From Diadophis punctatus similis (taxonomy: Eukaryota > Chordata > Lepidosauria > Squamata > Dipsadidae), in contig JALIGW010000001.1 in NCBI GenBank assembly GCA_023053685.1, forward strand, positions 159,440,547 to 159,504,546: a stretch of 64,000 nt of DNA, in the 5' to 3' direction. The notes beneath the pieces are model-generated. The model saw nothing but the letters and a program-made list of their open reading frames with translations, had not been told where the DNA came from and did no database searches. A program made the position numbers and the translations under genes. Shown here one piece after another: positions 1-64,000 of this stretch (the stretch's first letter is position 1; every line of letters starts with the position of its first letter).

Positions 1-11
1 TTACTCTAGGC

Positions 12-781
12 CAGTGATGGCGAACCTATGGCACGCGTGCCACAGTTGGCACGCGGAGCCATATTTGAGGGCACGCGAGGCATTGCCCTGTGTCAGCTCC
101 AGCACGCTGGCCAGCTGATTTTCAGCCTTCTTTTCGCCTTTTTCAATCAACGGCGAAAATGGCCCAGCGGGCCAACCAGAAGTTCCCTTGTGTGCGTCAT
201 CCCCAGCCTCCTTTTCGCCGTCAGAGGTCTTCAGGAACTTCTTCGGCTTTGGACAGTTGCAACCAGGCCTCCCACACCTCGGCCCATTTTTTCTGCAGCC
301 GGGAAGGCTTTCCTGAAGGCCTCTGCAGCCGATAACAGAGCTCCAGATCGATCCGGAGCTCTGTTATCGGATACAGAGGCCTTCAGGAAAGCATTGCCAG
401 CTGTAGAAGAAAAGGGCCAAGGTGTGTGAGGCCTGGTTGCAACTATCTGAAGGTAAGTAGTAGGGCAGCTCCACTTTCATTCCGTTTCATTTCCAAACTT
501 CCGATTGGGCCATTTTTCGCCATCCCCAGGCTTCAGGAGGCTTTCCGGAACCCTGGGGAGATGAAAAACAGCCCAACGGGTCTAACCGGAAGTCCGGAGG
601 TTTCAGTGAGGCCTGTGCGCATGCACGGGGGGAGCACAGGGGTTGTGTGCATGCGCGGGGCAGCATGGGGGTTGTGTGCATGCGCAGGGCACTGCATTAT
701 GGGTGTGGGCACACGCACGCACGCTATCGTGCGCACAGTCACCCTTTTGGCACCCGAGCCGAAAAAGGTTCGCCATCACTG
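12..781. mobile_element. hAT non-autonomous element
   Basis: The ends are CAGTGATGGCGAACC and GGTTCGCCATCACTG, with a perfect target duplication CTCTAGGC (4-11 and 782-789). An internal hairpin spans about 308-391 around a GATCGATC centre. It shares termini with the elements at 19650, 29181, 39914 and 53119. Apparent reading frames inside it are chance. Confidence 0.9.
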
Positions 782-788
782 CTCTAGG

Positions 789-1082
789 CAGTGGTAGGAT
801 TCAGCCAGTTCAGGCCAGTTCAAGCGAACTGGTAGTTAAATTGCTGACTGCCCCTGCCCTGCCCCTTCCAGGAGTCCCCACACGCCCCATTTTGGCTCCC
901 ATATAAGTTCAGGGATGCCTACTAGGCCCAAAACGGGGCGTGGGGTGTGTGCCCCCCATGGCCGGTTTTTGCTCCCAGGGGGGGTGCAGGAGGCCAAATG
1001 CTGCCTATCACACCCCCTGGCTACGCCCAGCAAGTCATTAGGGCAGAGAACTGGTTGTTAAATTATTTGAATCCCACCACTG
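789..1082. mobile_element. hAT-like element abutting the previous one
   Basis: It begins CAGTGGTAGGATTCAGCC and ends GAATCCCACCACTG. The first C is shared with the target duplication of the upstream element. No clear 8-bp duplication is visible for this copy. Confidence 0.65.
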
Positions 1083-2270
1083 AGTAGGACATGCAATAAA
1101 TAAGGAAACATTTTAATGAAGTGTTTTAAGGAGGGCAGAAATTAAGATTATGTTCAATTTATTTTTGCAATATTTGGGAGTGCAAAATATGGTGATATCC
1201 AAAGTCCTAAAAGAGCAGGTAGTGCAAATCTTTTTCAAAACGGGAAAAATATTTTGGAGAAAATTCGATCAGTCAATGCTGCTTTCATGCTTAAGGAAAA
1301 ATTAAATGGCACATTTGAGAATATTACCCAGACCAGAATAATTTCATACTGATGAAATTGGAAGAGCAATGCAGTAATTCACTAGTATAGGGTTATATTT
1401 GTTAATATGGGATGAAACAAGGTTCTTTAATTGGTTTTTCCTTTTCAGTTCCAGCATCCAGTTATTTTAGAAATAGAAAACCAGTTTTGCTGAGCTGGAA
1501 ATAATGCTTCATTTGTGTATATGAAGACACATCACATATTTAGGTGGGGGGGGGTTAACTTATATTTTCCACAAAGAAGTTCTTTCCCAGAAATGGTCAC
1601 CTTGTGGTTGCTACAAATAGGGATTGGTTATACCCAACAGTGTATTCATTACTTCATTTTCAGAACACCTGATGCAATCTCTTTTTCTCCTGCTACTTTC
1701 TATGATTTTATGAGGCTTCTTTTGCACATTGCAATTTTCATAGGCTGCATAGTATAATATGTGTTAGATTTAATATCTACCAGTTTTTCCTGCAGGAAGC
1801 TGTTGTATGTGTGAATTATTACGCTACTGCTAGGAAAACGTGCCTAGCAATAATTGCAGCCTATAATAGTAGTATTTATCTATTTATCAAATTTATTTGG
1901 CTGCCTATACCATGTAAAAGTGATTATTTGCAGTGTTCAAACAGGACTATAAAATTGTTAATATATAAAAACAATTATTATTAAAATGTTTAAAAATCTT
2001 TTTTTTTTAATTATAAAGCCTAAGAGAGAACACAAATGTTAGTAACAAAATTATTTATATTGTTTATTAATTGCCAAAAATATTTTAACTTAAAATATAT
2101 TGTTTTGGGTTTTTTTTGCAATCTGTAACAAATTGTGGAAGGAAGTAGCCTGTCACTGAGAATTCCTTTAAAACAAAAAACTTTAAAGCCCTAACATTTC
2201 CTAGTAGTTTCTTGTCCAAGTGCTATCCAGGGCCAATCCTGCTTAGTCATTTTTTTAGATCAAGGATGTT
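1083..2270. other. AT-rich sequence without recognised genes
   Basis: I see no conserved coding frame. Around 1890-1985 the sequence resembles the reversed 3' end of a squamate LINE/SINE (GGCTGCCTATACC next to A/T-rich tail). The rest is unassigned. Confidence 0.4.
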
Positions 2271-2384
2271 GGCACGGCAGCATCACGTGACATATCGGGA
2301 CTTCCCCCCCCTTTGCTAAACTGGACATGGGCGTGACCAGTGTGTGATGCATCTGGCCCGCAGGTCGGGAGTTTGACAGCTCTG
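2271..2384. mobile_element. Internally deleted hAT copy
   Basis: It shares the CATCACGTGACAT...CATGGGCGTG and CATCTGGCCCG...GGGAGTTTGACAGC segments with the element at 3795-4112. The flanks TTTTAGAT and CTTTAGAT match at 7 of 8. The 5' terminus is degenerate. Confidence 0.65.
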
Positions 2385-3290
2385 CTTTAGATCAACCAAG
2401 TTGCCTGGACATTGCAAAATGCATCTGCCAATTCTCCAAGGTTATAAAATCTTGCCTTATTATTGTGTTATGAATGTTTTAAGAACTTTGAGCTAATTGT
2501 TGGTTATATGCCTATGGAATAGGAATTGGTTTCGGAAGGCACTTAACCTCACCTCTGCCACTATGTCATGGAATGACTGACAGGATGAAAATTAGACAGG
2601 ATAAAAACTCAAATGATTTTTGAAGTCAAATATCTAGTATTTCATCTCTGATGGATCTTGCTTATAGCCAACAAACCATACTCGTTAAGTGAAAGAGCCC
2701 TCATCCTGAATCACCCCAATGCATATGTTAAATGAATGTAGGGGTGAATGCAGGGGTCATTAAATGTGCATGGGGTACCTCAAGGATGCCTTCCTTTGGC
2801 TTCCCAGGGCCTCCCACACCCCCTGAGATACTCCCCTGCTCTGCTTTCTTTCTTTGGGGTCCCCACAGCCATCTCCATCCTTCACAATGCTTTGTTTACC
2901 TTCCGGAGATCTGCAGAACTCAGTATTGTAAGCCGTTCTTACTGGGCCACGTGGAGCAGCCGTTTGCAAACTGACCTGGGCAAAGCAGCATTTCCCCTGC
3001 CTTCTGCCTTTCTACATGGCGTCTTTAACTCAAAACAGGATAATGAGCTTCCCGGCTTTCATTGTTACTCCCTCCGAAGAAGGTTTTTTCCAGCCCTAAG
3101 TCTTTGCAGGCTTGTTTTCATTGCTACTCCCTCCAAAGAAGGCTTTTTTCAGCCCTAACCAGGGGATAAAACAATGTGCTGAAGCTGACCAGACTAAGGA
3201 CGCTATCCAGATGAATACCTGGTAGGTAGATTTTTCTCCTATTTTCCTCCCCCAAAACTAAGGTGCGTCTTATACTCCGAAAAATGCGAT
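2385..3290. other. No recognised feature
   Basis: This is low-complexity to moderately GC-rich sequence. A near-repeat of about 50 bp occurs at 3060-3110 and 3115-3160 (ATTGYTACTCCCTCC..AGAAGG). No exon is supported. Confidence 0.35.
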
Positions 3291-3560
3291 AATACCTGTG
3301 CTTAAAGCACTCCACTGGCTGCCAATTCATTTCTGGGTAAAGTACAAAGTGCTCTGCTTAAAGCTTTATATGGCTTAGGTCCAGTCAATTTGAGAAAATG
3401 CCTTCTTCCATATGAATTGTCACACTTTTTGATACCATCAGAGGAAGTTGGTACACACTTTTTTGGCAGCCTTTCAGGACCCCTGTTGCATCCCTGGCTC
3501 TTTGAAAGGCACTTCAGACAGAATTCAAGCGTTTAAAAAAAAACACAAGTTAATACATCC
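3290..3560 (+). pseudogene. Decayed LINE ORF2 C-terminal fragment
   Basis: Translation across breaks gives a CTHWLP-type block (ctccactggctgccaattc region) followed by a LKLYMA-like stretch. This is the conserved end of L2/Rex-type LINE ORF2 proteins. It contains stops and is not functional. Confidence 0.45.
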
Positions 3561-3794
3561 TTTTAAATCTGCTTTTAACAGTTTTAAGTGTTAATTTCAA
3601 TTATTAATTCTGCTTGTTTTATTCTTTAATTATTTTTAACATCTCAATATTATTATTATTTTGCTGGAGGACTTTAGAAGCCAGTGGTGAATCAAATTAA
3701 TAAAATATCCAAAGGTTTTTAAAGGCAATGCTTGCTGCTAGAAAACCTTCAGATAAATGAGTTAAATTCAGTAACTGAAATTTAGCTTCTAAAT

Positions 3795-4112
3795 CAGGGT
3801 GTCAAACCCAAGTCATCACAGCAGCATCATGTGACATTGGGACTTTCCCCCCCTTGTTAAACCGGGCATGGGCGTGGCCCAGGAGTGAAATTCACATACC
3901 TTCCCTACCGGTTCGCAGATGTGCACACACTGCAAAGCCTTCCGTGCATGCACAGAGCATGAAAATCATTGAAAAAAAGGAACTTTTGCGCGGGTGGGAG
4001 GGGCTTCGCGCAGTCAGCCCTACCGGTTCTGGATAGAACTGGCTGAATTTCACCCCTGGTGTCGCCAGCACGTGACACATCTGGCCCGTGGGCTGGGAGT
4101 TTGACAGCCCTG
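3795..4112. mobile_element. hAT element containing a second hAT
   Basis: The ends are CAGGGTGTCAAACCC and GGGAGTTTGACAGCCCTG, with a perfect duplication TTCTAAAT (3787-3794 and 4113-4120). It is interrupted by the element at 3880-4058. Confidence 0.88.
3880..4058. mobile_element. Nested hAT, CAGGAGTGAAATTC type
   Basis: The ends are CAGGAGTGAAATTC and GAATTTCACCCCTG. The flanking 8-mers GCGTGGCC and GTGTCGCC match at 6 of 8. It lies wholly inside 3795-4112. The element at 22141-22472 has related termini. Confidence 0.75.
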
Positions 4113-4129
4113 TTCTAAATGGTATCCTA

Positions 4130-4248
4130 CAGTGTTTCTCAACTTCAGCATTTTTAAGATGTGTGGACTTCATCTCTCAGAACTCATGTTGCCTGGGAAA
4201 TTCTGGGAGCTGAAATCCATACATAGTTGCTGAGATTAAGTAACACTG
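4130..4248. mobile_element. Old hairpin MITE
   Basis: It begins CAGTGTTTCTCAACTT and ends in a degenerate complement near AGTAACACTG. The interior (GTGTGGACTTCA...GGGAGCTGAAATCC) is a worn version of the palindromic MITEs at 39481 and 55571. Confidence 0.55.
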
Positions 4249-4601
4249 TTCAACATAATTCATAATAAAGAAACATCTGGAATTCTGGAAAATCTGTTTA
4301 GAAAATCCAGTCAAAACAGCTCATGTATCTTTCACTGTTCAAGAGATAAGCTGGCATTAGAATGATAAAAACAGAGCTTCTTATTAACAGGACTCTTTCT
4401 TTTGTAGATGAATGTTTCTAGTTTTCATAAATGGCTGTCTTGACAAGACTTGTGATGTTTGCTGCATTCTGTTTAAAAATGCCTTTCTTTTTGAACCATA
4501 GTAATACAATCAAATACTTAAATTGACATCTAAATTGGGAGTGAATCCTTACAATTTTACTTGTGACACTATAATATTTAAATTAATAAGCTTTAGATAA
4601 G

Positions 4602-4717
4602 TTTTAATTTAATTTAATTTAATTTAATTTAATTTAATTTAATTTAATTTAATTTAATTTAATTTAATTTAATTTAATTTAATTTAATTTAATTTAATTT
4701 AATTTAATTTAATTTAA
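4602..4717. repeat. (AATTT)n microsatellite
   Basis: About 23 near-perfect AATTT units lie beside a GGCCGCCCAATCC...GGGCGGCGTACA LINE/SINE-type 3' end (4725-4765). The repeat probably grew from that element's tail, which would be in minus orientation. Confidence 0.9.
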
Positions 4718-4769
4718 AGTTCTTATAGGCCGCCCAATCCCGCAGGACTCAGGGCGGCGTACAGCAGAA

Positions 4770-5322
4770 TAAGAACAATCAAGAAATATAATAAAACAAT
4801 TTTAAAAATTACAAAATTTAAAAAAAAAACAATCATCCATGGGGGAATAAGATCTCTTTTCAATTAATGTTTTGGTTATCTGCACTCAATAGAGTTAAGG
4901 AAGAGCAATACAGTTACTAACATTATGGTACCGGTAAGTAGTATATATTGTATAACCCTATATATTATATGCATCAAATCAGAGTATATGTGGAAGAATT
5001 CCTTCAGATCATTTTAGTAAGACATATTACGGTATCTTTTCTGAGCCAGACAAAATATGCAGTGGCTGTTAAAATGTGAGTGACTTAAGCACGATTGTCT
5101 AACAAAGTATGCTGTTGGCATGAAAATTTGTTGGCCTGGCATGCCATTTCCCTCCTAATGCTCATAGTGATGAAGTGCTTTAAGATTATGCTATCATGAA
5201 ATCCTGTGAACTAGCAAAACAACCTTAATGTTGCTCTGGCAGTAGGATGGTAAATTGACCATCTTTTAAAAAATACACACAAATCACTATGATCATTGTC
5301 ATTTACTTTTTTTCCCCCTTGG
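4770..5322. other. No recognised feature
   Basis: AT-rich intergenic sequence. No supported exon or full-length repeat was seen. Confidence 0.35.
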
Positions 5323-5503
5323 CAGAGCTGGGTTCCTCCCAGTTCGGACTGGTTCACCCAAACCGATAGCGACCCGTTGATGTCACAATGATGTCACTGA
5401 ACCGGATCGGTTCTGCATGCACAGAAGCAGAGTTTCTGGCACTGCGCATGCATCACCATTTTGTTTTCGGCAGGTTTTTTTCCCCGGGGTTTTTTGCACT
5501 GTA
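5323..5503 (+). mobile_element. 3'-truncated hAT, CAGAGCTGGGTTC type
   Basis: It starts CAGAGCTGGGTTCCTCCC and follows the 9231 element through the TGATGTCA repeats and the CATTTTGTTTTCGGC stretch. It ends where the inverted-repeat arm begins, and no right terminus is visible. Confidence 0.7.
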
Positions 5504-6500
5504 CAATCCTTGAACCTCCCCCAGTTAACTAAATAAATGCACATTAAAATAAACAAAAGCATCAGCAATGCTTAAAATCATATCATGCAAACTAAAGCAG
5601 GCTTTGCATAGCAAACTACCTCTGCTATAGAATGCGCAAAAGCTATCCAGCAGAGGCAGGGACTGTTTCAGGGTTATTTAGTCTCTTGACTTTTCAACAT
5701 CTGTGCAGTGTGCAAACTGAATATTTATTTGAAATACTTTCCAATTTGGTAGTATGCATTCTTCGGGTTCCTATTTAGCAATGTATACATCAAATATGCC
5801 ATGGGGAAATTTTAAAAAATTAAATGCATTAAATATTTTTAGCATTGATTTTATATTTTATAATAGATAATAGAGTGGTATCATTATGCAATTTTCCCTT
5901 TTTACCCAATTATAATATAGTATTATAAGTTATAATATAGATTTTTTTGGTAAACCAATGGCTACCTATAGGTTTAACTTATTTGTTAGATCTTTAGTTT
6001 CAATCTAACTCTGATCTCTTTGTTTTTAATTTGATGTATTTTATTAGGTTTTTTTTGAGGGGGGTATCTTTTAATTCTTTAATTTTCAATTTTTTAATTC
6101 TGAACTGCCCATCACCGCCAAATATTTCTTAGATTCATTAGTTTGATTTTGCTACTGTTACAATCTGTATTTTGGTAGTCTGTTTACATTTTGTAAATTT
6201 CTAAAATAAAGAATAAAATTTAAAAAAAAATCAGTGTATTATATAAACCAGAAGCTTTCTTATCTATATAAATATTGACAGATGCATTTAATTTTTTAAA
6301 ATTTCCCTATGGCATATGAAACAGTCCCTGCCTCTGCTGGATAGCTTTTGCGCATTCTATAGCAGAGGTAGTTGACTATGCAATGTCCTTGCTTTGCAAA
6401 GCCTGCTTTAGTTTGCATGATATGATTGTAAGCATGTTGATGCTTTTGTTTATTTTAATGTGTATTTATTTACTTAACTCGGGGAAGTTCAAGGATTATA
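5504..6500. repeat. Inverted duplication with about 440-bp centre
   Basis: The left arm (5504-5695 plus about 5795-5835) and right arm (about 6275-6500) are reverse complements. Shared landmarks are CAATCCTTGAAC, GCAGGCTTTGCA, GCGCAAAAGCTATCCAGC and GGGACTGTTTCA. The left arm has about 105 bp that the right lacks, between GGGACTGTTTCA and TATGCCAT. The centre is AT-rich with no gene. Confidence 0.8.
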
Positions 6501-7600
6501 GCAAAGCAAAGGAAATAATATTTACAATCATATAGTGTAAAGCTATCAAGGGCTATTAATTATGGTTACATATTATTTGTAGTAAAAGTGGCAGAGCTAG
6601 TTAGACTTGCTGCTAAGCAAAATGAGTTTTATCGAGCTGCTAGGTATTATATGTTATAGACACAGAATGTGGATTAACACCACAAATGGCATGAATGTGG
6701 ACAACTCAAAAAGAATGCTGCTTCTATTCCTTTCTTACAAATGCACTAACTGGCAATATACCAAACCATTAGGCTTAATTGCACACACAGGAGCTGCACC
6801 CACGCTAGGAAAATTCATTCCGTTTATCCCTTAGGTCCAAAGGGAGCAAAGTACTGTATCTATCTGATATGCCTCTGATTATCATTCAGAGTTGTGTTTT
6901 TACAGTATTTTGTATCTAGTCAAACTTCCCGGAAGAAGGCAAATGGCAAATCATTTCTATTTCATTGCCAAGAAAAACAGACGGGCAATCCACGAAGTCA
7001 CCAGAATCAAGCTCAACTGAAAGGGGATTTGTTTAGTACAGGAATGACTGAAGGCTGTGTTCCTACGTCGGCAGGATGCTCACAGCAGTTCTCTGGTTTT
7101 AAAATTATTGCTGAACAATTCCGAGGGAATTCACTGTTAATTGCCTTAAGATGCTTGAGCCAAGGCAAACCGTTTAAGAAACATACTGCCCTGCCAAAAG
7201 GCAGGCATCAAATGCGACTTTGATTGCAATTCCTCTAATGCGGTCCCTCAATAGTAAAGATTCAGTGAACTTTTAATTACAAACGGTGCCGTTTCCAATG
7301 CCTTGTTTATGAGCACCTTCTCTCTTTGGCTTCACTAAGGAGAATTGCAACTTCTCCTTAGCGTTTCACAGAACCACATTGTCGCTCAGCGCTTTCAGCA
7401 TCTTCACACAGCACTGACGCTTATTCTTCATAATGTTTCTTTGCAAATGAAGCGAACGAAACGAATTGCTTGCCAGACTTCGATTTCCTCCTTCCGTTCC
7501 CGCTCCCGATTTTCTTTGCAAGCAGAACCAAGGAGGGAGTCGCCTCACCTATGTAACACACCAGGCGGAACCTTCCTTTCTTTCTCTGCAAAAAAACCCC
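6501..7600. other. TMEM17 upstream region, no other gene seen
   Basis: Single-copy-looking sequence. Open frames at 6607-6834 and 6894-7223 have no recognisable domain and no splice context. Part could be regulatory sequence for TMEM17, but I see no specific site. Confidence 0.35.
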
Positions 7601-7758
7601 AACCACCTAAGACAGCCCCGAATGGAACGCCAAGGGTTGACCCTCCCTCTTGCCCGATGTCGGGCAGAGCGTCGGAACCGGAAGGTATGACCGCGCGGCA
7701 ATTCACCCAGGCGACGGGGCTTGCACTGATATTGCGTCGAGAAGTTCAGCCGGGCCCC

Positions 7759-7772
7759 GTTGCCCTAGCAAC
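7759..7772 (+). promoter_or_regulatory. RFX X-box in TMEM17 promoter
   Basis: GTTGCCCTAGCAAC fits the X-box consensus GTNRCC-N(0-3)-RGYAAC perfectly, with a 2-nt spacer. It lies 29 bp upstream of the TMEM17 start codon in a GC-rich stretch. RFX factors use such sites to drive ciliary genes, so the position and the target gene agree. Binding itself is inferred. Confidence 0.8.
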
Positions 7773-7801
7773 GGCTCTCGAGCGGCCGTTCTCACTGCTC
7801 C

Positions 7802-12252
<4,451 letters not shown>

Positions 12253-12801
12253 TGGTGAGCAGAGCAACCCCACCAGTGAAGCTCCTCTGCTTGTTGCCTT
12301 AACTATGTGAGTTTTAGAGGATTTTATTTAGAAATTCACCTAGTTCTGGATAGCGCAAACTTAGTGGAGTGATATCAACAGGGTTTATTCACTGTGGACT
12401 GATTCAGATGCAGTGGGAAGTGTTAGAAAAAATTGTCATTGGGTAGTACAGTTTTTGCAAGCGTGATTCTTGAGGGGATTCTGCTCATTTCTGCTTATAT
12501 TATCTATTATGAAATCTGTATTGTAATGACCTTCATCTGTTTTTTTTTCAACATGTATTCATATCAAGACATTTTTCAGTGGAGAATATTGTTTGAATAA
12601 GCATTCAGATTTTACAATCCTTTATGGACACCTGAAAAGTGATTAATAGGGTGAGGATTTCTATAACCTAAAACTGTTAAGAAATATCAAAGCCTTTATG
12701 ACCCTAAAATCATTTAAATAGGACCAATTAAACCAAAAATATGGCTTAAAGCAAAAATATGATTTTACAATTTTTCTGAAATTAGCACCCTCTTTTTTAA
12801 A

Positions 12802-12803
<2 letters not shown>

Positions 12804-12851
<48 letters not shown>
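12804..12851. repeat. (AC)n microsatellite
   Basis: About 24 perfect AC units, probably in the TMEM17 3' UTR or just after it. Confidence 0.93.
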
Positions 12852-12853
<2 letters not shown>

Positions 12854-12859
12854 CCCTGA

Positions 12860-14074
12860 GTTGCGGAGGGAATAAGAAAAAGGGGGGAAAAAACAAGGCA
12901 AATTCTCACTTTCTTTGCTGGCTCAAATTTGCTAGCTTATCAGGAGGGTTGCCAATGACAAAAATATGATGTTTGTTACAAAATTTAGCAGAAATATGAT
13001 AATAACACTTTTAACAAGTCAAAATATGACTTTTCAGGCAAAATAAAAAGCATCTAATTCTCACCAGATTACTCTAATACTTAAAGCATGTTTTATTTAT
13101 AAATTCAAATAAAGGTTCCGGAAAAAATCTTAACATGTTCTAGAAATCCTCGCCCTAGTGGTTAACGTTTTTTAAACAAAATTGTTTTTATTTTGAGATA
13201 TGTATTTAAAAGATTCTATGGTACCCTTTTGTAAACAATAAACTTTTAAAAAACATTCTTTTCGTATATTCTAGTTTAACGTTTTAAAAACAAACTAGCA
13301 CTTTTCACTGAAAGATGCTACAAAAATTACAACCAAATATCTCCCAGTGTTTATTTTCCAGAAAGGGGGAAAGCATCATCCCTTCTGTATAATTTAAAAT
13401 AGACTAGTTTTAAGCAATTTATATAAAGTGAAGCCAAGATCCATTCATATACTGTACACGGTGTTATGATCTATATACTAGGAATAATAGCTCTACTATT
13501 TTCTAATAGAGTGCAAACTATTTAAAAGAAATGTTTTGCAAAATGGACATAATAACTACTTAAAAAGTTAAAAATATTCACATTCTACTTTGTTACAAAA
13601 ATTAGAATGCTGGGAGAAGCAAATGAAGTAGAATGCCCAAAATTTGACCCTATGAAAATATGTGGCTAAGCAAGCAAACTAAGATAAGGATGTTAACTTT
13701 GAAATCAGACAAGAACCGGATGACAGCAACCAGAGATAAAAAAAGTTAGCTGCCATGCAGCAAGTCATGTTTGACTCACTAACCTAATTGCCAACAAAAG
13801 GACAGCTGAGGTGACATATGATGAAATGCTGGCAAAGGATAAAAGGCAGAGTTGTACAGGTTTCTGTGGGAAAATCTTTATTGGGGCATGTTGCCATCAA
13901 TGTATGCCAAGCACTCCTGTCTTCCACAACCCCATACAGAACCCTGGCCAGTTCTGTAACAGCAACTGAGTATATGCCTGCATCCATGTGTGGGTGTGGG
14001 TGTATGTGTGCATGTATGTGTAATGCTTAAGGAATTGTAATAAAGCTTCTATAGGTTAAGAGAGACTGTGCACT
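12860..14074. other. Sequence after TMEM17, no further gene seen
   Basis: AT-rich, with candidate poly(A) signals near 13108 and 13237. I see no domain-bearing frame or identifiable repeat. Confidence 0.35.
13108..13242 (+). terminator. Candidate polyadenylation signals for TMEM17
   Basis: AATAAA occurs at 13108-13113 and 13237-13242, the first good hexamers found roughly 0.9-1 kb after the stop codon. Either could end the 3' UTR. A (CA)n tract at 12804-12851 would lie inside that UTR. AT-rich sequence makes chance matches likely. Confidence 0.3.
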
Positions 14075-14082
14075 CTCTAGAG

Positions 14083-14538
14083 CAGAGATGTCAAACTTGA
14101 TTTCATTGAGGGCTGCATTAGGATTGTGTTTGATTTTGGATGGCTGGGGTGGGTGTGGCCAGGGTGCGCATGGCCAGCTCCATTTCACTCGTTTCGAGAG
14201 CGGCTGGGGTGGCCCGAGTGCTCTGCCAGTGAAAACAGGCTCCCAAGCTCTGTTTTTGGCTGCGACAGCCTCTTGCAACCCTCTGCCAGCGAAAACAGAG
14301 CTTGGGAGTGTCGCCTGCAGCCCTTGCAAGCTCCATTTTCGACTGCAATGGCTTCCTGCAACCCTCTACCAGTGAAAATGGAGCTCGGGAGGGCTGCATG
14401 CAGCCCTCCCGAGCTCTGTTTTCTCTGGCAGAGGCACATCGGGCCAGTCCTTCACTGTTTACAGGGCGGCCCCCCGGGCCAGATCTAAGCACCCTGCGGA
14501 CTAGATCCGGCCCCCGGGCCTTGAGTTTGACACCCCTG
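14083..14538. mobile_element. hAT element, CAGGGGTGTCAAACT type
   Basis: The ends are CAGAGATGTCAAACTTGA and TTGAGTTTGACACCCCTG. A perfect palindromic duplication CTCTAGAG flanks it (14075-14082 and 14539-14546). Internal GC-rich units (CTCTGCCAGYGAAAAC..GAGCT) recur in both orientations. The copy at 20471 belongs to the same family. Confidence 0.93.
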
Positions 14539-14546
14539 CTCTAGAG

Positions 14547-16515
14547 CATTTCATTACTGCATAAGTTCCTGAACCTTATCTCTGTTGGAAATGTGTGAGT
14601 GTACCTATTAATCAATGCCTCCCTTACTGACCAAAGCTATGAACTACCAAGCCTTGGCTGCATTTATCTAGTCTCCGGACTAGGTAGAAGCTAAAGAAGG
14701 CTGAAGGTGAATGTATCTCAGTGGTCTGGAAGTAAAAGTGAATGGATGAACTTTAATGTCATTTACAAAGCTCATGTTGCTCCAACTTTTGTCTTCTCAA
14801 TGTTCTCATTGCACATGCACCACTTCTGCTGGGGCAACCAGCAAAGTGAAGTAACTGCATGCATATACATGCAGCAACAATGGGAAATTTTTTAAGTAGG
14901 CACATAAAATTTACAAATGATCTGGTTACTCTAAGTCTTCAAAATGAATGCATTGTTCGCACAGATGCATATTGTAAAACTCCTGTTTCAGATCTCTTGT
15001 TCAGCCCTATTGTGGCATCACAAGAACTTTAGTAATTTCTTACGCTGAGAACAGAAAGAGATGTCTCAAATTCAAAGTAACAGTTCAAGTTCTCAAACTT
15101 GTTCAAGTGAAGACTGATAATGATGTATCAAGTAGAATATCTTGGTGTATTACTTTATTCAGTATATATAAAAGATTTTGCTGTTTTTGAAAATGCTATT
15201 TATGTTATAGTAACCATATTTTGGAGTCAAAATTGTGGATTTAGATTGTATAAAAATCCAGATGCCATCTAGAGGTTATTCAGATTTTGGTAGCCCAGAT
15301 TTATTAGCCCTATGTTTGTACAATTAACATCGACAATCTTTACTCCAAAAGGATGAATTTTCTGAAAAATCTATATCATATATTGTAGATGGTTTTCTTT
15401 ACATCCTTCCTTCTACACCTTCTACCAGTTGTGTCCCATATCCTCCTCTATAAAGATTGACTGATATTTCCTGTTGATTGAAAACTGTCCAGAAACTTCG
15501 AGCATTCAATAGTAGCAATTCAGGGAGTGATATTCAGCTTGTTTTGCATGGGTTTGCTCTCCTTACAGAGGAGTATATCTATTCTTTGTTTCTTGATCCT
15601 CAGCTGTCACTAGATTCATAGGAGAAGAGCACATTTGCACAAATAGGGCTACTATGATGGAACCACTAGATCCCAGCTTCCCCCTTAAGCAGTTTATATT
15701 AGAACATCTGCACTGGTTCTCAACTGTTTACAAATGCTACTTTGACATTTAAAGAATTACAGCATGACTGCCTGAGAGATCACGTCACTTGTTATAAATC
15801 TGCCCAAGATAGGAGATCTAAATATCAATCTCCTACAGATAGGAGAGTCTACTGAAAACATCCTGGTTCTGTTGAAGAATTACCACATATTTATTTGGTT
15901 GTTCTTATTTGGTTGTTCATATATTATGGATGTGGTATATGGATACCATATATCATATATATGGATACCATATATCCATTTATTAAACCTCCAACAAGTA
16001 GACTGAGCAAAGAATAGTTCAAGAATTAACCAAAGCAGAATGCCAAAGGACACAACAAGAGCTAATCAGAATGGGCAGGTATGATAGATACCAGGATTTT
16101 TTTACTGGATAATTTGCTGGTTGTTCAGAAAGTGCTATTATAGTTGTAATTGTTGTTATAAAATTGTATGCCACCAAATCAAAATTCTTCAGTTGACAAT
16201 AGTAAAATTTATATCATTCAAATATTAAATTCCAATAAAATACATTTTTCCATAAAAACAGTAAACAAAATTAAAAACCACCAAAAGAGAAATGGAAACC
16301 TATACCACCAGTAGAGTCCAAAGGCCTGTTGAAACAGGAATATTTTTACTGGTTTCTGGAAAGCTAGCCAAATAAACTGCAAGGAATATATTATTCTACT
16401 TTGTCAGATCCATCACAAGCCCCGTCCCCAAGATCTTTCATATGTAGGGACTCTAAACATTCCCTCTTAGGATAACCACATAGGATATGCAGATTCTAGT
16501 TGATGGTGTTTTGAC
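14547..16515. other. No gene recognised; AT-rich
   Basis: Short palindromes occur near 15920-15980 (GGATACCATATATC repeats). 16153-16320 resembles a worn, reversed LINE/SINE 3' end. No exon is supported. Confidence 0.35.
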
Positions 16516-16519
16516 ACAC

Positions 16520-17065
16520 TTTTGTTTTAGTGTGTCAAAAACTTGAAAAATGCCTAACTTGACTCTGCTGGTGTGCGCACACACACACATGGAACAAAAG
16601 AGAAACCATCTTCTATCTTCTCTCCCTCCAATCTAAGTCACCCTGAATAGTAGCTCTCAATGGCAGCACTGAAGCTGGGCCTGAAGTAGATGGGTAGCAG
16701 TGGTGGTATTCAGCCGGTTCTCTCCGGATCGGCCAAACCGGTAGTGGTGACTGTGGGAGGCCCCGCCCACTTGCCCGGACATAACGCGCGAGCACTGCAC
16801 ATGCGCAGATGGCCATGCGCATGCGTAGACAAGGCACGCTCACATTTGCAAACCAGTAGGGAAGGTAAGTGAATCCCATCTCTGATGGGTCGGCCCGAAA
16901 TAGAAGCTGGGCCTCAACGTCACCAGTGCTACTGCTCAAAAGGCCACCTTGCATCATTTCCCAAAGGATTGCTCCCATAATCCAGTGTCCTCTAGGTTCT
17001 GCTGCATGCTGGGTGCCCAAAGCTGCTCCAGGTTGCACAAGGTCTTTCTTCTTGAAGTGGCTTCA
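16520..17065. repeat. Interspersed repeat shared with 39950-40270
   Basis: It shares ATGCCTAACTTGACTCTGCT, the (CA)n run, the GAGAAAC..CTCTATC block and GGCCACCT..CA.ATTTCC with the interior of the hAT at 39914-40862. It is interrupted by the hAT at 16698-16884. Confidence 0.6.
16698..16884. mobile_element. hAT element nested in the repeat
   Basis: It begins CAGTGGTGGTATTCAGCC and ends GAATCCCATCTCTG. The flanks ATGGGTAG and ATGGGTCG match at 7 of 8. It is related to the element at 789-1082. Confidence 0.82.
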
Positions 17066-17210
17066 GAGAATGCTCTGAATGCTCAGAGAAAACTATGCAA
17101 AAGCATGCTCCATCTCATTCTTGCTCAGCCTCTATAGCCTCCCAAAATCATCAGCTTTCGAGAAAGATATGCTGCATCATTACTCTAGATTCTGCATCAT
17201 TATGCTAGAT

Positions 17211-18162
17211 CAGGGGTCAGCAACCTGCGGCTCCGGAGCCGCATGCGGCTCTTTGGGCCCTCTGCTGTGGCTCCCTGTCCCATCACTGGTTGGCCCCACC
17301 CCTCGCTGCTTTTAGTTTTTGGGATATTTTTGGAAATCTGGGCTGAAGAACCATCACCAGCCATGGTGGATGCTTCCCTTTGGGCGACCCTCCTCCTCCC
17401 CTCATGACCCTCTGGCCGGCTGTGGCTGAGCTGGGAGCGTGCGCAAGCGCGGGGAAACCATCCAAACTCTCGCTCGCTTCCCACCTCTTCTCCCTGTTGG
17501 AAAGCCTTGCCGCCCTGCCTGTTCTCTTTCGGGCTTTTCACTAGCTGTTTTTCCCCTTCCTTTTGGAAAGCCAGGTTGGTGGAGCAATGAGAGCAACCAC
17601 CTCCTCTCGTGCGCACCCTTCTGGCCCCACCACAGCTGGTTAGGGGGGCAGGAGAGGGAGAGGGACGCCTCCACTGCAGGTTGCGCTCATTGCTCCACCA
17701 GCCCGGCTTTCAAAAAGGAAGAAAAAAAACCCCAGCTGGCGAAAAGCCCGAAAGAGAGCAGGCAGGGCAGCAGGGCTTTCCAATTTAGTGAGAAGAGGCA
17801 GGAAGCGAGAGAGAGCGAGACACATACACACACTCACAGACAGACACAGAAAAGGGGGGAGAAAGAAAGAGAGAGAAAGACAGAGAAATGAGAGGGAGAT
17901 AGAGAAAAAGAAAGATGAGAGAGAAAGATTCAGAGAGGGAGAAAGAGATGAGAGGGAGAGAAACAGAGGGAGTTACCTATTTCCCATAGAAAACATGGAG
18001 CTACAAAACCTGGGTAGGCGTGGCTGGGGGTCATGTGACAGGGTGGGAGTGATTGACATTGAGTTGGCCACGCCTACCCAGGTTTTGTGGCTCCGGGTAT
18101 TTTGTTTTCTCTGGGAAACGGGCCCAAGTGGCTCTTTGAGTGTTTAAGGTTGCCGACCCCTG
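17211..18162. mobile_element. hAT element, CAGGGGTCAGCAACC type
   Basis: The ends are CAGGGGTCAGCAACCTGC and AAGGTTGCCGACCCCTG. The flanks TGCTAGAT and CTCTAGAT match at 6 of 8. The interior has a GAGA-rich purine tract (about 17800-17975) and an inverted pair around AACCTGGGTAGGCGTGGC (18009 and 18064 regions). Confidence 0.85.
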
Positions 18163-18170
18163 CTCTAGAT

Positions 18171-19544
18171 TCTACATTTACTCTTGGAATTAAGTTCATT
18201 AAGTCTGTGAAGTCAAATTCTACTATCTAAGCATTGTTTTAAGTTAATTTACAAATTCAAGTAAAGCAAAGCTGGCACCTATTTTGAATTAGTTTTCCCA
18301 AGGAACATTTGCATAATGAGAATCCACTGATTTTATGCAATCAGCATACCTATGATATATTTGCATTGCATTGCCATATTTCAGCTTCCTGAGAGAGTTG
18401 TATTTCAAACATTACTACATTTCATGCAAGGATGCCAACAATGCTCTTTCAGTTCTTCTATTATCTTAAATAGATAATAATGTGGTTAGTTCTTTCCCCC
18501 CTGGGGAATTTATTCATTTTGTTCTACACTGTTCTTATGAGATTCAAGTCAGTTTAACTCAGGAGATTAACATGGGGAATGGGGATGGAGGGGGGTGAGA
18601 TTAGCATTATGGAAGAAAAGTTTCAGACGATAGTGATTCATTCAGTATGACCAATTTAGAGGTTCATTTTCTAGTCTGCCTTATCAATAATGGCAATCTT
18701 CAAGGGGCATACCCTTTTATTGGAAAATGGTGATTTTCTCTCTTGTTGATGAGAAAAATGCAATGCTAACTGTCAAGATGTGATGCTAACCTCTGGTCAT
18801 GTCTTTGTGTTTCTGACCAGAAACCTGAATGAAAGACCGTGAAGGAAAGCGTCAAGCCTCTTAAAGGAGGCAAAAATACACACTAGTAACTTGTGAAGGC
18901 AAAACGGACAAAATTAAAGCGGGTGGGGGAGGGAGGCCAAGAATAAGTGATAAGGAGCCACAAAAAGGATTAGACAGGCTGGTAGCAACTAGCAATTGGC
19001 AAATGCAACACAATCGAAACCAGCCATTCAGATGGGACAGCCCTAGGATATAAAGGACAGAAATGAAGGAAAGCCCTGGATTACTCTGTTCTTCGATATT
19101 GAATTTTCCCTCCAGATGCATCAGGCATGAAATATGATAGTGATAAGCCAAGATTGAAAACAGAGCCAGGGGAAAAAGAAGAAAAAGGAGGGAGGGGGAA
19201 GGTAAGGGAAGGGGTAAGAGAAGGAGAAAACTGTAAAGGGGTTCTGTGAAATTTGCTGGAAGAATAATTTAATTTGATAGTTATTGGAACTCATCACCCA
19301 AAGTAAATCAATACAGGAATTGTAAAGTGAAATAGTCAAGCAAGGCTGTCCCACTGAATTCACCAAGATTTCCTTCAGAGTAAAACATGTCTAGGATTAT
19401 GTTATTAGCTATAACCAAATAGAATTGACCTGCTCTATTATCTCTTTGTAAATAGGGGGGGGGGGTAAATAACTTTAAAGTATAATTAATAACCAATACT
19501 CAAGGCACTGCCAAACTATGGTTCGTTTGCACATGGCTTATTGA
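18171..19544. other. No gene recognised
   Basis: A purine-rich stretch occurs at 19170-19235 and a short G run near 19456. No exon or complete repeat is supported. Confidence 0.35.
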
Positions 19545-19549
19545 TGGAA

Positions 19550-20275
19550 AATAATAGACAGGCTTCATACCTGAAAAAAACTCCATTGCTGGAGGCTTTT
19601 AAGAAGAGACTGGACAACTGGACAGCCACTTGTCTGGAATGGTATAGGGCAGTGGTGGCGAATCTTTTTCGGCTCGCGTGCCAAAAAGGGGAGGGCGCTC
19701 GCGCTCGCGCGCGCTCGCATACCCACACCCATTCCCTCCCCCCCACGTATGCGCACAACACCCCCCCATGCTGCCCCCTGCACATGCGCACACCCCCCCA
19801 CCCCCCTCGCAAAGGCTTACCGGAGCCTGGGACGACGAAACCGGCAAACCGGAAGTGCGAAAAAACGCACTTCTGGTTTGCCGGTATGCTGTTTTTTGCA
19901 CTCTGGAGGGTTCAGGGAAGCTCCCTGAAGCTCCGGAATGCAAAAAACTACAAAATGGACAAACCGGAAGTGCGGAAAAGTGCACTTCCGGTTTGTCCGT
20001 TTTGTAGTTTTTTGTATTCCGGAGCTTCAGGGAGCTTCCCTGAACCCTCCGGAGTGCAAAAAACAGCACACCGGCAAACCGGAAGCGCGTTTTTTCGCAC
20101 TTCCGGTTTGCCGGTGGGCAACCCTCGCGTGCCGGCTTCTATGGCTCTGCGTGCCACCTCTGGCACGCGTGCCATAGGTTCGCCACCACGGGTATAGGGT
20201 CTCCTGCTTGAGCAGGCGGTTGGACTAGAAGACCTCCAAGGTCCCTCCCAACTCTTGTTCTGCTATACAATACAG
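19550..20275 (+). mobile_element. CR1 LINE 3' end, split by a hAT
   Basis: 19550-19649 (AGAAGAGACTGGACAACTGG) resumes at 20200-20275 (GAGCAGGCGGTTGGACTAGA, AAGGTCCCTCCCAACTC). This is the well-known 3' region of CR1 LINEs. The same sequence, reversed, is split at 61400-63950. Confidence 0.85.
19650..20191. mobile_element. hAT element forming a large hairpin, inside CR1
   Basis: It begins CAGTGGTGGCGAATC and ends GGTTCGCCACCACGG. A perfect duplication GTATAGGG flanks it (19642-19649 and 20192-20199). Its interior, about 19843-20117, is a near-perfect palindrome of arms about 130 bp long built from CCGGAAGTGCG and GGTTCAGGGAAGCTCCCTG units. The long open frames here are products of the hairpin. 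Confidence 0.92.
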
Positions 20276-20470
20276 TAAGCAATCAAGTAGGCGTAGGCAA
20301 TCATTCTGAGTGAAGGATACTTCTAGAACTTTGAGAGCACTTTTATAAATCGACTTCTATGTGACACTCGCCTGTTCAAAAAGGACTGCCATGCTGGACC
20401 TGGTCAGTCACAAAGTAAACATTTACAAGAGAGTGGGCTAGTTCCTAGGATGTTCTCTATGATCCTAGAG

Positions 20471-20823
20471 CAGGGGTGTCAAACTCGATTTCATTGAGGG
20501 CCGCATCAGGGTTGTGTTTGACCTTGGGGGGGGTCAGGGGGCGTGACCAGGGGGCATGGCTAGGGTGGGCATGGCCAGCTCGATGTGACTCATATCTGGG
20601 GCACCTGTGGTGGTCCGGATGCCCTTCCAGGCTTTGTTTTTGGCTGGGACGGCCTCCTGCAGTGCTCTGCCAGTGAAAATGGGTGTAGCCCCCGTGAGCT
20701 CCATTTTTACTGGCAGAGGCACCACGGGACGGTCCTTTGCTGTTTCCAGGGCGGCCCCGCGGGCCAGATCTAAGCACCCTGCAGGCCAGATTCGGCCTGC
20801 GGGCCTTGAATTTGACACTCCTG
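20471..20823. mobile_element. hAT element, CAGGGGTGTCAAACT type
   Basis: The ends are CAGGGGTGTCAAACTCGA and TTGAATTTGACACTCCTG. A perfect duplication TCCTAGAG flanks it (20463-20470 and 20824-20831). Same family as 14083-14538. Confidence 0.93.
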
Positions 20824-20831
20824 TCCTAGAG

Positions 20832-22132
20832 GATCTTTGTGACATCCAGTGTCATTGCTGAAAGTAAGTATGATGCTAGAGACTTGGGCTTTGCTTTGTA
20901 ATAATAAACTTCCTACTAGTGGTGGGTAAAGGTTCCTTAATATTTTACACAAATGTTTCCTCCCATTTAATTTGTTCTACTGAAGGAGTTACGATGCCAT
21001 AAAGTGTCCTTTGCTGAGTGGGATCACATAAGAGCTAATGTTAAACTAAATCAAACAAATCACATTCTCATTTAGTGCAATGTTTGAACACACCCAGGCT
21101 TTAAAGGCATAGGATGGAGTGATCCTACTGAAAGAAATTAAACCGGGTCTGTCCAGAATCTAGGAGCAATCCGTTGAGGAACGTACTGAATATTGCTTTG
21201 AGTTTCATACTAGATAAAAATAATTTATGTTTGTATTTGTGGCAGAGATGTTGCAGTCAGTGCGAACTAAACATTCAGGTGGGGAATTTATGCTGCTGCA
21301 AGAATCCAAATAAAGACACGGATAACTGATCTCTAAAAACTAATTAGGAACATAATGAATTACAATTATCAGGGGAATTATGCGCCCAAGGATTTCTTTG
21401 TATAGAGACTACTTGAGTCAGGAGTCAACAGCAGGCAACAAGGTAACTGACTGAAGAAATTTTGATTGATTCTTTATGAAAACATGCATGCATTTTAAAA
21501 AACACCTGTGACTCTAATAGGCATGTAGGCTGCTTTTTAATTTTACCATAGGATTGTGGTGCCAATATGCTGAGGCTGTTTTTCATTACTGATACTGATA
21601 CTATTGTTGGTTAATAGAAGGCTGGTAGTGGACTTGAGATCCCTAGTTTGAATCTAGGGCATAGTTTAACAAAGAAAAATGCAAGACTGGGAAGATTTCT
21701 TAAGAAATCACACCTTGAATCAATCAGTAGAAATGTCACTTGTTCCTCCTATATGACCTCAGTAGGCTCAGTTTACAGTATAAATGCTATGATCTGATTA
21801 TTTATATCCTACCTAGACTTAACATTAAATAGCTTACAAAAAAAAAACCCCAGCTAATCTAGTATGAATGGACACTGCATACATGTGTCACTTAATTGGC
21901 AGATATGGTAGTGAAAATATTTAGGTAAAAGAACCTGATTTGCATAAAATAGTGTAAGCATGCTTGGCATAAAACTGGGCTTTGATTCTATTTTGCCGAA
22001 ACTGACCAGAGAATGCCGCAAATGATATGGGTATCACAAAAGCTAGTTAACTAGACTATTCTTATCTTATTAAAAAACATGGTGTGAAAGGTAGACATCA
22101 AGCCCATCTGTTGGTGATGATGTAAAATATAG
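20832..22132. other. No gene recognised
   Basis: AT-rich unique-looking sequence. 21785-21850 may be a worn LINE tail. Nothing else is supported. Confidence 0.35.
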
Positions 22133-22140
22133 GTAGAGGG

Positions 22141-22472
22141 CAGGGGTGAAATCCTCCCGGTTTGCCCGGGCCAGTCCTTCGGCGTATAGCCGATGGAACT
22201 GGCGGCGATCGCGGCGCGGAGCTTCTCCCGCCCGCTTTCCCAGCCAGGCTGAACGCCGCCATTCGGGTTATTTTTCCCTCTATGCATGCGCGCGCATGCA
22301 CAGAGGGAAAAATAACCCGAATGATTGTGTTCAGCCGGGCCGGGAAAGCGGTGATTATGTTCAGCCGGGCCGGGAAAGCGGGCGGGAGAAGCTCCGCGCC
22401 ACGACCGCTGCCAGTTCCATCGGCTATACGCCGAAGGACTGGCCCGGGCGAACCGGGAGGATTTCACCCCTG
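22141..22472. mobile_element. Whole-length palindromic hAT
   Basis: The ends are CAGGGGTGAAATCCTCCC and GGGAGGATTTCACCCCTG, with a perfect duplication GTAGAGGG (22133-22140 and 22473-22480). The two halves are reverse complements (GGCGTATAGCCGATGGAACTGG, AGGGAAAAATAACCCGA) around the centre at about 22290. One arm carries a roughly 30-bp tandem duplication near 22325-22380 (TTCAGCCGGGCCGGGAAAGC). Confidence 0.93.
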
Positions 22473-22475
22473 GTA

Positions 22476-22545
22476 GAGGGAGGAGGGAGGGAGGAGGAAG
22501 GAGGAAGGAGGAAGGAGGAAGGAGGAAGGAGGAAGGAGGAGGATA
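22476..22545. repeat. (GGAGGA/GGAAGGA)n purine repeat
   Basis: A short G/A tandem tract starts in the target duplication of the preceding hAT. Confidence 0.85.
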
Positions 22546-22762
22546 GCCCAATCTTGTGGAGCAGGCTCATAAACATAAGCATGGAAATGAAGGTGGAAAT
22601 TTATGAATGCAAGAGCTAAATGAATTGGTGTTACCTTGATTGATATGGATGTGAATAAAAACAAGAACTCAGAGGTTCCAAGTTATGCTCTGGGAAGGTA
22701 GGAATAAAGAAATAACAAAACCAGGGATGACTTTTGAGGAAAATTATGCAACATTAGAATCC

Positions 22763-23265
22763 CTTATGCCACCAGACTTGAAATTCTGGGCTTGGACAAT
22801 CTGAAACTGCGCTGCCTGCGGTCCAATCTAAGCATAGTATACAAAATTGTCTGCTTCAACGTCTTACCTGTCAACGACTTCTTCAGCTTCAACCACAATA
22901 ATACACGGGCAAACAATTGATACAAACTCAAGGTAAACCGCTCCAAACTCGATTGCAGAAAATACGACTTCAGCAACAGAGTGGTCAACACCTGGAATGC
23001 TCTATCCGACTCCGTTGTTACAGCCTCAAACCCTCACAGCTTCAAGCTTAAACTGTCTACCGTGGACCTCACCCCATTCCTAAGAGGTCCATAAAGGGGG
23101 CATGCATAAGCGCACCAGTGTGCCTACCATCCCTGTCCTACTGTTCCCATTTCTCTGTACTTACTTTCTTTGTTTATGTTTATGTTTATACCTATACCTG
23201 CTATCTTGTACATGTTTGACGAACAAATAAATAAAAATAAAATAAAATAAAATAAAATATAGAAA
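22763..23265 (+). mobile_element. LINE 3' end (CR1/Rex-like ORF2 C-terminus and tail)
   Basis: Broken frames give GLDNLKLRCLRSNLSIVYKI, NCRKYDFSNRVVNTWNAL and STVDLTPFLRGP, the C-terminal block of a LINE ORF2. A tail with TTTGTTTATGTTTATGTTTA and an AATAAA-type end follows. A reversed relative lies at 40290-40760. Confidence 0.75.
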
Positions 23266-23639
23266 AATCAATGGGTCACAAAACCAAAATGAATGAGAAT
23301 TGTGTCTGCTTGGTGAGTGTGTTTACAAGAGCAATTTTTTGTTTTGAATATTAACTGGCTGAAAATATTCATGCATACAAATGGCAAAAGAATGAATTGA
23401 ATGACTGATTCATTTATAATAAAAGATTGAGGAATTACAGAAAGATACATGAACAATGAGAGATTCTGAATGTGGAACATGCCATTATTTGGTACTATCA
23501 AGAATGGATCTTTGGGGGGGGGGAATGGGCATGGAAGAAAAGGAAAGAACAGAAAAAATTAGTGGAAAAAAGTAGAATTACAGGATCATAGAGATGGAAG
23601 GTTGGAGATCATCCGGGCCAACAAAGCAGAAAACCATAA

Positions 23640-23745
23640 AAAGAGAAATGCTGATAAGGGAACGATTGTTGCAAGCCACTTAGAGATTGTCTTTAGGCGA
23701 GATGGGTGGCATATAAATTTCATAATAAATAAATAAATGATTGCT
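23640..23745 (+). repeat. LINE/SINE 3' tail fragment
   Basis: GCCACTTAGAGATTGTC...GGGTGGCATATAAATTTCATAATAAATAAA is a typical squamate retroelement tail. Confidence 0.5.
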
Positions 23746-23793
23746 CTGAGCAGTGCACTACTGTAAAATGTGTATACAGTATTGAGAATATAG

Positions 23794-24059
23794 CAGTGGT
23801 GGGATTAAATTTTTTTTACTACCGGTTCTGTGGTCGTGGCTTGGTGGGCGTGGTGTGGCTTGGTGGGCGTGGCTTGGTGAGTGTGGCAGGGGACGGAAAT
23901 GCAAAATCCCATTTCCTCCCAATCAGCTGGGATTCGGGAGGCAAATAATAGATGGGGGTGGGGCCAATCAGAGGGGGTATTTACCGGTTCTCCGAACTAC
24001 TCAGAATTTCTACTACCAGTTCTCCAGAGCTGGTCAGAACCTGCTGAAAACCACCTCTG
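23794..24059. mobile_element. hAT element, CAGTGGTGGGATT type
   Basis: The ends are CAGTGGTGGGATT and ACCACCTCTG. A perfect duplication GAATATAG flanks it (23786-23793 and 24060-24067). GGTTCTCCGAACTACTCA is shared with 52443-52662. Confidence 0.9.
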
Positions 24060-24573
24060 GAATATAGTAATTGTAAAGAATGTTATCAAAGAGAGCAAGG
24101 AACAATTCAGATTAAAAGAGAAAATGCTGAGAAATTTTGATGGGAATTAAACATCATTTTGAAAATGGATTGAGAGGAGTCTCTAGCAGAGTTAATGGAG
24201 TTAAAAATAAAATGGATGGAAATTATTTGGGGAAAAAGCGGTCAGAAAATTGATAGAAATAGCGTTTTAGAGATTTGTATGGAAATGAGAATGATTTGTT
24301 GAAGAATGGAATTGAAACTAATGGTGTAAATATTAATTTCTAAGAAATAAACCTAGGGAAACAGAATTCTAAAAACTGTAAATGTCAGAAAATAGTAATG
24401 CTGCACAAGTAACTGGAGAAATGTAATTTGGATTTTTTAATCCATTTTTTGTTCATTTACATGTCCAATGCTTAATATTTTAATGTTTTAATGCTCTAAT
24501 TGTTTTATATAATGCTTTATGATATTGTACTATAATCTGTCCGGAGTCATTTGACATTGATAGCATATGCATT

Positions 24574-24766
<193 letters not shown>

Positions 24767-25261
24767 GAAACCATCTCTCTCTAAGCCATTGGTAGGTTTA
24801 AAATAGGTGTGAATGGACTCTCCCAAAGCCTGGGTCCTACTCCAAAAGCCAAATTAGAATCTAGTAATTATTAATGTAGTTAACACTGAGTAGATGAAGA
24901 ATAAGTATACAGCATGAACTTATTAATTCTTTAATCAGACTGATTAAACAATCCACAATCCAGGAGGGAGTATAGTCTTCCTACTGAAAAAGCTTAAAAC
25001 GTGCTATAAAGGTTACAACACTAACACTTTAAACTGGGATGAAGTACAAATGAGTTACCAATGTAACTCGCATGCAGTTGGGACAAATAACTTTGTTTTC
25101 CTCTTACATTTTTGCCTGCCCTATGTGTAGAATGCTGCAGTGGTCTTTTTAAAAGGTTGTAAGTATTTCAATCCCTAGATCTGCTTTCTCCAGACAGCAT
25201 CTCACAGACTAACCAGCCAGAGGAGATAAAAGATGCTCATGTCCATAGATTTCCCCAGGCA

Positions 25262-25355
25262 TAATAGAATAGAATTCTTTATTGGCCAAGTGTGATTGGA
25301 CACACAAGGAATTTGTCTTTGGTGCTTTCAGTGTACATAAAAGAAAAGATACATT
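25262..25355 (-). mobile_element. Snake L2/CR1 LINE 3' end, reversed
   Basis: AATAGAATAGAATTCTTTAT then TGGCCAAGTGTGATTGGACA is the reverse complement of the LINE end at 45640-45716. Here the AATAG tail is only two units. Confidence 0.8.
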
Positions 25356-27633
25356 TGTCAAGAATCATGAGATGGGGTTATCTGAGATCCTCTTTATCCA
25401 TTCTTGGTTCTTTGGGAGAAACCAACTTCACATCTGTTTGTTGGACGTCAACATAGGTTTAGGCCGGAGTGTGCTGTCTGTTTTGCATGGGATTTGCACA
25501 TCAATGGCTACATTACCTTGGGTAACAGGTGGCATAGTCCAATGCCTCTGAATGGCACAAAGCTGAGAAAAGATAAGTTGTGATTTAGAATCCATCATGC
25601 CTCCTTCCAAAAACAGATTCAGTGGCTCTCTCCTACTTCCCCATAAACTTAATCTGCTTTTCTGGCAAATTTCCCAAGAAGAAAGAAACAGGCCAAAAGA
25701 TTTTGGTGTTTTCTGGTTGGTTAGTAATCCAAATGGAATACACGTCCGAGTCAGCATGAACTTTTATCGCAGCTGCTTTGTTTAGACAGGGATCATATCT
25801 ATTTCCTCCTCATCCTTACCTACTTTTGGAGCACAATGGTACATGTTGTGAACTGCATGGAAACAGCTCTGAGCAGTTGAGGCATGATCTGAATGTTTCT
25901 GCTTAAGGCAGTATGATCCAGTCATGCATAAATATTACCCAGGTTATGTGGGGCAACAAAAGAGCTGTCAGTCATGCAGATACAGGGTGGGGCATCTCCA
26001 CTCATGACAAATAACTTTTTTAAAGAACTAAGACGTTTTTTTTAAAAGTATAACACACTTAGTAAGTGTTCTGGGCTCCTCCAACTGCATGCCATAGCAG
26101 AAAATATCATTTCCAGAAGAATGTGGTATGAAAAGGGATTTAGGGACCTGTTTTAAAAATGCAGTTTCTGAAGATGTGGAATCACTATCATGCTTATTGA
26201 GAAAAGCAAATGCCAATGGCAACATCTTCAGTTGAAATCTATCTGGCATTCAAAGAGAAAGAATTGATGAGTGACTATACTTTTTTGTGTTGAAGAGACA
26301 AGGGCATTTTTAGTGCTGTTCCTATGCAAATAAATATTGGGGCTGAGTTGAGTGTGGCTTAACTTATACTCACTCAGGTTACGACTATGCATCTCAGACA
26401 GTGGGTAATTCTGGACTGTCCAAGTTGTTTCTCTCTCTCTCATTCTACTCCAGCTATTTCTGAAGGCAATTTCAGAAATTCCAGTCCAGTGTGTTGTGCG
26501 TTGACAATAGGACTAGGATGATGTTCAATCTGAACTATAAAACAAGATCTTACTGCATCCTGCCCTTCTCATCCATGCAAAGAATGTAAACCTTGTTGGC
26601 TAGCTCCTTGTGGACTGGCTGACTTACACTAATGTCTAACATCTCCTTTAGGGACTGGCTGCTTTCCACCAGAATTTGTGTTTTTCCTTTTCTTTCTGAG
26701 ATAGTTGCACATATGGATGTCTTCACCACCCCTTCCCATATGTATCTACTTTGACACTAATGCAAAGTCTTTCTTTCTTTCTGTCATGGTTCCATCACTG
26801 CTTTGCTACTACCGGTACGATAACCAAAACAAAAAGGGCATTGTTCCACAATAGATCCATGGAAACTTTATAAAAAGGAAAAATTAATAGTTCAGCTTCA
26901 TAGAAATAAAGCAGCAATATTCTTATGCTACAGCTTAAAGATGTGAAAAAAATTAAGGGAGTTTTGTAGTACTATGGGCAAGGGAAGGAAGGGGAGAGGT
27001 CCAGGGAGCATTCTAGGGTTTTATTCATTGTTTTAACAAACCATTGCTAGATCAACCACAAGATTGTATAAAAAAAATAGCAATTGCCAATCAGCAAGGA
27101 AGAGAATAGCTCCATAGCTCAGGGTGGAGTGATTTGCAAGGCAGCAACTAGCTATTGGAGAAGGGGGGGCTTTCCAAGCCCATCAATTAAGAACTACTAG
27201 AATTAAATAAAATGCTGGACACCGTTTGTTTTGAAGATCTTAAGGCAGCTCAAGCTGGGGGGGGGGGGAAGCAGTTTTGAAGCAAAGCTGGAAAACACAG
27301 GTAATGGGTGCATTCACAATAAGCTGAGGTTGGGAGAAAGACAATATCATCTGTTTCTGCCCTCGGGGAGCAGTAAATGATCAGCCAGGCAGAAAATGTG
27401 GTTTTGCCCAATGTAAAATTTAACTGGGCAAAAGATAGCATGAAAACTCACCACCAGTACCAACTCCCATTCAAGTAAATGAAAAGGTCCCCATTATTTC
27501 TTTACTATCTCTGTCTGCCCATCCAGGTTCATCTGAGAGTAGATTTCTGATTCAGGATCTAAAAGCAACATAGTAAGATAATGATATAAACCCTAGTAGA
27601 GAAATACTAATTACACCATTATAGCAGTGAAGC
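25356..27633. other. No gene recognised
   Basis: Intergenic sequence with short homopolymers (for example a G run near 27258). No exon or full repeat is supported on either strand. Confidence 0.35.
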
Positions 27634-27641
27634 TATATATG

Positions 27642-28162
27642 CTGGGGCGGGTTCCTAATTTTTTTACTGCCACTCTGTGGGCGTGGCTTATTTTGTGGGT
27701 GTGGCTTGCCAGCCATGTGATCGGGTGAGTGTGGCTTCTCAGACTGCTGAAGGGAAGGGGACTGAGATAGATCCTGCTGCCCATTCCCCCTCCCCTCAGC
27801 AGCTCGAGAAGCCTCAAACGTGCGAAAATGCCTAGGATCATCACCATACGTTTGTAGCTTCTCGGACTGCTGAAGGGAGGGGAATGGAGATAGCTCCTGC
27901 CGCCCGTTCTTTCAGCGTCTCACGCGCTCCCTCAGCCATTCTCCCCTGCTTGGACTCACTGTGGGGTAGGAAGGCAGTGCATGCGCAGTGCTGGAAACTT
28001 GGCTTCTGGGCATGCGCAGAAGAATTTTTTAAAAAAAAATAAAATTTTTTTTAAAATGGCGGCGCCCAAGCACTGGCAACCGATCACACTGGTACTGTGA
28101 CATCACCAGCGGGCCTCTACCGGTGCTATAGAGTGGACCGCACTGGTAGGAACCTACTACTG
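27642..28162. mobile_element. hAT element, GGGTTCCTAATTTTTTTACT type
   Basis: It begins CTGGGGCGGGTTCCTAA and ends TAGGAACCTACTACTG. The flanks TATATATG and TATATACG match at 7 of 8. It is the reverse-orientation relative of 58971-59519, sharing the TGCTGAAGGGAGGGGAATGG and ATAGAGTGGACCGCACTGG blocks. Confidence 0.85.
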
Positions 28163-28170
28163 TATATACG

Positions 28171-29172
28171 TTGATATATGCAACAACATAACTTTGTTGG
28201 GATGGAGTCACAGTGTTGTAAGATTACATGGTTCATAAGGGAGCTCTCATCTCTCACATCCACACCCACAATATGTAGCTAAATACCCACAGTCAGGGAG
28301 TGTTACTTCTATCTATTTGCCTCAGAAATACACATTGCAGCTTCTCCAAAGGATTGGAGGAGTCAAAATTCAACATATCTGAAGCGCTTCAAATTGGGAA
28401 AGATTCTCCTATTGGCTTCAAATCATCATTCTAACCGATGAAATAGTAACTAAAGAATGTCTTTATGAAGTAACTGATAAATTCCTGGATAAGAACTTGT
28501 GAGAATTTTATCAGTGAGTGGATTTTCTCTTTCAGGAGATAACGTTCAGATTTTGACCTCACAGGTCAAATAGAAGAGTAGGCAGGACAGCAAGGCACAG
28601 GAGAAATTTTGTTGTACCGTAATAATATCCTTTCTCAAAGATGACGAGACTGTGGCTACAGGATTTCAACACTGCATTAAGCCAAAATATTATATACTTT
28701 ATTACTGTGGTTTGTAATTTATGACTTAGCACACTTTGCCACCCAAGTCAGTCATGAATTATTAATCCAACAAATCTGGTTAAAACCAACTGGTTTATTG
28801 CAACAGGTGGTTTCAGGTACATCTTCCTTTTATTGATATAATTTTGCTTGCAATTTTCTTTCTAGTTGATAGAAATAGGGCTGTGCTTTGTCACTGCAAT
28901 GCCCCCACAGGGGGATAAAAAGATTTCAAATAAATCAATCAACAGTATTATTGTCAGTATAATTGCCTGCAAAATCCGACTGTTGGATTGATTATTCAAT
29001 TTAATTTGGCTCTGGAATTTACCACAAAGTTTAATTTACTGCTTTGTCAGAAACAATGCAATATTCACAATGGGATTTCACGTGTTATGACATCATTGTA
29101 CTAAATAACAAGATTATATCATTTGCATCATTTGCATCACTTGCACAATGATGTTATGACATGCATGACATC
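28171..29172. other. No gene recognised
   Basis: AT-rich sequence. A short run of CATTTGCATCA-type repeats lies near 29110-29150. Confidence 0.35.
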
Positions 29173-29392
29173 ACTTAGGTCAGTGATGGCAAACCTTTTT
29201 TCCCTTGGGTGCCGAAAGCGCGCATGCGCGCGCTATTGGGTGTGCATGCCCACACCCATAATTTAATGCCCCCATGCACCCCGCCTCCCTGCACATGTGC
29301 GCACCCCCCCAGTGCAACCTCTCCCCCACACATTTGTGCACACACACCCTCCCCCGTTTCCTGACTTCTGGTGGGCTCAGTACAGGGGTGGG

Positions 29393-29865
29393 TGTTAATG
29401 TATTAGCAGAGTATTCCTTGTGTTACCAAGGTTGTGCATACAGAAACGTTTAGATTGAGATCAGTTGTGAATAAGTACTCAACCACACACAGATACACTA
29501 ACTTGAATTAAAGTTTACTTTAAGAAATAGAATTTTCCTATAAACAGTCCAAAGTCATATACTTAATAGTCATAATGACAATCCAAGTATTATCCAGTAC
29601 AAATACATTTCAGCTATAATACATAACTACAACACAGAGAGAAATGCAGAGCATACATACTCTAGGCCTTGCTCTAATGATAAGCAGAGACTACACTCAG
29701 TAGTAGAGACCAAAGACAAACAGAGAGGGACTCCCAGAGAAATAAGCTGTGAACTCTAGCTCCCTCTTGTGGCAGTCTGCAACATCTCAGCTAAACAGAC
29801 ATATCTGTTAAAAGCTAAAACATATATTGTTCTATCCAATATTAGTTAAGGTCAGAGACCTAACA
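29393..29865 (-). repeat. Copia LTR, left copy (3' LTR of the element)
   Basis: The 473-bp direct repeat of 33848-34320 has TG...CA termini. The two differ near 29488 (CACACAG versus CACAGAG) and near 29849 (TTAAGG versus TTATGG). Confidence 0.93.
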
Positions 29866-29876
29866 TTCTCCCCTTT
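29866..29876 (-). promoter_or_regulatory. Copia polypurine tract
   Basis: On the minus strand AAAGGGGAGAA directly precedes the 3' LTR. This is the expected plus-strand primer site for reverse transcription. Confidence 0.8.
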
Positions 29877-29898
29877 GGGTAGATCAATATATAATACC

Positions 29899-30528
29899 TT
29901 ACATCTTTAAACCATAGTTTTCACAACACTCTTTATGTTTAATTGCACCTTGCGCTTTAGTGAAATGATCTGCAATATTCTGTTCAGTCATGCAGTATTC
30001 CAACTTAACCATTTTATTTTGAACACATTGTCTAACATTCAGATATCTCAAATCAGTATGTTTCGACCTTGTTTTCACAGCTAAACTATTAGCCATACTA
30101 ATGGCAGATTGATTGTCTTCATACACAATAAATGGCTCCTGTACAGTAATTCCTATATCCTTTAACAATTGTTTATAATACACCAATTCTGTACACATTA
30201 ATGATAAACTCGAGAATTCTGCTTCCATAGTGGATAAACTAATATGTTGTTGCCTAATAGATTTCCACCCTATTAAAGCATTACCCAACATTACCACTAT
30301 ACCTGATGTTGATTTGCGAGTCATTGCATCAGTAGCAAAACTTGCATCAGCATATGCAGTTAACACTAATTCATTTCTCGGTTCTAAATATAAAGAATAA
30401 TGTATTGTGTGCTTTAGGTATCTAAGTATTCGTTTAGCTGCTTGCCAATGCCTTTCATTTGGTTCAGCATTATATCTAGCCAGTTGATTTACGCTGTAAG
30501 ATATATCTGGTCTAGACCAATTACTCAA
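29899..30528 (-). CDS. Copia RNase H domain, separated by a frameshift
   Basis: These 209 codons continue the polyprotein in another frame, overlapping the end of the upstream frame by 4 bp. It opens with SNWSRPDISYSVNQLARY, the conserved block after copia RT. It then shows the RNase H signatures YADASFA, STSG, STMEAEF and EDNQSA. The track-style start is a TTG, not an ATG, and homology clearly runs through the junction. This is therefore the broken C-terminal part of Gag-Pol, not a separate gene. The break looks like a single-base loss in a TATT/TGAG context. Confidence 0.9.
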   Translation of the reverse strand: MSNWSRPDISYSVNQLARYNAEPNERHWQAAKRILRYLKHTIHYSLYLEPRNELVLTAYADASFATDAMTRKSTSGIVVMLGNALIGWKSIRQQHISLSTMEAEFSSLSLMCTELVYYKQLLKDIGITVQEPFIVYEDNQSAISMANSLAVKTRSKHTDLRYLNVRQCVQNKMVKLEYCMTEQNIADHFTKAQGAIKHKECCENYGLKM

Positions 30529-33500
30529 TATGAGAGACTACCAATTAGAGACTGATATATCTCCTTATCAAACACAGGACATTTAGTATCACTATTTGTA
30601 AATCCCTGATCCATTGGTGTCTTAGCAGTTTTACAATTCTCCAGGTTATATCTTTTTAACAATTGGCTAATCTTCTTAGCTTGCGAAATTTTGAATCCTC
30701 TATTTGTCTTCATTATATCAAGACCCAAATAATGTTTAATTTCTCCTAAATTTCTAATCTTGAACTTTCTTTGTAATTCAGAAACAATATCATTTGCTTC
30801 TTGTTCAGTCTTTGTTATAATCGCTATATCATCTGTAAATAATAGCAACAGAGAAATCAAACCATCTTTCTCTCTCCTAAATAAACAAGGATCAGCTATA
30901 CCAGCTTTAAAATCCATGGAAACTAATTCTTTTACAATGCATTTATTCCATTCATAACCTGATTGCTTTAAACCATAAAGACTTTTCTTTAATTTCCAAT
31001 AATCATTTTTTCTATCATCTTTTAAACCTAATGGCTTTCTCATATAAATGATATGTTGTAAAGGTGCATGTAGATATGCAGTTTCGACATCTACATGATT
31101 AATTATGCATTTATTTTTAGCTGCCCAAACTAATGCTCCTCTCAATGTATTTGCTCTCAGACTAGGTGCAAATACCTCATCATAATCCTTATCTGATTGA
31201 GCAAATTCCTGAGCAACTAATCTTGCTTTATGGGTAACAGTGCCATCCACACCAGTCTTTAATTTATACACCCATCTGCAACCTATTGCACGTTCACCTG
31301 GTGATAACTTTACATCTTCATATACCTCAAGATCCTTTAAAGATTTTAATTCCTTATTCATAGCTTCCTGCCAAGCTACCTGTTCCTTTGTTGGATACAG
31401 CTTAAGTTCATTATAATTAGACGGTTCCACATTAATCTGGCATACAATACTTGCCTGATATCTATCAGGTGGACGTCTCTCCCTAGTTGACCTCCTAGGC
31501 AATTTAGTACAAGTTGTTGGAATTTCCTCTTCCTTTTCCTCCCCTATCGAGGTATCTTCTACATCACCCATAGATGATTCCTCTATTGAGGATTCTTTCA
31601 CTATCCTATCATCAGTACTATTCTTATCAGAATCATCAGGAAACAATGGATCCTCAACAACGATACTATCTTGTTCCTTGTATTCCTGTTCCAGTTTACT
31701 CCATCCAACATGCTCAAGGAATTTAGCACTTGCACTACAATATACTCTAGTAGTACCTGGCTCCCAGAATCTAAATGATCTATGATTAGATTCATACCCT
31801 ACAAAACATAATTTCCGTGCTCTATGTTGTCCCTTTCGCCTTACTTGTGTGGGAATATGCACCCATGCTGGTGCACCAAATGTATGCAAATAACTAAGAT
31901 TTGGTTTCCTACCATACCAACGAGTAAATGGCAATTCACCAGTTGTTGCATTCACTACATTGTTCAAAACATGGTTAGCACACATTATAGCTTCACCCCA
32001 GAGTCTTTCTGGTAAACCAGAATCTGAAATCATGGTTCGAGACATAGCCTGTAATGTCTGACCTCTTCTTTCAATATGCGCATTATGTTGTGGCCGAAAA
32101 GGAGCAGAACGCTTATGTTCAATACCAGCTCTCTTTAGCATATCTTCAAATCTCTTATTGGTAAACTCAGTACCATTATCTGTTACTAAACTAACCAGTT
32201 TCTTATTCATTTTTCGTTCAACAAACCTTAACCAGTTTACAAAATGCTGATATGTTTCTGTTTTTGTTTTCATCAGATAACAGAAACCATATCTAGAAAA
32301 ATGATCAACTATGCTCAATATATAACAGGCTCCACCTAAACTGGGTTTCTTAGGGCCAATGAGATCAGCAAATACAACCTCTAATGGTTCCTTGGTTTTA
32401 AATCCATTTAACCTGCTTGCAGGAATTACCTTGCTCTTTTCCTGATTGCAAGCATTACAATTTAAATATCTTGCACAAGGTTTTAATTTTATACCATTAG
32501 ATAACTCAACAGTTTTCTTTAAAATTTTGAAATTTAAATGTCCCATACGTCTATGGAGCAAATGAATACATTCGTCATGAGGCTTTCTATTTTCATAAAC
32601 TGAATTGGCCTTATTTAATGGACTATCATGGATAATGTATAAGCCATCATGCAATCTTGCAGTAACTCTTTTACCTTGTTTTTCAATTAAACATTTATCT
32701 CCCTGAAAAGTTACCACAAACCCTGCTTTTACCAATTCTCTGACAGATAGTAAGTTATATATAAGATTAGGTACATATAACATTGGTAAACTTTCATTAA
32801 TACATGAACAATATGCATTACCTTCTCCAGATACTCTCAATTTCCAGCCATTTGCTAATGATACATGCTGTTTACTTTCAGTCATATTAACAAATCTCTC
32901 TTTACTTTTAGTTATACACTGAGATGCTCCACTGTCTATTATCCAGATATCATGGCTTACAGTTTTATTTGTACTTGATATAGCTGCACTAACATCATTA
33001 TAAGCTCTCTGCATATTACTAGCATTCTGCTTTTTACCCTTTTTACAGAATCTGGCTATATGACCTTTAGCCCCACAAGAATAACATTTCCTAACAATAT
33101 AGGCAGTTGAAGACATTTTTTCTTCCTGTGGTGATTTCTCTCTCAGCTGTTTTCTATCTTGCCTTCTTCTAGACTCTTCTAACAGTCTTCCTATTATGCC
33201 AGTCAATGTCAGTTCATCTCTGGTCAAAACTTCCAGTGAAGACACATAATCATCATAAGAGTCATCCAAAGAAGAAAGAATAATATAAACTTGATGCAAC
33301 TCTGAGAAAATCAGTTCTTTTTCATGTAGCTCTTGTAATGTTCTCTTCATAAACTCCAAATGAGCTAACATGTCACCACCTTTTAACAAACGTGCTCTGA
33401 ACAGTTTACGTGTAAGGTGTATGTGCGCACCAACACTATCACGAACATAAAGTCTCTTTAAGGTACTCCAACACTTGGCAGCAGAATCTTCACCATGAAT

Positions 33501-33824
33501 ATGGACCAGTTGCTGATCACTCAGTGTCAGTCCAATAATACTAAGAGCCTTTTCATTATCCCGGTTAAAGGCAGCTATTTTCTTCTTATCTTCATCATTT
33601 GTTGGATCCCAAGCTGTTATATCAGGTGGATTATTAACCACAGTCCATAATCCTTCTTTACGCAAAAGTAAGCTGCACTTCATAGACCAGGAAACATAGT
33701 TAGTTCCATCTAACCTGGTTATCAGGGATAAGCTAGTTGACTGTTCTTGTGCCATTGTTAATTTAACAGTAAACCACAAGTTAGCTGTCTGAGTATGAAA
33801 CTGAATATTCACACTAACTCTCAA
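30525..33824 (-). CDS. Copia Gag-Pol polyprotein (gag, protease, integrase, RT)
   Basis: This 1,099-codon frame encodes the retrotransposon polyprotein. The likely start is the ATG at 33755 (MAQEQST), because the first 23 codons are leader. Numbered from 33824, it has a gag region, a CCHC zinc knuckle at 247-260 (CYSCGAKGHIARFC) and a protease active site DSG at 297-299. An integrase HHCC zinc region spans about 424-459. The integrase core acidic residues are D487, D549 and E585, a D,D35E spacing. The RT has conserved WVYKLK, YGLKQ and FTDDIAI, the last being the catalytic DD box. The frame stops at 30525 inside the conserved link to RNase H, where one base appears missing, so RNase H is out of frame. 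All other key residues seen are present. Confidence 0.93.
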   Translation of the reverse strand: MRVSVNIQFHTQTANLWFTVKLTMAQEQSTSLSLITRLDGTNYVSWSMKCSLLLRKEGLWTVVNNPPDITAWDPTNDEDKKKIAAFNRDNEKALSIIGLTLSDQQLVHIHGEDSAAKCWSTLKRLYVRDSVGAHIHLTRKLFRARLLKGGDMLAHLEFMKRTLQELHEKELIFSELHQVYIILSSLDDSYDDYVSSLEVLTRDELTLTGIIGRLLEESRRRQDRKQLREKSPQEEKMSSTAYIVRKCYSCGAKGHIARFCKKGKKQNASNMQRAYNDVSAAISSTNKTVSHDIWIIDSGASQCITKSKERFVNMTESKQHVSLANGWKLRVSGEGNAYCSCINESLPMLYVPNLIYNLLSVRELVKAGFVVTFQGDKCLIEKQGKRVTARLHDGLYIIHDSPLNKANSVYENRKPHDECIHLLHRRMGHLNFKILKKTVELSNGIKLKPCARYLNCNACNQEKSKVIPASRLNGFKTKEPLEVVFADLIGPKKPSLGGACYILSIVDHFSRYGFCYLMKTKTETYQHFVNWLRFVERKMNKKLVSLVTDNGTEFTNKRFEDMLKRAGIEHKRSAPFRPQHNAHIERRGQTLQAMSRTMISDSGLPERLWGEAIMCANHVLNNVVNATTGELPFTRWYGRKPNLSYLHTFGAPAWVHIPTQVRRKGQHRARKLCFVGYESNHRSFRFWEPGTTRVYCSASAKFLEHVGWSKLEQEYKEQDSIVVEDPLFPDDSDKNSTDDRIVKESSIEESSMGDVEDTSIGEEKEEEIPTTCTKLPRRSTRERRPPDRYQASIVCQINVEPSNYNELKLYPTKEQVAWQEAMNKELKSLKDLEVYEDVKLSPGERAIGCRWVYKLKTGVDGTVTHKARLVAQEFAQSDKDYDEVFAPSLRANTLRGALVWAAKNKCIINHVDVETAYLHAPLQHIIYMRKPLGLKDDRKNDYWKLKKSLYGLKQSGYEWNKCIVKELVSMDFKAGIADPCLFRREKDGLISLLLLFTDDIAIITKTEQEANDIVSELQRKFKIRNLGEIKHYLGLDIMKTNRGFKISQAKKISQLLKRYNLENCKTAKTPMDQGFTNSDTKCPVFDKEIYQSLIGSLSY

Positions 33825-33831
33825 TATCTCT

Positions 33832-33845
33832 CTGGGCCCATAACC
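33832..33845 (-). promoter_or_regulatory. Copia primer-binding site, initiator tRNA-Met anticodon arm
   Basis: The + strand CTGGGCCCATAACC equals 14 nt of the anticodon arm of vertebrate initiator tRNA-Met, ending at about nucleotide 39. The element RNA would therefore be complementary to it. It lies 2 nt inside the 5' LTR, the expected place. Drosophila copia is primed by a 5' half of this tRNA in the same way. Confidence 0.8.
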
Positions 33846-33847
33846 AG

Positions 33848-34320
33848 TGTTAATGTATTAGCAGAGTATTCCTTGTGTTACCAAGGTTGTGCATACAGAA
33901 ACGTTTAGATTGAGATCAGTTGTGAATAAGTACTCAACCACACAGAGATACACTAACTTGAATTAAAGTTTACTTTAAGAAATAGAATTTTCCTATAAAC
34001 AGTCCAAAGTCATATACTTAATAGTCATAATGACAATCCAAGTATTATCCAGTACAAATACATTTCAGCTATAATACATAACTACAACACAGAGAGAAAT
34101 GCAGAGCATACATACTCTAGGCCTTGCTCTAATGATAAGCAGAGACTACACTCAGTAGTAGAGACCAAAGACAAACAGAGAGGGACTCCCAGAGAAATAA
34201 GCTGTGAACTCTAGCTCCCTCTTGTGGCAGTCTGCAACATCTCAGCTAAACAGACATATCTGTTAAAAGCTAAAACATATATTGTTCTATCCAATATTAG
34301 TTATGGTCAGAGACCTAACA
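33848..34320 (-). repeat. Copia LTR, right copy (5' LTR of the element)
   Basis: This 473-bp LTR would carry the promoter for the minus-strand element. It matches the left copy except at about two positions. The target duplication GTGGG follows at 34321. Confidence 0.93.
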
Positions 34321-34879
34321 GTGGGTTCTAACTTACCTCACTGCTGGTTCGCTTCCTCCTGCGCCCAAAAAAACCCTCTGAAAACAATATGGTGACGCAT
34401 GTGTAGTGCCGAAAACTCAGCTTCTGCGCATGCTCAGAAGAAAACAAAATTTTAAAAAATTCAAAAAAAATTCAATTTTTTTTAAAAAAAATATGGTGGC
34501 ACCCATGGACCCGCACCGACCGAACCAGTTCCGTGACATCATTGTGACATCACCAGCGGGTTGCTACTGGTTCAGGCGAACCGGTCTGAACTGGGAGGAA
34601 CCCACCTCTGGCCCAGTAGGCCCGTTTTTTCGCCCTCCCCAGGCTACAGAGGCTTCCCTGGAGCCTGGGGAGGGCGAAAACGGCCTCCCCCACACCCACA
34701 GAAGCCCTCTGGAGACCGGAAACACCCTCTGAGAGCCTCTGCGTGAGCCAAAAATCAGCTGGCCGGCGCATACATGCGCTCTGGAGCATAGCTAGGGCAA
34801 TGGCTCGTGTGCCGGCAGATATGGCTACGTGTGCCACCTGTGGCACGCATGCCATAGGTTCGCCATCACGGACTTAGGT

Positions 34880-36770
34880 CCTCCCAGCAGATGACTGCAT
34901 AGGCAGGCAGCCTATATGCAGCACATTATTCCTGAGACTGGATAGAAGCTCAGGACATTTGCTTTTAAGAGCTGTTTTTCCCAACTGGTATAATTAATTT
35001 CAAAACCCAAATTTCAAAGTTGCACCCAGAAAACAACTTAAAAAGGACGGCATGTTGTTCCTGAGTTTTAAAAGTAAGGCCACTGATATCTGACAGGAAG
35101 ATCTGCTTTGGAAAATATAATAAAGTGTATGCCAAGAGAAAATATTTTTAAGAATTTATGTAAGAAACATCAGCTCTCCTTGTTCCAAACTAAAATCAAG
35201 GTTGGGTCAGTGGAAAGTCTTTTTGAACACAATGAAAAGAAAAGCACTCTTTTCCCTTTCTATTTCAACTACTTGAATATTCCCTGTTCTCTGTTTCAGA
35301 ACAGTTTGCTAACAAGAGTATAAAACAGAAGAGAAATGCCAGCCTTTCAGGAGAAATTTAAAAGAACATATAGATATATTGGGGAGAGGTTAAGTATCGA
35401 ATTTAATAGTTTTTTTAAAAAGAATTATACAAATTAGATATTGCCATTAATGTAGTTTTCTTTACTGATCAACAATATTGATCCCCGTGTGAATCTCTTT
35501 CCAAATAAAACAAAATGAAATAAAACTATCTGGGGAAAAAACTACTTAAATGTTGCAATTGAAAACATTCTTGCAATGTAGGAAGTAAAATGAAATGGAT
35601 TTTTCCCTTATTTGTATGCTTCTGTCAGATGCAGTATCTTTACTTTGGGAATCAGGAAAGCAGGTTAGAAATTGTTATAATTAAACAAAATAAAACCAGT
35701 GGAGTCTCACGTGTCATTTGATGCAATCCTACATGATCAGCTCTCATTTTTTGTTTACAATAATTTCTGAATTGCTTGGTTTTGTTTTTTTAAACATGCA
35801 GATCCAGACCATGGCCAGTTCTGCACTAACCTGGTGTGACAGGAACTGGTGTAATCTTCCAGCCAAAATTTTTTCCTCAGTTCCCCTCACTTGGGACCCT
35901 TTTTTCCTTGCTGGGTTAAAAGTCCTGTGCACCAGCCCTTTAATTCTCGTGCATTTTGCTTTGTTGAAGTACTCACTAAAGTATGAGGACTGACTTATGC
36001 ATGGCTCTTCAGCTTAATTTGCATTGTGTAAACATTATCACAAAAATCATACCCGATATTCCAGAACTTTCCTGTCCCTTCAAGCAGAATTTGGTTCACT
36101 GGAGTCCAGGCTATCACTGGCACAGAATTTGGGAGTGGCCATGGCTCATATAAACCAGAGGATGTGTGTGATTCAGCCTTAGCTTTACGAACCTCTTCCT
36201 TTGCTGACCTCTTGGCACAATCTCAAGGAGCAGGAGAGCACACAGAAAGTTTATTTTCTCACCAATTATATTCAAGGGTGGGTGGGAGAATGTTTGGCTT
36301 ACTGATTGCTCAGAAGAAGTTAGGACCTCAGAGATGCTGCACAAGAGCTGCTTCCAGGTTTCCTCCTGAATTCTTTCACTTGTGTTTTGAATATCATCAT
36401 TTCTTATTTCTTTATTTGGTGTTCAGTGCTATGCAAATTCAATCAGATGATCTGTTTCCTATCTGGCTGCACTCTGTAACCTTTTAAGGCTTGGTCTGTG
36501 GGATGCCAAATGAAGTCAGTGAAGCAGGCAACATTGTTCTGTTCTTCTTTTTTTAAAAAAATACACATTTGTTAGTGAGCATCTGTGGATAGTGCTACAT
36601 TTTACAGAGAAACCAACTGGAGTCATGAATGATACCATGATGGATGAGATGAAGATGCCCCAGAAAGGTTATGTAGCAAGACTGCCAATGACCAAGATGG
36701 ACCAACTATCCCATGTTAAAATCGTTCTTGATACAGTTGGGGATGTTCTCCTCCCATCAAGCAAAACTTG
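34880..36770. other. No gene recognised
   Basis: Open frames at 35718-35993 and 36164-36487 show no domain or splice support. No repeat boundary was identified. Confidence 0.35.
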
Positions 36771-36774
36771 AAGA

Positions 36775-37020
36775 GCCAAGGTGGCGCAGTGGTTAAAGTG
36801 CAGCACTGCAGGCTACTTCAGCTGACTGCTAGTTCAGCAGTTCAGCTGTTCAAATCTCACCGGCTCAAGGTTGACTCAGCCTTCCATCCTTCTGAGGTGG
36901 GTAAAATGAGGACCCAGATTGTTGGGGGCAATATGCTGAACTCTGTAAACCGCTTAGAGAGGGCTGTAAAGCACTATGAAGCGGTATATAAGTCTAAGTG
37001 CTATTGCTATTGCTATTGCT
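36775..37020 (+). mobile_element. tRNA-derived squamate SINE
   Basis: A tRNA-like head has A box TGGCGCAGTGG and B box GTTCAAATC. Then come the body CTCAAGGTTGACTCAGCC and GGGGGCAATATGCTGAA, and a tail of TGCTAT units. Reversed copies lie at 47085-47303 and 51105-51335. Confidence 0.85.
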
Positions 37021-37021
37021 A

Positions 37022-39470
37022 ACTGGTACCTTAGGGAGTTAATAATCAGTACGCAATTCAATGAATCAGATACAAATCTCCACCCAGCTAAAAAACATGA
37101 CCTTGAGTCAGGTCTATTTCTTAGACTATTCTATCTGCCATGTCTGCCATGACATTGCAGAAGACCATTGTATTTCGAGGCAGGTAGTGACATCTTTCAA
37201 TTTCCTTCATATTAAGAAGAGGTCTAGAGTTCTCTGAGTTATGGTGGTGTATAAATGTATTTATTTATTTCTCACTCCTGTTGACAGATAATGATAAGGA
37301 AGAAATCTTAACACAGCTGTAGTATATTAGGGAGGAGCCCAAGAATATTTAAGGTGGTGTACCTGCTTATCTGGACAGTTACCAGAGTCTTAGTCTACAT
37401 TCTAGGTGCAGTCACTTTGCATGACGAACAGGTATACCATCTTGCTAAGATCAGGTCAGGCAATCATGTTAACAAGGCCATGAGGTTTTGTTACCAGGTG
37501 TAAACCAGCCTCTTGGCACAAGATCTGGTGAAAGATAGGGATAAAAGATCCTGATATTGCCTCTTGAATTTGGAGCTTTGAAACAGGCCTTGTGCCAGGT
37601 GCAGTGTGCATTGACTATCTTGGGGTTTCTCTATTATCATTCCACTGGTGCTCTTGATAGTAAAACATATATTTGTTATCATCTCGCTTAGTATGGTATA
37701 TTTTTGTTTTTCTGTTTAAACCTGCCTGGTAATGTTAACAAAAATACTTACTCATTGGTGTGTTTATTGCCTCTGGGTCCTAAAAAAGAATCTTTTTAGG
37801 TTGGACTTTAGCTAACACTAAAGACAGTACCATGATTGCTCCCATGAATTTCTTCAGAAGTGAAAAGGGTTAAGATTTCCTCAAATCAGGCTTGACTCCT
37901 GGTGACCACATAGGCATGTCTATGTTCTATTCTTGTCAACAATGCAGCAGCATTTTGCTGTTCCCTAGTCCTGGGATTAATTTTTAACTTCCGTGTTGAG
38001 CCAGCAGTCCTGGGACTTTTTTGAAGGTTTCCCATCAAAGCATGTCTGATCCTATTTAGCTTTTCAAACCCAGCCAAGGTGCTATATATGGGGCTTTGCC
38101 AAAACATGCACTACAGCTTCCTGCTGTTGAGAAATCCAATCCCTCTTCAAATTACTCCATCCTTCCCTATTCCTTCCCTTCACTGACAGCTGGCATCTTT
38201 TCCAGCATGCTCTGTTTTCATTGGACTGTTTGCATTTTTTATCATGAAAAAGGAAACTTTGAAGAACGTTCTTGTACACGTCTCCTGATTCCATTGATAT
38301 CCTATGCATGACAATCCACTTATGGTAAATAAGCATCTTGTTTAACTCTTAGAATGAGGCTGAAAGACATTATTTTCAACTATGCTTATTAACTGGAGGC
38401 AAATGAGTTCTGTCAAAATTTTCTTGCTTTCTTAACATGTATTTAATGGTGACAGTTTCTATTCATAATCAATATTAGCCAAGTCAGGATAAACCAAGCT
38501 TAGCTTGTTTGATCAGCCAAGGTTAGTTTGGTGATATGACTCTTTGGATGAGCTGTATAATTTTTTTAAAAAATGGTTTTTTTAAAATTAAAGTTATTTT
38601 CTCCCTTTCTTTCTTGGGGGAGAAAATGGGCATTTTATTATAGCTTTAAACTAAGAATCGAAAGTAAGTTTCATTATATTAATGGAAGAAGTCGAAAGGT
38701 ATTCCTTGAAAACATTTGTGTTTTCCTTTCTTTTTGTTTATACTTTTTCATGCTTTCTTCCTTATTCTCTTTTTCCTCTTTATTATTTCTCTTGATTGTT
38801 AGTTTATGTTGAGTTTTTGCTCTGTAAGATGTAATAAAATATTGGAGAGAAAAAATGTAAATAAAAACTATTTATTTTTGTAAGAATGTAAATTCATCGT
38901 TCAAGAAGGATCTATTTCTTAATAGATAATTACAGAACAGATGAGGGGGAGGAGGAAAATTGTCTGCATTTGAATGCATTTAATTCTTTTCAATATTTCC
39001 ATGAGCTTTTAAAGTTTTCTATGTGTACCATTTAAAATAAAGTTCAGATAGTGAGAATTGGAAGTCCCTGAATTGAACCTCATCTATTTGCCTTCCTAAA
39101 TAATTATTCTCTTAACAGACATTTAAAGTGTTGTGAGTTGAAGACCCCAGAGCATCCTATGCATGCCAAAAATCCTATGCATGCCAAAAAGAAGATCATA
39201 AGTGTTTGCTGTTCCTGAATCAAAGGACCCGTAGAGACAAATTCTGCTACATGATCAGTTTGACAATGCTGCCACCCCTTGTCCAAACAATGCTACAAGT
39301 GCAGGTGGTTCATTTTTTTGCTGATATAATTACCTTTTAGCAATGGCTTGCCCAACCCTTTCCATTCCAAGTTGAAACAGTCTAAAGTACAGCTGCATCC
39401 AAGCAGAGAATGGTAGAAAAACTCAGTTGGGAAAATGGCATGGTTCTTTGAAAGATTTAGCTGCAAATGT
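37022..39470. other. Mostly unassigned; one SINE/LINE-like fragment
   Basis: 37885-38095 (TGACTCCTGGTGACCACATAG, CCCAGCCAAGGTG) resembles a reversed tRNA-type SINE related to 57005-57205. The rest has no recognisable gene or element. Confidence 0.4.
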
Positions 39471-39480
39471 TGCCTTAAAG

Positions 39481-39615
39481 CAGAGGTCTTCAAACTTGGC
39501 AACTTTAAGACTTGTGGACTTCAATTTCCAGAATTCTCCAGCCAGCTATGCTGGCTGGAGAATTTTGGGAGTTGAAGTCCACAAGTCTTAAAGTTGCCAA
39601 GTTTGGGGACCCCTG
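39481..39615. mobile_element. Palindromic hAT MITE
   Basis: The ends are CAGAGGTCTTCAAACTTGG and CCAAGTTTGGGGACCCCTG. A perfect duplication CCTTAAAG flanks it (39473-39480 and 39616-39623). The whole element folds on GCCAGCTATGCTGGC. Relatives lie at 43739, 54508 and 55571. Confidence 0.93.
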
Positions 39616-39913
39616 CCTTAAAGAAATAGTATCTGATTAGCCTTGCAAAGGGCGCACACTTCCCAGATAGTATCCTCATTTTCATAGGGGATGGGTGCAT
39701 TTTTCTTCACAGCTCCTTTTGCCCCCTTGATTACTATTTCTTCAAATCATTTCTGTGACCCAAAGTGATTTTGACGCTTTCCTGACAGAGGACAATGGCA
39801 AGCCGACACTTAAAGCAGTGGTTAGAAAAATGAGGATAAATCACAAGTGATTTGAGTTTTCATAACTCCCATGTGAATTTGTAGATCAGGACAAAGATCT
39901 GGATGGATTTAAT

Positions 39914-40862
39914 CAGTGATGGCAAACCTTTTTTGTTTAACATATCAATTTTTTTTAAATGCCTAACTTGACTCTGCTGGTGTGTCACACACACACACTT
40001 AACAAGAGAGAAACAATTCTCTATCCCTCTCCCATCTAGACCATCTGGTAGAATGGCACTTGGCAGTGTAGAGGCTGGACATAAAGCAGGGGCCTGAATC
40101 TCCACTTCACCCCTAGTGCCACTAATGTCACTCATAAAGGCCACCTCGCACAATTTCCACCAAAGTGCATGAGCCTTTGGGAATGGCAGGATTACCCCCA
40201 CCGCCCAGTGCTCCCCAGGATTTTCTGTGCACCACTTACCTTCAGGAATTGTTTTCTTTCTGTTGACAGGCCCCTGCAGCTGTTCCAGTTTGTTTATTTG
40301 TTTATTTTATTTGTCAAAACATGTACAAGTTAGCAGGTATGATATAAACATAAACAAAAGCAAAGTAGGTACAGGTAAATTTGGACAATAGGACAGTAAG
40401 ACAGGGACGGTAGGCACAGTGGTGCGCTTATGCACGCCCCTTACAGACCTCTTGGGAATGGGGTGAGGTCAACTGTAGACAGTCTAAGGTTAAAGTTTTG
40501 GGGGTTTGGGAAAGAAACCACAGAGTCAGGTAGTGCATTCCAGGCATTGATCACTCTGTTGCTGAAGTCATATTTTCTGCAGTTCAGCCTGAAGGCCTTT
40601 GTGTTTGAAGTAGCTTCAATGAATGCTCTTTCTCTGCAGTCTCTGAAAACCACACATAAGCATGCTGCATTCTCATGTGATTTTTGGAGGATCCAGAGGC
40701 CGCGCAGGAGCATAGCCCCTCACACACCTTTCAGAGGTCGTGTGAGAAGGAGGTATGCTTTTGAGGAATAGTTGTTGTCAAGTATTGGTGAATGCCTGGT
40801 GTGTCACCCAAAATGTCATGGCATATCACTTTGGGCACACGTGTCATAGTTCGCCATCACTG
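39914..40862. mobile_element. hAT element containing a reversed LINE tail
   Basis: It begins CAGTGATGGCAAACC and ends AGTTCGCCATCACTG. The flanks GATTTAAT and GATTTAGA match at 6 of 8. Its interior is shared with 16520-17065 and is interrupted by the LINE at 40290-40760. Confidence 0.8.
40290..40760 (-). mobile_element. LINE ORF2 C-terminus and 3' tail inside a hAT
   Basis: The minus-strand frame at 40713-40441 gives FRLNCRKYDFSNRVINAWNA and LSTVDLTPFPRGL. A tail follows with TTTATGTTTATATC and AAATAAAATAAACAAATAAA. It is the same family as 22763-23265. The open 90-codon stretch suggests it is not very old. Confidence 0.8.
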
Positions 40863-40870
40863 GATTTAGA

Positions 40871-41919
40871 CTAATAGTGTGATTCAAAAGGTTTGTTTTT
40901 GTTTAGTTCCCAGGCTCTGCTCCAGCTATTCAGTTCTCACCCAAGCGATTCAGAATCCTCCCCCAGCAGTACTTGTTGGACATAAAATCTGTAATTAAGC
41001 AATTGCCCTTATGACTGAAATTCAGAGACGGTTCTGCAAGCATCGCATAATAATAGTTGCCTTCAAAAGTAGCAACCCGAAAATAATTTGTGGCATAATA
41101 ATTAAAGGCTAATCACTTGGGATTCTGCATTCTCTGACAGTTTATAATCAGTACTATTTACCCAAGAAATATTTCTGGAATATATTTTTCCACTACAAGA
41201 AAACAGTGTCTTAAAGAGAGGCCGATGTTCTGCTGATGATTATTATTCCACTCTGATCCTCTGCATGCCAATTTATTCAGAGACCCCCATGAGCGGAATG
41301 GAAAAGACTATTAAATAAGCTGTTGTGGTTCAGCCTACATCTTTGCTGGTTTACTGAGAAGAAAGCTTCTCTGGACTCATTGGAGCTTTCTCTCCAGAAA
41401 TGATCCCTGGGTTTCAAGCTTAACACCTTAACCTGCTTTGGGGTTAGTCCTGTTTAACTCATCACTTGCCATCCTATAATTTACCATTTGAAGGAGACAC
41501 TATTCTGGCCAAAATTGAGGAAAACAAGCAATACAAAATGTATAAATAAATAGAAGAGATGTTTCCAAAATATACATTTTTCAAATCCCACATAACTGGC
41601 AAATACAGAAAGCTAGAATCTCATGGATTTAGGGTCTTTACTGCTAGTTGGGGTAAAAGCATGATCTTCAAAAACTGTCAAAGTAAATTTACAGGCAGAC
41701 TTCTAACAGGCCAAATAAGAAATGTCCTTCCTACAGCTCCCATAGCTGAATTTGGCTTCTCAGGAATTCCCACTGAACTCCTTCTCTGCCTGCTTCTCAC
41801 AGTCTCTCACAGTCCTAGAGGAGCTAAGTCCTTGTCCAAAGCCCACCAAAGCATGCCCTTCTCTCATGTATCTCAGTTCCTATGTGAACTTCTGGCCTGT
41901 GCCCTTTCAAAATTGTATG
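40871..41919. other. No gene recognised
   Basis: The open frame at 41559-41924 runs into the next hAT and has no domain. The rest is unassigned. Confidence 0.35.
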
Positions 41920-41927
41920 GCTGAAAT

Positions 41928-42274
41928 CAGAGCTGGGTTCTAACTTACCTCGCTGCCGGTTTGCTTCCTCACGTGACGCGTGGGCACGCCGCATGGGCGC
42001 GCCGCATGGGCGTGCCGCGTGGACAGTGCCAAAAAATCTAATTTCTTTTTTTAAAAGCAAAAAACAAGATGGCGACAGCATGCACAGTGCCGGAAACTCG
42101 GCTTCTGCGCATGCTCAGAAGAAAAATAAAAAAAAAATTTAAAAAAATTTAAAAAGATGGCGGTGCCCACGGACTGGCACCGACCAAACCAGGTCGGTGA
42201 CATCATCGTGACATCACCAGCAGGCCGCTACTGGTTTGGGCAAATCGGTACGAACTGGGAGGAACCCACTCCTG
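41928..42274. mobile_element. hAT element, CAGAGCTGGGTTC type
   Basis: The ends are CAGAGCTGGGTTCTAAC and GGAACCCACTCCTG. The flanks GCTGAAAT and GCGGAAAT match at 7 of 8. GGGCGYGCCGCATGGGCG repeats lie near the left end. Confidence 0.88.
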
Positions 42275-42282
42275 GCGGAAAT

Positions 42283-43200
42283 CCAATTTACTGTGTTTCA
42301 GTTTGAGGTGCAACATCCAAGCTCTGCTATGTTCTGCTATGCTGCCTCACCATGGTAGGGTATCTCTGGGAGTTCCTGGCAGAGATGAGTGAAAACTATT
42401 GATATATACTCCCACCAGGGGCCATACAAATCATGAAGATCATCCCAGCTGCCCTGCTAAAGCAAGCAGGCCTCTATACTGGGCCATACCGGTAGTAATA
42501 GCAAATATACTGGAGGCAGATGATCATTTTAATACAACGGCAAATGCTTCACACTGTGTGGGAGACACCAATGGTAGACCACTTTGGTATTTTTACCAAG
42601 AAAATCCCAAGGACAGAAAATGTAACGTGACTGATGATATAGTGTCAGACGATGAACCCCTCAGGTTGGATGACTCTCAACATGGTACTGAGGTTCCTTT
42701 GGAGTACTAGATCAAAGCCTTTGGCAGACCTGCTTGCTAATGTTGCCATGCAAAAAGAGAAAATCTAAAGCTGTAAAGGCAGAATTATAACTAGAACATG
42801 AAATCAACTATACATTAATATCTTAGTTGAAATAGACTGCAATTTCATCATTTATTACTCAGGACATGAAAACTATTGCTTTCATTGTGAGAATGAATAT
42901 AGCAAAAACAGTAGCATCAATGATTGAATTATTTCAATTAAGCTTCGCAGACAACCCTTTAATAATATAATAGTAGTCCAAGGTTTGGCTTCAGCCACTG
43001 ATGCAGAATACGAGGAGCTTCTGACATGTTTTATGATCAAGTTCTATCTAAAACTAACAGCACATGCAAGCAAGATGTGCTGTTTGTGGTTTGAGATTAG
43101 AATTCCAAATCTGGAAATAATAAAGAGGGGGAAAAACAGTTTTTCCCTCAGGGTAGCTGAGGTAATAGAAAGGAAGCAGGAGAATGACTTACCAGTTTTT
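42283..43200. other. Possible 5' extension of a decayed LINE; not assigned
   Basis: The 103-codon frame at 42399-42710 has no recognised domain. The sequence leads into the RTE remnant at 43213 and may be a worn upstream part of it. That is inference from position only. Confidence 0.3.
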
Positions 43201-43212
43201 GCCAGTTCAATT

Positions 43213-44580
43213 TGATGTTCAAACTGACTTTAGAAAAGGTTAAGGGACAAGAGACATGTTGATGCAGGTGGCATAATTGAGAAAACTAAAGGATACTAAA
43301 AAAAAGTCAATCTGATTATAGATTATAGAAAGGTTTTTGATTATGTCAACCATGTCAAACAATGGAATGTTCTTAGGAAAATGGTAATCCCAGAACATCA
43401 CATTGTCCGCAGGCAAAATCTATGCACAGCTCAGGAAGTTACAGTCTGGATAGAACCAAAGCAGGCTGGTTCAAGGCTGGCAAAAATGTGAGACGAGGTT
43501 GTGTACTGTCTACTTTTTTATTCAACCTATATAGGAGGACCATATAGGGACAGGGAACAGATTAGAAGAACCCATATGGTTTTAGAATCCGAGGAAGAAA
43601 CACTAATAACCTATGCTGGGCTGATGACACTACTCTGTAGCGGAAATGCAAATGATCTGCAAGCTCATGAATGAATGAAAGTCAAGGAGCACCATGACTA
43701 TGCTTCAAGATAAGGATAACCAAATTCATGATGTAGGTCAGAGGTCTTCAAACTTGGCAACTTTAAGACTGGAGAATTCTGGGAGTTGAAGTCCACAAGT
43801 CTTAAAGTTGCCACATTTGAGGACCCCTGATGTAGGTACAGCAATCTGCCTTCCATTAGACCTAATAATGGAAATATTGAAATGGTGAGCAACTTGTGTT
43901 TTTTAGGATCACAGTTAACACTAAAGGAACCAGTACTCAATAAATGTGCCAGAGACTATCAATGAAGGCCTTGGAAAAGATAGTCAGATGCCAGAATATA
44001 CTGTATCTATATTTACAAAGGTCGAAATCAAGCAAGCAATAGGTTTTTTTCCTGTGATATTCTATGGAAGTGAAGGTTGGATTTTGAATAAGCAGGCCTT
44101 ACCCTAATAAGCAGTATACTGATGCTTCTGAACTTTGGTGTTAGATAACATTCCTGATAATGTGAAGGATGTGTGTTTTATTTTTATTTTTTATGTATAA
44201 TGTACACTGAAGATGGTATTTAATTTCATTTTACGAGGTGCAATGACAATAAAGTAAACTACAACGACTAATGGAGAGCTAAGAAAACAAGCATATAGAT
44301 CATAGAACAAATCAATAGTGCTTGCATTTGAAGCATCAACAGTCAGATTCAAGTCATCTTATTTTGGACAAATAAGTTATATGAAGACTTAATTCCTTTG
44401 AGAAAGCTGTAATTCTGGGAAGGATGGAAGGAAGGAAAGAGAAGAAGAGGATAACTAGCAGCAAGATGGATCACTTTGATTATAGGAGCCATGCTGGCAG
44501 CTATGGAGATGACCCTGAAGAAGGCATCCAGAAGCCATGAAGACAACAAGAGGTGCTGGAGTATGTATTGAGCCCAGGGA
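43213..44580 (+). pseudogene. Decayed RTE/BovB-type LINE reverse transcriptase
   Basis: Translation across many frame breaks recovers RTE RT landmarks in order: GTRDMLMQVA, DYRKVFDYVNHVKQWNVLRK, IPEHHIV, RRGCVLSTFLFNLY and WADDTTL. A later FYGSEGWILNKQA block and a GRKEREEE-like 3' region (44400-44540) follow the BovB order. A hAT MITE is inserted at 43739-43829. Far too many stops remain for function. Confidence 0.7.
43739..43829. mobile_element. Short palindromic hAT MITE inside the RTE remnant
   Basis: It begins CAGAGGTCTTCAAACTTGG and ends TTTGAGGACCCCTG, with a perfect duplication ATGTAGGT (43731-43738 and 43830-43837). It is shorter than the 39481 relative. Confidence 0.93.
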
Positions 44581-45138
44581 GGCAGGAAAGTATTAGAAAA
44601 AGATTCAGACTGGCTCTCCCCTCCCCCAATTCTGGAGTATAAAAAAGGAAAGTACGATCAGATTGTTACTGTAGTCCATCTCAGTAAAGTATAGTCTTTA
44701 TGTGCAGTCGGTTTCCTGATCTGTTTACCACCTAGAGGTGAGAGGCCATGAGTGCACTGTTAGAAGACTGGAAGGGTTAGGCTGGGGACAGATCATTCTG
44801 AGGATGAAATATTTAGGCAGTTACTAAAAGTTGGCTCCAACCATAATGCATATAAACAATCAGCCAATAGTGTCTAAATTCCAGGATCTACTCCATTACC
44901 CATAATGTGCTTTATAATAGTCCAATACTAAAGATTTGTGGCTCACAAGAAGGAGCCAAGGAGGACATCCAAAGGCAATTAAATTGGAGACAACTAATTA
45001 TTGTAGAAATACCCTATTGTTTTACTTCGCTATGTTCTATATTCTAATTTTTAGAGCCATGATCAGTAGTGGGTTCTAAATCCCATCGCTACTGGTTCAT
45101 GTGTGTAGATAGCTCACTTGCTCACTTTTACCAGTTGC
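44581..45138. other. No gene recognised
   Basis: Near 45067 a fragment CAGTAGTGGGTTCTAAATCC resembles a hAT left end. The remainder is unassigned. Confidence 0.35.
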
Positions 45139-45708
45139 TCTAACATCTGTAGTTATGAAAACCGTTGAAAGGCTAGTGCTGTCCCACTTGAAAACCATCA
45201 CAGATCTACTGTTAGACCCCCTGCAATTTGTATACCGAGCAAACAGATCAACAGATGATGCTGTTAATATGGCTCTGCACTACACCCTACAACATCTTGA
45301 ATCTCCAAAGATCTATGCAAGGGTCCTCTTTGTAGGCTTTAGTTCAGCATTCAATACCATCATTCCAGACACTCTTCTAACTAAGCTGAACCAGCTAGCG
45401 GTACCTGAACACATTTGTAAGTGGATCATAAGCTTCCTAACAAATAGGAAGCAGCAGGTGAAGCTAAGTAGAATTACATCAGATACCTGTACAATTAGCA
45501 CAGGGGGCCCCCAAGGCTGTGTGCTCTCTCCATTTCTCTTCTCTCTATATACCAATGACTGCATCTCTAACGATCCATCTGTTAAACTACTGAAGTTCGC
45601 AGATGACACAACAGTGACGAATGTATCTTGTCTTTTTATGTACACTGAGAGCATATGCACCAAAGACAAATTCCTTGTGTGTCCAATCACACTTGGCCAA
45701 TAAAGAAT
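45139..45708 (+). pseudogene. L2/CR1-type LINE, internally deleted RT plus 3' end
   Basis: A 182-codon frame (45155-45703) carries RT blocks FVGFSSAFNTIIP, ISTGGPQGCVLSPFLFSLYTND and LLKFADDTTV. The catalytic aspartate expected in FVDFSSAF is G here, and after TTV the sequence jumps to the 3' end (CTTGTGTGTCCAATCACACT). The copy is therefore inactive. It ends directly in the (ATTCT)n repeat. Confidence 0.85.
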
Positions 45709-45827
45709 TCTATTCTATTCTGTTCTGTTCTGTTCTGTTCTGTTCTGTTCTGTTCTGTTCTGTTCTATTCTATTCTATTCTATTCTATTCTATTCTATTC
45801 TATTCTATTCTATTCTATTCTATTCTA
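45709..45827. repeat. (ATTCT)n / (GTTCT)n microsatellite seeded by LINE tail
   Basis: About 24 pentamers: two ATTCT, then ten GTTCT, then about twelve ATTCT. It begins at the LINE end AATAAAGAATTCT. This equals AATAG on the other strand. Confidence 0.95.
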
Positions 45828-45834
45828 GAGTTTT

Positions 45835-47080
45835 AGTAATATATAGATAGATGACTGTCTTTTATATTTGCTGCTTTAATCTACTTTTGAATTTCTCTTT
45901 TAACCTTCTCCTTGACCATCTTAACCAGTTGTAGTGACGTGCAATGTTTCAAAGATGGGCTTCAGGAAACAGGATGTTCTCTTGCCCATCTCTCCCATTC
46001 CCCTTTTAACAGTTACCCATAAGAGAATTATCAACAGTTGCAAGGGCAGTGTTTCAGATTCAAAGGCAAATAGGTCATTGGATTGCATGAGGCAATTTAT
46101 CTCTTCCCAAGATCACTCTGTCCCTTCACATTCCCAGGAAGAAGTGCCTCAGTTTGCAGTCCTCTGTTCACTGAGATGGATGGAAGCCTTACAGAATTTA
46201 GAAATGCTTTGTGAAGTTGCTCATTTTATTTTATATACCTGATTGCCTTTTGACAGGAAATCTTATACAGATAGAACAATTTGGACATTGGGTTCTGTTA
46301 CACATATTTAGGCAACTATATGGAAGGTTAAAAAGCAATGTCATTTATACAAGTGGATTATCTGAGTGAATAAATGGCAGGGGAATAGCTATCTGGGCCT
46401 ATCAGATTCTGAATGTAAGTAGTATTTTTATACTACTTTGAAAACAATACCTTAATTGATGTGCAAAACTGAAACCGCAAAGGGTGTGAACCCATGGATT
46501 GCCCATAAAGGCAAAAGAAAAATCAAACTTCATCCAAAAGGAACACAATACTGCTAAATAAGGAGTGGAAATACTGATGTGTGTGTCCAAAAACAAACAG
46601 ATGCTTTGTTAGACAACAACAAAACAGTGACCTACGCAGCCTGTCATAGGGCAAGAGTATTAAGCTTAAATCTGCTCATGTGACAAGACTGGGGATTAAA
46701 ACCTCATTTCTTGCCAGCATTCCTCTCTGTCAGAGCTTGATTCTGTTTCTTTAGCTGCAATAACCCATCTGTCAAGGACTGCATTGATTCCAAAAGAACG
46801 AAATGTTGAGCCTCAAGGTACGGTTAACATATCCCCACTGCTACACAAGATGCACACTATTTGCATTTTTCTGTTTCTATTTCTTGATGCAAGCTTGCAC
46901 ACTTGGGCAAAGGAGCAAGGGTCACACTAGACCTTTGTTTCTAATTTCAGTTAAAGCCTTTTAACTTTTAAATGAGAGGAGCCCAGTCTTTTTTCAGCTG
47001 GGGGAGGGTGGGAGGTTGTGCTTGGCTTTTGAATGGCACACACAACGCCACACTCCAGAAAGTTGTCAGGGTCAGATTAA
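45835..47080. other. No gene recognised
   Basis: The open frame at 45934-46242 lacks domain or splice support. No repeat was identified. Confidence 0.35.
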
Positions 47081-47084
47081 TAGC

Positions 47085-47303
47085 ACTATAGCAATAGCAC
47101 TTAGACGTATATATCGCTTCATAGTGCTTTACAGCCCTCTCTAAGCGGTTTACAGAGTTCAGCATATTGCCCCCAACAATCTGGGCCCTCATTTTACCAA
47201 CCTCAGAAGGATGGAAGGCTGAGTCAACCTTGAGCCTGTGAGATTTGAACAGCTGAACTGCTGAACAGTGCTGCATTTAACCACTGTGCCACCTCGGCTC
47301 TTA
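47085..47303 (-). mobile_element. tRNA-derived squamate SINE, reversed
   Basis: Reading minus: GAGCCGAGGTGGCACAGTGG, GTTCAAATC, GGTTGACTCAGCCTTCC, GTAAACCGCTTAGAGAGGGC and a GCTATTGC tail. It matches 36775-37020 with a small deletion in the head. Confidence 0.85.
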
Positions 47304-48015
47304 AAACTGGGTTATATTGAATATAAACATACTTCAACTTTAATTTTTAAAAAATGCATTCCTGTACATTTAATAATATAATCATCATATTCAAATCTAC
47401 AATCTGCAAGAAATATGGGCAATGCACATGGCCCTTGGGTATCAGGCATACTCATCAACTATAAAAATTCAAACATCTAAAGTATGTGAGGGCAAACACA
47501 AAAATTAGTGCAAATCTGCAGTGTCTTGTCATGGACTCAACAGATATACTCCCATGAAAACAAACCCTATTCTACAGCCGTTTTAAAATACACCCACCTG
47601 CGTATTTCTGGGTGTCGTGATTGGTGCAGAGATCCTTAAAGTATGCAAGTATGGCAATCATGCATCGTGTATGTTTTGTGTCTACTAACAGCAACGTTTG
47701 CTGTAAAAAGCACTTTAAATATATAAAATGCTTCATATTGAATCACTGCATCTCTATTCTTTGCTGTCATCTGCTGGCTTGTTCTGCCTTACAATTTGTT
47801 CTCAGAAAGTCAAACACCTTGGAATGCTTGACAAGCACTTGGGAATCAAGGTCATTTCAGCAATGTCCCTTCTGCTGCTTTTTCCAGGAACACAGGGTTG
47901 ACAAATTATAGCCAAACATTTCGGTCAGGCATTGCCACATGCAGATATCTGGAGTTTGGATCGTTGGTGATGGGTTCAACTGCAGAAAATGGCTCTGGAT
48001 CGAAGTTCCTAATGG
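47304..48015. other. No gene recognised
   Basis: AT-rich, with no supported feature. Confidence 0.3.
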
Positions 48016-48019
48016 TTCC

Positions 48020-48125
48020 TTAGTCAAGGGCTCCTTGGTGCTCTCTAGATTTGGTTGTTTTCCTGCAGACGTTTCATTACCCAAACTAGGTAACATCATC
48101 AGTTCTCCAATTAAGGTTCCTTAAT
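48020..48125 (-). repeat. Reptilian interspersed repeat, possibly Penelope-like 3' region
   Basis: Minus strand reads TGATGTTACCTAGTTTGGGT then AATGAAACGTCTGCAGG and AACAACC, a motif common in reptile genomes. Assignment to a Penelope-like element is from memory of that motif and is uncertain. Confidence 0.4.
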
Positions 48126-49320
48126 CATTACAAAGCACGTGGCTGCACTAGAGCAGGAACCTGACTGCATAGATATGTTATCCTTATTCCTCCAAAAATA
48201 GCACTGGGAGTGAATAGACTCCATGGATCTCAGTGCTCTCCCCAAGGAAATATAGGGAATGTAAAAATCCCCAGATGACAAAATTGTTCACGCACAGAGA
48301 AGCTCACCAGCAAGATTGGGGATTTATTATTAATTTTTTTGATAAAGCGATACAACTATTTCCACTCCCCCTTTAAAAGGCAGCTTTCGATTGATCCCTA
48401 GAAAATCCTTGGGGTCACCTGGTGGCCTGCGACTGCCTGTGGACGACTCGCCCTGCAAAATTATCTTAAACGGCCGGGGGGGGGGCGCGGGGGAGCGCTG
48501 CGTGAGCGGTTGCCGTAGGCAAGTTCTTGTTTTGCTTCTCTCCTCTGCTCCTTTCGCATTCCACAGCATGGTAATTAACAGCACTCAGAGGGTTTTAAAA
48601 TAAATATGCTGGTGACGTTTGGTGGTATGTTTTGTTCCCAGACGATCAACAGCCATTTCTTGGAAAGCATCTGGAGACTCAGCTGACAGCAGCCCCGAAG
48701 CGCTTTTATTCAGCGCCATTGCAAGTGACTGCCTGAGAAAATAACAGTGTCACACAATGCTGTGCCTCTTTGCGCAGGCACATTGCTGGAGAAGAAAACA
48801 TGGGGATTTACCGCTCCCTCTTTCCTCGTTTATCTCAGGGGCCCCTGGCAGCCCGTCCTGTTTGTCCTGGGGTAAGAAATGCACGCAAGGGTGCTAGTAA
48901 AAGATTCTAACCCTAGGTTTCTCCCGTAAATCCAGGGAAACTGTAAATAACTCATCTAAAATTGCCTTTAGTGCAATGACACCGTTGAAAAGGCTAATTA
49001 AGTGGTAAAGAAAATGAGAAAAATGTAGATAAAATGCCACTATTGTATTTGAAGGAGCAATCAAAAATCTCCTTTAAGCAATAACAAACCAAACCAAAGA
49101 GTAAAAAAAAAAGAGTTCTGAAGGAAAATCCTTGTGGAGAGGGAGGTATTCATATGGACTAAACAATTCTCCTGTCTGGAGATTCATAATAAATATTACT
49201 GCATGGACCATGGGCCTTGATATATTCAGGCTGATGAATAATAAGAGGGTCAAATGATAAAATAACTGCACCAAGTTCTCCCCAGTATAACCATTCCCAA
49301 TCAGATAACTCCCATGTTTT
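48126..49320. other. GC-rich patch and unassigned sequence
   Basis: 48400-48560 is CpG-rich with a G run (48477-48486) in otherwise AT-rich DNA. 48940-49020 contains GGCTAATTAAGTGG, a homeodomain-type core. Either could be regulatory, but I have no functional evidence. Confidence 0.3.
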
Positions 49321-49329
49321 TCCATTTTG

Positions 49330-49425
49330 GCAAATTAAGATGCGCAGACTTCAACTCCCAGAATTACTTAGCCAGCAAGTTCACCCATCTTAAAGTTGCC
49401 AAAGTTGAAAAACACTGTGGTAAGG
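49330..49425. repeat. Worn hairpin MITE
   Basis: GACTTCAACTCCCAGAATTA and CTTAAAGTTGCCAAAGTTG are diagnostic of the palindromic MITEs at 39481 and 55571. The ends are degraded. Confidence 0.55.
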
Positions 49426-49734
49426 ACTATAGATTGTCCTTGGTTTATTATGGTAATTGGGACCAGAATTTCTGTCACTGAGTGATGAGGTCATAATGTG
49501 TGATGTCACATGCCACTTAGTGATCGCAGTGCCAGCAAACCCCATTAAGCAAGGACCTCACATGATTTTTGACATCTGACTTCCTCCATGACTTCCTTGA
49601 AATATGTCAAAGTTGTGTCTGCTTCAGTGCTTCCACATAGCTGTACCACCATTCTGCCACAGTCAGCTGTCAGCTACATTTTCAATGTTCCCAGCCTGCT
49701 TCGCACAAAGATGCTTCCCACAAGGATTCTGCCA

Positions 49735-50080
49735 GGGGAGGGGAGGGAGTGAGGGGAGGGGAGGGGATGTACAGGGATGTGGGGGAGGCATCGCACAGGT
49801 AAGGGATGGTGCATGAGAGATGTCATGTGAGTCAGGGAGGGTGCACGGAAGGGCACAAGAGGTATTGTGCAGTTCAGGGAGATTGCACAGGGGTGTAGTG
49901 CACCTTGGGGTGGGTACACGGGTGCGCAGAGGTGCAAATGCATGTGTGAGGGTGCAAGGAAGGTGCGGCGAGCGTTGAGGAAGATGTGTGGGGGTGCGAT
50001 GCCGTTTGAGTTGAGATGGATGCTAGCAGGTGCATGAGGTAAGGAAGTGTGGTCAGGTAGGATGTGTGAGCGATAAGTAA
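49735..50080. repeat. G-rich degenerate minisatellite
   Basis: GGGAGGGGAGGGAGTGAGGG and later GTGCA-GGGG-type units recur loosely. 49735-49770 has more than four G runs on the + strand and could form a G-quadruplex. Confidence 0.5.
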
Positions 50081-50084
50081 ATAT

Positions 50085-51100
50085 CTTGAAGGGTCATGGG
50101 TTATTTAATTTACAATAAAACACGTTTAATTTCTGAAAATCGGAAATAATATCACAATTGGGATATTAGTATGGAGAATGTCTTTTCTTGATGGCTGCAC
50201 AGCATATATCCCTGAAAAACGAGGAACCCACCCATTGGAGCTTAATACCCAGGCAGGAACATATCCAGATATTAAGCTGTTTAGAGCTTCATATCCCATT
50301 ACAAGTATGGCTTGAACTTAGTCCTGGCAGCTAACTAGCTTAAAATGGTGCCTTTCAGTTCATAGCTAATAGGAGCTGTAATCCTGCCCATCTGCGGTGT
50401 GCCATGTTACGTCCTCTGCATTAATTCAATTTCTGTAGATTATGGACATTATCAACTCTTACAGGTCAATGGAGCACATAAGAGTTTTCCCTCATGCCGG
50501 TATGCAAAAAGGAAGCCTGTAATTTTTGCACAATAATTTCCTGGACACTAGAAGGCATCAAACAGGAGAACTCTTGATGCCTATGAGAGGAATTATTTTG
50601 GATGATGGTGGTTATCTGAACAAGAAGTTTGAACTGGAACATTGTATACTAGTTTAAAGAAAACTTGACCAGAAATAATAATGGAGCAATTTATCAGTTA
50701 CAGGGTGAACTCCTTTGCCTGATTCTTACGGCAGAAAGGTGAGGCAGCTCTCATGTGATGGCTCCCTGTAGCTGTTATAGCAATAGTGTTAAGATAAGAA
50801 TTACTCTCATCAGAGGCGAAATGAATCTTTTCCTGAAACTCTGACATTATCAAAATAAACCGCAGTGTAAATGCTAAGATATAAGATATTTATTTCGGTA
50901 CAAAAATAATAAATCACATCCTGGCTATAAACATAGGTGTTGCTTCGTGCAGAAGCAGAAGACAAAAGGAAAGATTGAAAGAAAGGAATGTACACATGCG
51001 TACTAGGAACATGTTAATCACATGCTCAGGAATAAACCATTATATTTGATAGGGATGCATCTCCCTGCATATACATGTAACAGGCAACATAAAATCACAG
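50085..51100. other. No gene recognised
   Basis: Unassigned AT-rich sequence. Confidence 0.3.
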
Positions 51101-51104
51101 CCTG

Positions 51105-51335
51105 ACAAATAGCACTTAGACTTATATACCGCTTCACAGTGCTTTATAGCCCTCTCTAAGCGGTTTACAGAGTTCAGCATATTGCCCCCAACAATCTGGG
51201 TCCTCATTTTACAGACCTCGGAAGGATGGAAGGCTGAGTCAACCTTGAGCCTGGTGAGACCCGAACTGCCAAACTACTGGCAGCCGGCAGTCAGCAGAAG
51301 TAGCCTGCAGTACTGCATTCTAACCACAGCTCTTG
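51105..51335 (-). mobile_element. tRNA-derived squamate SINE, reversed
   Basis: It has the same body as 47085-47303 (GGGGGCAATATGCTGAA and GTTGACTCAGCC on the minus strand). The head is worn near 51320 (AGAGCTGTGGTTAGA). Confidence 0.8.
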
Positions 51336-51339
51336 ATGG

Positions 51340-52434
51340 ACGATGTTTGCTTGGATAGGCTCCAGTTCTGCTCCAAAAACATTTCCACATGAAAAATGGA
51401 TGTCTGTCCTCAGACAGTCTGTCTTTGTGATCCCACTCCACTGTCACTGGCAGGCACCTGAACCATTACTTCTAGCTTGATTGTGGTAGAGCAGAAACTG
51501 CAAAAAGTAAGGCTCAGCCTTCTGTGTGGGAACTCTATGGGGGTTTTCCAGTTGTATGAGCATGCCAGCTTTCTGACTTCTTGGCTTTTGCCACCAGAAT
51601 TTTGCCAGATTTTTGAGCATGGCTTTTGCATTGAGTGAGGGGAATACAGTTGTGGTGGATTGTTAACCTCCCCCTATTTTAGCAACTGCGGTGTTTTTTT
51701 TTAAGTAATCAGTAAAGTCCAAGGAAAAGAGCAGATTAAAAATTTTAAATTAGTGTAATTGCGAAAGATGGCAATATTGGGGACATGGAAGTACCTTCAG
51801 AACACTTTCTTCAAGTGAATCATTTATTCACCAAAGTAGGATGAATCTAAATATATCCAAGTAGGAATATGGGCAGACTTGTAACACTCCCTTAAACATA
51901 TAATAAATATTTTGATTCCAGCCTGAAGTAAAAATAGAAGTCCTTAAGCCTTTTTTTCCACTTGTCTCCAATATTTTTCCACTTGTCTCCAATATATATC
52001 TCAAATTTATATGCCTGACATTACCTAAGAAAAAAGCAAAAATAGATTTTTCCCCTTCTTTTTTTTCACCCCTTTAACTTTTATTATACATCTTCAGCTA
52101 GGGTTGCTAATGGCCAGAAATGGTGGGATAATTCATAATTCAAAAAAGTTCATAATTGTGGAATCTTAACATATATTTTAAGAGTATCTGTTTTTGCATA
52201 AAATTCTGAAAGTTAGCTTATTTTTAATTTCGAAATCCAACATAGGTATAGCATTACACCTGTATTCATATATGGAATATTTAAAAGAATAGAGTAATTG
52301 GAAAAATTCCAGTGTTCTATCTCTTTCTCCAGAAACTTGGAGAGTAGATTCTCCATTCTCCATTTGAATTGTTCTTTCTACAATGCCCACCCAAAAAATC
52401 TTCCCAGATAGTCCTTGACATACAGCCATAATGG
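51340..52434. other. No gene recognised
   Basis: A 22-bp direct repeat lies at 51956-52000 (CCACTTGTCTCCAATAT twice). No exon is supported. Confidence 0.35.
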
Positions 52435-52442
52435 AGCCTGTC

Positions 52443-52662
52443 CAGTGGTGAAATCCATTTTTTTTACTACCTGTTCTGTGGGCATGGCTTGGTAGGCATG
52501 GTGTTGCTTGGTGGGCGTGGCAGGGAAAGGATACTGCAAAATCCCCATTCCCTCCCTACTCTGGGGCCAGCCAGAGGTGGTATTTGCTGGTTCTCCGAAC
52601 TACTCAAAATTTCCGCTACCGGTTCTCCAGAACCTGTTAGAACCTGCTGGATTTCACCCCTG
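52443..52662. mobile_element. hAT element, CAGTGGTGAAATCC type
   Basis: It begins CAGTGGTGAAATCC and ends GGATTTCACCCCTG. The flanks AGCCTGTC and AGTCTGCC match at 6 of 8. It shares its interior with 23794-24059. Confidence 0.85.
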
Positions 52663-52689
52663 AGTCTGCCCATTATGGTTGTAAGTTGT

Positions 52690-52895
52690 GATGGTCTTAA
52701 CCTGTTTTAATAACAGGTCATTCATTTGGCCGACCTGATTTTGCAACCCTTTTTTTGTGGGGGTCATTAAGCAAATGCTCCAGTTATTAAGCGAACCAAT
52801 TGTGTGCTATGGATTGGTTTAATCCATAACTGTCCTTAGCAACAGACATGTTGGGCTCAATTGTGGTTGTAAATTGAGGACTTATACCTGTATTT
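52690..52895 (+). repeat. Fragment of TA-type MITE
   Basis: CCTTAGCAACAGACATGTTG and GGCTCAATTGTGGTTGTAAA near 52838-52875, followed by GAGGACTTATACCTGTAT, match the right part of 60895-61290. The left part is worn. Confidence 0.6.
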
Positions 52896-53118
52896 GTTTC
52901 AAACCATACGGGCCTGAAGAAATTATCGCAATCCCAATACAGAACAACAAAGGTAAAATATATTCCAGAGAGTTTTGAGATAAGAAATCATTGGAAAATA
53001 GAGAAAAGGAGGTATAAGAAAATATGCATTCTTTATTACGTACAGAAAAAAGTCCCAGAATATTTTGACAGAATACATCTTTATCAGGAAATACTAGTCA
53101 ATTCTAGCATGGTATGAG

Positions 53119-53852
53119 GCCTCAGGTGCCAAAAGCGTGTGTGCGTGCGCTATTGCGTTTGCGTGTCCACACCCATAATTTAATGCTCCCCATGTGCCCC
53201 ACCCCCTGCGCATGCGTGCACACCCCCCAGTGCAGTTCTGTCCCCCACGCATTTGCGCATGCCCCCCTCCCCCATTTCCCAACTTCTGTTGGACCCAATA
53301 CAGGGGTGGGTTCTAACTTACCTCGCTGTCGGTTTGCTTCCTCCCGCGCCAAAAAAAAAAAGCTGAAAACAAAATGGTGATGCATGCATAGTGCCGGAAA
53401 CTCAGCTTCTGTGCATGCTCAGAAAAAAACAAAATAAATAAATAAATAAAATTAAAATAAAATAAAATTTAAAAAAAGATGGTGGCGCCCATGGACCGGC
53501 ACCGACCAAACCAGTTCCGTGATGTCATCATGACATCACCAGCAGGTCGCTACCAGTTCAGGCGAACCGGTCCGAACCGGGCGGAACCCACCTCTGGCCC
53601 AGTAGGCCCGTTTTTCACCCTCCCCAGGCTACAGAGGTTTCCCTGGAGCCTGGGGAGGGCAGAAACGGCTTCCCACCCCCACAGAAGCCCTCTGGAGGCC
53701 AGAAACACCTCCGAGAGCCTCTGTGTGAGCCGAAAATCATCTGGCCAGTGCACACATGCATGCTGGAGCAGAGCTAGGGCAATGGCTTGTATGCCGGCAG
53801 ATATGGCTCCGCGTGCCACCTGTGGCACGCGTGCCATGGGTTCGCCATCACA
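53119..53852. mobile_element. Second copy of the nested hAT composite, 5' end lost
   Basis: The sequence matches the outer element of 29181-34871, including the middle hAT at the same internal site. The first roughly 25 bp of the outer 5' terminus is missing. The right end is intact (GGTTCGCCATCACAG). GGTATGAGG is present on both sides (53111 and 53853 region), which suggests a target duplication. Confidence 0.75.
53301..53596. mobile_element. Middle hAT within the second composite
   Basis: The ends are CAGGGGTGGGTTC and GAACCCACCTCTG, and the flanking 8-mers are ACCCAATA and GCCCAGTA. The sequence across the copia insertion point is uninterrupted here, so this is the unoccupied-site equivalent. 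Confidence 0.85.
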
Positions 53853-53860
53853 GGTATGAG

Positions 53861-54500
53861 GTGTGAAGCCAAAGTGTTCAAGTTCTTAGGGATTTTTAGA
53901 ATCACCTGTATTATTTTCATAGATTGTTTTTGTTTTGAAAAAAAAAACAGATATTGAAAGGGAAAAAATAGCTATACAAACATTGAAAATAAATTCAGAA
54001 TCAAGTTCTGAATCACAGAGTACCCTCCCCTTAATGAAGATTTATTTTTTAGGCAAGCAGACACCCTAAGCAGAGATTAGGTCTATGCTATAACTTCCTT
54101 TGATGTCTTAGCTTGCTCCAGAGTATAAAAATATTCACTTTAAGAATGCAGAATAGGAGACCTGAGGATATTTAATAGAGAGTTATTTGAAATGCATTCT
54201 TTATACAGCACTATACAAATTGTACTAAAGCTGAAAGTTTCATTCTGCAGAAGACACTGCCCTCTTGTGGACAAAGCTTGCCCTGAAAATTAAAGCTCTT
54301 TTAAAACCTGTTCAAGACAAAACCTTAGGATCTTGCACTTGGACTTGCTTACTCTTAAAAAAAAACTGAGTTCAGTGAACTGAGGCCAAATGATGGGGAT
54401 GAAGATAACAGAAGCCAAGCTTAAACAGGTACAAACAGAAAATAAGAGCAGGGCTATAAGCACGCTGTAACCCACACTTTTCTTTTGGAAACAGACAATT
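53861..54500. other. No gene recognised
   Basis: Downstream of the SEA/EGF gene; AT-rich and unassigned. Confidence 0.3.
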
Positions 54501-54507
54501 TAAAATT

Positions 54508-54575
54508 CAGGGGTCTCCAAACTTGACAACTTTAAGACTTGTGGACTTCAACTCCCAGAATTCGTCAGCCAGCAA
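54508..54575. mobile_element. Half of a palindromic hAT MITE
   Basis: CAGGGGTCTCCAAACTTGAC through ACTCCCAGAATTCGTCAGCC is the left arm only. The right arm is missing. Confidence 0.75.
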
Positions 54576-54775
54576 TATACCTTATGCTTTCTACCAGATA
54601 CTTCTGATGAAACACAGGCTGCTATCATATGTGACAATCAACCATATTTTTTCTATAAGCCATAATAGTCTGATTTGCATCTAGTTAATCCGTAAAAAAA
54701 TCTCTCTCCCATTCCTTATGCAAGTTTCCAAAACATTAACCAAAGTGCAGAGTTGCATGAAGAGCAAGATGCCAA

Positions 54776-54781
54776 TTTTAT
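54776..54781 (-). terminator. Candidate polyadenylation signal for the SEA/EGF gene
   Basis: TTTATT on the + strand reads AATAAA on the minus strand, about 330 bp after the stop codon at 55112. It is a plausible end of the 3' UTR, but the region is AT-rich. Confidence 0.3.
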
Positions 54782-55111
54782 TAACAATTAACAATAGTTA
54801 ATAAAACAGTAGTTACATTCAGTAGTTACATTCATTTCTATCTATCATATGAAGACAGGCAGACAATTTAGTATTCAAAAACCTAAAGATACTTTTTTCC
54901 CCTCAGCATTATATTTTCATTAAACTTAAGAGGAGAGTTTAAACTACATTAAACTACAGGGAGAAAAGTGTAACGATTTATGTAAGATCGATCAAGAAAC
55001 AAAAAGTTGCATCTGCTCAGCCACAACAAAGAAAAGTTTAATATGAAATAGGGAGGAAGGAGGGGTTTAATTGGAATTTATGTTGCATTCCCCCCCCCCC
55101 CATTTTCTTCT

Positions 55112-58100
55112 TCACAAACGTTCAGATTGCTCAATAGATACTCTGTATGTTTCACTGGGACCAGTCCTCAATTGCAGGGGCAGTTCTGGTGGTTTGGCTC
55201 TGACCTTTAGCTGGGCAGTGTCCAGAGTAAGGAGTTGACGGATGTTGTTATGATCAAAGGTTGTTGGTTGCAGCTGGGGCTCTGCTGGCATCCCAGGCAA
55301 AGCAGCCTCTTGGAACTGCATCTCTCTTTTAATGCATCTTTTCTTTATGATAGTACACAGTATAGTGATCACTACGATGAGCAGAGTGATGCAAGAAAGA
55401 GCGATTCCGACAATAAACTCGGTGTAGCTGTAGAAGAAGTCCAAACCTGCAGGTTAAAAAAAAAAGACTCTCTTGTTCAAACCAATCATGGAAATGGCTC
55501 TCCTATACAAATATGTTGGTCAACAGATTAAAGCACAGGTTAGGAATTCTAGAAGACCAAGCATCTGAATCAGGGGTCCACAAACCTGGCAACTTTAAGA
55601 CTTGTGGACTTCAACTCCCAGAATTCTCCAGCCAGCATAGCTATGCTGGCTGGAGAATTCTGGGAGTTGAAGTCCACAAGTCTTAAAGTTGCCAAGTTTG
55701 AAGACCTCTGATCTGAATCGTCTCTGTTTCTGTCTCACGCCTTTCAGGATGAGGCCAAGCATCTTCGAGTAATGTCAGACAAAGCAGATTTAAGCCAAAT
55801 ACACCAGTTCGGATATATGCTTGCTAGAGTCACTATAGCTGTCCAACTTATTTCCTCTAGTGTAAGTTCTAAAGAACATGCAGCTTTTTGTGGTACAGTT
55901 CACAGCTGGAACATTTTCATTGAATTTTTTTTCAGTGAAAACTACTGCTTGACTGTCCACCCTTTGTTAGTAAACCTCTCCGCACACTATTTGGAGCAAT
56001 TTTGCAACTATCATTAAAATATTTTGATTTCTTCATAAAAGGCCTCAATAAGGTTTGATACCCTACAGATAAGGAAAGCTAACCTGAAACAGGAATGGAA
56101 CATTAGACTGACAGCTGAATTAGCATGCACATATATAATATGGATGCGCGCGCACACACACACACACGTGTGTGTGTCAAATTTCAAAAGTGTTACACTA
56201 CGGCAAGGAAGAAGTACTTTAAAAAGCATGTCCGGCTTCATTATTACATTCTCAGATGATATGAGCTGAAGTGTAACTACATCAAAGCGTCTCCAGAGTT
56301 TCATTCAAACTACAACGGCCTAATCTTACTCCACCAGCCTCGGAAGCTGCCACGGGAAGTTGCCAAGTTGAACTGCCAATGCATAGCAATGTTGTCAAGA
56401 TAAACTCTTCCTGACTTGCTTGCTGTTTAACTTTCCTATAAACTGTGCTTTTTCCTCAGAAAAAACCAACTGCTGCCCCCACAAACTTCTGTGCTGAGAA
56501 AGGAATTTCAAATCCAAAGAGGCATCCGTGGCAAGCAGGCGATGCAGCTTGTGGCTCATCTCTAGCTTGTGAAGCCCATGATAGCAAAGTCTTTTGCATA
56601 AAAGGACTGAATCACAGGCTGAATCATGTGAAGCATTATCAGACAGAAACATATTTCAGTCTAAGGCTCCAGGGGTGGCCAAACTATGGTTCTTTGAGGA
56701 CCTGTGGACTTCAACTCCCAGAATTCCTGAGCCAGCCATACATGCATGGTTGGCTCAGGAATTCTGGGAGTTGAAGTCCACAGGTCCTTAAAGAACCATA
56801 GTTTGGCCACCCCTGGTAAGAGTTTCCTTGGGGTGGGCAGCCACATGGAGAAAGGGAAGAATCAACAGATTGCATCACCTTAAGTTCTTGCTAATGGCCT
56901 CACATTCACTATGAACTTTTGGCAGCTATGTCACGTGATGTTTCGTGATGCAATACGATGTGATGATAGGATGCTGTAATGATTTGGTGTGATGTGATGT
57001 TATTTTTGTGGCTTTGAGTCTGTGTTGACTCCTGGTGATTTCCTGGGCAAGTCCCTGCAGTTTTCTTGGCAGGATTTCAAAAGTGATTTGCCATTGCACC
57101 CTTCCTAGGACTGTGAGGGAGTGGCTGGCCCAAGGTCACCCAAGGCAGAAATATAACCCAGACTTCTGGTTTTTAGCTTATGCCTTAACCACTAGATCAA
57201 ACGTGTTGTGTTGTGTTGTGTTGTGTTTTGTATTTTGTTGTTTTGTTTTTGAAGCAGCATGCTAAGGGCAATTCTTTTATGCCTTAGCAAATAAACAGCA
57301 AACCATCACCCAGCATCTGATAGAACCTTTTAATGTCAAAATCCCCAAAAGAGGTGGGGATAGAGTATCATAAGGACCCACCTGATCGTGGATTACGAAC
57401 ACACAGAGTACCCGATTTTGTCAGAGAACGGTCCTCGTACTCTTCTTTACACTGGCAGTAGTATGTTCCATATTCGTTGAGACAAATGGCCTCATTGTCA
57501 CATAAACCAATTTCAGAGTTGCATTCATTCACATCTATCATACATGGACAAAGCAGTTTTTCATTAATAGGCAATTAAGCTTCCAAAGACAGGAGTTGCT
57601 ACTTTTATTTGATATTCCCTAATTAATAAAATAATTGTTCACTTACCTCTCACCAAAACAGTTTGGACCTTACCAGCTCCCACAAATGTACCGTTAAGAT
57701 CTTTCAGTTGAAAATTCAGTGATTGAGATATGTTCTTTTCTTCCGATGTTAAATGCAACCAGAATGCGAATATGAGGTTTGGGCCATTGTGTCTACATAG
57801 AAACATGGAAGCATCTTATTTTCAACCAAAAAGTTAGCTATCACTCCCCTAAATCTTGGAGCAGTAACTCACCAGGAGTATTGAAAACTGTAATTCAATC
57901 AGATCTGAAAGACGAAAATTGCCTCAAGTGTTCTACTTTAAGGGTTATCCATATTTGTCATCAAGTTATATAAGCGAAAGATAAAGAGCAGATTTCAATT
58001 TTATTCCAGATAGGAGGGAATCAATTAACAAAAGACCTAAAAGAATATTGTTGCCAATTCCACTCCCACATAGAAATACAGCTGACAGAAAATAACACTT

Positions 58101-59552
58101 GATTTTGAGGTATATTGCTAACACCACAGGGCAACCTATATTCAGTTGTCATACCTGTCCATTTCTGTTTCTTCTTTTCTCATAATTTCCTTTAATTTGA
58201 ATTCTTTGATTTTGTTAGAGAAGAGTTTCATTTTTTCTTGTACCTGGAAAAACCCCCCAAAGAGTTTTAAATATGTTTTAAACAATAAAACATACATAAG
58301 TGTACCTGGAGCATCATTTTTTAAGAGATGTCAGCATCTTTTTATCTAGCCAGTAGGATACAAACCGAAGCCTACAAAGTGCCCTTAATTATTCTAAATG
58401 TTATATTTGTGTTCCATTATTTTATTAGATATGAAACTTGAACATCCAGCCCACCAGCTGAATTTTGGTTACTAACATCCCCTTGATTTGCCAAATGCTT
58501 TTCTCCTCACCTTCAAATGAAGCAAGAGTGTCTTTCTCTGTGTGTGTATTGTATATATACTGTGTGCATGTATATACATACATATATACACACAGGCCTT
58601 TGAACTATGGTGCTGGAGAAGACTCCTGCGAGTCCCTTGGACTGCAAGGTAATCAAACCGGTCAGTCCTAGAGGAGATCAACCCTGACTGCTCTTTAGAA
58701 GGCCAGATCCTGAAGATGAAACTCAAATACTTTGGCCACCTAATGAGAAGGAAGGACTCACTGGAGAAGAGCCTAATGCTGGGAAAGACTGAGGGCAAAA
58801 GAAGAAGGGGACGACAGAGAATGAGGTGGCTGGATGGAGTCACTGAAGCAGTCGGCGTGAGCTTAAATGGACTCCAGAGGATGGTAGAGAACAGGAAGGC
58901 CTGGAGGAATGTTGTCCATGGGGTCGCGATGGGTCGGACACGACTTCGCAACTAACAACAACAATACAGTCAGTGGTGGGTTCCTACCAGTGCGGTCCAC
59001 TCTATAGCACCGGTAGTGGCCCGCTGGTGACGTCACAGTACCGGTGCGGTCGGTTGCTGGTGCCTGGGCGCCACCATTTTTTTAAAAAAAAATTTAAAAT
59101 GTTTTTTAAAATTTTCTTCTGCACATGCCCAGAAGCCGAGCTTCCAGCACTGCGCATGTGCTGCCTTCCTACCCCACAGTGAGTCCAAGCAGGGGAGGAT
59201 GGCTGAGGGAGCGTGTGAGACATTTAAAGAATGGGCGGCAGGAGCTATCTCCATTCCCCTCCCTTCAGCAGTCCGAGAAGCCACGAACATTGATCCTAGG
59301 CATTTTCGCACATTTGAGGCTTCTCGAGCTGCTGAGCGGAGGGGGAATGGGCAGCAGGACCTATCTCAGTTCTCCTCCCTTCAGCAGTCCGAGAAGCCAT
59401 GCCCACCCGGTCACATGTCCAGCAAGCCATGCCTACCCAGTCACATGGCTGGCAAGCCACATCCACAAAATAAGACATGCCCACAGAGTGGTAGTAAAAA
59501 AATTAGGAACCTACCCCTGGATACAGTGTGTGTGTATGTGCGTGTGTACACA

Positions 59553-59614
<62 letters not shown>

Positions 59615-60347
59615 AATCCAGTTTTAAAATAAGTTCTGCATCATGAATTTTCTTACCTGGTGCTTAATGGAATCAATGAAAGCTTTTTCCAGAGAGCTTC
59701 CAACAGGCGGGAGTTGTCCTTTCTGTTCTATTTCAAAAATTGTTTCAAATAGAAGATCTGTAGAAGAACCCAAAGTTGCCAAAACACAATAAGGCAGATA
59801 ATACATGTATGATGTACACCATTTAAAAAAAGCCTATAAGGAAGCAGCCTAGTATAGCTTTTCTACACATAGGATGGTATGTTCTAGCCATACATGGCAT
59901 GGGTAGTATAGGAGATGGTAAGAGTATGAGACTAAAGTAACCTTGCTTAAGGGCGCTCCGGTATTTAACAGGGAACACTTTTTTACCTGCTAATTTAATG
60001 TTACAGCTAACAGAAAAGCTGACCCCATCTGGTACAGACTACTTTTGTATAGACCTACTTTGAGATAACAAATGTTATAAATGCCAAAAAAATTGCCTTT
60101 TTTTTGTGTGTGTGTGCAAAAATCAGAATCTCCTATTCAAAAGAACTTACTTTAAAGATAAATAGCTTTTGTTAATAACAGTCAACTGCTAAGTCATTTA
60201 AGAGACTTTATACAAAGGAGAAAGCAAAGTTTAAGAAAGCGTAGTAAGGAGAGGTGGGGGACAGACAGACAGATTCCTCACCTCCAGGATTGTGCTGAGA
60301 GTTCAATGCAAAATAATTTTCATGAGACTTGAATCTGGGATCTGTCT
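55112..60347 (-). CDS. SEA + calcium-binding EGF single-pass membrane protein, 3' part of gene
   Basis: Six exons on the minus strand, listed 5' to 3', are 60347-60282, 59757-59657, 58243-58155, 57792-57647, 57534-57382 and 55446-55112. All have AG/GT borders and matching phases, ending at a stop at 55112. The first four encode an extracellular region resembling an SEA module (KAFIDSIKHQ, then LIFAFWLHL and LNGTFVGAG), without a recognisable GSVVV autocleavage site. The fifth is one EGF module with six cysteines, the Ca-binding start DVNEC and the hydroxylation pattern CxNxxxxYxC. The last exon encodes one transmembrane helix (FIVGIALSCITLLIVVITILC), a basic stop-transfer KKRCIKR, and a tail of about 80 residues. 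SEA-EGF-TM order recalls membrane mucins, IMPG2 and UMODL1-like proteins, but no ZP domain lies between EGF and TM and I cannot name the gene. Upstream exons are beyond the window or too short to see. The introns hold BovB, hAT and (CA)n insertions. Confidence 0.8.
55571..55710. mobile_element. Palindromic hAT MITE in the SEA/EGF gene
   Basis: It lies in the last intron. The ends are CAGGGGTCCACAAACCTGG and CCAAGTTTGAAGACCTCTG, with a perfect duplication ATCTGAAT (55563-55570 and 55711-55718). The fold centre is GCCAGCATAGCTATGCTGGC. Confidence 0.93.
56670..56815. mobile_element. Palindromic hAT MITE, CAGGGGTGGCCAAACT type
   Basis: The ends are CAGGGGTGGCCAAACTATGG and CCATAGTTTGGCCACCCCTG. 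It is an almost perfect hairpin around CATACATGCATG. No clear 8-bp duplication is visible. Confidence 0.85.
57005..57205 (-). mobile_element. tRNA-type SINE, reversed (probable)
   Basis: TGGCCCAAGGTCACCCAAGG and CCTTAACCACTAGATCAAAC are typical of reversed tRNA-derived squamate SINEs. A (GTGTT)n-like run follows at 57207-57250. Confidence 0.55.
58590..58966 (+). mobile_element. BovB-type RTE LINE 3' end
   Basis: The frame at 58716-58955 gives FGHLMRRKDSLEKSLMLGK, GRQRMRWLDGVTEA and the end GRTRLRN. The DNA closes with GGGTCGGACACGACTTCGCA and ACTAACAACAACAA, the hallmark of BovB LINE tails. It lies in an intron of the minus-strand SEA/EGF gene, antisense to it. Confidence 0.88.
58971..59519. 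mobile_element. hAT element inserted beside the BovB tail
   Basis: It begins CAGTGGTGGGTTCCTACC and ends GGAACCTACCCCTG. The flanks AATACAGT and GATACAGT match at 7 of 8. It is the reverse of the 27642-28162 family. Confidence 0.88.
59528..59612. repeat. (GT)n/(AC)n microsatellite
   Basis: A short GTGTGT run is followed by about 25 CA units (59556-59612) in the same intron. Confidence 0.93.
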
Positions 60348-60349
60348 CT

Positions 60350-60890
60350 GTGGAAGAACAATAACAAGATATCAATCTAGTATTTGGACAGGACTGTTTT
60401 TCCCCAGCATCTTAAAATACAATAACTTGCCACTCAGAAATATTTCCAATGCTATCAGTCTCAGTTAGCAAGAACCATGTGGGCAAATTTATTCGTTTGT
60501 ATCTCAACTCTTTTCTGGGAACTAAAAATGGCGTACATAATAGTTCCTCTTTATATTTTCCCTCAGAACCAACTACCCTGTGAAACAAGCTGGGCTGACT
60601 TGGCATCTAGCCAAAATCTTTAATGAAGTCTCCATGGCTGATGAAAGAGAAACTGGACTGATATTACCTCAACTCAAACAATGGCTGATCACTCCAGTAG
60701 CTAAGATAAATGGACCACTGTTCCCATCCAAGCCCCACCGCAGATCATTCATGGAGGTCACTAAGGCAGATCAGATCCATCCCAAGGATTGAAATCTGAC
60801 TACAGCTTTAATAACGGTTCTTTGCAGTAGTCACCCATTGCTTTAGTGGTTTCCAGAAAGGGAAAGTTGGTGATAGAAAAATATTTGTCC
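60350..60890. other. Intron or upstream part of the SEA/EGF gene
   Basis: No further exon with matching phase was recognised here, although the gene must continue on the minus strand. Confidence 0.35.
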
Positions 60891-60894
60891 ACTA

Positions 60895-61290
60895 CAGGTA
60901 GTCCTCAACTTACATCAGTTCATTTAGTGACTGTTTGAAATCACAACAGCAATGAAAAAAGCAACTTATGACCGTTTTTCACACTTATGACTGTTGTAGC
61001 ATCCCCATGGTCACTTGATCAAAATTCAAATGCTTGGCAACTGACTCATACTTATGACAGTTGCAGGGTCCTGGGGTCATGTGATCAACTTTTGCGAACT
61101 TCTGACAAGGAAAGTCAATGAAAAAGCCAGATTCACGAAAGAACAATATTCCTTATTTAACAACTGTAGTGATTCACTTAACAACTGTGGCAAGAAAGGT
61201 CATAAAAAGGGGCAACAGTCAATTAACAAATGTCTCACTTAGCAACAAAAATGTTGGGCTCAATTGTGGTCATACGTCGAGGACTACCTG
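60895..61290. mobile_element. Tc1/mariner-like MITE, CAGGTAGTCCTC type
   Basis: Terminal repeats CAGGTAGTCCTCAACTTA and CGTCGAGGACTACCTG are flanked by TA on both sides (60893-60894 and 61291-61292). The interior alternates ACTTATGAC and CAATTGTGGTCAT motifs. It has no transposase. Fragments recur at 52690 and 63007-63070. Confidence 0.85.
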
Positions 61291-61749
61291 TATTCTAGGA
61301 TCCAGGCCTCTTAAGCAGGTCCAGACCAATGTTTCTTTCAAGGCTCTTGGTATCTCCCTTTTGTAATCAGTCAGCCTAAACAAAGCAATTGCTGGTTTAG
61401 AATGAATGAGCTAGAAGGGACCTTGAAGGTCTTCTAGTCCAGCCCCCTGCTCAAGCAGGAGAACCCATACTATTTTAGATAAGTGACTGTCTAGACCAGT
61501 GGTTCCCAAAGTGGGCGGTACCGCCCCCCAGGGGGCGGTGGGAACCCTTAGGGGGGCGGTGAGAGGCAAGGGTGGCAACAGGGGGGCGGTGAGAGGGGCC
61601 AGGGGGGCGGTAGGTGGTTCGCCATGCTTTTGCACTTGAAGCTCCCTCGTGTTCCTTGCTCTTGTGTGCAGGGCAGCCCATTCTGAAAGAAAATGAGAGA
61701 CGTTTTCTTTCAGAATGGGCTGGCCTGCACCCAAGAGCGTGGAATGCGA

Positions 61750-61944
61750 CGGAGTTACAAGTGCTAGGTACTGAGCATGGCACAGCGACAAGGGAAGCTG
61801 ACCGCTCACGAAGCTGCTCGGGCGAGGGCTCACAGACCCGAGGGAAGGTCCCGCCGTGGAACCTGCACGTGCACGTACTTTCCCGCCCGGCGTCCCCATC
61901 CCCTAGCAACCTGGCACGCGCAATTCGGTGGGCTCCCCTCCGGC
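61750..61944 (+). promoter_or_regulatory. Probable captured RSPH14 promoter/5' UTR
   Basis: This CpG-rich stretch immediately precedes the captured exon, with GCACGTGCACGTAC and CTAGCAAC motifs. The second is an RFX half-site. Whether it is active in the transposon is unknown. Confidence 0.5.
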
Positions 61945-62144
61945 ATGGCGCACCCGCGGATCTCAGCCCAGCTGCCCCCCCGACATCGACCCCACCAAGG
62001 AGCCTGTGGCCTTCGGCCGCCGAGGCCTCCCCAAGCTCAATGAAGAGCTGCAGCACCCCGAGCTGCTGACCCGGCAGCCAGCCTTGATGGCGCTCTGTGA
62101 CCTGGTGCACCACCCAGAGAATGTTTACCAAGCCATCGGCCTGG
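61945..62144 (+). pseudogene. RSPH14: Captured first coding exon of RSPH14
   Basis: From the ATG at 61945 the frame reads MAHPRISAQLPP. After one extra C in a seven-C run (61975-61981) it continues in another frame as DIDPTKEPVAFGRRGLPKLN, LLTRQPALMALCDLVH and [10 protein letters not shown]. This is the N-terminus of RSPH14 (RTDR1), an armadillo-repeat protein of ciliary radial spokes. It stops at an intact donor G|GTGAGC (62145), as a first exon would. The upstream 300 bp is CpG-rich with a half X-box CTAGCAAC (61903-61910). No later exon exists in the window, and the piece lies between hAT ends inside a CR1, so it is a captured copy, not the gene. The identity is from recognition of the family sequence. 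Confidence 0.8.
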
Positions 62145-62164
62145 GTGAGCAGCGGTGGCGGCCT

Positions 62165-63005
62165 GGCCATGGCTGGCAGGAGGGAAGGGAAGGGAGGGAA
62201 GAAGGAAAGAAAAAGGAAAGAAAGAAAGAGAGAGGGAGGAAGGAAAGAAGACAAAGAAAGAAAGAGAAAGAACGATGGGAGGAAGGAAGGAAGATAGACA
62301 GAAAAAGAAAGGAGGGAGGGAAGAAGGAAAGAAAGAAAAAGAAAGAAAGAAAGATGGTAGGAAGGAAGTCAGACAGAAAAAGGAATGAGGGAGGGAAGGG
62401 AAGGGAGGGAAGAAGGAAAGAGAAAGAAAGAGGGAGGGAGGAAGACAGAAAGAAAGAAAGATGGTAGGAAGGAAGAGACAGAAAAGAAAGGAGGGAGGGA
62501 AGGGAAGGGAGGGAAGAAGGAAAGAAAAAGGAAAGTAAGAAAGAGGGAGGGAGGGAGGGAAGACAGAAAGAAAGAGAAAGAAAGATAGATGGTAGGTAGG
62601 AAGGAAGATAGACAGAAAAAGAAAGGAGGGAGGGAAGAAGGAAAGAAAAAGGAAAGAAAGAAAAAGAAAGGAAAGAAAGATGGTAGGAAGGCAGGAAGGC
62701 AGGAAGGAAGAAAGATGGTAGGAAGGAAGGAAGACAGACAGAAAAAGAAAGGAGGGAGGGAAGGGGGGAAGAAGGAAAGAAAAAGGAAAGAGGGAGGGAG
62801 AGAGGGAGGAAGAAAGAAAGATGGTAGGAAGACAGAAAGAAAGAAAAAGATGATAGGTAGAAAGGCAGATAGACAGAAAGAAAGAAAAGATGGTAGGAAA
62901 GAAGACATACAGAAAGAAAGAAAAGAAAGAAAGAGAAAGATGGTAGGAAGAAAGACAGAAAGAAAAAGAAAGAAGGGGGAAGGTAGAGAAGAAAGAACGA
63001 AAGAA
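62165..63005. repeat. Long purine (GAAA/GGAA/GGGA)n tract with GATGGTAGG units
   Basis: Nearly pure A/G on the + strand. It is built from degenerate higher-order units of about 60-110 bp that end in AAAGATGGTAGGAAGG and contain AGACAGACAGAAAAAG. Very long reading frames on both strands here are artefacts. It may derive from the start of the captured intron. Confidence 0.9.
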
Positions 63006-63214
63006 AGACTTATGATCACAATTGAGCCTAACATTTTGGTTGCTAAGCAAGAGCGTTGTTATGTGAGTTTCACTACACTTTACAAGTTAGCTGCGCCCAC
63101 CCGGTCACCTGACCACTAAGCCACGCCCACCTGAGGGGGTGGGGGCGGTGAGGATGAGTTTGTAGCACCAAGGGGGCGGTGGACTGAAAAAGTTTGGGAA
63201 CCACTGGGCTAGAC

Positions 63215-63700
63215 CAGTGGTTCTCAACCTTCCTAATGCCGTGACCCTTTAATTCAGCTCCTCATGTTGTAGTGACTCCCAACCATAAAATAATAAAATT
63301 ATTAGGAAACTCAGGGGTGGGTTCTAACTTACCTCGCTGCCGGTTCACTTCTTCCTGCACTGCGTGGCCATTCCTCATGGGCGCGTGTGCACTTTGCGCA
63401 TGTATGCATGAGCAGTGCCAATTTTTTAAAAAAAAACTTGCAAAAAAACCTGAAAACAAGATAGTGACGCATGCGCAGTGCCAGAAATTCGGCTTCTGCG
63501 CATGCTCAAAAATTCCCATGGTACAGATTTTTTTTTTGTAGTAGTATATTTGCATGTGGGTAGACCCGCCTGGATAGAGGAGCGGTGCCTCGGTTCCTAA
63601 GACCATTGGAAATATTTTTTTTCCGATGGTCTTAGGTGACCCCTATGAAAGGGTCGTTCGACCCCCAAAGGGGTCGCGACCCACAGGTTGAGAACCACTG
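63215..63700 (-). mobile_element. SPIN-like hAT element
   Basis: Read on the minus strand it starts CAGTGGTTCTCAACCTGTGG, then GTCGCGACCCC, GGTCGAACGACCC and CCTAAGACCATCGG. It ends GGTCACGGCATTAGGAAGG and TTGAGAACCACTG. This closely follows the SPIN (SPACE INVADERS) family. The target duplications are GGCTAGAC (63207-63214) and GTCTAGAC (63701-63708). The middle is replaced by a hAT fragment at 63312-63517. Confidence 0.85.
63312..63517 (+). mobile_element. Right-truncated hAT inside the SPIN-like element
   Basis: It begins CAGGGGTGGGTTCTAACTTA and runs to GCGCATGCTCAAAAATTCC. It is the same family as 53301-53596, and no right terminus is visible. Confidence 0.75.
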
Positions 63701-64000
63701 GTCTAGACTCTTCTTAAAAACATCCAGTGATGGACCGCCCACGATTAGTTCCCAACCATTGTTTCTTGTCCTGCCCTCTGGTGCTTTGGAGAATAATTTG
63801 ACCCCCTCTTCTTTGTGGCAGCCCCTCAAGTACTGGAATACTGCTATCATGTCACCCCTAATTCTTCTATGAAGCAGCTGAGTTTTCTTGATAATACCTT
63901 TTAAAATATACTTTTCCAAAACATGTACCACATTTATTGTGATCGGAGAATTCCAACTTCAGTGTAATTAAAGCAATGTTTTCTTAAATAAACAACTCAA

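Follow-up and report, generated by a model that had tools for sequence, protein, structure and literature searches.

A hAT transposon carrying the 5' flank, first coding exon and splice donor of the ciliary gene RSPH14 in a snake genome

Host gene fragments held between the terminal inverted repeats (TIRs) of DNA transposons are already known from animals as Pack-TIRs, with the bat Helitron HelibatN3 as a functional analogue. In the available part of a survey of animals, 100 genomes yielded 370 Pack-TIRs (208 of hAT type), approximately two per 10,000 TIR elements; nearly all of those in animal reference genomes are single-copy, with four multicopy cases, and the single-copy elements are explained mainly by gap filling in place (PMC8277862). 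Multicopy examples given there are Pack-hAT-N8_XT of Xenopus, which contains a fragment of the CAPSL 5' UTR and has three copies, and Ssk-FB4 of the fly, with four; further multicopy cases come from frog and alligator. FB4 has longer TIRs and 9-10 bp target site duplications (TSDs), and a multicopy share of 36% is quoted for rice Pack-MULEs (PMC8277862). HelibatN3 of vesper bats carries the NUBPL promoter, six codons and a splice donor, and its chimeric transcripts have been demonstrated; according to the same partial text, Helitrons of Myotis lucifugus hold the promoters of 15 genes in 4,690 copies (PMC4778049). The Mar MITEs of Drosophila belong to the Buster family, whose target consensus is nnnTAnnn, and the accessible portion of their description reports that they derive from an autonomous element through an internal deletion (PMC3517528).

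Inspection of a 64,000-nt stretch of contig C1 from Diadophis punctatus similis (the window, at its full length) identified a non-autonomous hAT element of 1,710 bp at 61497-63206. The features of the element and its borders, with the basis of each in brackets, are as follows:

61489-61496, no strand: left 8-bp TSD copy, GTCTAGAC (sequence)
61497-61631, plus strand: hAT left end, with TIR CAGTGGTTCCCAAA and three GGGGGCGGTG-type subterminal repeats (sequence)
61632-61764, no strand: imperfect palindrome of 133 bp with 62-bp arms, 85% complementary; the hairpin module (sequence and DNA fold)
61771-62184, plus strand: captured RSPH14 segment, comprising 5' flank, exon 1, donor and start of intron 1 (native alignment)
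61903-61910, no strand: octamer resembling an RFX (X-box) half-site, CTAGCAAC, ~35 bp upstream of the ATG (sequence and copy comparison)
61945-62144, plus strand: RSPH14 first coding exon, 200 nt (native 199), frame broken by C7 at 61975-61981 (protein and DNA alignment)
62145-62150, plus strand: splice donor GTGAGC, identical in the native gene (native alignment)
62185-63006, plus strand: purine-rich microsatellite of ~0.8 kb, differing in length among copies (sequence and copy comparison)
63011-63066, minus strand: dispersed-repeat fragment, with like stretches at 61219-61274 and 52835-52872 (sequence)
63132-63206, plus strand: hAT right end with TIR TTTGGGAACCACTG (sequence)
63207-63214, no strand: right TSD copy, GGCTAGAC, 7/8 (sequence)
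63215-63700, no strand: second hAT-like element with TIR CAGTGGTTCTCAACC, outside the RSPH14 unit (sequence)
63701-63708, no strand: third GTCTAGAC copy, the outer TSD of two abutting insertions (sequence)

The hAT ends and target duplication claimed in an earlier note on this DNA were found as perfect 14-bp TIRs (61497-61510 and its complement at 63193-63206) and an 8-bp TSD whose two copies agree at seven of eight positions. G-rich subterminal repeats at the left and right ends are related to each other. The second hAT-like element, which we take to be SPIN-like, landed precisely within the TSD that flanks the RSPH14 unit and left three tandem TSD copies. The DNA fold of the hairpin module has a predicted energy of -59.8 kcal/mol (z -13.4). 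The cargo had also been described as CpG-rich; this is true relative to the window as a whole (CpG o/e 0.68 in 61768-62175 versus 0.35), but the window's CpG peak lies elsewhere, and other 408-bp stretches reach 0.99-1.1. At gathering thresholds no Rfam family matched the window, and for a putative CR1-like repeat that may have been continuous across the empty site no second copy was found there. Elsewhere the window contains a TMEM17 exon (11899-12252, plus strand; Pfam Transmemb_17, E = 2.1e-6; 62-83% identical to named reptile TMEM17) that, like RSPH14, points to a snake, a LINE-type reverse transcriptase fragment (45113-45703, plus strand; RVT_1, E = 5e-21) and a Copia-type LTR element (29392-34146, minus strand). 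The latter has two 300-nt stretches, 4,455 bp apart and 100% identical, a 1,110-aa ORF with gag, integrase and reverse transcriptase domains, and a further ORF of 212 aa; it looks recently inserted.

A start codon and about 66 codons matching RSPH14 had been claimed for 61945-62144, and protein comparison in both frames bore this out. Frame 2 (61976-62146) matched the RSPH14 chains of PDB entries 9fqr (E = 6e-20) and 8j07 (E = 5.8e-15) and is 86-94% identical to snake RSPH14: 93% for Crotalus and for Laticauda, 91% for Candoia, 86% for Erythrolamprus, and 94% for Naja over 95% of the query. Frame 1 (61945-61980) reads MAHPRISAQLPP and is identical to residues 1-12 of the Crotalus and Laticauda proteins. 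Positions 61975-61981 form a run of seven C residues; native RSPH14 has six. The native first exon was located on the minus strand at C362:2772408-2772608, as were later exons, one at 2665862 and one at 2662655. Exon 1 is closest to Crotalus (97%), and for the later exons the nearest matches are two elapids, Laticauda and Naja (87-92%); over the last exon identity to Naja is 71%, where the Naja record lacks a piece. In native intron 1, ~270 bp 3' of exon 1, there is a palindromic hAT-like unit of 136 bp (L034, 1097-1232, on C362) with ends CAGTGTTTCCCAACC and a perfect TSD, GACTAGAT, on both sides.

DNA alignment with this locus showed that the captured stretch corresponds to native positions -148 to +239 (A of the ATG as +1). 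It comprises 148 bp of 5' flank, all of the first coding exon with its GT donor, and the opening ~40 bp of intron 1, and is colinear with native genomic DNA except for small gaps, the largest being a block of ~20-30 bp absent from the native gene. The promoter flank, exon and donor assigned to the cargo at the outset were confirmed, and the extent of the captured stretch was corrected to 61771-62184; the donor is intact (GT at 62145-62146) and reads GTGAGC, as in native exon 1. The first sign of non-coding flank in the capture came from P0011, an ORF in a public read assembly of a related genome that extends through the RSPH14 5' flank and exon 1 into the start of intron 1, and aligns to window positions 61771-61980 and 61931-62173. 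Residues 208-237 of P0011 also match a palindromic repeat at 39499-39588 in the window. The proposed RFX half-site was found at 61903-61910; we take CTAGCAAC to be a half-site of this type.

The genome was then searched for further copies of the unit (assembly of 1.78 Gb in 419 contigs). In a DNA search, 40 of 7,293 candidates were scored and proved to be 40 separate elements, including the window copy; 16 of them span the entire 1-1710. Identity to the window copy is 79-94% in the other 39. A search with snake RSPH14 protein returned 1,223 candidates, of which 119 were scored, and all 119 matched: three are the native exons on C362 and 116 are exon-1-only places elsewhere, distributed over 38 contigs by hand count. 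There is no internal stop in 107 of these 116, a sample made up of the best-scoring places. A 23-mer from exon 1 had 669 exact genome matches (reversed-pattern control, 0) and 1,000 at up to three mismatches (control, 2), these being counts of matches and not of whole elements. A 29-mer from the left end matched 1,439 times at up to one mismatch (control, 0), and a 23-mer from the hairpin module 3,703 times at up to two; some members contain extra copies of this module, as around C1:61775126-61775904. These two larger counts show that 1,000 was no upper limit of the search. Contig C1 has 82 exact left ends, and in 36 of these an exact exon match follows within 3 kb downstream. For detailed comparison, 54 copies were studied, a non-random set of 30 chosen by DNA similarity to the window copy (DNA-picked) and 24 by exon score (exon-picked); three more exon-picked loci were left out because they repeated DNA-picked loci. 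Finding the exon within the same hAT ends in several copies had been named as the proof of mobilization, and these 54, with hundreds of further matches, provide it. Scans of a viral contig collection with the left end, right TIR and repeat flank gave no match, and six pattern matches to RSPH14 in that collection encode no relative. A 20-mer from the right TIR matched two prokaryote records in a genome contig collection, as a pattern match alone.

Perfect 8-bp TSDs flank 43 of the 54 copies and comprise 42 different octamers. Among the DNA-picked copies, 25 of 30 have perfect TSDs (24 distinct), and the window copy (7/8) is one of the five that do not; among the exon-picked copies, both TIRs lie within reach in 21 of 24 and the TSD is perfect in 18. 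Positions 4-5 are TA in all 43 perfect TSDs, which gives the consensus nnnTAnnn of Buster-type elements, and the 8-bp TSDs and short TIRs starting CA(G) place the unit in the hAT superfamily. The left end has at most two mismatches in 22 positions in all 30 DNA-picked copies, and the right end at most two in 18 in 27 of them (L010 and L012 have four, L023 seven). Three elements (L021, L028 and L029) are 94.7-97.8% identical from end to end, with 12-18 mismatches per pair, and have three different TSDs. The near-identical pair L059 and L060 (C90:485758 and 491210) lies 5 kb apart and the pair L041 and L061 (C217:132429804 and 132402444) 27 kb apart, each with differing TSDs; these pairs represent local hopping. 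Similar copies with different TSDs (L021/L028/L029; L059/L060) indicate genuine transposition, some of it recent, and the hundreds of matches together with 42 different TSDs indicate that the RSPH14 exon was mobilized repeatedly. Mobilization of the exon is well supported by computation. Host sequence between TIRs, a parent gene elsewhere (C362) and many copies with distinct TSDs identify the unit as a Pack-TIR. Helitrons of the HelibatN3 type lack 8-bp TSDs, and a Helitron identity (no TIRs, no TSD) is excluded by the perfect TIRs and 8-bp TSDs. A search for an autonomous partner (PF05699, 150 genome matches scored) covered nine of the matching hAT-transposase loci, none with the TIRs of the RSPH14 unit; four of the nine were examined with only 1.5 kb on each side, and their ends may lie outside.

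The copies point to one capture. Matches to the native stretch occur at 58 loci, two of which (L072 and L076) match an unrelated repeat alone, leaving 56 with the capture; it begins at -148 in 48 of these and ends at +239 in 53. The substitution E36Q is present in 54 of 54 aligned copies, indicating a single captured ancestor, and R45P in 46. At non-CpG sites the consensus differs from the native gene at 9 of 271 positions, and copies differ from the consensus by a median of 1.7% (0.7-4.1%); with an equal rate on both branches, these values would suggest a burst soon after capture. Eight of the C1 left ends that lack an exact exon match were looked at individually. L077 proved to be a normal capture, L074 is a variant, L078 and L079 retain only the first 25 bp of the capture, and L072, L073, L075 and L076 have none of it. 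L073, L075, L078 and L079 are short forms of 390-657 bp with perfect TSDs. L074 (C1:33631790-33634700) shares the ends of the family, is flanked by a perfect TSD and contains native sequence from -236 to +116 with a truncated exon and further GC-rich sequence; it may be an early larger capture, an intermediate or a second capture. L072 (C1:7517000-7519900) and L076 (C1:37977580-37980500) share the left end, but their cargo is another, longer one that lacks RSPH14; a 37-mer taken from it has 482 genome matches at up to three mismatches, and among the matches listed, 10 of 51 places on C1 pair with an exact left end.

Plant Pack-MULEs also hold gene fragments between TIRs and are often multicopy, but they are MULE-superfamily elements, whose TIRs are longer and whose TSDs measure 9-10 bp, whereas the snake unit is a hAT. 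It resembles the Mar MITEs in being a non-autonomous hAT with nnnTAnnn target duplications, and differs from them in its cargo, no captured gene being mentioned in the available part of the Mar description (PMC3517528). A close counterpart among the animal Pack-TIRs is Pack-hAT-N8_XT, which also has a host 5' gene fragment within hAT ends, different TSDs and a location far from the parent gene; the snake cargo is a complete coding exon with its donor in place of a 5' UTR fragment, and its 669 exact and 1,000 near matches contrast with the three copies of that element and the four of Ssk-FB4, as given in the partial text (PMC8277862). The scale thus looks new among animal multicopy Pack-TIRs of known copy number. 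The earlier note held capture of a 5' gene end by a non-autonomous hAT to be unusual; it is rare, but was already known from the 208 hAT cases, one involving a 5' UTR (PMC8277862). No RSPH14-carrying transposon or high-copy Pack-hAT was found among the open-licence papers searched.

Building on what was directly observed (the parts of the unit, the native RSPH14 locus from which the cargo came, breakpoints that are predominantly of one set and repeated transposition with different TSDs), the unit is very probably a multicopy, non-autonomous Pack-hAT with Buster-type target choice, which made one genomic capture of RSPH14 and spread to ~670-1,000 sites. On this model, a single non-autonomous hAT element would have acquired the RSPH14 piece from genomic DNA, not cDNA, perhaps through template switching or through aberrant repair of a gap as it transposed. 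With transposase presumably supplied in trans, the chimeric element would have moved to ~670-1,000 sites soon after capture, some hops being recent, and its cargo would be a passenger that evolves neutrally and not a working promoter or exon.

The most serious competitor is a working exon trap, in which some copies would act as a mobile promoter and first exon whose transcripts, in ciliated cells or testis, would be spliced from the captured donor into downstream exons; we consider it unlikely. The 148 promoter-proximal bp, the ATG (kept in 52 of 54 copies) and the GT donor (53 of 54) move together, and 48 of 54 copies, like native RSPH14, have the RFX-like octamer. HelibatN3, with its NUBPL promoter, six codons and donor, works in this way in bats and HeLa cells, as far as the available text goes (PMC4778049). 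In the snake unit, as in HelibatN3, a promoter was amplified within a transposon subfamily together with an ATG, the beginning of the coding sequence and a splice donor, an exon-trap design in principle. The snake unit differs in belonging to the hAT superfamily, HelibatN3 being a rolling-circle Helitron without TIRs, and in containing a whole exon, where HelibatN3 has six codons and demonstrated chimeric transcripts (PMC4778049, in part). Within the DNA-picked set the ATG is kept in 28 of 30 copies, the donor in 29 of 30 and an open frame without a stop in 17 of 30; in the exon-picked set the frame is open in 23 of 24. Against the exon trap, retention of ATG and GT is approximately what neutral divergence of 2% would leave, and the family variant QPALMAL is absent from 129 RSPH14-type proteins covering limited length ranges.

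The pattern of substitution depends on how the copies were chosen. Non-CpG changes at codon positions 1, 2 and 3 number 7, 6 and 33 in the 24 exon-picked copies, a third-position excess that favors the exon trap; we read it as an effect of choosing copies by protein score, and selection would give the same pattern. In the 30 DNA-picked copies the corresponding numbers are 27, 21 and 22, and 18% of CpG sites are changed compared with 2.3% of others. Equal change across codon positions shows no trace of purifying selection since the copies inserted, and the CpG decay gives no sign of a protected promoter; both argue against general use of the family for chimeric transcripts. The 54 copies have a mean of 36.8 CpGs (range 28-45), the window copy 31 and the native stretch 55, so the family probably undergoes germ-line methylation and is for the most part drifting. 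Translation from the ATG of the window copy would end after 32 codons, so this copy could donate at most a 5' UTR or promoter. According to the earlier note, the additional C would break the frame in this copy only on condition that other copies did not share it. It is shared: the exon is one base longer in 10 of the 30 DNA-picked copies, with at least five separate origins on the tree, which excludes the additional C as the mark of one dead copy.

The remaining readings are far weaker. Gap filling without transposition, in a hAT already resident at the window site, would follow the explanation given for most single-copy animal Pack-TIRs in the available text (PMC8277862), but the many copies of one structure with different TSDs, and a donor gene on another contig, refute it for the spread of the unit and make it highly improbable as an account of the locus; the first capture itself may fit. 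A native RSPH14 gene or segmental duplicate lying by chance between two hAT insertions, a reading encouraged by the two adjoining hAT elements at the window site and by the 136-bp unit in native intron 1, is refuted and has a negligible probability: RSPH14 exon 2 beside the window is ruled out by the native exons being on C362 and the window on C1, no further RSPH14 exon was matched within the 64-kb window, and identical boundaries recur at dozens of places. Gene fragments in repeats are often retrocopies, but a processed pseudogene of RSPH14 mRNA is likewise refuted, with next to no probability, by colinearity with genomic DNA from -148 upstream of the ATG through the donor into intron 1.

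What makes the Pack-hAT described here notable is its scale and how complete a 5' gene end it captured. A single capture that was put through many genuine transpositions constitutes a natural experiment with many replicates, in which one can ask whether a scattered promoter, first exon and donor give rise to new transcripts, how quickly cargo of this kind becomes methylated and decays, and whether the presence of many homologous copies feeds back on the parent ciliary gene RSPH14. By analogy, and as a doubtful proposal, a minority of the roughly one thousand dispersed units might initiate chimeric transcripts specific to testis or cilia, or might supply small RNAs directed against RSPH14. If this were true, the RSPH14 unit would be the TIR-transposon counterpart of HelibatN3.
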